A stretch of DNA of 45,893 nt from a virus: the IMG/VR virus record IMGVR_UViG_3300020215_000070, positions 1 through 45,893 of that record. One strand, given 5' to 3'. Numbering within the stretch: position 1 is the stretch's first letter; the number at the start of each line of letters is the position of its first letter. A program made the translations under genes and the position numbers. The notes below the pieces were generated by a model. That model worked only from the letters and a program-made list of their open reading frames with translations, ran no database searches and was not told where the DNA came from. This document shows positions 1 to 45,893 of the stretch, one piece after another.

Positions 1-154
1 GGGGTCGGCGGAGTGGTCGGCGAAGTCGGCGGCGTGGTCGGCGACGGGGTCGGAGGGGCCGGCCTATCAGCGTTATGCAAGAGAGATTTTGAGGTTGTTA
101 GCAGGATGCACACAGGAGGAGATCGATGCGAGGTTTTCGGAGGAAGGAACGTGA
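1..154 (+). CDS. C-terminal end of the Ala/Trp/Ser-repeat protein (window-spanning gene)
   Basis: Reading from base 2, the codons give a short run of Ser-Ala-Ala/Trp repeats and then a unique tail (PAYQRYAREILRLLAG...) ending at TGA 152-154. It has no start of its own. The same repeat in the same codon phase ends the gene that starts at 45315. Aligning the shared GGGGTCGGCGG at both window ends restores one frame. I infer that this is the 3' end of that gene and that the contig was opened, possibly with repeat units collapsed, inside the repeat. Function unknown. Confidence 0.8.
   Translation, partial: GSAEWSAKSAAWSATGSEGPAYQRYAREILRLLAGCTQEEIDARFSEEGT
2..60 (+). repeat. Short-period GC-rich coding repeat (left part)
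   Basis: Imperfect tandem units of the type TCGGCGGCGTGG run from the first base to about base 50. They encode SA(A/E/K)(W/S) repeats. They continue the array at 45807-45893 and mark the artificial ends of the contig. Confidence 0.85.
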
Positions 155-172
155 ATATCAATCGACAAGGTT

Positions 173-199
173 AAGATTAGAGAAAAATCTCTTAATCTT
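173..199. terminator. Symmetric AT-rich hairpin between genes
   Basis: AAGATTAGAGA at 173-183 pairs with TCTCTTAATCTT at 188-199 around a short A-rich loop. The hairpin follows the repeat gene and precedes the Shine-Dalgarno sequence of the next gene. No clear U tract follows, so a terminator role is only possible. Confidence 0.4.
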
Positions 200-228
200 C
201 GGCCCCATCAGCGGAAGGACGGTGAGGG

Positions 229-912
229 ATGAAAGAACGCCCCATCATATTCAGCGGAGAAATGGTTCGAGCGATCCTTGACGGGAGGAAGACGCAGACG
301 CGGAGGATCATGAGGGATCCTCCGCCAGATGATATAGATAAATCGGCTATCCACGGCCCGGAGATGTTTGCGCCAATGATTGAAGATGAGTATGGGATGT
401 TGGATGCCGGGCCTGAAATATATGGTGTTTATGACGAATACGGGGAATGGGGGTGTAAGTGTCCTTACGGTCAGCCCGGAGACCGGCTTTGGGTTCGGGA
501 AAGTCTTTATCTTGTTGATTGTCCGACTGATCCTTATTGGCCAAGGTTTTTGTACAAAGAAGAATTTGAGTTTTATCAAAATGATGGATGGTATAAAAAA
601 CAAACAGATAGATTTTGGGCCTCTCGATTATGGAGAGGCAATAATGATAAGTTTGGACACAAATCCCCTATCCACATGCCCCGATGGGCCAGCAGAATCA
701 CGTTGGAGATCGTCAATGTTAGGATGGAAAGATTGCAGGAGATTAGCGAGGAGGATGCTATCGCGGAAGGTGTCATGCTTACCTTTACCCAGACAAGACG
801 AGCGGTATTTAAATATTTGTGGGAAAAGATTCACGGTCCAGACGCATGGAACCAAAACCCCTGGGTCTGGGTGATTGAGTTTAAACGGGTTGATGGAAAG
901 GAATGTATGTGA
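229..912 (+). CDS. ASCH-like phage protein
   Basis: This 227-residue protein begins with the signature MKERPIIFSGEMVRAILDGR followed by KTQTRRIM, typical of a widespread phage family usually annotated as ASCH-domain or phage morphogenetic protein. The later segment LQEISEEDAIAEGV is also characteristic. ASCH domains are RNA-binding folds related to PUA and are thought to act in RNA or nucleotide-related regulation; the precise role in phages is not known. GAGGG stands just before ATG 229. Its end overlaps the start of the methyltransferase gene (903) by 10 bases, suggesting translational coupling. The family call is from motif recognition; the function is not inferred further. Confidence 0.75.
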   Translation: MKERPIIFSGEMVRAILDGRKTQTRRIMRDPPPDDIDKSAIHGPEMFAPMIEDEYGMLDAGPEIYGVYDEYGEWGCKCPYGQPGDRLWVRESLYLVDCPTDPYWPRFLYKEEFEFYQNDGWYKKQTDRFWASRLWRGNNDKFGHKSPIHMPRWASRITLEIVNVRMERLQEISEEDAIAEGVMLTFTQTRRAVFKYLWEKIHGPDAWNQNPWVWVIEFKRVDGKECM

Positions 913-1718
913 AATTTCTCAGCCTTTTTAGCGGTGGAGGTGGTTTTGATCTGGGTCTTGAACAAGCGGGGTTTGAATGCGTCGGTCAAGTAGAAATAAT
1001 GCCATATGCTTTGAAAATCTTGAAGAAGCATTGGCCAAAAGTCCCAAAACATACAAACATATCGACCTTGTTTGCTTCGGATTCCCATGTCAAGACCTTT
1101 CAATCGCTAATCGCAAATCGACGGGATTATCAGGCACCCGCAGCGGACTCTTTTTCGAAGCTATGCGAATTGTCAACTTGGTTGTTCCAGAATGGATACT
1201 CATTGAGAATGTTCCCAGACTCCTTTCGATTAACGGAGGGCGGGACTTTGCAATTGTCCTGCGGGAGTTGGCCCAAAGCGGGTATGGGTATCAATGGCGA
1301 ATTCTGGACAGTAAATTCTTCGGAGTCGCTCAACAACGTCGTCGTCTGTTCATTGTCGGACGCCTTGGAGGTCAATGTCCCCCCGAAATATTATTTGAGC
1401 AAAAAAGCGGTCTTGGGCATCATAAGAAGAACAGAAAAATGGAGTCGGTCGGGCTATGTATTTCTACAAGAGACGGAGAAAGACAAGACCCGAGCAGTAA
1501 AAATCTTGTCGCTTCAGTCATTAAAGCATCTGATTACAACAGTCAACCCATCGGACAATTCGGAAACGAAAACAATATCGTCGCCCATACAATCGACACC
1601 GATAAGTGCGGGGTCCGTGGAAGGATATGGGAGTCGAATTATATTGCGGAAGTTAACCCCGACGGAAAAAGAACGGTTACAGGGATTCCCGATCAATTTC
1701 ACAAAAATAGAGGAATAA
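903..1718 (+). CDS. Cytosine-5 DNA methyltransferase, frame A (motif I and a motif-IX-like end)
   Basis: This 271-residue frame starts with methyltransferase motif I (FLSLFSGGGGFDLGLEQAGF, the SAM-binding loop) and ends with a motif-IX-like sequence, RKLTPTEKERLQGFP. Between them (about 1100-1450) it does not carry motifs IV-VIII. These lie in the overlapping frame B (977-1804). Instead frame A reads segments such as AADSFSKLCELSTW, CSLSDALE and PPKYYLSKKAVLGIIRRTEK, which I recognise from phage hypothetical proteins found next to or fused with methyltransferases. Two long overlapping frames both with family-like sequence are unusual. A canonical slippery heptamer at 1043-1049 would join motif I to frame B. 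It could be a real -1 frameshift gene, two overprinted proteins, or a decaying gene. Confidence 0.65.
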   Translation: MYVKFLSLFSGGGGFDLGLEQAGFECVGQVEIMPYALKILKKHWPKVPKHTNISTLFASDSHVKTFQSLIANRRDYQAPAADSFSKLCELSTWLFQNGYSLRMFPDSFRLTEGGTLQLSCGSWPKAGMGINGEFWTVNSSESLNNVVVCSLSDALEVNVPPKYYLSKKAVLGIIRRTEKWSRSGYVFLQETEKDKTRAVKILSLQSLKHLITTVNPSDNSETKTISSPIQSTPISAGSVEGYGSRIILRKLTPTEKERLQGFPINFTKIEE

Positions 1719-1804
1719 TTTTAGGCAATGCTGTTACGGTTCCTGTGGCGAAATGGATCGGCGAGCGAATCATGCAATTTAACCACCTGACGGAGGCGAG
1801 ATGA
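977..1804 (+). CDS. Cytosine-5 DNA methyltransferase, frame B (motifs IV, VI, VIII, X)
   Basis: From about 1049 this frame carries the catalytic core of a Dcm-type enzyme in order: HIDLVCFGFPCQDLS (motif IV, catalytic Cys in PCQ), ILIENVPRLLS (motif VI, ENV), QQRRRLFIVG (motif VIII), and GNAVTVPVAKWIGERI (motif X). Motif I is missing because it lies in frame A upstream. The bases before 1049 (from ATG 977) are not family-like, so 977 is not a convincing start. A -1 shift at 1043-1049 would give a product of about 300 residues, close to the family size (M.HhaI has 327). About ten residues around motif III seem to be missing at the junction. Such an enzyme would methylate phage or host DNA against restriction or for regulation. 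Confidence 0.6.
   Translation: MRRSSRNNAICFENLEEALAKSPKTYKHIDLVCFGFPCQDLSIANRKSTGLSGTRSGLFFEAMRIVNLVVPEWILIENVPRLLSINGGRDFAIVLRELAQSGYGYQWRILDSKFFGVAQQRRRLFIVGRLGGQCPPEILFEQKSGLGHHKKNRKMESVGLCISTRDGERQDPSSKNLVASVIKASDYNSQPIGQFGNENNIVAHTIDTDKCGVRGRIWESNYIAEVNPDGKRTVTGIPDQFHKNRGIILGNAVTVPVAKWIGERIMQFNHLTEAR
1043..1049 (+). other. Candidate -1 frameshift heptamer in the methyltransferase
   Basis: The sequence C CCA AAA, read in frame A (GTC CCA AAA CAT), fits the X XXY YYZ rule for tandem -1 slippage. After slippage the ribosome continues with ACA TAC AAA CAT ATC GAC, directly into motif IV of frame B. A stimulating stem or upstream Shine-Dalgarno sequence was not identified. The alternative is a small deletion between two near-identical CATACAAACAT-like stretches, which the sequence at 1050-1062 also suggests. 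Confidence 0.4.
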
Positions 1805-1842
1805 AATACAGGAAGAAATCGACCGACCAAGATTAACGGAGA

Positions 1843-1998
1843 ATGCGCAAAATAAATCCCATGACCGTCACCGAATATCAATCTAAATGGCGCTGGCATC
1901 CGGAAGATATGGAGGACAATCGTCGGCAGCAGGCCGACGAGGTAAATCGGAAGATTCTTAAGTTTATTTTTTGTAGCTGGTGGGGAAGCTGGTTATGA
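1843..1998 (+). CDS. Small hypothetical protein, 51 residues
   Basis: Begins MRKINPMTVTEYQSKWRWHP and ends FIFCSWWGSWL. CGGAG precedes the ATG. Its stop codon overlaps the next start in an ATGA arrangement (1995-1998), which supports both genes. No family recognised. The middle is highly charged and the end is aromatic. Confidence 0.5.
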   Translation: MRKINPMTVTEYQSKWRWHPEDMEDNRRQQADEVNRKILKFIFCSWWGSWL

Positions 1999-2306
1999 AT
2001 AAATCTTGGGGGACATTCTTGACCTTATTTATCTGTCTCTTGATCCTCATCGCCTGGCTTCGGATCACGACGCCCTACAGGGATAAGTTTACGATTTACG
2101 ACGGAAAATATATCACAATCAGGGCGGATGAGTTGGCGGTTGAGATTTCGCCCAAAGAAAATTCATCCTGGGAGGCGAAACTAATTGGCAAGGATAAACT
2201 ATTTTTAAGAGGCCGAGTGCTGATGACAAACGCAGAGAAAACCAATGGGAAAACCAATCAAAGCAACACCACTGCCAAGTCTGCCTCGCAACCTAACCAT
2301 GATTAA
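1995..2306 (+). CDS. Small membrane-anchored protein
   Basis: A 103-residue product with one N-terminal membrane segment (about residues 6-25, FLTLFICLLILIAWL), then a soluble beta-rich part (FTIYDGKYITIRADELAVEI) and a polar Asn/Thr/Ser tail. I chose ATG 1995 over GTG 1980 because GGGGAAG stands at the right distance and the start overlaps the preceding stop. The topology suggests the soluble part is in the periplasm. No family recognised. Confidence 0.6.
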   Translation: MNKSWGTFLTLFICLLILIAWLRITTPYRDKFTIYDGKYITIRADELAVEISPKENSSWEAKLIGKDKLFLRGRVLMTNAEKTNGKTNQSNTTAKSASQPNHD

Positions 2307-2421
2307 GATTATCAAAGGCCGACAGGTTGTCGTCGAGGACCCTATTGCCGTTGCGGAGTTTAACCGGAAGCTGAGGGAGTTTAAGGTGCAGAAGGTAAAA
2401 GAACGGAGGCGTAATGAGTAG
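2299..2421 (+). CDS. Small basic hypothetical protein, 40 residues
   Basis: MIKIIKGRQVVVEDPIAVAE is followed by a Lys/Arg/Glu-rich helix (FNRKLREFKVQKVKERRRNE). It overlaps both neighbours by 8 bases, consistent with a translationally coupled string of small genes. Function unknown. Confidence 0.5.
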   Translation: MIKIIKGRQVVVEDPIAVAEFNRKLREFKVQKVKERRRNE

Positions 2422-2617
2422 ATGGAGAGATATTTTTATTTCTTTTGTCCTGTGTATTTATGGCATTGGTATGATTGTCAGTTTTAATGATATCAGGGAA
2501 ATCAGAGGGAGAGTTAACGATATGAGCTGGAAAATTCCCAGAATGGAACGAAACCATAACTTTCTTGAGAAGCGACTATCTCAATTGGAAGACTATCTAA
2601 ATTGGAAGACTATCTAA
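2414..2617 (+). CDS. Small membrane/coiled-coil protein
   Basis: This 67-residue protein has one N-terminal membrane helix (IFISFVLCIYGIGMIVSF) followed by a charged helical segment with heptad-like spacing (NHNFLEKRLSQLEDYL). GGAGG precedes the start. It belongs to a run of similarly built tiny proteins (1995-2888). Function unknown. Confidence 0.55.
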   Translation: MSRWRDIFISFVLCIYGIGMIVSFNDIREIRGRVNDMSWKIPRMERNHNFLEKRLSQLEDYLNWKTI

Positions 2618-2702
2618 ATCTAAAGTACATAGAGGAGCCACGCAAAAATTATCCTAGATACGAGGGGATTTGTGATTCTTCTGTCGAAGAGGGGAGGGGC
2701 AA

Positions 2703-2888
2703 ATGACCGATTGGGATGGTTTGATGGGGATGTCACTAAGTCTCGGCGTAATGCTTGTCTCCATTTCTGGAATTATGAATAGTCAAGATATCTACAAAAT
2801 CAAGAAGCACATTCGAGAACTGGAATCTAACTCAGATGCCGGAGGTGTGAATGCCAGAAACTGTCAAGATCACGGTAATGGTAGCTAA
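2703..2888 (+). CDS. Small membrane/helical protein
   Basis: A 61-residue product with a hydrophobic segment (MGMSLSLGVMLVSISGIM) and a charged helix (DIYKIKKHIRELES). The same layout as 2414-2617 suggests a shared origin or role. GAGGGGAGGGG directly precedes the ATG. The end overlaps the next gene by 38 bases. Function unknown. Confidence 0.55.
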   Translation: MTDWDGLMGMSLSLGVMLVSISGIMNSQDIYKIKKHIRELESNSDAGGVNARNCQDHGNGS

Positions 2889-3090
2889 GATAAAAATAAG
2901 ATTTTGCAAATTCAGAGCCGCTGGGTGCTTGGGACAATTCCCCGCGCGCGGGACACAGCGGCGAACACTAGACCCGTGTTGTAGCAATCATGCCTGTCGA
3001 CGGGAACGCCAGCTAGCGCAGATGCGGGAATGGCGCAAAAAGAATCCCCACTATTCCAAAAATTATATGAAGTCATATAACGCACTCTAA
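2851..3090 (+). CDS. Cys-rich small protein, probable zinc-binding
   Basis: The 79-residue product has a Cys pattern (RFCKFRAAGC ... DPCCSNHACRRERQ) followed by MREWRKKNPHYSKNY. Spaced cysteines followed by a basic W-R-K-K-N-P-x-Y tail are common in small phage proteins with a zinc finger. Start 2851 gives a large overlap with the preceding gene, so a later start is possible. DNA or RNA binding is only an inference. Confidence 0.5.
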   Translation: MPETVKITVMVAKIKIRFCKFRAAGCLGQFPARGTQRRTLDPCCSNHACRRERQLAQMREWRKKNPHYSKNYMKSYNAL

Positions 3091-3193
3091 AAAAATAGTG
3101 TTTTTTAATGACTTCGACATTAGAAAATTCTAATATGAGCTCGTCCAATAGGAGATAGGGTGAGCGGGCCGACGGGCCCCTGGGAATTTTTCT

Positions 3194-3234
3194 AAGACCT
3201 GCACTGCGCGCAGCGGTTGCAGGTCTTTTTTTTT
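3194..3234 (+). terminator. Palindromic-loop hairpin element E1, before the packaging genes
   Basis: AAGACCTGCA (3194-3203) pairs with TGCAGGTCTT (3218-3227). The loop region holds CTGCGCGCAG (3204-3213), a perfect palindrome that can form a 3-bp hairpin or pair with a second copy of itself, then the bulge CGGT. A T tract (3226-3234) follows, then GGAGAGAG and the start at 3246. A GC hairpin (GGGCC gacg GGCCC) lies upstream. It has the form of an intrinsic terminator and is one of four copies of the same design (also at 7293, 23077 and 26274). Confidence 0.75.
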
Positions 3235-3245
3235 GGAGAGAGACT

Positions 3246-3374
3246 ATGCTTGTTTTGTGTGTCATCGTCGCTGTTCCAGTTCTGTTTATTGCCACAATGT
3301 GGATTCTGGGCAGACTCCATGTGGCAAGCCAAATGATCGAACAAGCAGCACGGGAGATTGAGTCTGACGAATGA
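3246..3374 (+). CDS. Small membrane protein upstream of the terminase
   Basis: A 42-residue product: one membrane helix (MLVLCVIVAVPVLFIATMWI) and a short helical tail. It is the first gene after hairpin element E1, preceded by GGAGAGAG, and its TGA overlaps the terminase small subunit start (ATGA). Function unknown. Confidence 0.55.
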   Translation: MLVLCVIVAVPVLFIATMWILGRLHVASQMIEQAAREIESDE

Positions 3375-3922
3375 GCCGACCTATCAACAGAAAAGAAAAG
3401 ATGTTCTGCGCGCAGTATATGATTGACCACAACGGCGCCCAGGCCGCCATTCGCGCCGGCTATTCTGCCAAGACCGCCAAAGTCGTGGCTGCTCAATTGA
3501 TTGCCCGGCCACACATTAAAACCTACCTCAACGACCTTATCGCTAAACAGCAAGAGAGGGTTCAGATTACGGCTGATAGAGTTGTTAAAGAACTTGCTGT
3601 AATCGCGTTTTGCGATATCCGCCAAGCTTTTGATGCTAACGGGAAGCTGATAAACCCCAAAGATATGCCCGAGGAGGTTGCTAGGGCTATTGCTTCCATT
3701 GACACAGAGGAGCTTTTTGAATGGGATGCTGAAAATAAAACCAAGGAATACATTGGCGACTCCAAAAAGCTCAAGTTTTGTGACAAAGTCCGTGCGCTTG
3801 AAGCGCTAGGCAGACATTTCAAAATGTTTACTGATCGAGTAGAGGTGGATATTTCGGACAGATTAGCAGAGCGTCTTAAGTCTGCAAGAGAAAGAATTAA
3901 TACAAGGCCAGGGCTCAATTAA
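3371..3922 (+). CDS. terS: Terminase small subunit
   Basis: This 183-residue protein starts with a helix-turn-helix-like region: KEKMFCAQYMIDHNGAQAAI then RAGYSAKTAKVVAAQLIARP. This is the signature of the Terminase_2 family (small subunits that recognise the packaging site and hand DNA to the large subunit). The middle (VVKELAVIAFCDIRQAF) is typical too. It sits directly before the large subunit; the stop and start codons share one base (TAATG at 3922). Length is usual for the family. The packaging site itself could not be identified. Confidence 0.9.
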   Translation: MSRPINRKEKMFCAQYMIDHNGAQAAIRAGYSAKTAKVVAAQLIARPHIKTYLNDLIAKQQERVQITADRVVKELAVIAFCDIRQAFDANGKLINPKDMPEEVARAIASIDTEELFEWDAENKTKEYIGDSKKLKFCDKVRALEALGRHFKMFTDRVEVDISDRLAERLKSARERINTRPGLN

Positions 3923-5463
3923 TGCCAACACTCGAAAAAGACGAGATTGAACAGTTGCTTGTTGAGGACATGGCGAAGTTTAGTCTAGACCCACTAGGTT
4001 TTGTGCTTTATGCGTTTGATTGGGGCAGTGGTGAATTGGCTCAGTGCAAAGGCCCAGAAAACTGGCAGACTGAGAAGCTAAAAGAGATTGGCGAGAAGCT
4101 CCGCGCTGGGCATATCACAGCCCTAGAAGCTATTCTCATCGCTGTCGCATCTGGTCACGGTATTGGTAAATCCGCTCTAGTGGCTTGGATCATCCTTTGG
4201 GCTTTGTCAACGTTTGAAGATACGAAGGGCATTGTTACCGCTAACACAGAGGTCCAGTTAAAAACTAAAACATGGGCCGAGCTTGCTAAGTGGCACCGGC
4301 TCTCAATCGTCAAGCATTGGTTCACATTTACCGCCACGGCGATCTATTCGGTCGATCCAGAGCACGAAAAGACTTGGCGTTTTGACATGGTGGCCTGGTC
4401 TGAACACAAGACCGAAGCTTTTGCTGGAATGCACAACAAAGGCAAGCGCATTGTCATTATCTTTGATGAGGCATCTGCCATCCCTGACGTGATCTGGGAA
4501 GTTACTGAAGGGGCCTTGACTGACGAAGGGACTGAAATCCTCTGGATTGCCTTTGGCAACCCAACGAGAAACACTGGCCGATTTCATGCCTGTTTTAATC
4601 TTTTGCGTCATCGTTGGTCACATAGTCAAATCGATAGTCGCACGGTTACATTATCCAACAAAAAGCAGATTGAAAAATGGATTCAGGACTATGGCGAGGA
4701 TTCTGATTTTGTTCGAGTGCGTGTCAAAGGGCAATTCCCGCGTGCATCTGATCATCAATTTATTCCGACAGACATTGTTGAGGCTGCTAGGGGACGGGAA
4801 CTACGTGAGAACCAGTATAATTTCGCTCCTGTGATTATTGGTATTGATCGGGCTTGGTCTGGTGATGATACGACTGTTTGGCTGAGACAGGGGCTTATGT
4901 CTAAGAAGCTAGCCACGTTTAACAAGGGCGAGGATGATTTTCTCGTTGCTGGTCATATTGCACGGTTCGAAGATGAGTATCGAGCAGATGCGGTCTTTAT
5001 TGATTTCGGCTATGGCACTGGCGTTTATTCGGCTGGTAAGCAGATGAAGCGAACTTGGCGCATGGTTGAGTTTGGCGGCGCTGCAATTGATGCGAAGTAT
5101 GCTAACAAGCGCACTGAAATGTGGGGATTGATGAAAGAATGGTTGCAGGGGGGTGGAGCTATCCCAGACAATCAAGACTTAATCAACGATCTGATTGGAC
5201 CAGAAGCCTATGAAATTCCCACTGGTCCCAAAGCCGGCAAGATGCTTTTGGAGTCCAAGGATGACATGAAAGATCGCGGGCTTGATTCTCCGGATGACGG
5301 GGACGGGCTGGCGTTAACCTTTGCATTTCCAGTTCCCAACAAGAGCCAAAGACAATTTGAGACGCTGACCAAGCGCACCGAGCCTTATGACCCACTCAGG
5401 GGAAATATCCAAACTGAGCAATCAAACTATAACCCATTGTCGCCCTTGGCGCAGGTTCAATAA
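3922..5463 (+). CDS. terL: Terminase large subunit (packaging ATPase/nuclease)
   Basis: This 513-residue protein has the two-domain terminase layout. The ATPase carries Walker A GHGIGKS (about residues 78-84), Walker B VIIFDEAS (178-185) and the coupling motif GNPTRNTGRF (around 212-221). The RNase H-like nuclease carries metal-binding acids in GIDRAW (D309) and FIDFGYG (D361), with a final acidic cluster DSPDDGDGLAL. It would pump DNA into the prohead and cut it. The gene lies between terS and a membrane protein gene and overlaps both. All catalytic positions I can recognise are intact. Confidence 0.95.
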   Translation: MPTLEKDEIEQLLVEDMAKFSLDPLGFVLYAFDWGSGELAQCKGPENWQTEKLKEIGEKLRAGHITALEAILIAVASGHGIGKSALVAWIILWALSTFEDTKGIVTANTEVQLKTKTWAELAKWHRLSIVKHWFTFTATAIYSVDPEHEKTWRFDMVAWSEHKTEAFAGMHNKGKRIVIIFDEASAIPDVIWEVTEGALTDEGTEILWIAFGNPTRNTGRFHACFNLLRHRWSHSQIDSRTVTLSNKKQIEKWIQDYGEDSDFVRVRVKGQFPRASDHQFIPTDIVEAARGRELRENQYNFAPVIIGIDRAWSGDDTTVWLRQGLMSKKLATFNKGEDDFLVAGHIARFEDEYRADAVFIDFGYGTGVYSAGKQMKRTWRMVEFGGAAIDAKYANKRTEMWGLMKEWLQGGGAIPDNQDLINDLIGPEAYEIPTGPKAGKMLLESKDDMKDRGLDSPDDGDGLALTFAFPVPNKSQRQFETLTKRTEPYDPLRGNIQTEQSNYNPLSPLAQVQ

Positions 5464-5882
5464 TGAGCAAACCCGACTATTATTCCGGAGTTAAAAACAG
5501 ATTGGTCCGATATTACTTTTACGTTCAGCGTGGGCTTGCCTTGCTTAATGAGGCGCGGTATTTGGTCATGGCGATTCTGGCCGTCTATTATGCGCTCAAA
5601 CTGACTAACCCGTGGATTCTGGTAGCAATGTTTGCGGTGTCGGTTCCCGTTCTTGTGATCTTTGGCTACGTGGCTGTGCACCACATGGGCAAAACCTTGG
5701 ATTTCCTAAATGTCGAACATGCGACGCATTGGAGCCGTTACAACTACACGCTTTTAGAGCAGATCAGAGACGAGCTGCGGAAATCAAACCGAGAAACCCC
5801 ACGAAACATTTGGCCTGATTTTCCATCGGCTGGGGATGTGACCGAGCATGCAAGAGAGCAGGAAAGGCTGCGCGCCCTATGA
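5463..5882 (+). CDS. Membrane protein with two helices, in the packaging operon
   Basis: A 139-residue product with two adjacent membrane segments (about residues 32-70: YLVMAILAVYYALKL and ILVAMFAVSVPVLVIFGYVA) and a charged C-terminal half (ends TEHAREQERLRAL). It overlaps terL by one base and the GT-C-like gene by four, so the two membrane proteins are probably made together. No family recognised. It may be a partner of the following protein (inference from coupling only). Confidence 0.7.
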   Translation: MSKPDYYSGVKNRLVRYYFYVQRGLALLNEARYLVMAILAVYYALKLTNPWILVAMFAVSVPVLVIFGYVAVHHMGKTLDFLNVEHATHWSRYNYTLLEQIRDELRKSNRETPRNIWPDFPSAGDVTEHAREQERLRAL

Positions 5883-7237
5883 TGAATTTTGTTTTAGCCA
5901 TCATCGCTTTCAACCTGTTTTTATACCGCAAGGCTGTGACGTTTGGGCTTGTGGTCGATGATTGGTCACATTATCAAAATATCAAAAATGGTTTATTTAA
6001 GAAAGACGGTCCTTGGTGGGTACATATTTCACGCCGGCTATATGGTGGTGGAACATTTGGATTGGATGTGGCAAGAGATCATCTTGTCACGCTAATTTTG
6101 CACATCGTCAATTGTTTAATGATCTTTGGTGCTTTTGGGTCTAATGCGGTTTCGTTCATGGCAGCTCTGTTGTACGCTGCCCATCCGGCTAACCATCAAA
6201 CGGCTGTGTGGCTCAATGGCCGGCGGTATGCAATCAATGTGTTCTTAGTGCTGGCAATGCTATTGATTGGGCCAGCAGGGCTCATTCTGTGGCCATTAAC
6301 GGGTATCCTGCAAGAGAGCGCTATCCTCGCGCCGATTATTTTCGGGCCCTGGGGATGTCTTTTGATTCCGTGTGCGTGTTTCGTTTTAAGAAAACACATG
6401 CGCCAAAAGTATCTTGATAGGCTCGAAAAGATTTTATCGCCGGATGTCCGCAATTGGTCGGTAAAGCGGCTTATCGTTGTCGTGAAATGCTACGGGTTTT
6501 ATGTCCGACGAATGCTTTTTCCAGGCCGGACGCTTTTTGTTTACCCACAGCTCAATAGCTGGGGCAATACGATTGAGGGCAACAAAGACGCTTATGCTTT
6601 TAATTTTGATTTCTGGCAAGGTGTGGCATTCCTCGGTGGCTCTGTTATTGGCATTGCTTTCGCAGGCGAATACCGATGGATGGCACTGTTTGCCATGCTG
6701 GGAACATTACAATGGTGCGCGTTTTTCCCGGGTGTGCAGACCCTGGCTGATCGTTATATCGCACTCCCGAATGTTTTCGTGATGTTTTTTGTGGCTCATC
6801 TGCCGGCGCCGATTGCCTTAGCACTTCTTGGTTACTACGTGGCTAACTTAACGGTTACGCTAAGGATGTACCGTGATCTAGACGCACTTTGGGACTATCA
6901 CACCTATTTCTATCCGGAAAATGTCGTACTGAGGCACGGGCAAGCGCTACAGCTGTTCCAGCGTGGTGATGTGTTGGGTGCCTGGGAAGCAACCCGAAAG
7001 GGCCTGGAGAAGAACCCCAACGACTTCCGGATGCTTTACAACGCGGCTCTCTGTTGTCATATGATGGGCGACAACAATATGGCCAAGAGCTATATCGATC
7101 GAGCCAGCGAGAATTTATATATTGGCCAAGAAAAAGATTTGATGCAAGCCATTGAGAACTTTCGAGAAAAAACCGCGCCGCCTAAAAAGAAACCCAGCAA
7201 CGGCCGAAGACCTTTTTACATGGGTGTGAAAAGATAA
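5879..7237 (+). CDS. GT-C/TMTC-like polytopic membrane protein with C-terminal TPR
   Basis: A 452-residue protein with many membrane helices over about residues 1-350 and a soluble helical end. Features that recall GT-C glycosyltransferases of the TMTC/DUF1736 type are the acidic pair in the first loop (VVDDWSH, D27-D28), the segment HLVTLILHIVNCLMIF followed by LLYAAHPANHQTAVWLNGRR, and FFPGVQTLADRYIALP. The C-terminus has TPR-like helices (GQALQLFQRGDVLGAWEA; NDFRMLYNAALCCHMMGD). Known members transfer mannose from dolichyl-phosphate to proteins; bacterial relatives are mostly uncharacterised. Finding it between terminase and portal is unusual and suggests the phage modifies a surface glycan or virion protein. 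The family call is from motifs, not a search. Confidence 0.6.
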   Translation: MMNFVLAIIAFNLFLYRKAVTFGLVVDDWSHYQNIKNGLFKKDGPWWVHISRRLYGGGTFGLDVARDHLVTLILHIVNCLMIFGAFGSNAVSFMAALLYAAHPANHQTAVWLNGRRYAINVFLVLAMLLIGPAGLILWPLTGILQESAILAPIIFGPWGCLLIPCACFVLRKHMRQKYLDRLEKILSPDVRNWSVKRLIVVVKCYGFYVRRMLFPGRTLFVYPQLNSWGNTIEGNKDAYAFNFDFWQGVAFLGGSVIGIAFAGEYRWMALFAMLGTLQWCAFFPGVQTLADRYIALPNVFVMFFVAHLPAPIALALLGYYVANLTVTLRMYRDLDALWDYHTYFYPENVVLRHGQALQLFQRGDVLGAWEATRKGLEKNPNDFRMLYNAALCCHMMGDNNMAKSYIDRASENLYIGQEKDLMQAIENFREKTAPPKKKPSNGRRPFYMGVKR

Positions 7238-7292
7238 TAATTTAGGACAACCGATAAACCCATCCGCGTCATGAACGGATGAGGGAGCAGCA

Positions 7293-7351
7293 CCAGCAAT
7301 TTTAAAGCCTTGGACTTGTGCACAAGCATAGTCCAAGGCTTTTTTTGTTGG
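7293..7351 (+). terminator. Palindromic-loop hairpin element E2, before the portal block
   Basis: AAGCCTTGGAC (7305-7315) pairs with GTCCAAGGCTT (7331-7341). Between them are the palindrome TTGTGCACAA (7316-7325) and the bulge GCATA. A T tract follows. An outer stem, CCAGCAA (7293-7299) with TTGTTGG (7345-7351), can close the whole element after the T tract and just before the Shine-Dalgarno sequence AAGGAG. An additional hairpin (CATCCG/CGGATG) lies just upstream. Same design as E1, E3 and E4. Confidence 0.8.
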
Positions 7352-7372
7352 TTGCAAAAAAGGAGAAAAACC

Positions 7373-7636
7373 ATGTGTTTCGGAAGCCCCAAGCCGCCAG
7401 CACAATCAGCGCCGCCAGTTCAGACACCACCACCCACGTTGACGCCACCCCCAACGCCAACACCGACACCTTCGGAAGTTTCGCCACAAGCCAGCAACGA
7501 GGCGCGTAGGAAACGACTTGAGCTGCAACGGGCCGGGTTTGCCGGAACGATCAAAACCTCATCGCGGGGAATCACTGGATCAGGGCCAAATCTTTGGTCC
7601 GCCACTCTTCTGGGCAAAGACAAGCTAGGTGCGTAA
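7373..7636 (+). CDS. Small Pro-rich protein preceding the portal
   Basis: An 87-residue product: N-terminal MCFGSPKPP, a long Pro/Thr-rich stretch, then a conserved-looking end (RAGFAGTIKTSSRGITGSGP, and LLGKDKLGA). Short proteins of this build (Pro-rich start, Thr/Gly-rich 'TLLG' end) are usual directly upstream of the connector gene in BPP-1-like podoviruses. Their role is not established. AAGGAG stands before ATG 7373, which I prefer to the upstream in-frame start at 7310 inside the hairpin element. Confidence 0.7.
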   Translation: MCFGSPKPPAQSAPPVQTPPPTLTPPPTPTPTPSEVSPQASNEARRKRLELQRAGFAGTIKTSSRGITGSGPNLWSATLLGKDKLGA

Positions 7637-9306
7637 TGGTTGCCATCAACAGAAAAAGCGAATGCGTCAAAAGATTAGAGGCTCTTAGGCAGGAAAACCA
7701 GGCGTTTATTCCTGCTTACAAAGACCTGTCTAAGTACATTGCGCCTAAACGTGGCCGGTTTGATGAGTCGCGTTCGGCTATCGGCCAGATGATTGACCAC
7801 AAAACTATTCTGGACGGTCACGCAACGCGGGCTTGTGAAATCCTCGCAAGCGGCTTGTCGTCTGGCATGACCAACAAATCACAGGAGTGGTTTAAACCGG
7901 TCATGGAAGACCCTGAACTTTCCGCGAGGCCGCATGTCCGCAGATGGCTTGATCAGGTTCAAAAGATTCTTCTGTCGGTGTGCGAGGGCAGCAACATCTA
8001 TGGCGTTTTTTATTCAATCTATAAAGAGCTCGGGATATTCGGGACCGGCTGTTACATCATCAACGAAGATTTTGATGAAGTGATCCGGGCACGGAGTTTT
8101 ACAGCCGGCGAATACTATCTGGGCGCCGATGATAAGGGCCGGATTAACACCTTTGCCCGTAAATTCTGGATGCAGGTCGGCCAAGTTGTCGAAACGTTTG
8201 GCCTGGAAAGCTGCTCCATGCGGGTCAAGGCCGACTATCAGAACAATCAGGTTGATCGATGGGTGTTGATTTGCCACCTGATTGAACCCAACGACGATCG
8301 GTTTCCCGGATTTGTAGACGTCAAAAACATGGCCTATCGGTCATGTTATTGGGAATCCGGCGAGGGCACCGACCAATTCTTAGCTATCCGCGGTTATCGG
8401 AGATTCCCTGTTGTTGCCCCTCGATGGGAAACCACCACAACCGATCAAGTCTACGGTTACGGTCCAGGCTGGAATCTTTTAGGCGATGTCAAACAGTTAC
8501 AAAAGACCGTCCTAGATAAGCTCCTGGCTCAAGAGAAACTCCATAACCCGCCCATGCAAGCCGATGGAAGTGTGGAGGGCTCTGTCAATCTTTTGCCTGG
8601 TGGAATCTCGCGAACCAGTGCCACGACACCTAATGCTGGGTTAAAGCCCGCCTATCAGATTGATCCCCGCTTAGATTCGTTTATTGAACTCATCAATGGT
8701 CTTAAAGACGCGATCGATCGTTACTACTTTGTGAATCTGTTCCTCATGCTCATGAACGTCGATAAGACGAACATGACCGCAACCGAAGTCGCCGAGCGCC
8801 AGCAAGAAAAGGTCATGATGATGGGGCCTATCTTGCACAAGCTCGACGAGGAAATGCTCACTCCGACCCTAGAGATTATCTTCGACATTTGCCAAGAAAA
8901 CGGTCTTATTCCAGAGCCCCCACCGGAAATTCAAGGGATGAAGGTCAAGATTCAATACATTTCGATCCTCGCGCAAGCGCAAAGGGCGATTGGTGTCAGC
9001 GCTATCCAACGGACTTTAGGGTTAGCCAGCGAGATTGTAGCGGCTACAGCCAATCCAGCAGCGATGGAGGTTATTGATTTGGATGAGGTCATCCGGGAAG
9101 TCGCGGACTTAGAAGGTATGCCGGCCAAATTGCTTAAAGACCCGCAAGCCTTGGCAGCAGAACGTCAACAGCGCGCCCAGATGCAGCAAGCGGCCGCAGC
9201 GACCGAAATGGCCAACTCCGCCGCAGACACAACCAAAAAGCTCGCGGACTCCAAGATGGGCCAGGGCAGCGCCTTAGACGGGATTATGCAGGGAGTTGCG
9301 GCGTGA
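7636..9306 (+). CDS. Head-to-tail connector (portal) protein
   Basis: A 556-residue protein resembling the podovirus head-to-tail connecting proteins (PF12236): an early segment with AYKDLSKYIAPKRGRF, then ATRACEILASGLSSGMTNKS and EWFKPVMED, then GYGPGWNLLGDVKQLQK. The helical C-terminus ends in a Gln/Ala-rich tail typical of portal crown regions. It forms the dodecameric DNA gate at one capsid vertex. ATG 7636 overlaps the stop of the preceding gene (TAATG). Length fits the family. Confidence 0.9.
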   Translation: MVAINRKSECVKRLEALRQENQAFIPAYKDLSKYIAPKRGRFDESRSAIGQMIDHKTILDGHATRACEILASGLSSGMTNKSQEWFKPVMEDPELSARPHVRRWLDQVQKILLSVCEGSNIYGVFYSIYKELGIFGTGCYIINEDFDEVIRARSFTAGEYYLGADDKGRINTFARKFWMQVGQVVETFGLESCSMRVKADYQNNQVDRWVLICHLIEPNDDRFPGFVDVKNMAYRSCYWESGEGTDQFLAIRGYRRFPVVAPRWETTTTDQVYGYGPGWNLLGDVKQLQKTVLDKLLAQEKLHNPPMQADGSVEGSVNLLPGGISRTSATTPNAGLKPAYQIDPRLDSFIELINGLKDAIDRYYFVNLFLMLMNVDKTNMTATEVAERQQEKVMMMGPILHKLDEEMLTPTLEIIFDICQENGLIPEPPPEIQGMKVKIQYISILAQAQRAIGVSAIQRTLGLASEIVAATANPAAMEVIDLDEVIREVADLEGMPAKLLKDPQALAAERQQRAQMQQAAAATEMANSAADTTKKLADSKMGQGSALDGIMQGVAA

Positions 9307-9650
9307 TGGAGTTTTTGGATGAAGCCAGGAAAAAGATTGAAGACAGGCGCCGAGAGAAAAGGGAACGCGATGTTTCCGACATCCGAAAGATTCTCGAGAA
9401 AGCCGAAGGGCGTCGATATCTCTGGGGGCTCATGGCAGACGGTGGCGTTTTTCACAGCTCTTTTGCCGGAGCAGGCCAGAACGATCAGACGAATTTCAAC
9501 GAAGGGATGCGCTCTCTGGGACTAAGGATTTTTAGCGACATCATGGAGGCTGACCCAGCCAAGTTTAAGCAAATGCAAGACGAGCACAAGTCCGAAGCTC
9601 GGAAAGAAGAGCTGAGGGATCAAGAAGAGCAGAAACAAAAGGAGCTTTAA
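9303..9650 (+). CDS. Bbp19-like phage protein
   Basis: This 115-residue protein carries DVSDIRKILEKAEGRRYLWG, GVFHSSFAGAG, and NEGMRSLGLRIFSDIMEADP. It is the conserved core of the Bbp19-like family that follows the portal gene in BPP-1-type phages. The ends are highly charged helices. The role is not established; the position suggests virion assembly. It overlaps the portal stop by 4 bases. Confidence 0.8.
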   Translation: MMEFLDEARKKIEDRRREKRERDVSDIRKILEKAEGRRYLWGLMADGGVFHSSFAGAGQNDQTNFNEGMRSLGLRIFSDIMEADPAKFKQMQDEHKSEARKEELRDQEEQKQKEL

Positions 9651-9652
9651 CC

Positions 9653-10291
9653 ATGTCTGAAACACCAGCCACGGCGGCATCAGCCGAGCAGCAAACCACA
9701 TCAGCGGTCCAGCAGCCTCAAGCGCCTGACAAAGCGGTTGAGGGTACTGACGAGGGGACGTTGTTGGGGGGTAAGGAAAACCAGGAAACAAAAGAGTCTG
9801 AAGGTAAAGAGCAACCCGCCAAGAACGTACCCGAGAAGTACGAAATCAAGGCCCCTGAAGGAATGGCAATCGATCAGGCCATGCTTGATACGTTTACGCC
9901 GATCTTTAAGGAGCTGGGGATTTCGCAAGAAGGCGCTCAGAAATTGGCCGACGCCTACGCACCTGTCATCAAGCAACAGATGGAAGCGCAGCAGCAAGCG
10001 GCCATTAATGAGTACAAGACGACGGTGGAGAACTGGAAATCTGAAACCACCAAAGCTTTGGGTGCCAATGCCGACAAAGAGTTGGCAAAAGCGGCCAAGG
10101 CTATTGAGAAATTCGGAAGCCCAGAACTTCGACAGGTCTTAAACGAGACAGGGGTTGGAAATCACATTCACCTTGTCCGGTTCTTCGCCAAGGTGGGCGA
10201 GCTCATTAGCCAGGACTCTTTCGTTGATTCCAAATATCAGAAAACAGCGTCGGACCCCACAAAGACATTGTATCCGACTATGAATCAATAA
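9653..10291 (+). CDS. Capsid scaffold protein
   Basis: A 212-residue, acidic, Gln/Ala/Glu-rich helical protein between the Bbp19-like gene and the major capsid gene: the position and composition of a scaffold. The N-terminal third is disordered-looking; the middle (FTPIFKELGISQEGAQKLAD, then helices with many Ala/Glu/Lys) would form coiled coils. The part around VPEKYEIKAPEG is common in scaffolds of this phage group. No protease motif seen. Confidence 0.8.
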   Translation: MSETPATAASAEQQTTSAVQQPQAPDKAVEGTDEGTLLGGKENQETKESEGKEQPAKNVPEKYEIKAPEGMAIDQAMLDTFTPIFKELGISQEGAQKLADAYAPVIKQQMEAQQQAAINEYKTTVENWKSETTKALGANADKELAKAAKAIEKFGSPELRQVLNETGVGNHIHLVRFFAKVGELISQDSFVDSKYQKTASDPTKTLYPTMNQ

Positions 10292-10304
10292 GGAGACCCA
10301 ACCA

Positions 10305-11339
10305 ATGGCAACTTTATCAACTGTTTACCCAACGCTCGTGGATGTGGCCCGCATCATGGACCCCAACGGCAGCGTTGGCACCGTTGCGGAAATCCTGCAA
10401 CAGTACAACGACATTTTAGACGATATTCCCTGGATGGAAGGCAACTTGCCGACCGGCCATCAATCGAACTATCGCACCAGCAAACCTACGCCGACACTTC
10501 GTTTACTCAACGGCGGTGTCGTACCTACCAAATCGACCACTGGTCAAATCGTGGATGCGTGCGCGATTTTGGAAAACCGCAACCACATTGACGTAGATGT
10601 GGCCAGCTTAAACGGAAACACAGCGGCCTTTCGTCTTTCCCAAGACAAACCCATGATTCAAGGTTTCATGGACGAGCTTTCCCGCATCATGATCTACGGC
10701 GATTCGTCGGTTGAACCCAAAGAATTCAATGGGTTAGCGACTCGCTTTTATACGCTAAACACGGCTGTATCTTCCTATACACAATTAATTGATGGTCAGG
10801 GCACAGGAACTGACAACACATCCATCTGGCTTGTGTGCTGGGGCCCGGGCAAGGTTTACGGGATTTATCCCAAGGGCAGCAAAGCTGGTTTGGTGCATGA
10901 AGACCGGGGTATTCAGGACATCCTCGAGAACACGAGCACCGGCGCATATATGAGAGCTTATGTCTCTTGGATGCAATGGAAAGCTGGAATTGTTGTCGAA
11001 GATTATCGCCATGTCGTGCGTATCTGTAATATCGACATTAGCAATCTAGAAACTGCCGGAGATTCTACCGATAACTCTGCCAACATCACCAAATACATGT
11101 CCATGGCTCTTGATCTTCTGCCTCCTGGCGGGGATTATCGGCCGGTCTTTTACATGAATCGCCGGGCAAGCTCGATGTTGCGCGTGAAGCTGGAAAATAA
11201 GACCAACGCTGCTTTGTCGGTTGAAAACGTAGTCGGACCAGGTGGATTTGGGCGTCGGCAATTTAGCTACTACGGTGTGCCGATTCGCAGAATCGACAGC
11301 CTGACTGTGGCCGAATCCCGGATTACAACCAGCTCGTAA
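10305..11339 (+). CDS. Major capsid protein
   Basis: A 344-residue protein similar in layout to Bbp17-type capsid proteins: DDIPWMEGNLPTGHQSNYRT near the N-terminus, then a middle with RIMIYGDSSVEPKEFNGLATR and a C-terminus GRRQFSYYGVPIRRIDSL. It is expected to have the HK97 fold and to form the head shell. It follows the scaffold gene and precedes the cement protein gene. GGAGA precedes the start. Confidence 0.9.
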   Translation: MATLSTVYPTLVDVARIMDPNGSVGTVAEILQQYNDILDDIPWMEGNLPTGHQSNYRTSKPTPTLRLLNGGVVPTKSTTGQIVDACAILENRNHIDVDVASLNGNTAAFRLSQDKPMIQGFMDELSRIMIYGDSSVEPKEFNGLATRFYTLNTAVSSYTQLIDGQGTGTDNTSIWLVCWGPGKVYGIYPKGSKAGLVHEDRGIQDILENTSTGAYMRAYVSWMQWKAGIVVEDYRHVVRICNIDISNLETAGDSTDNSANITKYMSMALDLLPPGGDYRPVFYMNRRASSMLRVKLENKTNAALSVENVVGPGGFGRRQFSYYGVPIRRIDSLTVAESRITTSS

Positions 11340-11371
11340 TTAACTGCCTAACGCAGAGAGGAGATATAGAA

Positions 11372-11788
11372 ATGATTCTTGATAAAAGCTTACTTCTGGG
11401 AGACGCCCAGGCGATTACGACGAGCGCTGCGTCAACCAATGTCATCGACACCTTAGCGGCTGGCGATGCCATCAAGTCAAACTGGTTTGTTGTTGTTGTG
11501 ACGACCGCTTTTGCAACGGCGGCCGGTGCAGCAACAGTGACATTCCAATTGCAGTCTGACACGGCCGAAGGGTTCACGTCGTCCGATGCCGTGACCCTGG
11601 CTGCAACCAGCGCGATTTCCAAGGATACGCTGGTGGCTGGATATATCGCATACAGGGTGCGCGTTCCTACAGGTGCCAAGCGATACATCCGCGCTTATGC
11701 GGTTGCCGGTGGAAGCAACATATCGGCCGGGAAGGTCACTTGGGGATTGGTCAGCGATCCTGACATTAACAGATTGCACAACATCTAA
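11372..11788 (+). CDS. Capsid cement protein, Bbp16-like
   Basis: A 138-residue beta-rich protein (ILDKSLLLGDAQAITTSAAS; WFVVVVTTAFATAAGAATVT; YIRAYAVAGGSNISAGKVTW). The sequence and the position right after the major capsid gene match the Bbp16 family of capsid-stabilising proteins. GAGGAG precedes ATG 11372. It would decorate the outer capsid surface. Confidence 0.85.
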   Translation: MILDKSLLLGDAQAITTSAASTNVIDTLAAGDAIKSNWFVVVVTTAFATAAGAATVTFQLQSDTAEGFTSSDAVTLAATSAISKDTLVAGYIAYRVRVPTGAKRYIRAYAVAGGSNISAGKVTWGLVSDPDINRLHNI

Positions 11789-11799
11789 GGAGATTAGAA

Positions 11800-12087
11800 A
11801 TGCCTAAATACGAAGTCTTGCGCGATTGTTATGGTTTTCAAAAAAGGTATTGGCGGCGGGGCGATATCGTCGAAATTGCGGAAGGGGAAAACCCACCGCA
11901 TCATTTCAAACGACTGGACGGCGAACCTGTCCAGGCCCCGCAATCCTCGGATGAAAAGATGGCCCTGTCGCAGATGGCCGTCCAGACGAAAATCCCACCG
12001 ACAGGGATGGCGGCGGGATTTGACCCTAATCCGGAAACGCCTATGACAGCCGGCAAGGCTTTCAAAAAGGGCAAGTCTAAACACTGA
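11800..12087 (+). CDS. Small virion-region hypothetical protein
   Basis: A 95-residue protein with a beta-rich start (MPKYEVLRDCYGFQKRYWRR then GDIVEIAEGENPPHHFKRL) resembling the short 'Y.v.... G...v' proteins found between capsid and tail-adaptor genes of podoviruses. The C-terminus is Gly/Lys-rich and probably flexible. GGAG precedes the start. Role unknown. Confidence 0.65.
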   Translation: MPKYEVLRDCYGFQKRYWRRGDIVEIAEGENPPHHFKRLDGEPVQAPQSSDEKMALSQMAVQTKIPPTGMAAGFDPNPETPMTAGKAFKKGKSKH

Positions 12088-12094
12088 GTGCTCA

Positions 12095-12122
12095 GGGAGG
12101 GGGTCTTAAAAGGCCCTCTCCC
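12095..12122. terminator. GC-rich hairpin between the small virion protein and the tail adaptor
   Basis: GGGAGGGGG and its partner CCCTCTCCC form a stem of about 9 bp with one G-U pair and a TCTTAAAAGG-like loop. No T tract follows, so it is more likely an mRNA-stabilising or attenuating hairpin than a full terminator. Confidence 0.4.
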
Positions 12123-12145
12123 GCGCTCCTTAACCGAGGTCAACT

Positions 12146-12829
12146 ATGTCCTCAAAAGTACAAATTGCCAATTTGGCGTTGCAGCAACTAGGGATGAACC
12201 CTATTTCTGCATTGACGGATAACCAAAACCCAACAGTTCGGGCGATCAATCATGCATTTGACCCAACCAGGGATGCGTTATTTGGCGAGCATCGTTGGCC
12301 GTTTGCAACCACGATCGGGGTTTTAGCGGAATTAACCACGACAGAAGTCGAAAACGATGGCGGGTTTTTAGTTGAAGGATTTTTATCCACGCCGTTTTTG
12401 TCCGTGGGTCGGACCCCAGACCCTGACAGTCTGGTGGCCGGATGGCTCTATGTTTATGCCTATCCATCCAAGGCTGCGACAGTCTGGGCTGTCTTCAATG
12501 AAGCCACAGCCGAGGAAAAAGATACCCAAGAGTTTGACACGGTTTTCTTGCCGGGCCCCAACAAGCGGGCGATTGTCTCGAATTTGGAAGAAGCCTACTG
12601 CGAATATACCTATAAAGTCCAAGATACAAGCATTTGGAGTTCCACATTTATTGTTGCGTTTTCGTTTCGTCTGGCGGCGATGATGGCACACACGCTATTG
12701 GGCGATGTGCAAAAAGGGCTTAAGCTCATGGAAATTTCTAACGCCTATGTCAATGAGGCCAAGCGCGTAAGCTGGTCAGAAAAGGTCAAGAAACCTTCAC
12801 AAGTTTCTGGCTACCAAAATTGCAGGTGA
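12146..12829 (+). CDS. Tail adaptor (tail tubular protein A-like)
   Basis: A 227-residue protein beginning with KVQIANLALQQLGMNPISAL followed by DPTRDALFGEHRWPFAT. This start (a short helical segment with L-x-x-L-G-x-x-P-I, then R-D-x-x-L-x-x-H-P/W-x-F) is typical of podovirus adaptor/tail tubular A proteins that join portal and nozzle. Its stop sits one base before the nozzle start, indicating coupling. Confidence 0.85.
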   Translation: MSSKVQIANLALQQLGMNPISALTDNQNPTVRAINHAFDPTRDALFGEHRWPFATTIGVLAELTTTEVENDGGFLVEGFLSTPFLSVGRTPDPDSLVAGWLYVYAYPSKAATVWAVFNEATAEEKDTQEFDTVFLPGPNKRAIVSNLEEAYCEYTYKVQDTSIWSSTFIVAFSFRLAAMMAHTLLGDVQKGLKLMEISNAYVNEAKRVSWSEKVKKPSQVSGYQNCR

Positions 12830-12830
12830 C

Positions 12831-15473
12831 ATGTCTACGATAACACTATTACAACCAACGTTTGCCGGAGGTGAATATTCACCGGCGATTTATCCTCGCG
12901 TTGATATTCAGAAATATTCCTCGGGTTTGCGTCGGTGCCGGAATTTTTTGATTCACCCAGAAGGCGGGGCCAGCAACCGGCCAGGCTGGAAGTATGTAGC
13001 CAGCCAGAAATACTCCGACAAGATGGCAATTGTTGTGCCGTTTATTTTCTCCCGCGACCAGGCTTATGTGCTGGAATTCGGCCATCAATACATTCGATTC
13101 TATACCGATCAAGCGCAGATTGCGGTCAGCAGTGTCACGGCGTGGTCAGGTGCGACCGCCTACACGGTCGGAGATTTGGCGTCACGGTCAGGAGTCAATT
13201 ACTATTGCATCGCAGCGCACACCAACCAACAGCCGCCCAACGCAACTTATTGGTATGCGCTGACTGGTAGCATCTACGAGATTCCGTCGCCATACTCTGA
13301 GAGTGATTTGCGGGATTTAAAATTTGAGCGGTCCGCAGATGTGATGTACATTTTGCACCCAGATTATCAGACTCGGACTCTAACTAGATATGGCAATACT
13401 GATTGGGTCATTGATCTCTACGCGCCGACCGATGGTCCTTTTATGCCAGAGAATATTCTGGATTCTTTGTCTTTAGCGGCTTCGGCTGTGACAGGAAGCA
13501 TTACTTTAAGTGCCACATCGGCGGTTTTTAACTCTCTGCATGTCGGAGCCTTGTTTAAGCTCCGGCATTATGTCGAAGGGCAGGCAGTTTCGACCGCGTT
13601 TACTTCTGCGACCACCTCAAGCTCAATCAAGTGCTTTACGACCTGGCGCATTATCACACATGGCACCTGGACCGGTAAATTCAAGATTGAGAAGTCAACG
13701 GATGGGGGAACGACTTGGACAGTTTTGCGGGTTTTCGCTTCGGCGAATGATTTTAACGCAAATACGAGCGGCACCGAAGACCCGGAAACCAACACCGAAC
13801 CCTTTTTGATCCGGATCAATTTTTATTCTTATACCAGTGGCACGGCCAATATTGATTTGACGACAGACCCTTTTTATCAGGAAGGGATTGTTAAAGTCAC
13901 AAGCTATACAAGCAACATTTCTGTCAATGCGACTGTCTTGCAGGCAATCGCGTCTACTGCGCAGACAACATCCTGGTCAGAAGGATCTTGGTCCAATTAT
14001 CGGGGTTGGCCGAGGGTGGGCGTGTTCCATCAAGATCGGCTAGTCTTTGCGTCAACTGACGCAGAACCCATGACGATTTGGATGTCCCGCACAGGTGTTT
14101 ATACAAGTTTTGGCCGGAATTCGACGCTATTGGATACGGATTCAATCAGCGTCAATCTATTAAGCCGACAATTAAACGCCGTTAATGGACTGGTTTCTTT
14201 AGGGGATATTGTCGCGTTCACCTCTGGGTCAGAGTGGCGGGTAAGTGCTTCTTCGGACGTTTTTACGCCTACTAACATTTTCGCCAAAATCCAAGGCTAT
14301 CGCGGCTCATCGGGGGTTATTCCAATTGTAATCGGCAATCGAATTATCTACATGCAGGCTAACGGCAATGTTCCACGTGACTTCGCTTTTAGGTTTGAGA
14401 GTGATAGTTTCGATGGCTCTGACTTGGCTGTATTGTTCCGGCACCGTTTTTCTGGCTACACAATTTTGGAAATGGCCTATCAGCAGGACCCGGACAGCAT
14501 TGTGTGGATGGTCAGAGACGACGGCGTCCTCTTGGCGCTCACATATATGCAAGAACAGGAAGTTGCCGCCTGGTCCTGGCATGACACCGATGGCGATGTG
14601 GAATCGGTTTGTGTTGTCCCAGGGGATGGTTTCGATGAGGTCTGGCTTGCCGTCAAGCGTGGTAGCTCCCGATTTATTGAGCGCATGTCGCAGCGCATGG
14701 CATCAACTGATGCACAGGACCAGTTTTTTGTTGATTGTGGGATTAGTCATGATAGCCCTGTTTCGATTACGGCGGCGTCCCAGGCTAACCCGATCGTTAT
14801 CTCAGCGGCTGGACATGGGTTTAGCAATGGGAATTTGGTTGATATTTCTGATGTCGCTGGAATGACCCAGCTAAACGGTAATCGTTACAAGGTTGCCAGT
14901 GCGACAGCAAACACGTTCGCCCTAACTGACGAACATACTGGCGCCAATGTTAACGGTACGTCCTACGGTGCATATACATCTGGCGGTAAAGCTAGGAAAT
15001 GTTTTACGACCTTCTCGGGATTGACTCATTTGAATGGTCGGACCGTGGCCATCTTAGGCAATGGTGAGGTATACCCGCAGCAGACAGTCAGCAGCGGACA
15101 GATTACTCTGAGCCGTGCTTGTTCTCGCGTGCATGTAGGATTACCTTACAAATCCGATTTAGAAACATTGAATATAGAAGTTCCTTTGCGGGGAGGAACC
15201 ATCCAAGGCAAGCCCGTTAAGATCGGCATGGTGACATTCCGCGTTATCAATAGTCGAGGTGGATATATAGGACCAAACGAAGACACGATATATGAGGCAT
15301 TCTTGCCGGTTCGCACAGCGTTGGGACATCCGCCGGAGCTTTTTAGCCGGGACGTTCGCGAAACTCTCGGTGCTGGATACGAGGACGGAGGGAGGATATT
15401 CTTCCGCCAGAGTGACCCGTTACCGGTTACGATTTCGGCAATCATTCCAGAGGTTAGTTTCGTTGCGCAATGA
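12831..15473 (+). CDS. Tail nozzle (tail tubular protein B-like) with CBM5/12- and FCCH-like inserts
   Basis: An 880-residue protein starting with LLQPTFAGGEYSPAIYPRVD and CRNFLIHPEGGASNRPGWKY, the standard beginning of podovirus nozzle proteins. An early segment (WSGATAYTVGDLASRSGVNY, then CIAAHTNQQPPNATYW) looks like a carbohydrate-binding module 5/12. A later one (SAAGHGFSNGNLVDISDVAG ... TANTFALTD) matches the FCCH-like insert seen in many phage proteins. The C-terminus is the usual beta-propeller-like part. The nozzle closes the tail tip; the inserts may bind host glycans (inference). Confidence 0.88.
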   Translation: MSTITLLQPTFAGGEYSPAIYPRVDIQKYSSGLRRCRNFLIHPEGGASNRPGWKYVASQKYSDKMAIVVPFIFSRDQAYVLEFGHQYIRFYTDQAQIAVSSVTAWSGATAYTVGDLASRSGVNYYCIAAHTNQQPPNATYWYALTGSIYEIPSPYSESDLRDLKFERSADVMYILHPDYQTRTLTRYGNTDWVIDLYAPTDGPFMPENILDSLSLAASAVTGSITLSATSAVFNSLHVGALFKLRHYVEGQAVSTAFTSATTSSSIKCFTTWRIITHGTWTGKFKIEKSTDGGTTWTVLRVFASANDFNANTSGTEDPETNTEPFLIRINFYSYTSGTANIDLTTDPFYQEGIVKVTSYTSNISVNATVLQAIASTAQTTSWSEGSWSNYRGWPRVGVFHQDRLVFASTDAEPMTIWMSRTGVYTSFGRNSTLLDTDSISVNLLSRQLNAVNGLVSLGDIVAFTSGSEWRVSASSDVFTPTNIFAKIQGYRGSSGVIPIVIGNRIIYMQANGNVPRDFAFRFESDSFDGSDLAVLFRHRFSGYTILEMAYQQDPDSIVWMVRDDGVLLALTYMQEQEVAAWSWHDTDGDVESVCVVPGDGFDEVWLAVKRGSSRFIERMSQRMASTDAQDQFFVDCGISHDSPVSITAASQANPIVISAAGHGFSNGNLVDISDVAGMTQLNGNRYKVASATANTFALTDEHTGANVNGTSYGAYTSGGKARKCFTTFSGLTHLNGRTVAILGNGEVYPQQTVSSGQITLSRACSRVHVGLPYKSDLETLNIEVPLRGGTIQGKPVKIGMVTFRVINSRGGYIGPNEDTIYEAFLPVRTALGHPPELFSRDVRETLGAGYEDGGRIFFRQSDPLPVTISAIIPEVSFVAQ

Positions 15474-15948
15474 GGTCTTTTACAATCAGGACGGTATCAT
15501 TGTACGGCGAACTTGCCCGAGTGACGCGGACAGATTGGTGTTGCGGGATTCGGATGTTCAGGAGATTTGGGCGTCGGATCATCTTACGCCCAAGGAAGCA
15601 CTGAAATTATCATTAGCAAAGTCCATTTTAGCGTTGACGGTTGAGGATCAGGGGGAGCCGATTGCGATGTTTGGGATTAATCCGGAATCAATTTTAGGCA
15701 ACCGCGCGGTTGTTTGGTTGTTAGCCTCGGATGGTTTAGATAGGATCAAGCGTCGATTCGCTCGGCATAGCCGGCAATTCGTGCAGATGATGCTCGAGTA
15801 TTATCCGTTTCTGTTTAATTATGTGGACGCCCGCAACCAGAAATCTATTGAGTGGCTCAAATTCTGTGGGGCTAAGATCGAGGACGCAAAGCCGTACGGG
15901 GCCGAAAGTTTGCCATTTCACTTTTTCTCTTTCAAGCGAGGTCAATAA
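15463..15948 (+). CDS. GNAT/DUF2833-like internal virion-region protein
   Basis: A 161-residue protein with RDSDVQEIWASDHLTPKEAL, FGINPESILGNRAVVWLLAS and YVDARNQKSIEWLKFCGAKI: the pattern of the DUF2833/GNAT proteins encoded after the nozzle in T7- and BPP-1-like phages (T7 gp13 position). I chose the TTG at 15463 (AGAGG upstream, overlap with the nozzle stop). Upstream reading in frame lies inside the nozzle gene and is not family-like. Acetyltransferase activity is not established for this family. Confidence 0.75.
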   Translation: MRNEVFYNQDGIIVRRTCPSDADRLVLRDSDVQEIWASDHLTPKEALKLSLAKSILALTVEDQGEPIAMFGINPESILGNRAVVWLLASDGLDRIKRRFARHSRQFVQMMLEYYPFLFNYVDARNQKSIEWLKFCGAKIEDAKPYGAESLPFHFFSFKRGQ

Positions 15949-16488
15949 ATGTGTAGTCCAGTTGCTGTCATCGGCTTGAGTGCTGCCGCAGGAGTTTATT
16001 CAGCTTATAACCAATATCAACAAGGCAACTCTGAGGGGCAGTATTATAACTATCTCTCTAATCAGAGCGCCCAGCAAGGACAACTTGCGCTGGAACGCGG
16101 CAAGCAGCAAGCAAAAGTCATCCAAGATTTGGCATCACACCAGATCAAGGATTTGAAGACCGCCGGAGCGCAGATGTCAGCATCTCAACGGGCAGCTCTG
16201 GCGGCCAATGGAATCGACGCTTCTTCCGTAACAGCCCAAGACATTGCAACCGATACATTGAGCAAGCAGGACATGGACGAGCTTGCGATCCGGTATAACG
16301 CGAATACTCGTGCATGGGAGGCCCAGACCGATGCTAACTACCAGGATTATGCCGCTCGGGCTGAGGCTGACCAATATCGTTATGCCAGCAGAAACGCACG
16401 GAGAGCAGGAAAAACCAACGCCTTTTCAACGCTTTTAGGCACGGCCGCAACGACGGCCTATCAATACAATTTCTTAAAGAGAAAATAA
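15949..16488 (+). CDS. Internal virion protein (gp14-like)
   Basis: A 179-residue, Ala/Gln-rich helical protein with an N-terminal hydrophobic segment (VAVIGLSAAAGVYSAYNQY) and long amphipathic helices (LALERGKQQAKVIQDLASHQ). The size, composition and position before the larger internal proteins fit the smallest ejection protein (T7 gp14-like), which enters the host envelope during DNA injection. The start directly follows the stop of the previous gene. Confidence 0.75.
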   Translation: MCSPVAVIGLSAAAGVYSAYNQYQQGNSEGQYYNYLSNQSAQQGQLALERGKQQAKVIQDLASHQIKDLKTAGAQMSASQRAALAANGIDASSVTAQDIATDTLSKQDMDELAIRYNANTRAWEAQTDANYQDYAARAEADQYRYASRNARRAGKTNAFSTLLGTAATTAYQYNFLKRK

Positions 16489-18026
16489 TGGCGATCCGTA
16501 TCCCCATAGCAGAAAGACAAGTGAGCCCGACAACGGCTAACGTGCCTATGCCAAGGCAACCTGGAGTTGTCCGCGCGGCTTTTGGTGAACAGGTCTATGA
16601 ATCCAATCAGAATTTGGGACGAACGGGTATGAGGATTAGCGAGCTTTTGGCCAAGCATATCCACGAAAGAGAACAACAGAAGCTCGATGCACATTTAGCC
16701 CAATTGGACACAGATTTCAGAAAGGAAATACAAGGTACACTTTTTGACGAAACGCCTGAAACGATCGACGTCAATGGTCAGAAAGTCCAGAGACCCAAAG
16801 GAATTTTGACTCGCAGCCTTGAACAAGCTGAGGGGGCAACAGAAGAATTTGATAAAAAGTATCGTGATATTCGCCAAAAATATTTATCTCAGGCGATTAC
16901 TACGGACGGTCAGGCGAGAATTTCTGGGCAAATGGATCAACATTATTTAACTGCTCGTCAAATGACCATTCGACACGAAGCGGCTCAAGGGAAGGTCGCG
17001 ATGATTAGCCGTCAATCGGGAAACTTACATCAGCAGATTTCTGACGCAGCCGGAATTCAGGATGTTCAACTTTTGAACGTGGCTATTGACCGAGCGCAGC
17101 AGACACAAGATCAAATCAATGTGTTGAGTGGTTTTGACCCAGAAACCAGCGAATACAAAAGAACAGCAGTAGCTGGTCAACTAGCTGCTAAACCTATTTT
17201 GGCAACGCTTAAAACGACCGGCGATGCTCAGAAAGCTTTGGCTTTGTTAGAAGGCGTCAAAGACAAATTATCGGAAGAATCCTATGCCGATTTACAGAGC
17301 AGGATCAAGACAGGCGTTAAGAATATGGCTGAACAGGCTAAACGATTAGAGGCCGAGCAGAAGATTAATAATCGTTTTGATTATTTAACTAGGGTCGCCA
17401 ACGGTGAAATTGATTGGGCTAACGCAGAGGAAGAAGTGCGCAGCATAGCCGCTCATGATCCAGACTTGGCAGAGGCGATTAACCGTTATGTCCGGTCTGA
17501 TGGGCAGTATACTCCCACACATCTTAATGATGTTTACTATATGGATATGGTAAAAAGCGTTCTTTCTTCGAACAATCAACAGGAAATCAGCGAATTCTTG
17601 ATTAAATCTTTGCGAGGACAAGGGGCCGGGGATATTAGCCGAGATCGGTTAGCTATCCTAGTGGGTGTCGCTAAAGAGCGAGGAGCTGCAATTTATGGGA
17701 GCCTGGAAGCCCAAGACATTATCAAGTCGCTTAAAGCCGTGGCTGACCTGTACCAGACCAGTGACGTTTTGCCTATGACCGCTATGTATAGCGAGTTTTT
17801 AGCCAAAAAACACCGTCGGCAGGCAAGCGGCCAAGACGTCAAAATGATTGGAAACGCAGTCTTGAGGAATGCAGCAATTGAGCGATACCCGGCAATTGGG
17901 AACATGCCGGCGGTTCCTAATAAAGTGATCGGCGAAGATGGCAGTCTTGAGACGATCTATGACAGCTTAAACCAAATAATGATTGATGACGATGAGCCCG
18001 CAACTTCAGACCAAAGCCAAGAGTAA
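16488..18026 (+). CDS. Internal virion protein (gp15-like position)
   Basis: A 512-residue, mostly helical protein (for example ISELLAKHIHEREQQKLDAH; DLQSRIKTGVKNMAEQAKRL). It lies between the gp14-like protein and the largest virion protein, as the middle ejection protein does in podoviruses. No enzymatic motif seen. Its start overlaps the previous stop (TAATG). It would form part of the inner core or ejection tube; this follows from position. Confidence 0.7.
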   Translation: MAIRIPIAERQVSPTTANVPMPRQPGVVRAAFGEQVYESNQNLGRTGMRISELLAKHIHEREQQKLDAHLAQLDTDFRKEIQGTLFDETPETIDVNGQKVQRPKGILTRSLEQAEGATEEFDKKYRDIRQKYLSQAITTDGQARISGQMDQHYLTARQMTIRHEAAQGKVAMISRQSGNLHQQISDAAGIQDVQLLNVAIDRAQQTQDQINVLSGFDPETSEYKRTAVAGQLAAKPILATLKTTGDAQKALALLEGVKDKLSEESYADLQSRIKTGVKNMAEQAKRLEAEQKINNRFDYLTRVANGEIDWANAEEEVRSIAAHDPDLAEAINRYVRSDGQYTPTHLNDVYYMDMVKSVLSSNNQQEISEFLIKSLRGQGAGDISRDRLAILVGVAKERGAAIYGSLEAQDIIKSLKAVADLYQTSDVLPMTAMYSEFLAKKHRRQASGQDVKMIGNAVLRNAAIERYPAIGNMPAVPNKVIGEDGSLETIYDSLNQIMIDDDEPATSDQSQE

Positions 18027-21000
18027 TCCGAGCGATTCCCAGACAGTTTTTATTACTGATCCGGGAATTGTTAAGACATACCCTCGCACGATGACCGATG
18101 ACGAAATTGAATTTGACGTTCATACGGGTATCAAGGGGGAAAAGCCAGAAGATTACTATGTGAATCGCTTCCCACTCAAGCAGCTTAAGCAGGCTTTTAA
18201 TGCAATTGGTTCTTATATGGGGTATGGCCAAAAGGCGATGAAACTTTTTGCCACACGCCCAGACATTGCGCTTGGGATTAACAAGCCTTCTTCCCCGGAA
18301 GAAGCGGCCAATGTTGTGGCTCAAACGTATAAGCCATGGTCTGACCTTTGGCGCGAAAGTCACAAAGGATTTACCGAGAAGATGGACCAATTCTATGCTA
18401 AGGCGCCCAAGTGGGCGAGTTTTGTCCCCTGGTTCGTGACAGAATTCGCGCCGTCTGAACTGTTGGAGTTTGGGACTAAGCCTTCAGGCTGGCTTGGGGC
18501 TTATGGTGTTGAGAAATTCGGTCCTGTTCTTATCAACAAAACGCTTTCTAAATTGCCAGAGGATGTCCGGTCGACCCTACTTAAAGAAATCTTCAAGTCC
18601 GAAGAAAAGTTGACGGAAGCATTCGCCGACCTTGGGATACAGCCTAACGCTAAGACTTCTGAAGTGGTCAAAGCATGGAGAAATAAAGCCCTAGAGGCCC
18701 ATCCAGATCGAGGGGGAAATCCAGAGGATTTTATTAAAATCCGGGAATCTTACGAAAAGATTATGCAGACGCGCGGCGGGTTTTGGGACAAGCTCTTTGA
18801 TGCTTTCCGAAGTGGCATGGAAGCGCAGCCATCACGTGGTCCGGTCGGAATGCTCGCCAATGAGTCAGGCGGGATGTTGATTCCGTTCAATGAAGGCGAT
18901 TTGGTTAAGGTCGGAAGCGACGTAGCCAAGCTTATTCGTATCACTGGAAAAATGGCGACAATCAATCAGGCGGGGAAGATTGTTCAAGTCGGGCTTGAGA
19001 AGCTTAAGCCCTATGAGGATGCAGAAGGGGCCAGACGAGAGGTTGATCTTGGCCTCATGACCTCGGCAACCAATAGTCCCCAAGGGGCGGCACCTACCGC
19101 ACTTTCGTCTGGCAATACAATTCTAACAGGTGAAGGGAGTAACGTCAATCCTCCGTCGGAGCCACCGTCGAAAGGGTTAGGTGATCTTCCCGATGGCTAC
19201 GAGCCGCCAGAAGCCGCAGTCAATCTTGAACGCTTACAAGCCACGGAAGAAGCTAAAACTACGCTAGGAAAAGCAACCGAAGCAATCGCCGAAGAAATCC
19301 AGAATCAAACTGGCAAGAAACTCTCTCATGAGGAAGTCATTGAGAAATCAAAAGAGGTTGAGATTCTGACCAAAGGCGTTTCTCGCGATCAAACCTTGAA
19401 ATTTGCCGCAGAGCTTTTAAAGACCCGCGAGCACATGACGGCTTTGGCAGAGCAGCAGGAGCTGACCCCTGAATTCCTAACTAGCTTGCGAACGGTAGCC
19501 AATACCGGAACTGATATTGCCCGGCTTTTGGAATCCATGAAGATCAATGCCATGCCGGAGTACGCGACCGTTAAGACCAAAATTATTAAGAAGCTCATTG
19601 AAATAGGCAAGACCAATGAAGAAATTCAAGATGCGGCCAAGGGTGTGGATTTCACAGATCAGGATCAGGTTGCAACCTTCTACCGAAAGTTCGTTAAGCC
19701 GAAATGGTATGAGGTCTTAGATGAGTTCGCCTATATGAATATCTTATCTTCGCCCAAGACTCATATTGTGAATGCGACTAGCAACTTGATTCAGATGGCT
19801 GGGCTTAATCCAATTACTCGCCTGGCCAGTGGGACCGTGGACATGGTCGGATCAGCCTTGACTGGAAAAGAACGACAGCATTACATGTCAGAAATCCCGC
19901 AATTCTATAAGGGGGCTATCAATGCTTTCCCAGATGCCTTCGATGGATTAGTGAAAGCCTTGCAAGGGAAAACTTTTATTGAGCGACCAGATGTAAAGCA
20001 CTTGCCGACCAAAGATATAAAAGTTGAGATAGCGACTTTAGGGCTTGGTAAGCATGTTCTGCGAGCACTAGAAGCGTCGGACGTCTTCTTTAGGACACTG
20101 ATTGAAGGCGGCGAGATGGAGGCCCTGGCAGAGCGAGCTGGGAGGCAGGGAGTCCCCTTAGACGATAAAGCGAAGGTTGGAATAGAGAAAGAGGCTAAAA
20201 AAAGAGCAGCCTATTATGTTTTCCGCCAACCATTGGACCCAGAGAATAAGAGTGGTCAAGGTGATTTGTTGTCTACGATTGACAAGTTGACAAGTGCTGT
20301 TTATCGGTTGCGCGAAGTTCCGGGGGCGAGCTGGTTTATTCGTTTTGTGCAAACTCCGATGAACATCTTAAAACAGGGCATTGAGTATTCGCCAGCTGGA
20401 GCCCTAACATTGAAAGGGTCAAAGGATAAATCAGAGCAAATCGGGAAGACGATTATTGGATCAATGGTCTTTGCCGGTGCATCATATCTGGCGATGAATG
20501 GTCGAACAACTTGGAGCTTGCCGCGAGGCAAGAAAGACAGGGAGTTATTCTATCAGGCTGGTCGGATTCCTTATGCCATAAAGATAGGCGATCAATGGGT
20601 GTCTTATTCAAAACTTGGGCCATTAGCCTATCCGATTGCTATGGCCGCCGCCTTAAATTATTACGAAAAGGAAAGTCCGAATGCGCTTTCTGACACCAAG
20701 ATAGAAAGACACCTTAAGGCTATGCAAGGAATCATGGAATTCTTCTCTGACCAATCATATGTTCAAGGAATGGGAGACTTGATAAAAACAATCCAAGGGG
20801 ATAAGCAGGCGCTCAGTCGTGCAGTTGCAAATTTACCAAGTCAGTTCATCACGTTATCGTCTTTGCAGGGATGGATTAATCAAATTATTGATCCGATTTA
20901 TAGAGAGGCGAAGCCGGGTGTTACTCTTGAGTCAATATGGCAAAATGCGCAAAAGAAAATTGTAGGTTTTAGCCAGAACCTTCCCGCAAAGAAAGATTTT

Positions 21001-21231
21001 AGAGGACAACCTGTAAAGAAAAAGGACAGGATTTTGAACGCCTTTTCTCCTATAGAATCAAGAGAATCAGATGAATCTTTAGAGAAAGTTTACTCTGCAA
21101 CGCAGAAGGTTAAGCAAATCAACCGGGAAGAGAAGAAGTTGCGCGAGGATGGTAAGTCTCTTCCAAGGGAAGATGAAATTCTGCGGAACAAGATTAAAAT
21201 GGAATTAATGCGGTCTAAGAAGGGCAATTAG
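17986..21231 (+). CDS. Large ejection protein with an embedded J-domain
   Basis: A 1081-residue protein at the gp16 position. Around residues 208-258 it contains a DnaJ-type domain: AFADLGIQPNAKTSEVVKAW, then the invariant HPD in ALEAHPDRGG, then FIKIRESYEKIM. Hydrophobic stretches surround it (FVPWFVTEFAPSELLEFG). The middle has YMNILSSPKTHIVNATSNLI, a motif common in large polyvalent phage proteins. The C-terminus is highly charged. J-domains stimulate DnaK/Hsp70; a virion-carried one could recruit host Hsp70 during DNA entry. The start is uncertain (TTG 17983, ATG 17986 or ATG 17992); the gene overlaps the preceding one by about 40 bases. Confidence 0.8.
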   Translation: MTMSPQLQTKAKSNPSDSQTVFITDPGIVKTYPRTMTDDEIEFDVHTGIKGEKPEDYYVNRFPLKQLKQAFNAIGSYMGYGQKAMKLFATRPDIALGINKPSSPEEAANVVAQTYKPWSDLWRESHKGFTEKMDQFYAKAPKWASFVPWFVTEFAPSELLEFGTKPSGWLGAYGVEKFGPVLINKTLSKLPEDVRSTLLKEIFKSEEKLTEAFADLGIQPNAKTSEVVKAWRNKALEAHPDRGGNPEDFIKIRESYEKIMQTRGGFWDKLFDAFRSGMEAQPSRGPVGMLANESGGMLIPFNEGDLVKVGSDVAKLIRITGKMATINQAGKIVQVGLEKLKPYEDAEGARREVDLGLMTSATNSPQGAAPTALSSGNTILTGEGSNVNPPSEPPSKGLGDLPDGYEPPEAAVNLERLQATEEAKTTLGKATEAIAEEIQNQTGKKLSHEEVIEKSKEVEILTKGVSRDQTLKFAAELLKTREHMTALAEQQELTPEFLTSLRTVANTGTDIARLLESMKINAMPEYATVKTKIIKKLIEIGKTNEEIQDAAKGVDFTDQDQVATFYRKFVKPKWYEVLDEFAYMNILSSPKTHIVNATSNLIQMAGLNPITRLASGTVDMVGSALTGKERQHYMSEIPQFYKGAINAFPDAFDGLVKALQGKTFIERPDVKHLPTKDIKVEIATLGLGKHVLRALEASDVFFRTLIEGGEMEALAERAGRQGVPLDDKAKVGIEKEAKKRAAYYVFRQPLDPENKSGQGDLLSTIDKLTSAVYRLREVPGASWFIRFVQTPMNILKQGIEYSPAGALTLKGSKDKSEQIGKTIIGSMVFAGASYLAMNGRTTWSLPRGKKDRELFYQAGRIPYAIKIGDQWVSYSKLGPLAYPIAMAAALNYYEKESPNALSDTKIERHLKAMQGIMEFFSDQSYVQGMGDLIKTIQGDKQALSRAVANLPSQFITLSSLQGWINQIIDPIYREAKPGVTLESIWQNAQKKIVGFSQNLPAKKDFRGQPVKKKDRILNAFSPIESRESDESLEKVYSATQKVKQINREEKKLREDGKSLPREDEILRNKIKMELMRSKKGN

Positions 21232-21607
21232 ATTTGTTCTTTATTTTTTTGATTAGTGGTGCTCTGACGAGGGACATTATGCCAATCGTTAAGATGGCGA
21301 ATAGCCAATTATAGAAGAATAGGAACATAAAAAAAAGTAGACCAAAGATTGCAAGAGGCGTAAACATTCCGTCGGAATCATCTAGGGCATCATGGATTTG
21401 CGACAAAAAGTTTTGAACATATCCAATGGATAGGGCAAGAATGATTAGACCAAGAATATCAGGAATCATGGGAGCGGTAGGGAGAATTTTATTTTTCAAA
21501 AACTTCTCGGAGCCCCAAATTAGTAGATAAGGACCGCCCCATACTATCGCGATGGTGGCAACAATTTTAAGTCGATCAAGGGTGCATTTCTGACGTAAGT
21601 GTGTCAT
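21215..21607 (-). CDS. Polytopic small membrane protein
   Basis: A 130-residue product with about four hydrophobic segments (IVATIAIVWGGPYLLIWG; ILGLIILALSIGYVQNFL; FTPLAIFGLLFFMFLFFY; WLFAILTIGIMSLV) and basic ends. It is last in the minus-strand cassette 22899-21215. Its 3' end overlaps the 3' end of the ejection protein gene on the other strand (convergent). No clear Shine-Dalgarno sequence. Function unknown; a holin-like or immunity role is speculation. Confidence 0.6.
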   Translation of the reverse strand: MTHLRQKCTLDRLKIVATIAIVWGGPYLLIWGSEKFLKNKILPTAPMIPDILGLIILALSIGYVQNFLSQIHDALDDSDGMFTPLAIFGLLFFMFLFFYNWLFAILTIGIMSLVRAPLIKKIKNKSNCPS

Positions 21608-21622
21608 ATAAAAGTATATGGA

Positions 21623-22024
21623 CTAAATAGACTCATCTTCTTGATCGGACGTCGCTGGGAGATCGTCAGGATTATAACAGTCAGAGGAAATGTAACCTCG
21701 GTCAATGAGGATAGATGCAATGGTTTTGGGGTCAATATCAAATTTGGTAGAAATCGCCGTTAATATTTTTAATAAGTCATTGTCCTCTGATAAAAAGCGA
21801 GCAACGTTTTCTTGGTCGTATAAGTTGAGAAGTTGGTCAGTTTTTTCTACGGATAGACCGTATTTCGAAGCGAGAAGCACAACGACTTCATCTGCATTAG
21901 GGCTTAAGGTGATTTGATTATTTTTTTCTGTGGTTGGACTATTGGATCTTGTGATCAGCCAGAGTCCAAAAATGACAGCAGGAGTAATGAGGTAAGGGAT
22001 GAACTTTCTTAAGGTGTCTTTCAT
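21623..22024 (-). CDS. Membrane-anchored acidic protein
   Basis: The 133-residue product (from ATG at 22024; an in-frame ATG also exists at 22042) has an N-terminal membrane helix (YLITPAVIFGLWLI) followed by an acidic helical domain (VVVLLASKYGLSVEKTDQLL; FDIDPKTIASILIDRGYI) and ends DQEDESI. The soluble part looks like a small helical bundle. It belongs to the four-gene minus-strand cassette. No Shine-Dalgarno sequence is obvious. Function unknown. Confidence 0.6.
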   Translation of the reverse strand: MKDTLRKFIPYLITPAVIFGLWLITRSNSPTTEKNNQITLSPNADEVVVLLASKYGLSVEKTDQLLNLYDQENVARFLSEDNDLLKILTAISTKFDIDPKTIASILIDRGYISSDCYNPDDLPATSDQEDESI

Positions 22025-22148
22025 GGCGCAAGTATGCCACATAAAATTGAAAAAGCAAATTTATTTTTGGGAGAGATTATGAAAAAGAGCAAGCAATCAC
22101 CTTTAGAGAATACATTTGACAGGATGGCTAAGATCGCCATGTCACGCA

Positions 22149-22430
22149 CTAATAATTCCCGATATTCTTCCAATTTTGCTGCATCGTTTGGAGAGTCAGA
22201 GTCAAGCTCGGCAGAAGGGAAGCGTCGATCGGAACATCAAAGCGTTTTCCCTCAGCTTTGTCTCGAAATACAAGGATCAAAAGATTCTGGTTTACCTTAT
22301 CTATGCTTACGAGCTCGGCCATCTCAGGCAACAAAAATGGTCCGGGTGCTGATGTGTCAAATTCAAAGTGACCATCTTTTAGCTCTTTCATCTTTGAGAA
22401 CAATCCCTTTGGCAATTGAGGTAGATCCAT
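22149..22430 (-). CDS. Small soluble hypothetical protein, minus cassette
   Basis: A 93-residue product, MDLPQLPKGLFSKM followed by a beta-rich part (FLLPEMAELVSIDKVNQNLL, ILVFRDKAEGKRFDVPIDAS). I chose ATG 22430 because AGGAGG stands upstream, just after pseudoknot leader A. An overlapping plus-strand frame (22079-22525) has a fair Shine-Dalgarno sequence but an unnatural Ser/Arg/Cys-rich product, so I prefer the minus strand. Function unknown. Confidence 0.55.
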   Translation of the reverse strand: MDLPQLPKGLFSKMKELKDGHFEFDTSAPGPFLLPEMAELVSIDKVNQNLLILVFRDKAEGKRFDVPIDASLLPSLTLTLQTMQQNWKNIGNY

Positions 22431-22458
22431 GTCTTGAATACCTCCTAGAAATGAAAAA

Positions 22459-22544
22459 CCCACAGGATAACGGCGAAGTTAAACCTGTGGGAAAAAGGGT
22501 TAAGGCCCTTTTTAAGAAAGCTTGATTGTCTTCGCCGTTTTTTA
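22459..22544 (-). promoter_or_regulatory. Pseudoknot leader A (minus strand)
   Basis: Read on minus: ACGGCGAAG (22538-22530 when transcribed), a spacer beginning ACAATC, a hairpin AAAAAGGG/CCCTTTTT (plus 22492-22513), then CCCACAGG/CCTGTGGG (plus 22484-22491 with 22459-22466) enclosing CTTCGCCGT, which pairs back to the 5' strand. A short T run follows, then AGGAGG and the start of the 22430 gene. The same architecture with compensatory base changes is present at 22920-22993. It looks like a pseudoknotted attenuator or a structured 5' leader. Confidence 0.7.
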
Positions 22545-22551
22545 AATCGAA

Positions 22552-22899
22552 TCACTGTTGAATACCGGTGCCATTCTCAAAAAGGATCTCTTTTTTAGGG
22601 GCGCTTAATGCTTTATCAATTTCGACTTTCAGCTCTTTTTTTGTTCTTTCGGCAGTTGAAACGGCTGTCCAAAGAATTATACAGCTCACTAGGATTAAAT
22701 GAACTAAAAACTCGGGGAGAGTGGCTAAAAGAGTCTTTGCTAGACTTGGCATATTCTGCCATTGGGCTTGTAATGTATCTCTTATTCTTTCCCCAAGTAA
22801 GTTTAGGGTTGGCTCTAGCAGCTTTTTTACTATCAAGCATGCTATTAACCATATTATTGCCAACTTTGCGCTGGATAGGTCTGTCGGTGTTTGAGGCAT
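22552..22899 (-). CDS. Membrane protein, first gene of the minus cassette
   Basis: A 115-residue product with two hydrophobic segments (AKLAIIWLIACLIVKKLL; FLVHLILVSCIILWTAVS) and a charged C-terminal helix (AERTKKELKVEIDKALSA). It follows leader B; ATG 22899 stands 20 bases after the leader hairpin in an A/T-rich context without a Shine-Dalgarno sequence. A plus-strand frame (22608-22928) also encodes a hydrophobic product with a possible AGGGG, so strand assignment is not fully certain; the leader pseudoknots and the minus promoter favour minus. Confidence 0.55.
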   Translation of the reverse strand: MPQTPTDLSSAKLAIIWLIACLIVKKLLEPTLNLLGERIRDTLQAQWQNMPSLAKTLLATLPEFLVHLILVSCIILWTAVSTAERTKKELKVEIDKALSAPKKEILFENGTGIQQ

Positions 22900-22919
22900 T
22901 TATAAATAAAAAAAGAAAA

Positions 22920-22993
22920 CCCCAGTGACGGCCAAGCCAGCTGGGGCAAAAGGGTTAAACCCTTTTAGAAAATCTGAATTGTTCTTGGCCGTC
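22920..22993 (-). promoter_or_regulatory. Pseudoknot leader B (minus strand)
   Basis: Read on minus: GACGGCCAAG (22993-22984), a spacer beginning ACAATTC, hairpin AAAAGGG/CCCTTTT (plus 22948-22966), then CCCCAG/CTGGGG (plus 22941-22946 with 22920-22925) whose loop carries CTTGGCCGTC, a 10-bp match to the 5' strand. A T-rich tract follows (TTTTCTTTTTTT). Compared with leader A the pairing ACGGCG-AAG has become ACGGCC-AAG with the matching change in the loop: compensatory covariation. This is evidence for a functional RNA. Confidence 0.75.
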
Positions 22994-23007
22994 AATAAAG
23001 ACAGACA

Positions 23008-23036
23008 ACTATAACATATGACCTAAAAAATATCAA
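23008..23036 (-). promoter_or_regulatory. Promoter for the minus cassette
   Basis: On minus, TTGATA (23036-23031) is separated by 17 bases from TATAGT (23013-23008): a near-consensus sigma70-type promoter. The predicted transcript starts around 23001, a few bases before the GACGGCCAAG strand of leader B. This places the whole pseudoknot at the 5' end of the transcript. Confidence 0.65.
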
Positions 23037-23076
23037 AAACTAAAAAGCTGCGCTGGGGGGTCATGGCCTCGGCGCG

Positions 23077-23135
23077 CCAAACAGCAGCAAAAAGCCTGTT
23101 CTTGTGCACAAGCGAGAACGGGCTTTTTTGTTTGG
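23077..23135 (+). terminator. Palindromic-loop hairpin element E3, before the fibre gene
   Basis: AAAGCCTGTTC (23091-23101) pairs with GAACGGGCTTT (23116-23126, one G-U). The palindrome TTGTGCACAA (23102-23111) and the bulge GCGA lie between. A T tract follows. The outer stem CCAAACA (23077-23083) with TGTTTGG (23129-23135) closes after the T tract, 14 bases before the likely GAAAGGA ribosome site. Outer stem and flank are nearly identical to E4. Confidence 0.8.
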
Positions 23136-23156
23136 CCCTTTGAAAGGACTAACGAA

Positions 23157-24137
23157 ATGACGGTTGAGAATACAGAAAACAAGGAAATCTACTCAGGCAA
23201 CGGGACAACTTACCGCTGGCCTATCACCTTTGAGACGAGCGGGGTCGAAGCCTCGGAAATCAAGGTTTACAGGACCGATTCGGATGGAGTCAGCACACTT
23301 CTTACATCCAATTATGAGGTCGATTTAAACGCGCTTGAGGTCATTTACCCAACACCGGCGTCTGGTCTTGATCCAGTGCCGACCGGCGAAGGGGTTGTCA
23401 TTTTGCGAGCCCTTAGCCTCAACCAAGAGCTGGATCTAAAAAACCAAGGCACCCTTAATGCCGAGAATTTAGAAGACGGATTTGACCGAGTTGTAATGAT
23501 GATCCAGCAGGTCCAAGAACAAGTTGACCGTACCCCCCAAGCTGACGTGAGCGAAAGCGGGGAGGACTCTGCCGTAGCAGCCCTCTTAGAAGAAGTGCGA
23601 GACGCCAGAGACGATGCGGAAGATTCGGCAAATGCGGCGGCTGCGAGTGCTAATTCGGCCGCAACATCCGCCACTAACGCATCGGCCAGTGCTACGGCTG
23701 CGGACACATCTAAGACCGCCGCCCAAGCAGCTCAAGTGGCAGCGGAGGCCGCGGCGGCGACCGTCTCCGGATTGCAGCGTAAGATCGTCGTTTTTACAAT
23801 CGACATGACTACGGCAAGCGGCTTGCAAGCCGTCAGTGGAACAACTTTTACTCCTAAGCTGGCCATTTTCTTTGCAGCAGAGACGACCGCATCAATGCTT
23901 AATTCTTGGGGCTTTGATGATGGGACATCTCGCGTTTGTATTTATAACCGTGGCAATCAATCGGGGGCAGGGAATAACCGGTTTGCCAGCACTGTCTCTA
24001 TTCTGGCCGATCAATCAGCGTCGGCCAATTATCAGGGGTATGTGGACTCGTTTAATTCGACAGGCTGCATCATCAATTGGACTAAGAGCGGTGCAGCGAC
24101 TGGAACCCTAACTATTGCCGCATTGTTTCTCGGATAA
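23157..24137 (+). CDS. Tail fibre protein with T7-type N-terminal domain
   Basis: A 326-residue protein. The N-terminal part (NKEIYSGNGTTYRWPITFET; VILRALSLNQELDLKNQGTL; LEDGFDRVVMMIQQVQEQVD) is the virion-attachment domain of T7-like fibres (PF03906 type). It is followed by an Ala/Ser/Asp-rich coiled-coil region (ARDDAEDSANAAAASANSAA) and a beta-rich C-terminal domain that could bind the receptor. GAAAGGA precedes the start. Unlike the six genes after it, it has no signal peptide. Confidence 0.88.
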   Translation: MTVENTENKEIYSGNGTTYRWPITFETSGVEASEIKVYRTDSDGVSTLLTSNYEVDLNALEVIYPTPASGLDPVPTGEGVVILRALSLNQELDLKNQGTLNAENLEDGFDRVVMMIQQVQEQVDRTPQADVSESGEDSAVAALLEEVRDARDDAEDSANAAAASANSAATSATNASASATAADTSKTAAQAAQVAAEAAAATVSGLQRKIVVFTIDMTTASGLQAVSGTTFTPKLAIFFAAETTASMLNSWGFDDGTSRVCIYNRGNQSGAGNNRFASTVSILADQSASANYQGYVDSFNSTGCIINWTKSGAATGTLTIAALFLG

Positions 24138-24148
24138 GGAGAAAAGAG

Positions 24149-24295
24149 ATGAGAAATTTTATCTTCGGACTTTTAATTGGATTGGTCTTGGGCGGCGGGA
24201 TTGCTTGGGCGGCAACGGTCTATATCAGCTTGCAAGATGCTAGTGGAACAGAGTTCGGAACTGAGTCAAACCCTATTTATATCGAAGGAGTTTAA
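24149..24295 (+). CDS. 48-residue secreted mini-protein
   Basis: Signal-peptide-like start (MRNFIFGLLIGLVLGGGIAW, cleavage likely after AWA) and a short mature part, TVYISLQDASGTEFGTESNP. The mature part resembles the N-terminus of the next protein (RVGLQDGSGNAFGTASNPIK), so the two are related. GGAGAAAAGAG precedes ATG 24149. It may be a cleaved-off relict of the larger neighbour or a small capping subunit. Confidence 0.65.
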   Translation: MRNFIFGLLIGLVLGGGIAWAATVYISLQDASGTEFGTESNPIYIEGV

Positions 24296-24297
24296 AA

Positions 24298-26217
24298 ATG
24301 AAAAGATGGTTATTTTTAGCAATTTTCCTTTTAACGGCTCCTTCGGTTTTCGCACAGCCGATGCGCGTTGGCCTGCAAGATGGATCTGGAAATGCTTTTG
24401 GCACGGCCAGCAATCCGATAAAAGTCGAGTGTCTCGACGGATGCGGTGAAGATGTGTCCGACATGTGGTCAACCTGGACGGATCCAATTGTAGATCATCA
24501 TGCGTCTGGAAGCATCGCCACAACCACAGGGACGATTTCTTCTGGCAGCAATTCTTTGAGTGTCGCTAGTGCATCGGGGTGGGAAGTCGGTATGGGAATC
24601 GCTGTTGCCAATGCCGGGACAGGGGGGAATACAGAGTTAATCACAAGCGTCACCGCTATCAATGGAACCACATTTACGCTAGCCAACAATGCATCGGCCA
24701 CAGCAACCGGTCAAACCGTCCGGCACGATGACACCGTAGCTTTACAGGCAGCTTTCGACTCAGCCAAGAATGTGCATCTTCGAGCAGGAAACTACAACGT
24801 TACAGGGCTATTGACCTTAAATGTGTCAAAGATGGTCATCGGTGACGGTCCCGTTGGCCGCGGAAATACGAGCACGGGGGATGCTTTAACGTCAATTTTC
24901 CAAAACAGCACAACGACAGGAACCATTAAGATCACAAAAGGTTATTCAATTCTGCGAGATTTCTCGATTCAGATGGCTTCTGGAAAAACGCCGACGGCAG
25001 GATATGGAATCGAAGTTGCCTCAACGGCGAGCACTAATGACAGGTTTTATGACATTGCCAACATGGTGATCTATGGGACTTTTGGCGGACTTAAGATCGG
25101 GACGGCCATTTCTCACGGACATTTTCGTAACTTGCAAATTAGTGTTGCGAGTGCCAGCACCGAAGCGGCTATTTATTACAACAATCCGTCGCCAGCCGGG
25201 GACAATTTCTTCACCGACATTATTTGTTTGACCATATTAAGCGGTACACCAGGCGCGAAGGGGATTCATATCGTTGCTGGCGACGTTACCGGATGGACTA
25301 ATGTTAAGACCTTGAATTTCGATAATGACCTGTTGATTGATGCGAGTGTCAGCTCAGTCAACTTCCAAAAGTTTGCGAATTGCAGCTTTGAAAATAATAC
25401 AAGCACAAACTCTGTTGTTAAGATCACGAGCTCTTCCGTCGGGAATATCTCTTTTATCGGTAGTGAAATTGGTACAAATTCGACGGGTGTTGGCATTGAA
25501 ATTGCCAGTGGGGCCAAGAACATTTTAATTGCCGGGAATAATTTTAGCACGCTGACGACGGGGATTAGCCTGACCTCGAATGGTGGAGGGACTAGCATTA
25601 TCGGAAACAGTTTTAAGACTGTCACGACAGCTATCAGTTTAGGAAGCTCCGCGAAAGACTACGCCATCTATGGAAATGTCTACGACAGTGTCACAACCCA
25701 GATTAACGGGAATCTGCTGACAACCTACAAGTCAATGATCCATAACTCCGCCGACACGGGAGGATACGCAATTATCTCCGGAGCGGCTGACGGTGTGGCA
25801 TCGGGTGGGTTTGTTACTGTCGCACAAGACAGTGGAGCTGCGACGACTTCCGGTGCACGGCTCGGTGGGATAACAGCAGCCGGCGCGAGGGACTCTTCGC
25901 ATTCTCTATCGGCTGGCGGCGGGCTTATTTTCTTTGCTAATGGGACCTTCTCCCCGACGAGTTTGCCGACAAATGCCCAGTTGCAACTAGCTCCGTCAGG
26001 GTCAACAACCAGAACCGCAGTTCAAACATGGCTTTCAACAGGCAACGTCGGAATTGGGACGACCAATCCAGTTAAGTCCTTCGAGGTCAAGGGCGGCGAT
26101 GCTTATATCAACAATACATCTGGTCAGTTAATTTTAAAATCTCCCGACGGGACATGCTCTTCCTGCGGGGTTGATAATAGTGATGCTTGGAGTTGTACAG
26201 GAGTTGCTTGTCCATAA
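24298..26217 (+). CDS. Signal-peptide beta-helix tail/adhesin-like protein
   Basis: A 639-residue protein beginning with a Sec signal peptide (MKRWLFLAIFLLTAPSVFA, cleavage before QP). Then come a QDGSGNAFGTASNP module and a long repeat-rich region with features of right-handed beta-helices (Asn/Ser/Thr/Gly-rich turns such as NNTSTNSVVKITSSS). The end has GNVGIGTTNPVKSFEVKGG and a Cys-bearing tail (SPDGTCSSCGVDNSDAW). Domains of this kind form trimeric spikes or depolymerases. A signal peptide is not expected on a virion part. GGAG precedes the start. Confidence 0.75.
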   Translation: MKRWLFLAIFLLTAPSVFAQPMRVGLQDGSGNAFGTASNPIKVECLDGCGEDVSDMWSTWTDPIVDHHASGSIATTTGTISSGSNSLSVASASGWEVGMGIAVANAGTGGNTELITSVTAINGTTFTLANNASATATGQTVRHDDTVALQAAFDSAKNVHLRAGNYNVTGLLTLNVSKMVIGDGPVGRGNTSTGDALTSIFQNSTTTGTIKITKGYSILRDFSIQMASGKTPTAGYGIEVASTASTNDRFYDIANMVIYGTFGGLKIGTAISHGHFRNLQISVASASTEAAIYYNNPSPAGDNFFTDIICLTILSGTPGAKGIHIVAGDVTGWTNVKTLNFDNDLLIDASVSSVNFQKFANCSFENNTSTNSVVKITSSSVGNISFIGSEIGTNSTGVGIEIASGAKNILIAGNNFSTLTTGISLTSNGGGTSIIGNSFKTVTTAISLGSSAKDYAIYGNVYDSVTTQINGNLLTTYKSMIHNSADTGGYAIISGAADGVASGGFVTVAQDSGAATTSGARLGGITAAGARDSSHSLSAGGGLIFFANGTFSPTSLPTNAQLQLAPSGSTTRTAVQTWLSTGNVGIGTTNPVKSFEVKGGDAYINNTSGQLILKSPDGTCSSCGVDNSDAWSCTGVACP

Positions 26218-26273
26218 GAAAAGAAGAATAGCCAACGTTTAAACAGGTGATTTAGAGGTCGCTCCTCTAAAAA

Positions 26274-26336
26274 CCAAACAGTAGTCAAAAGGGCTTGTCC
26301 TGGTGCACCAGCCACGGATGAGCCCTTTTTGTTTGG
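26274..26336 (+). terminator. Palindromic-loop hairpin element E4
   Basis: AAAAGGGCTTGTCC (26287-26300) pairs with GGATGAGCCCTTTT (26316-26329, with G-U pairs). The palindrome TGGTGCACCA (26301-26310), changed at two positions from E2/E3 yet still self-complementary, and the bulge GCCAC lie between. CCAAACA (26274-26280) with TGTTTGG (26330-26336) is the outer stem. An upstream hairpin TTAGAGG/CCTCTAA precedes it. GAAAGGA and ATG 26353 follow. Confidence 0.8.
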
Positions 26337-26352
26337 CTCTGAAAGGAAAGAG

Positions 26353-29300
26353 ATGAAAAAAATCCTGATGATTCTAGTCCTGCTAGGGATTCGATGTGTG
26401 CCAGCGATTGCTGGGGACACGACGACCAATGGATACTTTTATTTGCCGGCTCTGGGTGCTGACGGCGCTGACGAACGAAACACCTGGTTCAATAAACTAC
26501 AAGCCACTGACGCAATCATCGGAGCGATGCGATCGGCTGTTTATTGGACTGACGGGACTAATTCGACGTTGACTGGCGAGAAGGATCTGGAAGCATCGGA
26601 TTTGGCTATTACTGCTACGTGGAATTTTGCAGACGGAATCTTAAAGCTTCCAAGCGGGCTCGCTCCTAATACGGCTCATTGCGACGCATCCAATGAAGCC
26701 GGCCGGATTTTTGTTGATACAGACGCAACATCTGGCCAGCAGGTGTATGTTTGCGAGGGCACATCCGGGTGGAAACTCCAAGGCGATGGTGGCGGTGGTG
26801 GTGGAGGTGGCGGTTGGACCGACGGGGGGACAGACATCTACTTACAAACTTTAACTGACAAAGTTGGCATTGGCACTTCAGCGCCTAGCAAGGCTCTAGA
26901 AATCTCTGGGAGTGACCCTAATATTTTATTGACTGATACACAATACACTGGAACTAAATGGTCCATCCATGCGGTTGACAATGGGTTTGGAAACGGAACA
27001 AATTTTGGTATTCGATCAACCAGTAATAGCGGATCAACTTATTCTAACGATCTTTTTATCTGGCCTGGGGCTAATGTTGCCATCGGCACGTTGACGCCAG
27101 CATATCCGGCTAAGCTAACCTTAAAAGGCGCAGGCACTGGCTCAGGCAGCAATCTTGTCCTTACGGATTCTAGCAATAACGTTAAATTCTCGGTTTCTGA
27201 TGATGGCACAACGGGAATCGGGACAACTTCTCCCAGAGGCCGCCTTGATATTGGGACAGGAAATTTCTACGGAAACACCGTTACCGTAGGGACGGTTAAT
27301 ACTGGCTCAGGCGTCGGTCTAGTTGAAGCAACAAATGGCATTGGATTTGACCCTAACGGAACTGGGCCACTGATGAAGTTAACTACAACCCGTTTCGTCG
27401 GAATTGGAACGACTGCGCCTACGCAAATTTTGCATGTAGTCGGTGCTCCACGGTTCACGGGATTAGTAAGTTGTGACACGATTGACTCAGATGCTAACGG
27501 CGTTCTTTCCTGCGGAACTGACACCGGCGGGACGGCCGCTGGCGGATGGACAGATAGCGGATCACAAATCTATCCCACAACGCTGACTGATAGTGTCTCT
27601 ATTGGGACTTCATCTCCGGGTACTGGCGGATTCATCGGAACTCTTAGAATACACAAAGATACCAACAACGTCAACCAGATGGTTTTAGATAATCCTAACG
27701 GTGGGACAGCGGCCCAGGCCAGGATGAATATTTCAACGGCAACCGCCAACGGTTTGTTCGGTGTCTATCCAACTAATTACATCTCCAATGATTTTCATCA
27801 AGGAAAAACAGTGGTCATGTCAGAAACCGGTAGCGGTGTTGTTATTGAGGGGCAATCTGCTTCTGGTGAAATCATTTTGGCTAGCGGTGGTGGTAATGAA
27901 CGACTCCGCGTCGAATCTGACGGGGATATTGCGATTGGGACAACGAGCAGCACGGCAAAAATGTTAGTTGCTCAAACCGGCGCGGCTGATTCTTTCCGGG
28001 TCAATGACGCTGCGGCTGACACGTCTCCCTTTGTGATTGATCAATCAGGCAATGTTGGCGTCGGGACAATAGCACCATCAACCCAGATGCACGTCGTAGG
28101 AAATATGCGTGTCACGGGTCTTACTTCCTGCGACACGATTGACACGGATTCCAGCGGAAATATGATTTGCGGAGCTGACAACGGGGGAAGCGTAGGCGGT
28201 TGGACGGATGCGGGTACTGTTGTCTACGCGACAGCAACAGGCGACAATGTCGCAATTGGAACCACTGTCGCATCGACTAAGTTACAAGTCGCTGGGACAG
28301 TTACAGCAACGGCATTCGCTGGCGATGGATCAGCATTGACTGGAATTAGCGGGTCAATCAGCGGGCTAACAACTACGAAAATTCCTAAAGCGTCCAGCGC
28401 TACGGCAATCGTTGACTCACAGATTGCTGACGATGGTACTAACGTCTCTCTGGGTACGACCACATCAAACGCAAAATTGTTGATCGAGCAATCTGCAGCA
28501 GCTAATGCGCTTCGCGTCAATGACGCGACCGGTGATGGGACTCCCTTTATTGTCGATCAAGACGGAAACGTGGGAATTGGGACAGTAACGGCCACGAATC
28601 CTTTAGAAATCCGTGCTGCTACAGCTGCATTAGGTTTCCGGTCAGTCTCAACAGCCGCTAGTGGCGCGTCTTCCGGATCTGGCATTCTTGCCGGATCAGA
28701 CGATGGCGCTGCAATTGCCAGCGGTGATCGGCTGGGGTTCTATGGATTTACCGGGGCAACAGATGCTTCCCACAGTTTGGCTAATGGAGCTCTGATCAGC
28801 GCTTTTGCTTCTGGAAATTATACCGGTTCATCAATTCCAACAGAACTCAGATTTGAGACAGCACCTTCTGGGTCAACGACACGGATTGAACGAATGCGGA
28901 TTGAATCAGATGGGGATGTCGGTGTTGGAACATCCACTATTGGAGCTCAATTGACACTAGAACAGACAGATTCAGCTGACTCCTTTAGGGTTAATGACGA
29001 GGCCGGGGATACAACGCCTTTTGTTATTGATCATCTCGGTGCCGTGGGCGTCGGAACGACTAGCCCGGTCGGTGCCTTAGATATTCGCAGCGATGAAGTG
29101 CGGTCTTGGACTGGTGGCGGAACAGCAGGAACAGCAACTGGCGCAGGTGATCTGTATGTTGAAGGAGACTTGGAGGTTGATGGAACAATTACAGCACCCT
29201 CGGGGTTAGGGGGCAGGAGCCTTACTGTAAGCGGGACGGCTCTAGATGCTGACACTGAACTATATACGGATGTTAAGTGCGTCAACATTGACCCTGCGTC

Positions 29301-29598
29301 AACGACAACCGATTGGTTTGGATTTAAAGCACCTTTTAATTTAACGGTCACAGGGATTGATTGCATTGTGGATGCGTCTACCAGTGTTGTGCTGACACCT
29401 AACGAGTGCGACGGAAACGGTGCCAATTGCACGGCCATTGAAGCCGCAATCACCTGTGCCACGACTAATACGACCGAAGCCAGCGGAGTTGATAATAGCA
29501 GCGTCGATGCCGGGGATTGGGTACGTGTTGTTCGAGGGACAGTGAGTGGATCACCTAAGCAGGCTAACATTTGTTTTGAGTTTACGAAAAATGATTAA
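26353..29598 (+). CDS. Large signal-peptide repeat protein (tail-fibre-like)
   Basis: A 1081-residue protein with an N-terminal Sec signal (MKKILMILVLLGIRCVPAIA). After a Gly-rich linker (residues around 150-160) it contains many beta-repeat units with the motif VGIGTxxPxxxL. There are two copies of a TGLxSCDTIDxDxxG unit with paired Cys and several copies of SFRVNDxAxDTxPFVID. Such repeats are frequent in fibre and surface proteins of environmental bacteria and phages. The C-terminus has more Cys (VKCVNIDPAS; DCIVDAS; CDGNGANC). GAAAGGAAAGAG precedes ATG 26353. Confidence 0.75.
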   Translation: MKKILMILVLLGIRCVPAIAGDTTTNGYFYLPALGADGADERNTWFNKLQATDAIIGAMRSAVYWTDGTNSTLTGEKDLEASDLAITATWNFADGILKLPSGLAPNTAHCDASNEAGRIFVDTDATSGQQVYVCEGTSGWKLQGDGGGGGGGGGWTDGGTDIYLQTLTDKVGIGTSAPSKALEISGSDPNILLTDTQYTGTKWSIHAVDNGFGNGTNFGIRSTSNSGSTYSNDLFIWPGANVAIGTLTPAYPAKLTLKGAGTGSGSNLVLTDSSNNVKFSVSDDGTTGIGTTSPRGRLDIGTGNFYGNTVTVGTVNTGSGVGLVEATNGIGFDPNGTGPLMKLTTTRFVGIGTTAPTQILHVVGAPRFTGLVSCDTIDSDANGVLSCGTDTGGTAAGGWTDSGSQIYPTTLTDSVSIGTSSPGTGGFIGTLRIHKDTNNVNQMVLDNPNGGTAAQARMNISTATANGLFGVYPTNYISNDFHQGKTVVMSETGSGVVIEGQSASGEIILASGGGNERLRVESDGDIAIGTTSSTAKMLVAQTGAADSFRVNDAAADTSPFVIDQSGNVGVGTIAPSTQMHVVGNMRVTGLTSCDTIDTDSSGNMICGADNGGSVGGWTDAGTVVYATATGDNVAIGTTVASTKLQVAGTVTATAFAGDGSALTGISGSISGLTTTKIPKASSATAIVDSQIADDGTNVSLGTTTSNAKLLIEQSAAANALRVNDATGDGTPFIVDQDGNVGIGTVTATNPLEIRAATAALGFRSVSTAASGASSGSGILAGSDDGAAIASGDRLGFYGFTGATDASHSLANGALISAFASGNYTGSSIPTELRFETAPSGSTTRIERMRIESDGDVGVGTSTIGAQLTLEQTDSADSFRVNDEAGDTTPFVIDHLGAVGVGTTSPVGALDIRSDEVRSWTGGGTAGTATGAGDLYVEGDLEVDGTITAPSGLGGRSLTVSGTALDADTELYTDVKCVNIDPASTTTDWFGFKAPFNLTVTGIDCIVDASTSVVLTPNECDGNGANCTAIEAAITCATTNTTEASGVDNSSVDAGDWVRVVRGTVSGSPKQANICFEFTKND

Positions 29599-31522
29599 AA
29601 AACTTATCCTAATTATTTTATTTTTAGGCGTGTCTGAGGCTTGGGCCGCCACGTACTACGTCAGAACTGACGGGGGGACAGGCACACAATGTACTGGCTT
29701 GGCCAATGCTGCCTATGACGGATCAGGGACAGGTGAAGCCTGCGCGTTTAATCATCCCAATTGGGCATTAGAAGGCCAAGGGCAGCCAGCCGGAGCCATG
29801 GCAGGGAGTGATACGCTGGTCCTTGCTTGTCCTAATAACGATTGCACAGGTGTTTCGTATCGCATTGGATGTTTAGACGATGCGGATTGCGTTAATAGCA
29901 ATTACAACACAACTAATACAGCAACTTGTTTTAGCTCCTGGTCTTATGATTGCTATCCGAATGCCGTTCCGTCAGGAACATCTGGGACTCATACCAAAAT
30001 TATCGGCTGCTCAACAGGTGGATGCTCTGGGTATACCGGGGTTCCCAAGCTTTGGGGGGCAGGGCGCGTTGTCATGGTTCTTAATTTAGGCGGGTCTCAA
30101 TATGTTGATGTCCAAGATATAGAAATCACTGATCATGCTGATTGTGGGGAGGGGCATCCTCTATATAATTGTGGCACCGCAGATTCTAGCGAACTATCTG
30201 CCAGAGATTTGGTGTACCTAGAAGGCGCCGAAAATATTACGTTTAATAATGTCTATCTTCATGGCGCTTGGCGATACGGAGCATATGGTGGAAATGTTTC
30301 AAATATTACTTGGAATAATAGCCGTATAGAGTTCAACGCTAGAGGTGGATGGAATTTGGACACGTGCAACAATGATGGCACCTGTGGAGTTAATGCAAAC
30401 GGTGATGACGTCATATTCAGTGGGTCCCTTTCTGGTACAAGGTATACATGCAAAATTAATAACAATGGCTGCGTAGAAGATTCAGCCAGCGTAGGCACGG
30501 CAAAGAGTCAGGGTTGCTATGAACAGACAGCTAGTGGTTACGGTGACGGCATAGGATCTTCTAGAACGACTGGCGATTGGTCATTTACTGGTTGCGAAAT
30601 TATGCATAATACCTCGGACGGGATAGACTTGCTTTATTCCCTTAATGGAATAACCCTCGCTGTCAAAAAGTCTAGGATTGAAGGCAATAATGGGAACCAG
30701 CTCAAAGGGCCGAACACAATGGACGTTCAGGCATCTTATATTATTGGTAATTGTGGATATTTCTACGGGCAGAGTTTTACATATGGTGTAAATGATTGGG
30801 CTAAGTTTGATTTTTGCCGGGCACTAGGAAACACAATAGCTATTGCTTTTATTAACAGCACAATTCCCAAAATTATCGGAACAACAGTTACTGGAAACGG
30901 TGATGTTTTGATCCAGACAAGCGGAATTTGTACTACGGGCCAGGATGTTACTGTGAAAAATAATGTTCTTTTGGGTGGTCGGGAGTTTCGCGATGACACT
31001 TCAGTCAATGCTGCTGGGGGGAATGATTCAGTTTCTGTTTATTATGACGCTGCCGCAGATTGTGCTGGCCTAAATGAGAGCCAATGTGATGCTAGAGCTT
31101 CAGATGGATGCGATTGGGACGGGTCTGCATGCCTAAACTGTGACACTGATTTTGTTGAAACTAATAATGTCTGCATTTCCTTTAAGGAGGGGAGTAGTGC
31201 TTGCAATGGGACTGATTCGAACGATACCGCAACATCTTCCCAAGTTTTCGATGGAACTATCAAGCAAGGTCCATATACTTCACCTGGATATTACACCTCC
31301 GCAGACTACGTAGATCAGCTTGATCTTAAATCTGGTAGCCCTGCCATTGATATTGCTGACGAGACCGTGACCGGAGCCGAAACGTATGACTATTTTGGTA
31401 TCACTCGACCGGCTTCGTGGGATAGCGGCGCATTAGAATTTAACTCTGGGGCCGGCGGAGGCACCTCTGACCGCACGGGCATAATGATTATGACATGGTT
31501 ATTGGAAGGCCCATCAAAATGA
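29591..31522 (+). CDS. Signal-peptide, Cys-rich beta-helix protein
   Basis: A 643-residue protein with a Sec signal (MIKKLILIILFLGVSEAWA) and then TYYVRTDGGTGTQCTGLANA. The middle has the Asn/Gly-rich rungs of a parallel beta-helix (AENITFNNVYLHGAWRYGAY; ITWNNSRIEFNARGGWNLD). Well over 20 Cys residues, many close in sequence (GCSTGGCSGYTG; CDARASDGCDWDGSACLNC), suggest disulfides, so the mature protein would be extracytoplasmic. The start overlaps the preceding stop. Right-handed beta-helix folds include polysaccharide lyases and phage spikes. Confidence 0.75.
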   Translation: MIKKLILIILFLGVSEAWAATYYVRTDGGTGTQCTGLANAAYDGSGTGEACAFNHPNWALEGQGQPAGAMAGSDTLVLACPNNDCTGVSYRIGCLDDADCVNSNYNTTNTATCFSSWSYDCYPNAVPSGTSGTHTKIIGCSTGGCSGYTGVPKLWGAGRVVMVLNLGGSQYVDVQDIEITDHADCGEGHPLYNCGTADSSELSARDLVYLEGAENITFNNVYLHGAWRYGAYGGNVSNITWNNSRIEFNARGGWNLDTCNNDGTCGVNANGDDVIFSGSLSGTRYTCKINNNGCVEDSASVGTAKSQGCYEQTASGYGDGIGSSRTTGDWSFTGCEIMHNTSDGIDLLYSLNGITLAVKKSRIEGNNGNQLKGPNTMDVQASYIIGNCGYFYGQSFTYGVNDWAKFDFCRALGNTIAIAFINSTIPKIIGTTVTGNGDVLIQTSGICTTGQDVTVKNNVLLGGREFRDDTSVNAAGGNDSVSVYYDAAADCAGLNESQCDARASDGCDWDGSACLNCDTDFVETNNVCISFKEGSSACNGTDSNDTATSSQVFDGTIKQGPYTSPGYYTSADYVDQLDLKSGSPAIDIADETVTGAETYDYFGITRPASWDSGALEFNSGAGGGTSDRTGIMIMTWLLEGPSK

Positions 31523-33390
31523 AGAAAATATTGTTATTTCTACAGTTGGCCCTTATTTTGACGACTCCCGCCTATGCCACAACCTACTATGTGGATTGTG
31601 CGGGATCGGACTCTAATAACGGATTGAGCGAGGCGACAGCTTTTCGTACAACGCAGCCGGTCGAAGGCACTGGATTTTTGCAGCCCGGAGATATCGTCAA
31701 TATCAAAAAGGGCTGCACATGGACTGGGACTGATGCGCGGTTCTCGGTCAACTCCGCAGGTAGCGCAGCAAATCCCATCATCATACAAGCCTACGGCGCA
31801 AGTGGAGCTGATCCTATTTTTGATGGTTCAGTTGACCCAGCCGTTGACGTGCCTGGCTGGTCTGGCTGGACAATCCACGACGCGACTAACAGCATTTATG
31901 TTTCAAATGTAACCGTGCCCTGGCAGGTCAATACAGTGATCATTGACGGATCTTCGACCTTAAGTTCTCCGTTCCATGCGGTGCAGAACTTAACGCTCTT
32001 AACCGCAATTCCAGGGAAATTCTATCAGTCTAACTCAGGAGCTAAAGTTTTTGTCAGGTTGGCTGATAATAGCAATCCAAACAGTCACACAATCAGATTT
32101 GGACGATATGCCGGGGACAATGATCGGGGCTTAGTGCAGGTTAATAACTCAACGGCGCAACATATCGAGTTTCACGATATTCATGTTAAGGGTTCAAATA
32201 TATATAACTTCTCGTCGGCAAATCCTTATGTGTCATTTATTGATTGCACAGCAGAATTCGCAGCGCGGGAGAATTTTTATTTTATCGATAATGTGACCAA
32301 TCATCCATCAGGGGCAATCCATAATGTTTGCAATCGCTGCACGGCGAAATGGGCTAGCTCATGGGGGCATAGCTCTACAGGTGGTGCGGGCCAGAATATC
32401 ACAATCGAGGCATCGTATGTTGACATCTTGAACTCTGAGGTTGCCTATGGGCATATGGCCGGAATTGATTTTTTGCGATACAACTCAGACACCAATCCCG
32501 GGTTCGGACGGGTCATCAATTGCAATGTGCATGACAATAGCCAAAGAAGCAAAACGACTCATGACGCCGTAGGATTTGATGCTGAAATCTACGTTGATGG
32601 CGGGCATGACATTCAAATCATCAACAATACGATTTACAAGACATCTGGATTCTCTGGCGGAAACGGTGCTGCGGCGATTTCTTTAGGAACAGAATATGCC
32701 GGAACGTTTGTCGTCGATAATGTCGATATTATCAACAATCTAGTCACTGGCATGAATGGTCCAGCAGTAACAACTATTTCTCTTCTCCACGGGTCTCCAG
32801 TAACAACGGGAGTGCTTTCTAATATACGCATGGTAGGCAATACTTTTGTGCGAGGGTCCTACTATATCATTCTCTCCCTGGGGCACATGATATCCGTTGC
32901 CAATGGTGGAGAGGGAGTCTACTCCTACAACAATATCTTCTACAATCCAGCCGGGTCAATCATTGGATATATGCCATCTTCATCTGGGCTGATTCATTCG
33001 GACAATAATATTTATTATACGCTCGACGGGGAGAATGACATATTAAACGATACTTATTCTTTGCCAGAGTGGCAAGCGTTGACAGGTCAAGACGCGAACT
33101 CCTTGTTTGTGGACCCGCAGTTTGTATCTGGACACCATCTTAAAAATACTTTAGCAGGAGACGCAACAACATCACCAGGCGTTAATGCAGGCAGGGAGGG
33201 GGTCTTAGATTCAAGCTATACCATTGCCAGCATTGGCAGCACTCGCAAGGACGACGTGGCGGATGAGGTGACTAATATTGACATCGGATATCACTACAAT
33301 TTTGTTTTAGATTCATCGCTCAATTTTGTTGATACGACGTCAAATGTGAGTTACGAAAACGTCATAATACAGAATCTGATTTTACGGTAG
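31519..33390 (+). CDS. Signal-peptide beta-helix protein, polysaccharide-lyase-like
   Basis: A 623-residue protein with a Sec signal (MKKILLFLQLALILTTPAYA) and then TTYYVDCAGSDSNNGLSEAT, AFRTTQPVEG, FLQPGDIVNIKKG. This start is common to right-handed beta-helix (PL6- or pectate-lyase-like) enzymes and spikes. Later rungs include IEFHDIHVKGSNIYN and DVDIINNLVTGMNGPAVTT. Catalytic residues could not be assigned. It overlaps the previous gene by 4 bases; GGAAGG precedes the start. It may degrade capsule or biofilm polysaccharide. Confidence 0.75.
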   Translation: MKKILLFLQLALILTTPAYATTYYVDCAGSDSNNGLSEATAFRTTQPVEGTGFLQPGDIVNIKKGCTWTGTDARFSVNSAGSAANPIIIQAYGASGADPIFDGSVDPAVDVPGWSGWTIHDATNSIYVSNVTVPWQVNTVIIDGSSTLSSPFHAVQNLTLLTAIPGKFYQSNSGAKVFVRLADNSNPNSHTIRFGRYAGDNDRGLVQVNNSTAQHIEFHDIHVKGSNIYNFSSANPYVSFIDCTAEFAARENFYFIDNVTNHPSGAIHNVCNRCTAKWASSWGHSSTGGAGQNITIEASYVDILNSEVAYGHMAGIDFLRYNSDTNPGFGRVINCNVHDNSQRSKTTHDAVGFDAEIYVDGGHDIQIINNTIYKTSGFSGGNGAAAISLGTEYAGTFVVDNVDIINNLVTGMNGPAVTTISLLHGSPVTTGVLSNIRMVGNTFVRGSYYIILSLGHMISVANGGEGVYSYNNIFYNPAGSIIGYMPSSSGLIHSDNNIYYTLDGENDILNDTYSLPEWQALTGQDANSLFVDPQFVSGHHLKNTLAGDATTSPGVNAGREGVLDSSYTIASIGSTRKDDVADEVTNIDIGYHYNFVLDSSLNFVDTTSNVSYENVIIQNLILR

Positions 33391-33400
33391 GAGGTTGAAG

Positions 33401-33697
33401 ATGAGATATATTCTACTTTTTATCATGTTGCTGTGTCCCATCGTAGCCCTTGCCGGTCCACAATTGCCCAATCTATGGCAGGTTTACGTTGACCGCGACA
33501 AGCTCTTGCAAAACGTTGGACCCGACGGTATCCGGTTCGAGTACAGTTATCAGAAAAGTGGCGTCTGGACAGTTAAACAGTTTGTTATTTACGAAAAGGG
33601 CAAAGAACCAAACGCTAAAGGCTGCAGGCCAACTGGTCGCTATATCGAAATTGGCGACAAGAATAGCGCTGAAACTTGGGATATTTGTGAGGAGTGA
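33401..33697 (+). CDS. Small secreted protein
   Basis: A 98-residue product with a signal peptide (MRYILLFIMLLCPIVALA, cleavage before GPQLP) and a mature domain with aromatic beta strands (GIRFEYSYQKSGVWTVKQFV) and two late Cys (KGCRPTG ... DICEE) that could form a disulfide. GGAGG precedes ATG 33401. It is the last of six consecutive secreted products. Function unknown. Confidence 0.65.
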   Translation: MRYILLFIMLLCPIVALAGPQLPNLWQVYVDRDKLLQNVGPDGIRFEYSYQKSGVWTVKQFVIYEKGKEPNAKGCRPTGRYIEIGDKNSAETWDICEE

Positions 33698-33701
33698 CTG
33701 G

Positions 33702-34070
33702 ATGGCAAGGAAATTACGAATCCAGGTGGTCGATACAGACGGAAACGTCATCCATGAGGGTATAGACCAGCTCAGAGTCTTTTCCGACGGAACACCCAAT
33801 AATAAGTTTTTGGGGATGGGTATCGGGGACCTGGTAAAACTGTTTGTTTATGTCGTGGGTGTCATCATCTTCCTTGTCAAAGTGGACGGGCGAATTGCCG
33901 TCCTTGAGTCGGCCATGATGGAAAGTAAAAAAAATTTTCAGAGCATAGCTGAGTTTATGTCTAACGTCGATAAATATAATTCGATGCACTACGGGGTAGA
34001 GTTTTCCGGCGGAAAGCCGGTATATGGCCGGGGGAAAAACACAGCAGATTCCCCTAACAGAACGGACTAA
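33702..34070 (+). CDS. Membrane protein with coiled coil in the lysis region
   Basis: The 122-residue product has a beta-rich N-terminus (ARKLRIQVVDTDGNVIHEGI), one membrane helix (VKLFVYVVGVIIFLVKV) and a helical part (RIAVLESAMMESKKNFQSIA). This layout occurs in phage proteins next to holin genes. It could also anchor the preceding secreted protein. No family recognised with certainty. Confidence 0.6.
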   Translation: MARKLRIQVVDTDGNVIHEGIDQLRVFSDGTPNNKFLGMGIGDLVKLFVYVVGVIIFLVKVDGRIAVLESAMMESKKNFQSIAEFMSNVDKYNSMHYGVEFSGGKPVYGRGKNTADSPNRTD

Positions 34071-34075
34071 TAATC

Positions 34076-34279
34076 ATGGACAAGGTGACTCATTGGATGG
34101 TCAGGGAGTATCTTAAAGAGGCTATGGATAGATTACAAAAATGTCGAGGATATTTGATACAAAATCAACGATTACAATCAGCCCGACAGGTGACGATTGC
34201 CTATCATGAGGCCCAGGATGTTTATGACGACATGTTGAGCGAATCGGAGAAGAAACAAGAATGGACAAATCAGAGATAG
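34076..34279 (+). CDS. Small helical hypothetical protein
   Basis: A 67-residue all-helical, polar product (MDKVTHWMVREYLKEAMDRL; RQVTIAYHEAQDVYDDMLSE). Its end overlaps the next gene by 19 bases. No membrane segment. Function unknown. Confidence 0.5.
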   Translation: MDKVTHWMVREYLKEAMDRLQKCRGYLIQNQRLQSARQVTIAYHEAQDVYDDMLSESEKKQEWTNQR

Positions 34280-34542
34280 TTTTTGTGGTGTTGTTAGTCG
34301 GCGGTTTTCTTATTCCTCCGGCGGTATTTGGGCTTTGGTGGATGTTTCTGGCAGTTCTCACATTCTTCGCGTGTTTCGGATTTTATGAATGGCTGGCTGT
34401 CAAGAGTAGTGGGCGGACAATCAGTCAGAAGTTCTGGGATTTTTCAAAAGAAAAGAAGATACAGGCTTGGATCCTGATAGTGGGCTGGCTAGTGGCATGG
34501 CTGGCCCTATTATGGCATTTTGCAGACAAGCATTTAATTTAA
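34261..34542 (+). CDS. Small three-helix membrane protein
   Basis: A 93-residue product with hydrophobic segments (IVFVVLLVGGFLIPPAVFGL, WWMFLAVLTFFACFGFYEWL and ILIVGWLVAWLALLWHF). It lies just before the holin-like gene and may be part of the lysis cassette. Function unknown. Confidence 0.55.
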   Translation: MDKSEIVFVVLLVGGFLIPPAVFGLWWMFLAVLTFFACFGFYEWLAVKSSGRTISQKFWDFSKEKKIQAWILIVGWLVAWLALLWHFADKHLI

Positions 34543-34553
34543 GGAGGCTTAAA

Positions 34554-34775
34554 ATGGATAACACAAAAGCATGGTATCAGTCGAAAACCATTATCGCTGG
34601 GATTGTAGGAGTTCTCATTGCTGTTTATAACACCGCAGCAAATGGATTATCTTCTGGATGTGGAACAGAAGGGCAGCTATGCGTAATCTTGCCGTCAATC
34701 CCAGATTGGATTTTAGGGGTATTGGCTGCAATCGGTGTGTATGGACGAAAAACTGCGGATGCGACAATCAAATGA
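34554..34775 (+). CDS. Holin-like protein
   Basis: A 73-residue product with two membrane helices (TIIAGIVGVLIAVYNTAA and WILGVLAAIGVYGRKTAD). The start KAWYQSKTIIAG is typical of small phage holins ('K-xW-x-S-K-T-x-x-x-x'). AAGGAGG precedes ATG 34554. Its stop overlaps the next start (ATGA). Holins open the inner membrane at the end of infection. Nearby spanins support this call. Confidence 0.75.
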   Translation: MDNTKAWYQSKTIIAGIVGVLIAVYNTAANGLSSGCGTEGQLCVILPSIPDWILGVLAAIGVYGRKTADATIK

Positions 34776-34966
34776 ACGCCTGGTTAAAAATTTTTACTTT
34801 TGCAATCAGCCTTTGGGAAGGATTCCGAGAGTGGAATTCTAAGCGCAAAAAGGAGGCAAAAATCAATGCGATTGACCGCACCGTTGATAGTCCTAGTATT
34901 GATGATGACGCCAAGCTGCTCAGCGAATTCGCTGAACGCGTTAGGCGACGCAAGAAATCCTCCTGA
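34772..34966 (+). CDS. Candidate inner spanin component (short)
   Basis: The 64-residue product starts MNAWLKIFTFAISLWEGFRE, a short hydrophobic segment, then a charged helix (LLSEFAERVRRRKKSS). The lipoprotein-like gene at 34866 lies inside and beyond it in another frame, the classic Rz/Rz1 arrangement. It is much shorter than usual Rz proteins and its membrane segment is weak, so it may be an unusual spanin or only a coupling frame. Confidence 0.5.
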   Translation: MNAWLKIFTFAISLWEGFREWNSKRKKEAKINAIDRTVDSPSIDDDAKLLSEFAERVRRRKKSS

Positions 34967-35063
34967 GAGCCTGAAAAGTGGGCAAGCGGCAACCCATGAC
35001 TGCATATGTCTAGATCGGGAGCACTATCGGTTACTTCTACAGGAGGCGAATCGGTGCCAATAA
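34866..35063 (+). CDS. Outer spanin (Rz1-like lipoprotein) candidate
   Basis: A 65-residue product with a lipoprotein-type signal (MRLTAPLIVLVLMMTPSC, lipobox Cys at residue 18) and a short mature part (LNALGDARNPPESLKSGQAA). AAGGAGG stands 9 bases upstream. The gene starts inside 34772-34966 in a different frame. Outer spanins are lipid-anchored and disrupt the outer membrane at lysis; this implies a diderm host. Pro at -2 of the lipobox is atypical. Confidence 0.65.
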   Translation: MRLTAPLIVLVLMMTPSCSANSLNALGDARNPPESLKSGQAATHDCICLDREHYRLLLQEANRCQ

Positions 35064-35176
35064 AATATCCTGCCAAACCTCCGATTTGTCTAGACTGTCA
35101 TGTTCGGATGAAATCCCGTGGGTATAAGATTTTTTGCCCTGTGTGCCTACGCGAAACACCCAAGCACAAAAAATGA
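35054..35176 (+). CDS. 40-residue zinc-ribbon protein
   Basis: Starts at GTG 35054 behind AGGAGG and contains CLDCHVRMKSRGYKIFCPVC, a CxxC...CxxC pair spaced as in zinc ribbons. The last codon and stop overlap the next start. Function unknown; small zinc ribbons often bind nucleic acids or act as adaptors. Confidence 0.6.
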   Translation: MPIKYPAKPPICLDCHVRMKSRGYKIFCPVCLRETPKHKK

Positions 35177-35643
35177 ATGAATCGCTGATTATCTTCCAGT
35201 TTGCTGTTGCGACATTCTGCCTATTCGTTGGGTCCGTGCTCTACTCAATGGGCGGATACAGGGGAAAATGGAAACGCCGGTTTCTGGGCAGCCTGATTTT
35301 GGCCGGCGGGTTTAACGCTATCTGCGCTTGGCGTGGAGTATGGGCACCTTGGCAAATCTTAGCTTGGGGGATAACCATCGGAGCTTTTTGCTTACCATAT
35401 GGAGCTAAAAGCCTTGTTCCCAAGATTCTCAAGCGGTCCGCAGTTGTTGCGGCCATGTGCCTAACCGGTGTTTTGTTTGCGATCCAGCATGGTGGAAATG
35501 CCTGGTGGGTCTTGATTCCTCATGCCGGCATGGGGGCCTGGTCGGTCTATTTAGGCGTCAAAAATCCCATTCAAGCTAGGGCAGAGGAGGGATTTGTTTG
35601 CATCCTCCTGAGTCTAGGTCTTTTTATGTACCCTTTTTCTTAG
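35173..35643 (+). CDS. Polytopic membrane protein
   Basis: A 156-residue product with about five hydrophobic segments (FQFAVATFCLFVGSVLYSMG; FLGSLILAGGFNAICAW; WQILAWGITIGAFCLPY). The GGYRGKWKRRFLGSLILAGG region resembles a small membrane protein family seen in phage lysis regions. Its 3' end overlaps the convergent PEP-CTERM gene by 30 bases. Function unknown. Confidence 0.65.
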   Translation: MNESLIIFQFAVATFCLFVGSVLYSMGGYRGKWKRRFLGSLILAGGFNAICAWRGVWAPWQILAWGITIGAFCLPYGAKSLVPKILKRSAVVAAMCLTGVLFAIQHGGNAWWVLIPHAGMGAWSVYLGVKNPIQARAEEGFVCILLSLGLFMYPFS

Positions 35644-36261
35644 AGCTATTCCTGCCAATCCTGCCCCGAAAAGTGCTAACGTTGCAGGTTCTGGGGTATG
35701 CACTGACGCTACCTCAAACCCAGTCACATCGACATTCACGACGGGTCCGCCTACTGGTGCTCGAATCCCGCTGGGAAGAACCGTATAATTTCGCTCTCTC
35801 GCCAGCCAGTAAGTGCCAGGTTGCAGTGTTATATCAAAGGGCGTCCGAACATTGTAATAGTCAAATGTCTTATTTGGTTCGGCGTGTACCGTTGTCGTCG
35901 AGGAAATTAACATATTTCTGCCTGGGATCGGCTGATTGTTGGCTCTAATGTCCAGCCGCGATCCTTCATAAATTTTGAAATGAAATGGATAATCAACTAC
36001 TCCATTGAATGATTCATGCACACGTGCATCATAAAATAAATAATCAAGATTTAGCTCTCCGTTAACTGTAAATTCCTTGGCTCCACCAATAGAGTTGTTC
36101 CCGCCAGGTCCTCCAATATATCCGCCATACGATTGCGAAGTCCAGCCGATATTATCAATCAATTCAGCGAACTTTCCGGTGTAGTCAAGGTCAATAATGA
36201 GTGCGTGTGCTGGTGTGCTCAGTACTGCGGTTAGTGCGATGGCCAAAATTATTTTTTTCAT
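35614..36261 (-). CDS. PEP-CTERM surface protein
   Basis: A 215-residue product (from ATG 36261 with GGAGG upstream; an in-frame start at 36294 would disturb the signal peptide). It has a Sec signal (MKKIILAIALTAVLSTPAHA), a Gly/Asn/Tyr-rich beta domain (NNIGWTSQSYGG-like), and the diagnostic C-terminal sorting signal: PEPATLALFGAGLAG, a membrane helix, then the basic cluster RKRVHKK. PEP-CTERM tails are recognised and processed by exosortase, an inner-membrane system of diderm bacteria making exopolysaccharide. The phage does not encode an exosortase in this window, so it would rely on the host. Confidence 0.85.
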   Translation of the reverse strand: MKKIILAIALTAVLSTPAHALIIDLDYTGKFAELIDNIGWTSQSYGGYIGGPGGNNSIGGAKEFTVNGELNLDYLFYDARVHESFNGVVDYPFHFKIYEGSRLDIRANNQPIPGRNMLISSTTTVHAEPNKTFDYYNVRTPFDITLQPGTYWLARERNYTVLPSGIRAPVGGPVVNVDVTGFEVASVHTPEPATLALFGAGLAGIALRKRVHKKT

Positions 36262-36284
36262 GACCGTCCTCCATGATTGGTTAG

Positions 36285-36308
36285 CGTTTGCCAAAGCAAA
36301 CGATTATA
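36285..36308 (-). promoter_or_regulatory. Hairpin and -10-like element upstream of the PEP-CTERM gene
   Basis: On minus, TATAAT (36308-36303) is followed by the perfect hairpin CGTTTGC tttg GCAAACG (36302-36285) and then GGAGG before ATG 36261. There is no good -35 at the usual distance, so the promoter is tentative; the hairpin lies in the predicted leader or acts as an operator. Confidence 0.4.
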
Positions 36309-36340
36309 CACTCAAATCAGGAAATATTTTAAAATATCTC

Positions 36341-36369
36341 TTGACAAATGTCAAACAAATGTTTAAAAT
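36341..36369 (+). promoter_or_regulatory. Strong promoter with overlapping operator for the RHH gene
   Basis: TTGACA (36341-36346), a 17-base spacer and TAAAAT (36364-36369): near-consensus. The -35 is half of an inverted repeat TTGACA-AA-TGTCAA, and AACAAAT...ATTTGTT flanks the -10. Such palindromes are usual binding sites of small repressors. The ribbon-helix-helix gene starts 26 bases downstream, so autoregulation is likely. Confidence 0.65.
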
Positions 36370-36395
36370 TTGTTCAACAGATTGGAGGTTTGGTC

Positions 36396-36596
36396 ATGAT
36401 TCGATCAAAACGCAAGGATGGATATATTGGAGGAAGGGTTTCGCAGGCATTGCAAGACCGAGTAAACGACTGGTCCAGAGAGCACAAGATTCCTACGAGC
36501 AGGATCATGGCTTTTGCTGTGGCACAGTTTATGGAAAATACTAGGCTACAGGCAAAATTGATTGATTTAGAGAAGCAACGGCATGTCGATTACTAA
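36396..36596 (+). CDS. Small ribbon-helix-helix-like protein
   Basis: A 66-residue product (MIRSKRKDGYIGGRVSQALQ, then DRVNDWSREHKIPTSRIMAF). The pattern of a short strand followed by a helix (VSQALQDRVNDWSREH), turn and second helix (TSRIMAFAVAQFMENTR) fits the RHH (CopG/MetJ-type) DNA-binding fold. GGAGG precedes ATG 36396. Its promoter carries palindromes, so I infer it is a repressor or part of an early control switch. Confidence 0.65.
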   Translation: MIRSKRKDGYIGGRVSQALQDRVNDWSREHKIPTSRIMAFAVAQFMENTRLQAKLIDLEKQRHVDY

Positions 36597-36619
36597 AACC
36601 AGCTAGGGGAGAGACAACT

Positions 36620-37027
36620 ATGACAGAACAACAGGCAAAGAAAAAACCAAACGAGATTTCGAGCGATCGCGAGCACATGTACACCATTAGGATTCCAGAA
36701 GACATGTGGAACAAGTTAAAGCACCGGTCCAGAAAAGGCACGCAATATCGCGGATGTGTTGCGTATTACATATTTTCGATCCTATGGCCGGCTATTTATG
36801 GGACTGAGTTCGAGATACCCAAGCCTGGTCCAATGCATGGATATGTGCCAGAGCGGCCGACTAACCTCGATGATTTGCGCCAGAGAGAAGCTGTTGGGCA
36901 AGTTTTTTATGTTGATCCGCCGCGTCGGTACTCGGGTTTTATTGGTGGTATGCTGCGGAGCTGGCGTATCGCAACATGGTTTCACCGCAAAAATCAAGAC
37001 CGTAAAGATTCATTGAAAAATGTTTGA
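36620..37027 (+). CDS. Protein with RHH-like N-terminus
   Basis: A 135-residue product. HMYTIRIPEDMWNKLKHRSR resembles the first strand and helix of RHH proteins. The rest (RKGTQYRGCVAYYIFSILWP; AVGQVFYVDPPRRYSGFIGG) is not recognised. GGGGAGAG precedes the start. It follows the 36396 gene by 23 bases and is probably co-transcribed. Confidence 0.55.
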   Translation: MTEQQAKKKPNEISSDREHMYTIRIPEDMWNKLKHRSRKGTQYRGCVAYYIFSILWPAIYGTEFEIPKPGPMHGYVPERPTNLDDLRQREAVGQVFYVDPPRRYSGFIGGMLRSWRIATWFHRKNQDRKDSLKNV

Positions 37028-37345
37028 CAGCTGCTTAGGGTAAGGTTATAGTTGCATTAAATCAAGTTCTTTGAGAATACTGTGTAGTAATTCTGGCCGA
37101 ATGATGGCCCTCTTTAAATTCCTCGATTACTTCCTATAATATAAACTACGGAAGTAAGACTAGGAAATATCGCTAAGACTTAAAAACTTTAGCGGAAATT
37201 ATTAACCGTCATTCGCGCGCAGGCGTGGGTGGCGGTTTTCTGTTTTATCCTCCCACCGCGGTATTCCCAAAGACATCCCATAGATAGACAAAATTGCGAG
37301 ACAGACAAATCATGGACGTTTTTTTATTCACACTCAATCAATTAT
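37028..37345 (+). other. Intergenic region with terminator-like hairpin
   Basis: No gene is supported here. AACCGTCA (37204-37211) pairs with TGGCGGTT (37230-37237), followed by TTTTC; its loop contains the palindrome CGCGCG, a distant resemblance to elements E1-E4. A TATAAT at 37135-37140 sits inside ACTTCC...GGAAGT but lacks a good -35. Confidence 0.4.
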
Positions 37346-37427
37346 GTCCTCACTTACGGTTAAATCGCAGAGGCCCAACGTCCGGCCCAGCGACTGTCTC
37401 GCAAGACCCCGTGGGTGAGGACTTTTT
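37346..37427 (+). promoter_or_regulatory. Structured leader before the transglycosylase
   Basis: GTCCTCAC (37346-37353) and GTGAGGAC (37415-37422) form a perfect 8-bp closing stem over about 60 bases, with ACGG/CCGT inside it and two small hairpins (GGCC...GGCC; GCGA...TCGC). TTTTT follows, then GGAGGG and ATG 37444. It looks like a multi-branched attenuator or riboswitch-like leader; no ligand class recognised. Confidence 0.5.
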
Positions 37428-37443
37428 ATTTGGAGGGAATACC

Positions 37444-37947
37444 ATGACAAATTCTGATTGGGAGAAATTAGATCGTGAACGAGACGAGAAATCCATAACG
37501 TGGTATCTGATTGGTTTTGCGCTGATGACGGTATTATTTGCGATGGCCGTTATTCCAAGCTGCGCCAGAGCCGAGCAGATTAATATGGAGGCCATCAAGC
37601 AAATTGAGTCATCAGGCAATCCGCGTGCCTGGAATAAGAAAGAAGACGGCCGGGGATTGTATCAAGTTGGCCCGGCAGTCCTTAAAGAGTGGAATGATAG
37701 CCATCCGGCCCAGCAATACAAATCAGATGATCTCTGGGATGCAATTACTAATAAGAAATTAGCCTTCTGGTACATGAACATTCGCATTCCGCAGATGTTG
37801 CGTGCCTACGGGATCAAGGACACAAAGGAAAACCGCATTATCGCTTATAACGCTGGGATCAGATATTTGACCCAGAAGAAACCAATCCCTCAGACGACGC
37901 GGAAATATCTAGCCAAATACGCGAAGTTGGCAGGAGGTGCGAGATGA
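37444..37947 (+). CDS. Membrane-anchored lytic transglycosylase (SLT)
   Basis: A 167-residue product with an N-terminal membrane anchor (about residues 18-37, ITWYLIGFALMTVLFAMAVI) and an SLT-type domain: AIKQIESSGNPRAW with catalytic Glu at residue 55, GRGLYQVGP, and the substrate motif RIIAYNAGIRYL. It would cleave peptidoglycan, either for lysis or DNA entry. I chose ATG 37444 (GGAGGG upstream); longer in-frame readings run through the structured leader. Confidence 0.85.
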   Translation: MTNSDWEKLDRERDEKSITWYLIGFALMTVLFAMAVIPSCARAEQINMEAIKQIESSGNPRAWNKKEDGRGLYQVGPAVLKEWNDSHPAQQYKSDDLWDAITNKKLAFWYMNIRIPQMLRAYGIKDTKENRIIAYNAGIRYLTQKKPIPQTTRKYLAKYAKLAGGAR

Positions 37948-38498
37948 TCGTCAAAGAATTTATAACTAAATCCGGTTTATCCGCAGTAGTGGCTCTTAAG
38001 GGGCATATTTTAAATTTTTATTGCGGATATGTTGCTGTCGAAAGGGGTCATCCATTATTTGGCATGTGTGAAGATGATGTCAATGATCTCGTTAGTGTTC
38101 ACGGAGGCGTTACTTTTTCCGGAGGCAGTGAAGCAAGTTCCGTCCAAAGTGATGAGAGCAGATGGTGGTTTGGGTTTTATTGTATGCTTGGGACGAATTC
38201 AATGGGGTTAAAAGATGAGCAGTTTGTCATAGCGGAGTGTGAATCTTTCGCAAGGCAACTTGCCAAACTCTCGTCTCGCAAGAAGAAAGTATATGCACGG
38301 TGCAACTGCGGCAACACCCTTATCAAAATGCACGAAAAGGCCAGCGGTCGTTGTGAACTGTGCATTGACTCTCAATCTGCAATTGAGACAAGCCGCGCTT
38401 ACGAGAAATTATTTAATCGAATGTTCCCTGAAACTAAGCCGCTGATGTATAGCGATTTTATAAATACGTGGAGACAGAATGACAGAAGCCATGCTTGA
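37944..38498 (+). CDS. Conserved phage protein with C-terminal zinc ribbon
   Basis: A 184-residue product with GYVAVERGHPLFGMCEDDVN, SVHGGVTFSG and RWWFGFYCMLG. It is a recognisable phage family ('GYV.vp.gHPl.g...dv.vHGGlTf') without known function. The C-terminal CNCGNTLIKMHEKASGRCEL plus C forms a probable zinc ribbon. It overlaps the transglycosylase gene by 4 bases. Confidence 0.7.
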   Translation: MIVKEFITKSGLSAVVALKGHILNFYCGYVAVERGHPLFGMCEDDVNDLVSVHGGVTFSGGSEASSVQSDESRWWFGFYCMLGTNSMGLKDEQFVIAECESFARQLAKLSSRKKKVYARCNCGNTLIKMHEKASGRCELCIDSQSAIETSRAYEKLFNRMFPETKPLMYSDFINTWRQNDRSHA

Positions 38499-38637
38499 AA
38501 ATCTAATCGCCGACGCAATCGATCTGTGTAACGCTCGACTGTTAGACGCAAATAATAGGGTGCAACCAGAGGCCAAGCAAGTGCTGGTGCACACAATTAA
38601 AAATCTAATTTGGTCAGTCATGGAGAACGAAAAATGA
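38479..38637 (+). CDS. Small helical protein, 52 residues
   Basis: MTEAMLENLIADAIDLCNAR is followed by a second helix (KQVLVHTIKNLIWSVMENEK). It overlaps the genes on both sides by a few bases, which supports it. Function unknown. Confidence 0.5.
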   Translation: MTEAMLENLIADAIDLCNARLLDANNRVQPEAKQVLVHTIKNLIWSVMENEK

Positions 38638-38918
38638 TACCAGGAAACGGCAACTACCTAATCGAAAATGAGAGGCTCCTTTCTCGGTTGGAATATCCAT
38701 GTGAACACTGCAATGGGACGCGGTTTGAGTATGCCAATTGGGAGATGTTTAAAGAGTATTGTTTCGAAGAAATCATCACCGAATACAACGTCAAGAAATT
38801 ATCTGCAAGCCCAGAAATGTGGAAAGCCATTGATGCGGCTAAATGCGAAATTCTACGCGCCGCATATTGTCATTGGTTCCAATACCACGAAATCTTCTGC
38901 CGTTGCACGAGAGATTAA
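38634..38918 (+). CDS. Small Cys-containing hypothetical protein
   Basis: A 94-residue product with CEHCNGTRF near the start and several later Cys/His (YCHWFQYHEIFCRC), possibly a metal site. The start overlaps the preceding stop (ATGATA at 38634). Function unknown. Confidence 0.55.
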   Translation: MIPGNGNYLIENERLLSRLEYPCEHCNGTRFEYANWEMFKEYCFEEIITEYNVKKLSASPEMWKAIDAAKCEILRAAYCHWFQYHEIFCRCTRD

Positions 38919-38949
38919 AACGAGCAAACAAAAAAGGAGGGATACATCC

Positions 38950-39882
38950 ATGGAAATCCAAACTGAAATCGAAAAAGATACACCTAACGTACCAGCTGCC
39001 GGGATGGCAAATGCGGGAATGATGCATCTAACGCCTGAGTACGTCGATGCTGTCGGCCGACAAGTTGAGTTAAGAGCACGGCTTATTCAGATGGCCTTAA
39101 AAGCCCTTAAGCCTCATGACATTCAGGATTTCGGCGGCAAACCCTACATTGAGGGTGAGGGTGCCGAACGGATCATGTCGGCGATTGGTGGCTTTAAAGT
39201 CGGGCCACCGGTCTTTAGCATTGAGCGCATGGACCCGCATTATTTCATCACGTGTCAACTCACCGTCGAGTTTCACGGAACAACTATCACAGAAATTGGT
39301 GATTGCTCGACGTGTGATCCGTTCTTTACCGGCGCAAAAGGCGATAGTGGAAAACTTGCAAACTATAAATCCTTGACGGGAGGAAACGAGATCATGGCTG
39401 CGCGGATGCTGGTGGCCGATGCACAGAAGAAAGCCCGTCAGAATGCCATTAGCCGCGCTGTAACGGGGTTACTCGGACTCCGTGGCCTCTCATGGGCGGA
39501 CTTAGAGGCATTAGGTTTTTCTAGGACAGCCGCAGGATCGAACGTCAAGTTTAAAAACGGCTCTCAAGGTGGCGCGGTTAAAACCGTTACTGTCGAGGAG
39601 TTTTCGAGTCTTCCTGTCGGGGCAGTCTTTAATATCCGTGGGAAACTAATCTCGAAAGAGACCAAAGAAGTTGCCGGAGGCAAGAAGAAGACTAACTGTA
39701 AAGTCGAAATCGGCCCTGGAATGACGACGGGTATCCAAAAATGGGGCGAGGTCGATGAGACGCTAGTTGGTAGTCCCATCTTCTGCGAGAAAGTTAAAGT
39801 CGGTGAGTACAACGGAACCAAGCAATACATGGCCGAATCTATTGTTCCCGACGAAGGGACCGGAGAGGAGCCAGCCAAATGA
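38950..39882 (+). CDS. Candidate single-strand annealing/recombination protein
   Basis: A 310-residue product. ATG 38950 has AGGAGG upstream. The N-terminal domain (LRARLIQMALKALKPHDIQD; ANYKSLTGGNEIMAARMLVA; AQKKARQNAISRAVTGLLGL) is followed by a beta-rich C-terminal domain that may be an OB fold (GAVFNIRGKLISKETKEVAG). Directly downstream is a PD-(D/E)XK nuclease, overlapping by 4 bases; phage annealing proteins and exonucleases are usually encoded in such pairs. The role is inferred from this pairing; no SSAP family was recognised with certainty. Confidence 0.45.
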   Translation: MEIQTEIEKDTPNVPAAGMANAGMMHLTPEYVDAVGRQVELRARLIQMALKALKPHDIQDFGGKPYIEGEGAERIMSAIGGFKVGPPVFSIERMDPHYFITCQLTVEFHGTTITEIGDCSTCDPFFTGAKGDSGKLANYKSLTGGNEIMAARMLVADAQKKARQNAISRAVTGLLGLRGLSWADLEALGFSRTAAGSNVKFKNGSQGGAVKTVTVEEFSSLPVGAVFNIRGKLISKETKEVAGGKKKTNCKVEIGPGMTTGIQKWGEVDETLVGSPIFCEKVKVGEYNGTKQYMAESIVPDEGTGEEPAK

Positions 39883-40841
39883 TTACACAAACCCAAACGA
39901 GACTTTCGCTGGCAGAGGCGGTCGCCATCGCCCAGGACAAACACTTGCTTAGTAAGGTCAGCCGCTCAAGTTGGCGATCGATCCGGGCGAGCGGCATTGA
40001 TGATCCCTGCGCGCGACGAATTTATTACTATCGCACGTGCGGAGAATTGGACGACAGTTTCGGTCCAGACAAAATCGCGTTGTTTGAAGAAGGCCGAGAT
40101 CAAGAACCCGTCGTCCGTAGATACTTGTCTGAGCTCGGGTTCGAGGTCAAAAAAGCAGGTATCACCGAGTATTGGGAAAAGTTTGGGATCTCAGGCCAAA
40201 TCGACGGAGTGATTTCCTACGATGGACAAGATTATCTCGTGGAAATCAAAACTCTAGGAGATGCGGCCTGGGAGTCTATTAAAACGATTGAGGACCTGCG
40301 CGATGGCGGAAAATGGTTTCGCAAATGGTACGGTCAGATGCAAATATATCTGCTCTTGTGCGGATATGAGAAAGGCTTCTTTGTTTTCAAAAAGAAAACA
40401 GCCAAGCTCATCCGTCTCCTGGAAATCACCCTGGACTATGACTACGCCGAGCAGTTATTGAAACGCGCGGAGGTCGTCAATATCGCACTAGAAAAATCCG
40501 AACCGCCGGATTTCCTTGCGAATAACCCAATTGAGTGTCGTCGATGTCCGTTCTTCGGGAAAGTCTGTAATCCGCCCATGGATTACGGCCAGACAGTTCC
40601 CGTTGTAGAAGATTCTGACCTCGAACGAAAACTCGAGCGCCGTGAAATCTTAAAGGCTGCGTTCAAGGAATACGAACAATTGGATAAGGATGTTAAGGGC
40701 GATTTCCGAGAAATCCCAAAGGCCGTCTGCGGGGACTTTGTTATCACGGGCAGTAAACAAATCCGGAGCATCGCCGCCAAACCAGCATCAACGCAGGAAG
40801 TCTGGATTACTAAAATTGAGCGATTGACAGAAGATCGGTAA
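39879..40841 (+). CDS. Cas4/RecB-like PD-(D/E)XK exonuclease with Fe-S Cys set
   Basis: A 320-residue nuclease. The catalytic PD-(D/E)XK core is visible: an early helix Glu in EGRDQEPVVRRYL, D109 in GISGQIDG, and E122-x-K124 in YLVEIKTLG. C44 (DDPCARRIYYY) and C220-x2-C223-x6-C230 (ECRRCPFFGKVC) match the four-Cys [4Fe-4S] pattern of Cas4/AddB-type nucleases. There is no Cas gene nearby. Together with the preceding protein it probably makes a phage recombination module that resects DNA ends. Confidence 0.8.
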   Translation: MITQTQTRLSLAEAVAIAQDKHLLSKVSRSSWRSIRASGIDDPCARRIYYYRTCGELDDSFGPDKIALFEEGRDQEPVVRRYLSELGFEVKKAGITEYWEKFGISGQIDGVISYDGQDYLVEIKTLGDAAWESIKTIEDLRDGGKWFRKWYGQMQIYLLLCGYEKGFFVFKKKTAKLIRLLEITLDYDYAEQLLKRAEVVNIALEKSEPPDFLANNPIECRRCPFFGKVCNPPMDYGQTVPVVEDSDLERKLERREILKAAFKEYEQLDKDVKGDFREIPKAVCGDFVITGSKQIRSIAAKPASTQEVWITKIERLTEDR

Positions 40842-40906
40842 AGCCCCTCCGCTCAAAGGGGCTGGGGAAGGTAGCGTACCCGCAATATCCCTCCGTTGCC
40901 TTCCCC
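40842..40906 (+). promoter_or_regulatory. Two hairpins upstream of the tRNA
   Basis: AGCCCCT (40842-40848) with AGGGGCT (40857-40863), and GGGGAAGG (40864-40871) with CCTTCCCC (40899-40906). No T tract follows. They lie between the nuclease stop and the tRNA and may terminate, protect or mark processing of the tRNA precursor. Confidence 0.45.
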
Positions 40907-40920
40907 CACCGAGACTAAAT

Positions 40921-40994
40921 TGCGGGGTGGCGCAATCAGGGAGCGCGCTTGGTTCATACCCAAGGTGTTGTCGGTTCAAATCCGGCCCCCGCTA
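40921..40994 (+). tRNA. tRNA-Met (CAU), initiator-like acceptor end
   Basis: A full cloverleaf: acceptor TGCGGGG with CCCCGCT (first pair T-T mismatched, six pairs good), D-stem GCGC/GCGC, anticodon stem CTTGG/CCAAG with loop TTCATAC (CAT at 40955-40957), and T-arm GTCGG TTCAAAT CCGGC. Discriminator A; no encoded CCA. The T-arm and acceptor 3' half match bacterial initiator tRNA. An unpaired 1:72 position is the initiator hallmark. But the three consecutive G-C pairs of the initiator anticodon stem are absent, and C11-G24 is elongator-like. Confidence 0.9.
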
Positions 40995-41060
40995 CAAACA
41001 GCGTTTTGCGGTGTTCGCTTTGAAAAACCGCTTATATGAATATTTTTTTATTAATTAATC

Positions 41061-41077
41061 GTATTACGTAGTAATAC
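41061..41077. promoter_or_regulatory. Perfect palindrome, probable operator
   Basis: GTATTAC-GTA-GTAATAC, a perfect 7-bp inverted repeat with a 3-base centre, lies 21 bases upstream of ATG 41099 in an AT-rich stretch (TTTTTTTATTAATTAATC). AGGAGG stands between. It probably binds a dimeric regulator controlling the replication genes. No convincing -35/-10 pair was found around it. Confidence 0.55.
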
Positions 41078-41098
41078 CAATAACAGGAGGATTTAAAA

Positions 41099-41545
41099 AT
41101 GAACCCACAAGACTTAAAAGAACTAGGATTAGAGACGGCAGCTAACAAACTCGAAAGGGGACAATCGCTCAAAAGAAAAATGGCTATCGCTTACGAAAAC
41201 TATCGCTTTGTCAGCCCTGATATTTTTGATCGGTTTGGCCATGCTTTGCTAAACAAGACTTTAAGACAGACCCAATGGCCACACGAGATTAATTACGACA
41301 AGCTAGTATTCATCCCTCTTGCGAAATACCCACATGTCCCGCCACCGGATTGCTTACTCGATTTAAAAAAAGCAAGAGACTTGCAATGCTTCGATAGTTT
41401 CGAAGTTGCTAAAATTGAGGCTGTCGTTGAGCGCAAGGACCCGATCATTTTTGGGATCATCGACGGATGCGCTGATAAATTCTGCGTTACGCAATGGGAC
41501 GATGACGTCAAAATTGAGGATATCTTAAAAGAGGGGGAGGGCTGA
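41099..41545 (+). CDS. Hypothetical protein, early replication operon
   Basis: A 148-residue product (MNPQDLKELGLETAANKLER; AIAYENYRFVSPDIFDRFGH; PIIFGIIDGCADKFCVTQWD). AGGAGG precedes the start. It is the first gene after the palindrome 41061-41077 and lies in an operon with the next two. No family recognised. Confidence 0.65.
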   Translation: MNPQDLKELGLETAANKLERGQSLKRKMAIAYENYRFVSPDIFDRFGHALLNKTLRQTQWPHEINYDKLVFIPLAKYPHVPPPDCLLDLKKARDLQCFDSFEVAKIEAVVERKDPIIFGIIDGCADKFCVTQWDDDVKIEDILKEGEG

Positions 41546-41546
41546 T

Positions 41547-41897
41547 ATGACGGAACCTTCGTGGGATTCTGCCCTTCGTGAAGATGAGTTTATCAACTCA
41601 TCCGCAAAAGATGATTTGCGTAAACAATGGAAAAAACAACAGAAATCTAAAAAGAAAATGGCCACGATCGAAGAGCGCATACAGAAACACATGGATTTTG
41701 CTAAGACGATGTTGTTCTCCACCTTTGCCTCGACGACTGTGGACCGATGGGTTGACCCTGGCTATAAGAAATACTCAAAAGAGGATTTCCGATCGTTACC
41801 CAAGGAACCATTGGTCAAAGAAATCCTCTCAGGCAGTATTAAGCTGGAAAAACAACAGATAAAAGATCGTATCCAGGAACACTTAGATAGGCTTTGA
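41547..41897 (+). CDS. Hypothetical charged helical protein
   Basis: A 116-residue product rich in Lys/Glu (SAKDDLRKQWKKQQKSKKKM; ATIEERIQKHMDFAKTMLFS). GAGGG precedes ATG 41547, two bases after the previous stop. Its position next to the O-like gene suggests a replication accessory role; not recognised. Confidence 0.6.
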   Translation: MTEPSWDSALREDEFINSSAKDDLRKQWKKQQKSKKKMATIEERIQKHMDFAKTMLFSTFASTTVDRWVDPGYKKYSKEDFRSLPKEPLVKEILSGSIKLEKQQIKDRIQEHLDRL

Positions 41898-41899
41898 AA

Positions 41900-42616
41900 A
41901 TGGCAAACCCGCAAGGGGACAAATTCGTTCGGTGGTCCCGTGAATACCAGATTGCTCTGATGAAAGTTTCGGTTCCAGCCCATGCAAGACAGCTATTGGA
42001 TTTCATCATTCTGAAAACTTGGGGGTATCACAAGACCTGGGATCATATATCAACTGTGCAGTTTATTAAGGCTACAAATTTGTCGCGCCGACAGGTTGAA
42101 CGCGCCCGGGCCATTTTAAAGCAAATGAACATGATAAGTACCGACAAATCAGACGGTACTTATATCACAAAGTATTCAATTCAAAAGGATTATGAACAGT
42201 GGATACCCTACAAAGTACCGTCAGATTCTGCGGTACCGACAGATTACGCGGTGGTACCGACAAAAACGTCAAAAAGTACCGACAAATCCGGTAGTAAAGT
42301 ACCGTCAGATCTGACGCATCTAATTATACAAAAGAAAGAAAGAGAAACAAAAGAAAGGGATTTTGAGTTTTCCGCTCCTAAAAGCCAAAACCAAAATACG
42401 ACAGATTGGACGGTACCTATGACCCAACAAAACCCACAGGACCCCCACTACAACGCTGCGGACCCGGATAACCTGAAGCGCGAGGTTTTAGACCTGAGAG
42501 CTACTGGTTTCCGCAACGATCAGATAAAAGAGTTGTTTTTAAGGCGAGGCATCCCAATTAAGGCCATCGAGACGGCTTTACATATAGATTCTATCAACCA
42601 TGCACAGGAGGCTTAG
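41900..42616 (+). CDS. Phage replication protein O-like initiator
   Basis: A 238-residue product with a winged-helix N-terminus (FIILKTWGYHKTWDHISTVQ, then IKATNLSRRQVERARAILKQ) as in the phage replication protein O N-terminal family. Between about residues 80 and 137 the protein has a repeated V-P-S/T-D/K pattern because the gene contains six DNA iterons. The C-terminal part (KREVLDLRATGFRNDQIKEL) is helical and could bind a helicase loader. This is the lambda arrangement: initiator with its origin inside its own gene. No helicase or loader gene was recognised in the window. Confidence 0.75.
   Translation: MANPQGDKFVRWSREYQIALMKVSVPAHARQLLDFIILKTWGYHKTWDHISTVQFIKATNLSRRQVERARAILKQMNMISTDKSDGTYITKYSIQKDYEQWIPYKVPSDSAVPTDYAVVPTKTSKSTDKSGSKVPSDLTHLIIQKKERETKERDFEFSAPKSQNQNTTDWTVPMTQQNPQDPHYNAADPDNLKREVLDLRATGFRNDQIKELFLRRGIPIKAIETALHIDSINHAQEA
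42137..42311 (+). repeat. Six iterons inside the O-like gene
   Basis: Copies of the 14-base unit RGTACCGWCARATY start at 42137, 42214, 42232, 42253, 42275 and 42298. The last five are spaced 18, 21, 22 and 23 bases, close to two helical turns. The fourth copy differs at its end (CAAAAA). Further GGTAC/GTACC halves lie at 42154 and 42415. All are in coding sequence. Confidence 0.85.
42137..42375 (+). other. Probable replication origin (lambda type)
   Basis: The iteron array is followed directly (about 42312-42375) by a purine-rich, A/T-rich stretch (TTATACAAAAGAAAGAAAG-like), as in lambda, where four 19-bp O-binding iterons in gene O are followed by an A+T-rich unwinding region. Inference from layout. 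Confidence 0.7.
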
Positions 42617-42758
42617 GTAATGCGCGAGTCCTACGATATAACTGCAACAAATATGTTGAGATATTATCTAGGCCCGCTGCGTTCGCGTCTGACACAATTT
42701 GTTTTTTTTCATCCTGAGTAACACGGATGGTTATAATTTTAGTTTTGTTCTTTGACAT
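42594..42758 (-). CDS. Small ribbon-helix-helix (MobC/CopG-like) protein
   Basis: A 54-residue minus-strand gene: MSKNKTKIITIRVTQDEKKQ then IVSDANAAGLDNISTYLLQL. Strand (IITIRV), helix, turn and second helix match RHH proteins that bind DNA as dimers. GGAA stands before ATG 42758. It is last in the minus operon and its 3' end is antisense to the last 23 bases of the O-like gene. A plus-strand reading (42620-42721) has a Shine-Dalgarno sequence but no family-like sequence. Confidence 0.65.
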   Translation of the reverse strand: MSKNKTKIITIRVTQDEKKQIVSDANAAGLDNISTYLLQLYRRTRALPKPPVHG

Positions 42759-42767
42759 AAGTTCCTT

Positions 42768-43049
42768 TCAAGGCCCCCACGGTTTGGGTGGTAGGGGGCC
42801 TGCGTCGGGGCCGTTACGGCGCTCATACTCATCAGCGTCTAACCACGGCTCAAGTTGGATGTTATCGGCAAAAAATGCGACCTCCTCGGTGGCGTCGCAT
42901 GTGGGACATCGGGCGTAAAACGAACCACGCTTATCAATCTCACGCTCTAGCGCATCCATACTCTCAGCGTTGTCAGCAACGTAGGCACAAATAATACTGC
43001 GCTCAGTATGACAATGAGGACAGCGGCCCCGGAGATCAAGTTTGCGCAT
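42768..43049 (-). CDS. Zinc-ribbon hypothetical protein
   Basis: A 93-residue product from ATG 43049 (GGAGG upstream). RGRCPHCHTERSIICAYV and YARCPTCDATEEVAFF are paired CxxC motifs of a zinc ribbon; the rest is acidic and ends PLPPKPWGP. A longer in-frame reading to 43328 is antisense to the neighbour and is rejected. It overlaps the gene upstream in the operon by 14 bases. Confidence 0.65.
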   Translation of the reverse strand: MRKLDLRGRCPHCHTERSIICAYVADNAESMDALEREIDKRGSFYARCPTCDATEEVAFFADNIQLEPWLDADEYERRNGPDAGPLPPKPWGP

Positions 43050-43377
43050 CAAGCACCTCCCGCGCAAACTTATCCCATGAGGACCACACGCCGTAGGAGG
43101 TGCCACGGTAGCCGACAATCTGCACTCTGGCATTGTTATTAATGGCACACTGCACATCCTCGAGGGTGCAGTTGTTAAAATGTCCGTCAGTGGGGTCATC
43201 ATCTCTGTACCATTTGAGTGCCGATTGTCCTCGGACAAAATAATAACCGGCGCCATCATTAGGATCGTAGACTCGTACCTCAATATCACGCTGTTGATGC
43301 TCGGGGATGTTCTTCCCCTGGGCCTCAAGCCAGGCTTGCGCCTGGCCGAAGATGAGAGTGGGGTTGATGTTGCTCAC
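43036..43377 (-). CDS. Hypothetical protein, minus operon
   Basis: A 113-residue product (PTLIFGQAQAWLEAQGKNIP; VRVYDPNDGAGYYFVRGQSA; QIVGYRGTSYGVWSSWDKFA) with alternating beta strands. It overlaps both neighbours slightly, consistent with one operon read leftward from the promoter near 44300. No family recognised. Confidence 0.6.
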   Translation of the reverse strand: MSNINPTLIFGQAQAWLEAQGKNIPEHQQRDIEVRVYDPNDGAGYYFVRGQSALKWYRDDDPTDGHFNNCTLEDVQCAINNNARVQIVGYRGTSYGVWSSWDKFAREVLDAQT

Positions 43378-43643
43378 GGGATCACCGTAAATGTGTGAGA
43401 TTCGTAATTATTTGTTGTTTCCACGGCCCGGTACCAGCATTCCCATTCCTCTCCGTTGCTGTTCCCGCCAACGACCTTAAAAACTAATTTAGACGGAGAG
43501 AAATACCAATCCGACCAAACTTGTAATCCGTTGAGTCCTATTCCGTTGAGTTCTCCTGATGTTTTGTCGTGTTTCCAGTCGGTGACTACTTCTGGGTTTT
43601 TGGGGCGGAATTCTCGTGACCAATCTGGGCAATATTTTTTCAT
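43374..43643 (-). CDS. Small Trp-rich hypothetical protein
   Basis: An 89-residue product with many aromatic residues (LQVWSDWYFSPSKLVFKVVG; EEWECWYRAVETTNNYES). AGGAGG precedes ATG 43643. Overlaps the next gene in the operon by 4 bases. Function unknown. Confidence 0.6.
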   Translation of the reverse strand: MKKYCPDWSREFRPKNPEVVTDWKHDKTSGELNGIGLNGLQVWSDWYFSPSKLVFKVVGGNSNGEEWECWYRAVETTNNYESHTFTVIP

Positions 43644-43749
43644 AATATCCTCCTATTTTCCGCGTCCGTCGCGGACCGTCTCGAGTGATCTGCCTCGTCA
43701 GCTGCGGGTAATCAGTCCCGCAGGACGCCCGTAAGGGCGTTTCGGCGAA
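43644..43749 (-). terminator. Hairpin-rich spacer in the minus operon
   Basis: On minus, ACGCCC tta-like loop GGGCGT (plus about 43726-43741), CTGCGGGACTG..CCCGCAG and GTCCGCGACGGAC form successive hairpins, with no long T tract. They separate the first gene of the operon (43750-44205) from the rest and may attenuate or stabilise the downstream message. Confidence 0.45.
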
Positions 43750-44205
43750 TTAAAATTGCTCTGTCTGGTCTAATGTGTATTGCCGTGTTGCGGTTGTCTC
43801 TGTGTAATAACACTCTGTAAGGTACATTGCCTCAGATCTATCCCAGACTCGTTGGGTACACTCCTTATCTCGATAGATTGCATGCCAATTGTAACTATGT
43901 GATGGGTTATCACTATGCACAACCTTTCTGGTTTGATGACATGTTATCTTGATGCCCCGCAGAATATCTAATGGGATTAATCCAACACCATCAATATAAG
44001 CACATCCATCTATAATCTCAATGGTATTGATCTTACCCTCAATATAGGCATTATGACGTATATTGGCGATCTTGCCGATAATACGTCCTGGCAGTGCTGC
44101 TATCTCGGGATCGTTGGTAACGGTTGATAGGACGTGTGCGACTGTCTGTGGGCCGCGGTGATATTGGGCGGTGTTGATGATGCGGTTGTATTTGTCTGAT
44201 CTCAT
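43750..44205 (-). CDS. Hypothetical protein, first gene of the minus operon
   Basis: A 151-residue product (MRSDKYNRIINTAQYHRGPQ; IEIIDGCAYIDGVGLIPLDI; YLTECYYTETTATRQYTLDQ). The N-terminus looks helical, the rest beta-rich. It follows the operator-bearing promoter near 44300. No family recognised. Confidence 0.6.
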   Translation of the reverse strand: MRSDKYNRIINTAQYHRGPQTVAHVLSTVTNDPEIAALPGRIIGKIANIRHNAYIEGKINTIEIIDGCAYIDGVGLIPLDILRGIKITCHQTRKVVHSDNPSHSYNWHAIYRDKECTQRVWDRSEAMYLTECYYTETTATRQYTLDQTEQF

Positions 44206-44284
44206 TTCTCGCTCCTTGCGTTCGCCGCTCTCCGGGTCGGCTCCCGTGGTGGTTGGTTAGGTCCACCTCCTACTTACAACATAC

Positions 44285-44312
44285 ATTGTACTACATTGTA
44301 TGTTATTGTCAA
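44285..44312 (-). promoter_or_regulatory. Promoter with TACAATGTA repeats for the minus operon
   Basis: On minus: TTGACA (44312-44307), 16 bases, TACAAT (44290-44285). Two direct TACAATGTA copies overlap the spacer and -10, and AACATAC/GTATGTT form an outer inverted repeat. GGAGG lies in the leader but 60 bases before the first start. This is a typical repressor-controlled promoter, divergent from the plus-strand genes after 44552. Confidence 0.65.
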
Positions 44313-44404
44313 GTGTTTCTTTCTCGTCGAGGATTTTAGCTGTATCGAAAATTTATCGTCGAGAATTTAATTTTGTGAAATTTTTAAAAATTTTTTGTCG
44401 TCGG

Positions 44405-44551
44405 AGAAACTTAACAAAACTTAACCCAGCGGCGAGCCCCGACAAGGGTCGGTGCGTGCGGGTTTCCAATAATCTCGCCGGAGTTTCTTCTTTTTGTCAA
44501 GCGAGCAGTTCACAGCCCGCCGCCGCTGGGGTTAATGGGGAGAGATAAACA
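44405..44551 (+). promoter_or_regulatory. Large structured leader with competing pairings
   Basis: GAAACT (about 44405) pairs with AGTTTC and, nested in it, CGGCGAG with CTCGCCG, enclosing the hairpin CCGAC aagg GTCGG. A T-rich tract (TTCTTTTT) follows, so this fold resembles a terminator. Alternatively TTAACCCAGCGGC pairs with GCCGCTGGGGTTAA, just before GGGGAGAG and ATG 44552. The two folds share the bases CGGC and exclude each other, as in switching leaders. Direct AACTTAAC repeats precede it. Confidence 0.55.
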
Positions 44552-44719
44552 ATGCTAACCACCGCCACGATAGCGTTGTGGGTGTGGATGTTTCATATTA
44601 TCCCGTTCGATAGATGTGATGAGCATCAAAAGCTATTAGTTTTCTTATTTTGCAGCAGTGGCGTTTTGTTTGCGTTTCTAACAGATCTGGGATTGGTTGT
44701 TAGGTTGTTGATTAACTAA
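44552..44719 (+). CDS. Small membrane protein
   Basis: A 55-residue product with two hydrophobic segments (ATIALWVWMFHIIPF and VFLFCSSGVLFAFLTDLGLV). GGGGAGAG precedes ATG 44552, directly after the structured leader. Function unknown. Confidence 0.55.
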   Translation: MLTTATIALWVWMFHIIPFDRCDEHQKLLVFLFCSSGVLFAFLTDLGLVVRLLIN

Positions 44720-44730
44720 CGGAGGCTTTA

Positions 44731-44886
44731 ATGCGCGAGATTAAGTTTAGGGCGTGGGATACAGAAGAAAAGAAAATGATTTATTATGAGCCACTAACTT
44801 ATGGAGGACGTGCTTTGCAAATCTATGAAGTCATCGGCAACATCTACGAGCACCCGGAGCTGTTAATTGACAAGGAGCGAAAATGA
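44731..44886 (+). CDS. Minimal YopX-like protein
   Basis: A 51-residue product starting MREIKFRAWDTEEKKMIYYE, the N-terminal signature of YopX-type phage proteins, and ending with IYEVIGNIYEHPELL, their C-terminal signature. Members are usually 120-150 residues, so the central part is missing. GGAGG precedes the start and the stop overlaps the next ATG. Function of the family is unknown. Confidence 0.7.
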   Translation: MREIKFRAWDTEEKKMIYYEPLTYGGRALQIYEVIGNIYEHPELLIDKERK

Positions 44887-45155
44887 AAATGATCGATGAG
44901 AACATCATAGATTTAAAATTAATAAAGAATGATGAAAACGAAATTGTCATGGAGGTTGTCATTCAGCAAAAAAATTTCATTCAACTTTGCCAATCATATA
45001 GTTTCCAAAATTATTTGGAATTAAGGCTGGCAGAGAGAATTGCTGAGGCTTTCCCAACAGAAAAGATTCATGATGTTATAAGAAATATTGATATGGGAGC
45101 TGTCACGAAATTGTCGACTATCCATATAGCACAGAGAGCAGCGGATAGGACATGA
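44883..45155 (+). CDS. Hypothetical protein, 90 residues
   Basis: Begins MKMIDENIIDLKLIKNDENE, then a beta-strand pair (IVMEVVIQQKNFIQ) and a helical end. It overlaps the genes before and after (ATGA junctions). AAGGAG is upstream. Function unknown. Confidence 0.6.
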   Translation: MKMIDENIIDLKLIKNDENEIVMEVVIQQKNFIQLCQSYSFQNYLELRLAERIAEAFPTEKIHDVIRNIDMGAVTKLSTIHIAQRAADRT

Positions 45156-45331
45156 CCTCACGCGGAAACTACATCTGGTGTTACGTCGCGACTGACGGGA
45201 TAATTACTCCTGTGGGAAGCGGAAAGGATTTGGAATATGCCCTAATTCTCTCAGAAAGAAAAAATCCATCCTACAAACTCTACAAGCTCGTCGATGTCGA
45301 AAAGGAGGAAATTGATGAAATCCTATCTTAA
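45152..45331 (+). CDS. Hypothetical protein, 59 residues
   Basis: MTSRGNYIWCYVATDGIITP then YALILSERKNPSYKLYKLVD. The 5' and 3' ends overlap neighbouring genes (4 and 17 bases), supporting a coupled operon. The Shine-Dalgarno sequence of the next gene (AAGGAGG) lies within it. Function unknown. Confidence 0.55.
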   Translation: MTSRGNYIWCYVATDGIITPVGSGKDLEYALILSERKNPSYKLYKLVDVEKEEIDEILS

Positions 45332-45893
45332 TAATCCAGAATTAAAGACCATGATCGTCGAAGAAATGGAAAACCATCTGCGGAATGATCAGTTAATCAA
45401 GGGCACGTATGGCCAGCAAAATGGAAGATGGAAAGGCTGCGCGGTTGGGTGTGCAATCCATTCGCTAAATATTAAGCTCAAAAAAGATTATCCAACAGAT
45501 AATCATTTTGTTTATGAGTCCGAGTTGGGAATCCCTGAGTGGTTGGCGAGAGTCCAGGATGTAATTTTCGAGGGGTTACCAGAGCCAGACAATCAACAGT
45601 TTGCAGTTGATTTTTTAAAATCTATTCCCGTGGGTGTGGATCTTAATCCGATTCAGTGGAAATTTTGTGCGTTTATCATGCGGGAGAATATTGATCGAGT
45701 TTTGTCGTTACAAATAACCGATGATTTAAAAAATAAAGTTGTCGCTGCACTGCGCCAATGTTTAGCGTTACATGATAATGCTATTAAAACTGGCGAGTGG
45801 GATGAGTCGGCGGCGTGGTCGGCGGCGTCGGCGGCGTGGTCGGCGAGGTCGGCGGCGGAGTCGGCGGCGAGGTCGGCGGCGGGGTCGGCGGCG
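45315..45893 (+). CDS. Ala/Trp/Ser-repeat phage protein, 5' part
   Basis: At least 193 residues. AAGGAGG precedes ATG 45315. GRWKGCAVGCAIHSLNIKLK, FVYESELGIPEWLARVQDVI and FLKSIPVGVDLNPIQWKF mark a common phage family of unknown function whose C-terminus carries Ala/Trp/Ser repeats. From about residue 165 the repeats (SAAWSAASAAWSARSAAESA) run off the window. The remainder is at 1-154. Repeat number in the assembly is unreliable. Confidence 0.8.
   Translation, partial: MKSYLNNPELKTMIVEEMENHLRNDQLIKGTYGQQNGRWKGCAVGCAIHSLNIKLKKDYPTDNHFVYESELGIPEWLARVQDVIFEGLPEPDNQQFAVDFLKSIPVGVDLNPIQWKFCAFIMRENIDRVLSLQITDDLKNKVVAALRQCLALHDNAIKTGEWDESAAWSAASAAWSARSAAESAARSAAGSAA
45807..45893 (+). repeat. Short-period GC-rich coding repeat (right part)
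   Basis: Units of the form TCGGCGGCGTGG and TCGGCGGCG (15 or 9 bases) tandemly repeated to the last base, coding for SAA(W/R/E/G) blocks. Identical composition to 2-60, so the contig ends inside the array. Confidence 0.9.

Follow-up and report, generated by a model that had tools for sequence, protein, structure and literature searches.

Pseudoknotted, terminator-like leaders in a podovirus-like phage are candidate transcription attenuators

Two leaders on the minus strand of a podovirus-like phage genome each contain two interleaved stems (S1 and S2) and a T-run directly behind the second. This structure is well supported by sequence comparison, and the leaders look like a real but rare, previously uncatalogued gene-control element. 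With a probability of roughly 55%, we favor reading each leader as a transcription attenuator that acts in cis through a pseudoknotted terminator; the attenuation itself, its sign, and any trigger are what we infer from this arrangement.

The window is the whole stretch of DNA analyzed, an IMG/VR record of 45,893 bases. Family and protein searches identified terminase, portal, T7-like tail proteins, and an internal virion protein, which together indicate a podovirus-like phage. Its major head protein has 44–45% identity to those of Pseudomonas phage AF, BcepC6B, and phiV10. Both leaders lie in a minus-strand stretch that is flanked by the plus-strand genes for the internal virion protein (ending at 21231) and the tail fibre (starting at 23157). 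A pairing search confirmed the two leaders where the initial annotation had placed them. The promoter-like TTGATA-17-TATAGT described upstream of leader 1 is also present and would start transcription near 23001, although such matches show no enrichment in the window (9, versus 12.8 in shuffles).

The order of elements in the RNA is the S1 5′ strand, ACAAT, a hairpin (AAAAGGG/CCCTTTT), the S2 5′ strand, 4–5 nt, the S1 3′ strand, 0–2 nt, the S2 3′ strand, and the T-run (Table 1). S1 comprises 11 bp in leader 1 and 10 bp in leader 2. S2 comprises 7 bp in leader 1, namely CCCCAG/CTGGGG (22946–22941 with 22925–22920) and one G·U pair, and 8 bp in leader 2 (22491–22484 with 22466–22459). The S2 loops of the three copies now known measure 15, 17, and 15 nt, and each holds the S1 3′ strand. 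The strand order (S1-5′, S2-5′, S1-3′, S2-3′) is that of an H-type pseudoknot, in which a geometry model predicts that both stems are able to coexist. The ACAAT after S1, the A/G-C/T hairpin, the T-runs, and the pairing of the terminator loop with the 5′ strand were all described earlier and are present in both leaders; a 5′ strand of 9–10 bases holds for leader 2, whereas that of leader 1 is longer (11 bp rather than the 9 claimed). The leaders have the GC-rich stem and U-run of an intrinsic terminator, but the S2 loop is not of the small size (3–8 nt) typical of one, and the leaders are absent from a standard terminator scan of the window.

Table 1. Features of the leaders and the adjacent genes
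Feature	Position	Strand	Basis or remark
Promoter-like TTGATA-17-TATAGT, extended −10 (TG)	23008–23036	−	consensus scan, 10/12 matches; candidate site
Leader 1, whole	23001–22905	−	two interleaved, fully paired stems, S1 and S2, then T-run
Leader 1, S1 5′ strand TGACGGCCAAG	22984–22994	−	perfect inverted repeat with 22926–22936
Leader 1, unpaired ACAAT	22978–22982	−	identical in 3/3 leaders
Leader 1, middle hairpin AAAAGGGTT/AACCCTTTT	22948–22966	−	AAAGGG/CCCTTT pairs invariant across 3 copies
Leader 1, S2 5′ strand GCCCCAG	22941–22947	−	pairing
Leader 1, S1 3′ strand CTTGGCCGTCA inside S2 loop	22926–22936	−	pairing
Leader 1, S2 3′ strand CTGGGG and T-run TTTTCTTTTTTT	22908–22925	−	U-tract score 4.80
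115-aa ORF after leader 1, membrane-like	22552–22899	−	no clear Shine-Dalgarno; codon score −0.005
Leader 2, whole	22541–22449	−	same layout as leader 1
Leader 2, S1 5′ strand AACGGCGAAG	22530–22539	−	perfect inverted repeat with 22469–22478
Leader 2, unpaired ACAAT	22525–22529	−	common to three leaders
Leader 2, middle hairpin AAAAAGGG/CCCTTTTT	22492–22513	−	pairing
Leader 2, S2 5′ strand CCCACAGG	22484–22491	−	pairing
Leader 2, S1 3′ strand CTTCGCCGTT inside S2 loop	22469–22478	−	pairing
Leader 2, S2 3′ strand CCTGTGGG and T-run TTTTT	22454–22466	−	pairing, sequence
Shine-Dalgarno AGGAGG after leader 2, outside structure	22441–22446	−	sequence; ATG follows
93-aa ORF after leader 2	22149–22430	−	codon score 0.141, sense-like
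139-aa ORF, one N-terminal hydrophobic segment, next in cassette	21623–22042	−	codon score 0.121
130-aa ORF, several hydrophobic segments, last in cassette	21215–21607	−	codon score 0.048
L009 leader	8222–8156; L054 about 17963–17874	−	IMG/VR pattern match

Such a layout is rarely produced by chance. A descriptor (S1 of at least 8 bp, S2 of at least 6 bp, short linkers, T-rich tail) found both leaders, while dinucleotide-preserving shuffles of the window averaged 0.03 elements per genome and yielded two or more in 1 of 1900 shuffled genomes. Both leaders fold better than 200 of 200 shuffles, even in a model without pseudoknots. The initial annotation had named, as a ground for doubt, that the plus-strand frames might be the real genes; opposite-strand frames do not explain the stems.

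IMG/VR was searched with the pattern ACGGCNAAG-(0,1)-ACAAT-(25,50)-CTTNGCCGT, and one of the three matches, L009, has the whole layout. Its S1 (CAACGGCCAAG/CTTGGCCGTTG), AAAAGGG hairpin, and S2 (GCCCCGTGT/ACACGGGGC) are followed by CTTTTTATTTT; an extended −10 (TGCTATAAT) lies immediately 5′ of the leader, and a Shine-Dalgarno (TAGGAG) and ATG lie 3′. A covariance model built from leader 1 and L009 only, with S1 as its sole stem, picks up leader 2 with a score of 51.8 bits (E = 3.4e-12). Mean column identity is 81% between leader 1 and L009 and 77% in the three-way comparison, whereas the terminase, portal, and tail proteins of the two phages are 22–50% identical and the small proteins behind the leaders are unrelated. 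This disparity argues either for transfer of the leader RNA between phages or for much tighter constraint on it than on the surrounding proteins. The genomic position differs as well: the L009 leader lies on the strand opposite to the internal virion protein gene, a short distance upstream of that gene's start codon. One stretch of protein stands apart: a 135-aa C-terminal tail segment is 59% identical (window about 29190–29595 (+), L055 about 8590–9000 (+)), which points to a recent exchange or a common host. In the L009 phage, a further minus-strand cassette (L055 1178–2699 (−); 76, 61, 109 (lipoprotein-like), 98, and 137 aa) occupies the same place as that of the window, ahead of the tail fibre; its hairpin is plain and terminator-like, and it has no pseudoknot leader. 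A hairpin also precedes the tail fibre of that phage (L055 about 2800–2850), in a place equivalent to that of an inverted repeat with T-runs on both strands in the window (23094–23125), flanked by the minus-strand promoter-like site on one side and the start of the plus-strand tail fibre on the other.

The genes behind the leaders had been described as a membrane-protein cassette. The description suits the 139- and 130-aa ORFs, with their hydrophobic segments, but not the 93-aa ORF, in which no membrane segment is obvious. The 115-aa ORF is doubtful as a real gene; its codon score falls between the sense and non-sense controls, and an opposite-strand ORF scores about equally. By the same measure, the 93-aa ORF behind leader 2 (0.141 bits/codon; control, 0.147) and the 82-aa ORF behind the L009 leader (0.314; control, 0.322) look like sense frames. 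Searches gave neither a family match nor a phage relative for the 93-aa ORF, and IMG/VR yielded no close relatives of the 93- and 115-aa cassette proteins, the internal virion protein, or the tail fibre. AlphaFold models of the 93- and 82-aa proteins from single sequences (pLDDT of 54 and 62) were too poor for use. The position of the leaders in the cassette is best regarded as incidental, given that the homologous leader precedes an unrelated small gene and that the gene after leader 1 is doubtful.

Leader 1, which joins a promoter, an RNA, and a terminator with the strongest U-run into a complete unit ahead of this doubtful gene, raises the question of whether the leaders act in trans. A promoter, a pseudoknotted RNA of ∼95 nt, and a terminator could make a stable phage small RNA, with the downstream gene receiving readthrough only, and conservation of the single-stranded ACAAU and of the S1 sequence would suit such a molecule. 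We nevertheless consider it improbable, as the U-run of leader 2 and of L009 is followed at once by a Shine-Dalgarno and start codon, which an independent small RNA would not need.

The choice between an attenuator and a translational switch had been left undecided. Attenuation is favored here on two grounds: the Shine-Dalgarno sequence, in leader 2 and L009, is located 3′ of the structure and is not part of it, and the T-run is kept; a translational switch fits the anatomy less well. The leaders might instead be 5′ UTR structures that protect the mRNA or tune its translation, with an incidental U-run. S1 does enclose nearly the entire 5′ end of the expected RNA, and a Shine-Dalgarno lies just downstream in two of the three copies. 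However, neither stem contains or visibly masks the Shine-Dalgarno, and all three copies keep the U-run directly behind S2, which leaves this reading with somewhat poorer odds than a small RNA.

Pairs were counted on a hand alignment by structure, as MAFFT misaligned leader 2; such an alignment favors the structure. Across the three copies, three of the 11 S1 pairs and five of the nine S2 pairs have changed on both sides and still pair, and the other eight S1 pairs are invariant. Each stem has one broken cell, at its outer end. The middle hairpin does not vary, so it is uninformative on pairing there. These changes agree with the covarying pseudoknots of the initial annotation, on three copies, which are too few for a formal R-scape test. 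That annotation had named a lack of homologues in other phages and a lack of covariation as grounds against its reading; a homologue exists in a distant phage, and both stems contain compensated pairs.

S1 is conserved in sequence beyond the needs of pairing and, like a mobile site, the element recurs beside unrelated genes. Both properties might be expected if the S1 arms were half-sites for a repressor or recombinase in DNA and S2 with its T-run were an ordinary terminator. Against this, the S1 changes are compensatory in both arms, and an S1 arm placed exactly within the S2 loop, 0–2 nt from S2, is not required of DNA sites. Of the paired integron attC motifs (RYYYAAC/GTTRRRY), GTTTAAC is present, but no leader has a GTTRRRY box. 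We regard DNA-level sites as a distinctly poor explanation. Equally poor is an ordinary large-loop terminator with a functionless S1 pairing, for although S2 and the U-run would suffice alone and leader 2 could end an upstream transcript, S1 is far above chance and is preserved by paired changes across the three copies, and leader 1 and L009 have no gene between promoter and terminator.

As the initial annotation had supposed, the leaders fall outside the named RNA classes: no Rfam family matched them at its gathering score, and permissive filters gave chance-level scores alone (the near-misses to atoC, PyrG leader, and anti-hemB were dismissed on this ground). Hairpin-only patterns in IMG/VR returned, besides L009, only matches that on reading lacked the S1/S2 layout, and a relaxed S1 pattern gave no additional true copy. 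In a genome collection, the S1 pattern had seven matches, none with S2 and the U-run, and most were apparently intragenic. Searching phages and plasmids with the leaders by blastn gave no homologue. The covariance model found no copy in bacterial samples of 369–398 genomes each (two classes and three phyla, partly overlapping), under strict filters and without a positive control, so that this absence counts for little. There was also no leader copy in the phage genomes reached through the major capsid protein (Limnohabitans phage DC33, zth2-2, and BcepC6B) or the internal virion protein (MW202801 and CRP-118). The DC33 record (PQ492659.1, L059; 39 kb, circular) is filed under Inoviridae, and its major capsid protein is epsilon15-like, as expected of a tailed phage. 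A few sets of terms applied to 5.39 million open papers gave no description of the layout, which is weak evidence of absence.

By analogy, the leaders may work like terminator-controlling riboswitches, yet they lie outside every catalogued class. In the ZTP (pfl) riboswitch, an upstream strand (J1/2) pairs co-transcriptionally with the loop (L3) of a later hairpin and controls an intrinsic terminator, whose formation requires breaking the pseudoknot (PMC10687018). The upstream strand-loop pairing is alike, but the ZTP terminator and pseudoknot are mutually exclusive, whereas S1 and S2 of the leaders share no bases; ZTP genes belong to purine metabolism, and those of the leaders are unrelated small phage genes. 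The HMP-PP (thiS motif) riboswitch is a compact leader with an aptamer embedded in a terminator hairpin and an unusually conserved terminator loop (PMC6478431). There, the aptamer forms at the expense of part of the terminator stem, and the genes are thiamin related; no association with a ligand or gene class was seen for the leaders. The fluoride (crcB) riboswitch relies on an H-type pseudoknot that decides, during RNA synthesis, whether transcription is terminated or continues (PMC11077080, PMC10687018). That pseudoknot is upstream of the terminator; in the leaders, the terminator hairpin is itself one of the pseudoknot stems.

Phage morons are small, reverse-oriented genes that lie between phage genes and have their own promoter-like site. 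As accessory loci (PMC7067206), they share the orientation and promoter layout seen here, but a shared structured RNA leader does not define them. The leaders are on the opposite strand, with a promoter-like site and with unrelated genes in two phages. ToxI, the RNA of type III toxin-antitoxin systems, is a phage-related small pseudoknot RNA with a promoter and a terminator ahead of its gene. Where ToxI (PMC5772629) has tandem short repeats and a ToxN-family gene, the leaders are single units, no ToxN-like gene was found, and family searches with the downstream genes were empty.

For the attenuator that we favor, the order of elements is most complete in L009 (promoter-like site, leader, Shine-Dalgarno, ATG). 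Leader 1 has the promoter-like site and a doubtful gene; leader 2 has the gene and no convincing promoter of its own, and it could end an upstream transcript. These two gaps, and the small number of copies (three), count against attenuation. In leader 1 and L009, where promoter-like sites lie just upstream, the S1 5′ strand lies in the first ∼10 nt of the predicted transcript. When folding of the growing chain was calculated without pseudoknots, S1 had formed completely in each of the three copies before S2 could begin to do so. At full length, again without pseudoknots, S1 is 7.4 kcal/mol more stable than S2 in leader 1 and 3.4 kcal/mol more stable in L009, and the two tie in leader 2. The linker crossing the S1 deep groove must span 20.7 Å for 10 bp or 25.0 Å for 11 bp (A-form model, coaxial stack via the S1 3′/S2 3′ strand), a distance that leader 2 (5 nt, 10 bp) covers easily but that would leave the linker nearly fully stretched in leader 1 and L009 (4 nt, 11 bp). 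Because the stems have no bases in common and 4–5 nt are long enough for the groove, S1 and S2 can, in this model, coexist as a coaxial stack that ends at the U-run.

S1 would thus form first and decide whether S2 stops the polymerase, which would meet a terminator whose 15–17-nt loop is organized or strained by S1; the fate of S1 would set the level of transcription that reaches the small phage gene. The sign that we favor is one in which S1 and S2 form together and S1 makes S2 an effective terminator. Readthrough would follow when S1 is held open by a protein at the conserved ACGGCNAAG/ACAAU, by a trans RNA, or by fast transcription. Conservation of S1 and ACAAU in excess of pairing needs suggests that something binds there. 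The reverse sign, with S1 as an antiterminator, is also allowed, since S1 outcompeting S2 without a pseudoknot could give antitermination by default. On the folding model, leader 1 and L009 would be read through by default if the pseudoknot were unable to form and would terminate if it were able to.

A bolder proposal, which we offer tentatively and think rather doubtful, is that the leaders represent a new class of phage regulatory RNA, in which a pseudoknot between the terminator loop and the transcript's 5′ end is either the sole condition under which the terminator works or the sole condition under which it fails. Such an RNA would be a portable module for unrelated accessory genes and would sense a host or phage factor through ACGGCNAAG-ACAAU and the A/G-C/U hairpin. 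If this were true, the leaders would provide a compact architecture with the terminator hairpin as a pseudoknot stem instead of its competitor, and this architecture would be one that passes between highly divergent phages, ahead of unrelated genes. They would also make a simple system in which to study how intrinsic termination responds to tertiary pairing in the terminator loop, and they would help to find accessory genes in uncultivated phages.

Two further features of the window lie apart from the leaders. A 226-aa protein (35614–36294 (−)) has a signal peptide (MKKIILAIALTAVLSTPAHA) and a C-terminal PEP-CTERM sorting motif (PF07589, 33.6 bits), which hints at an exosortase-carrying host. 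A Type II hammerhead ribozyme (RF02276; 43684–43747 (−); 51.8 bits, gathering score 37) lies directly upstream of a minus-strand ORF (43374–43643) with a Shine-Dalgarno AGGAGG; from this match, the 5′ UTR of a phage gene is predicted to contain a self-cleaving RNA.
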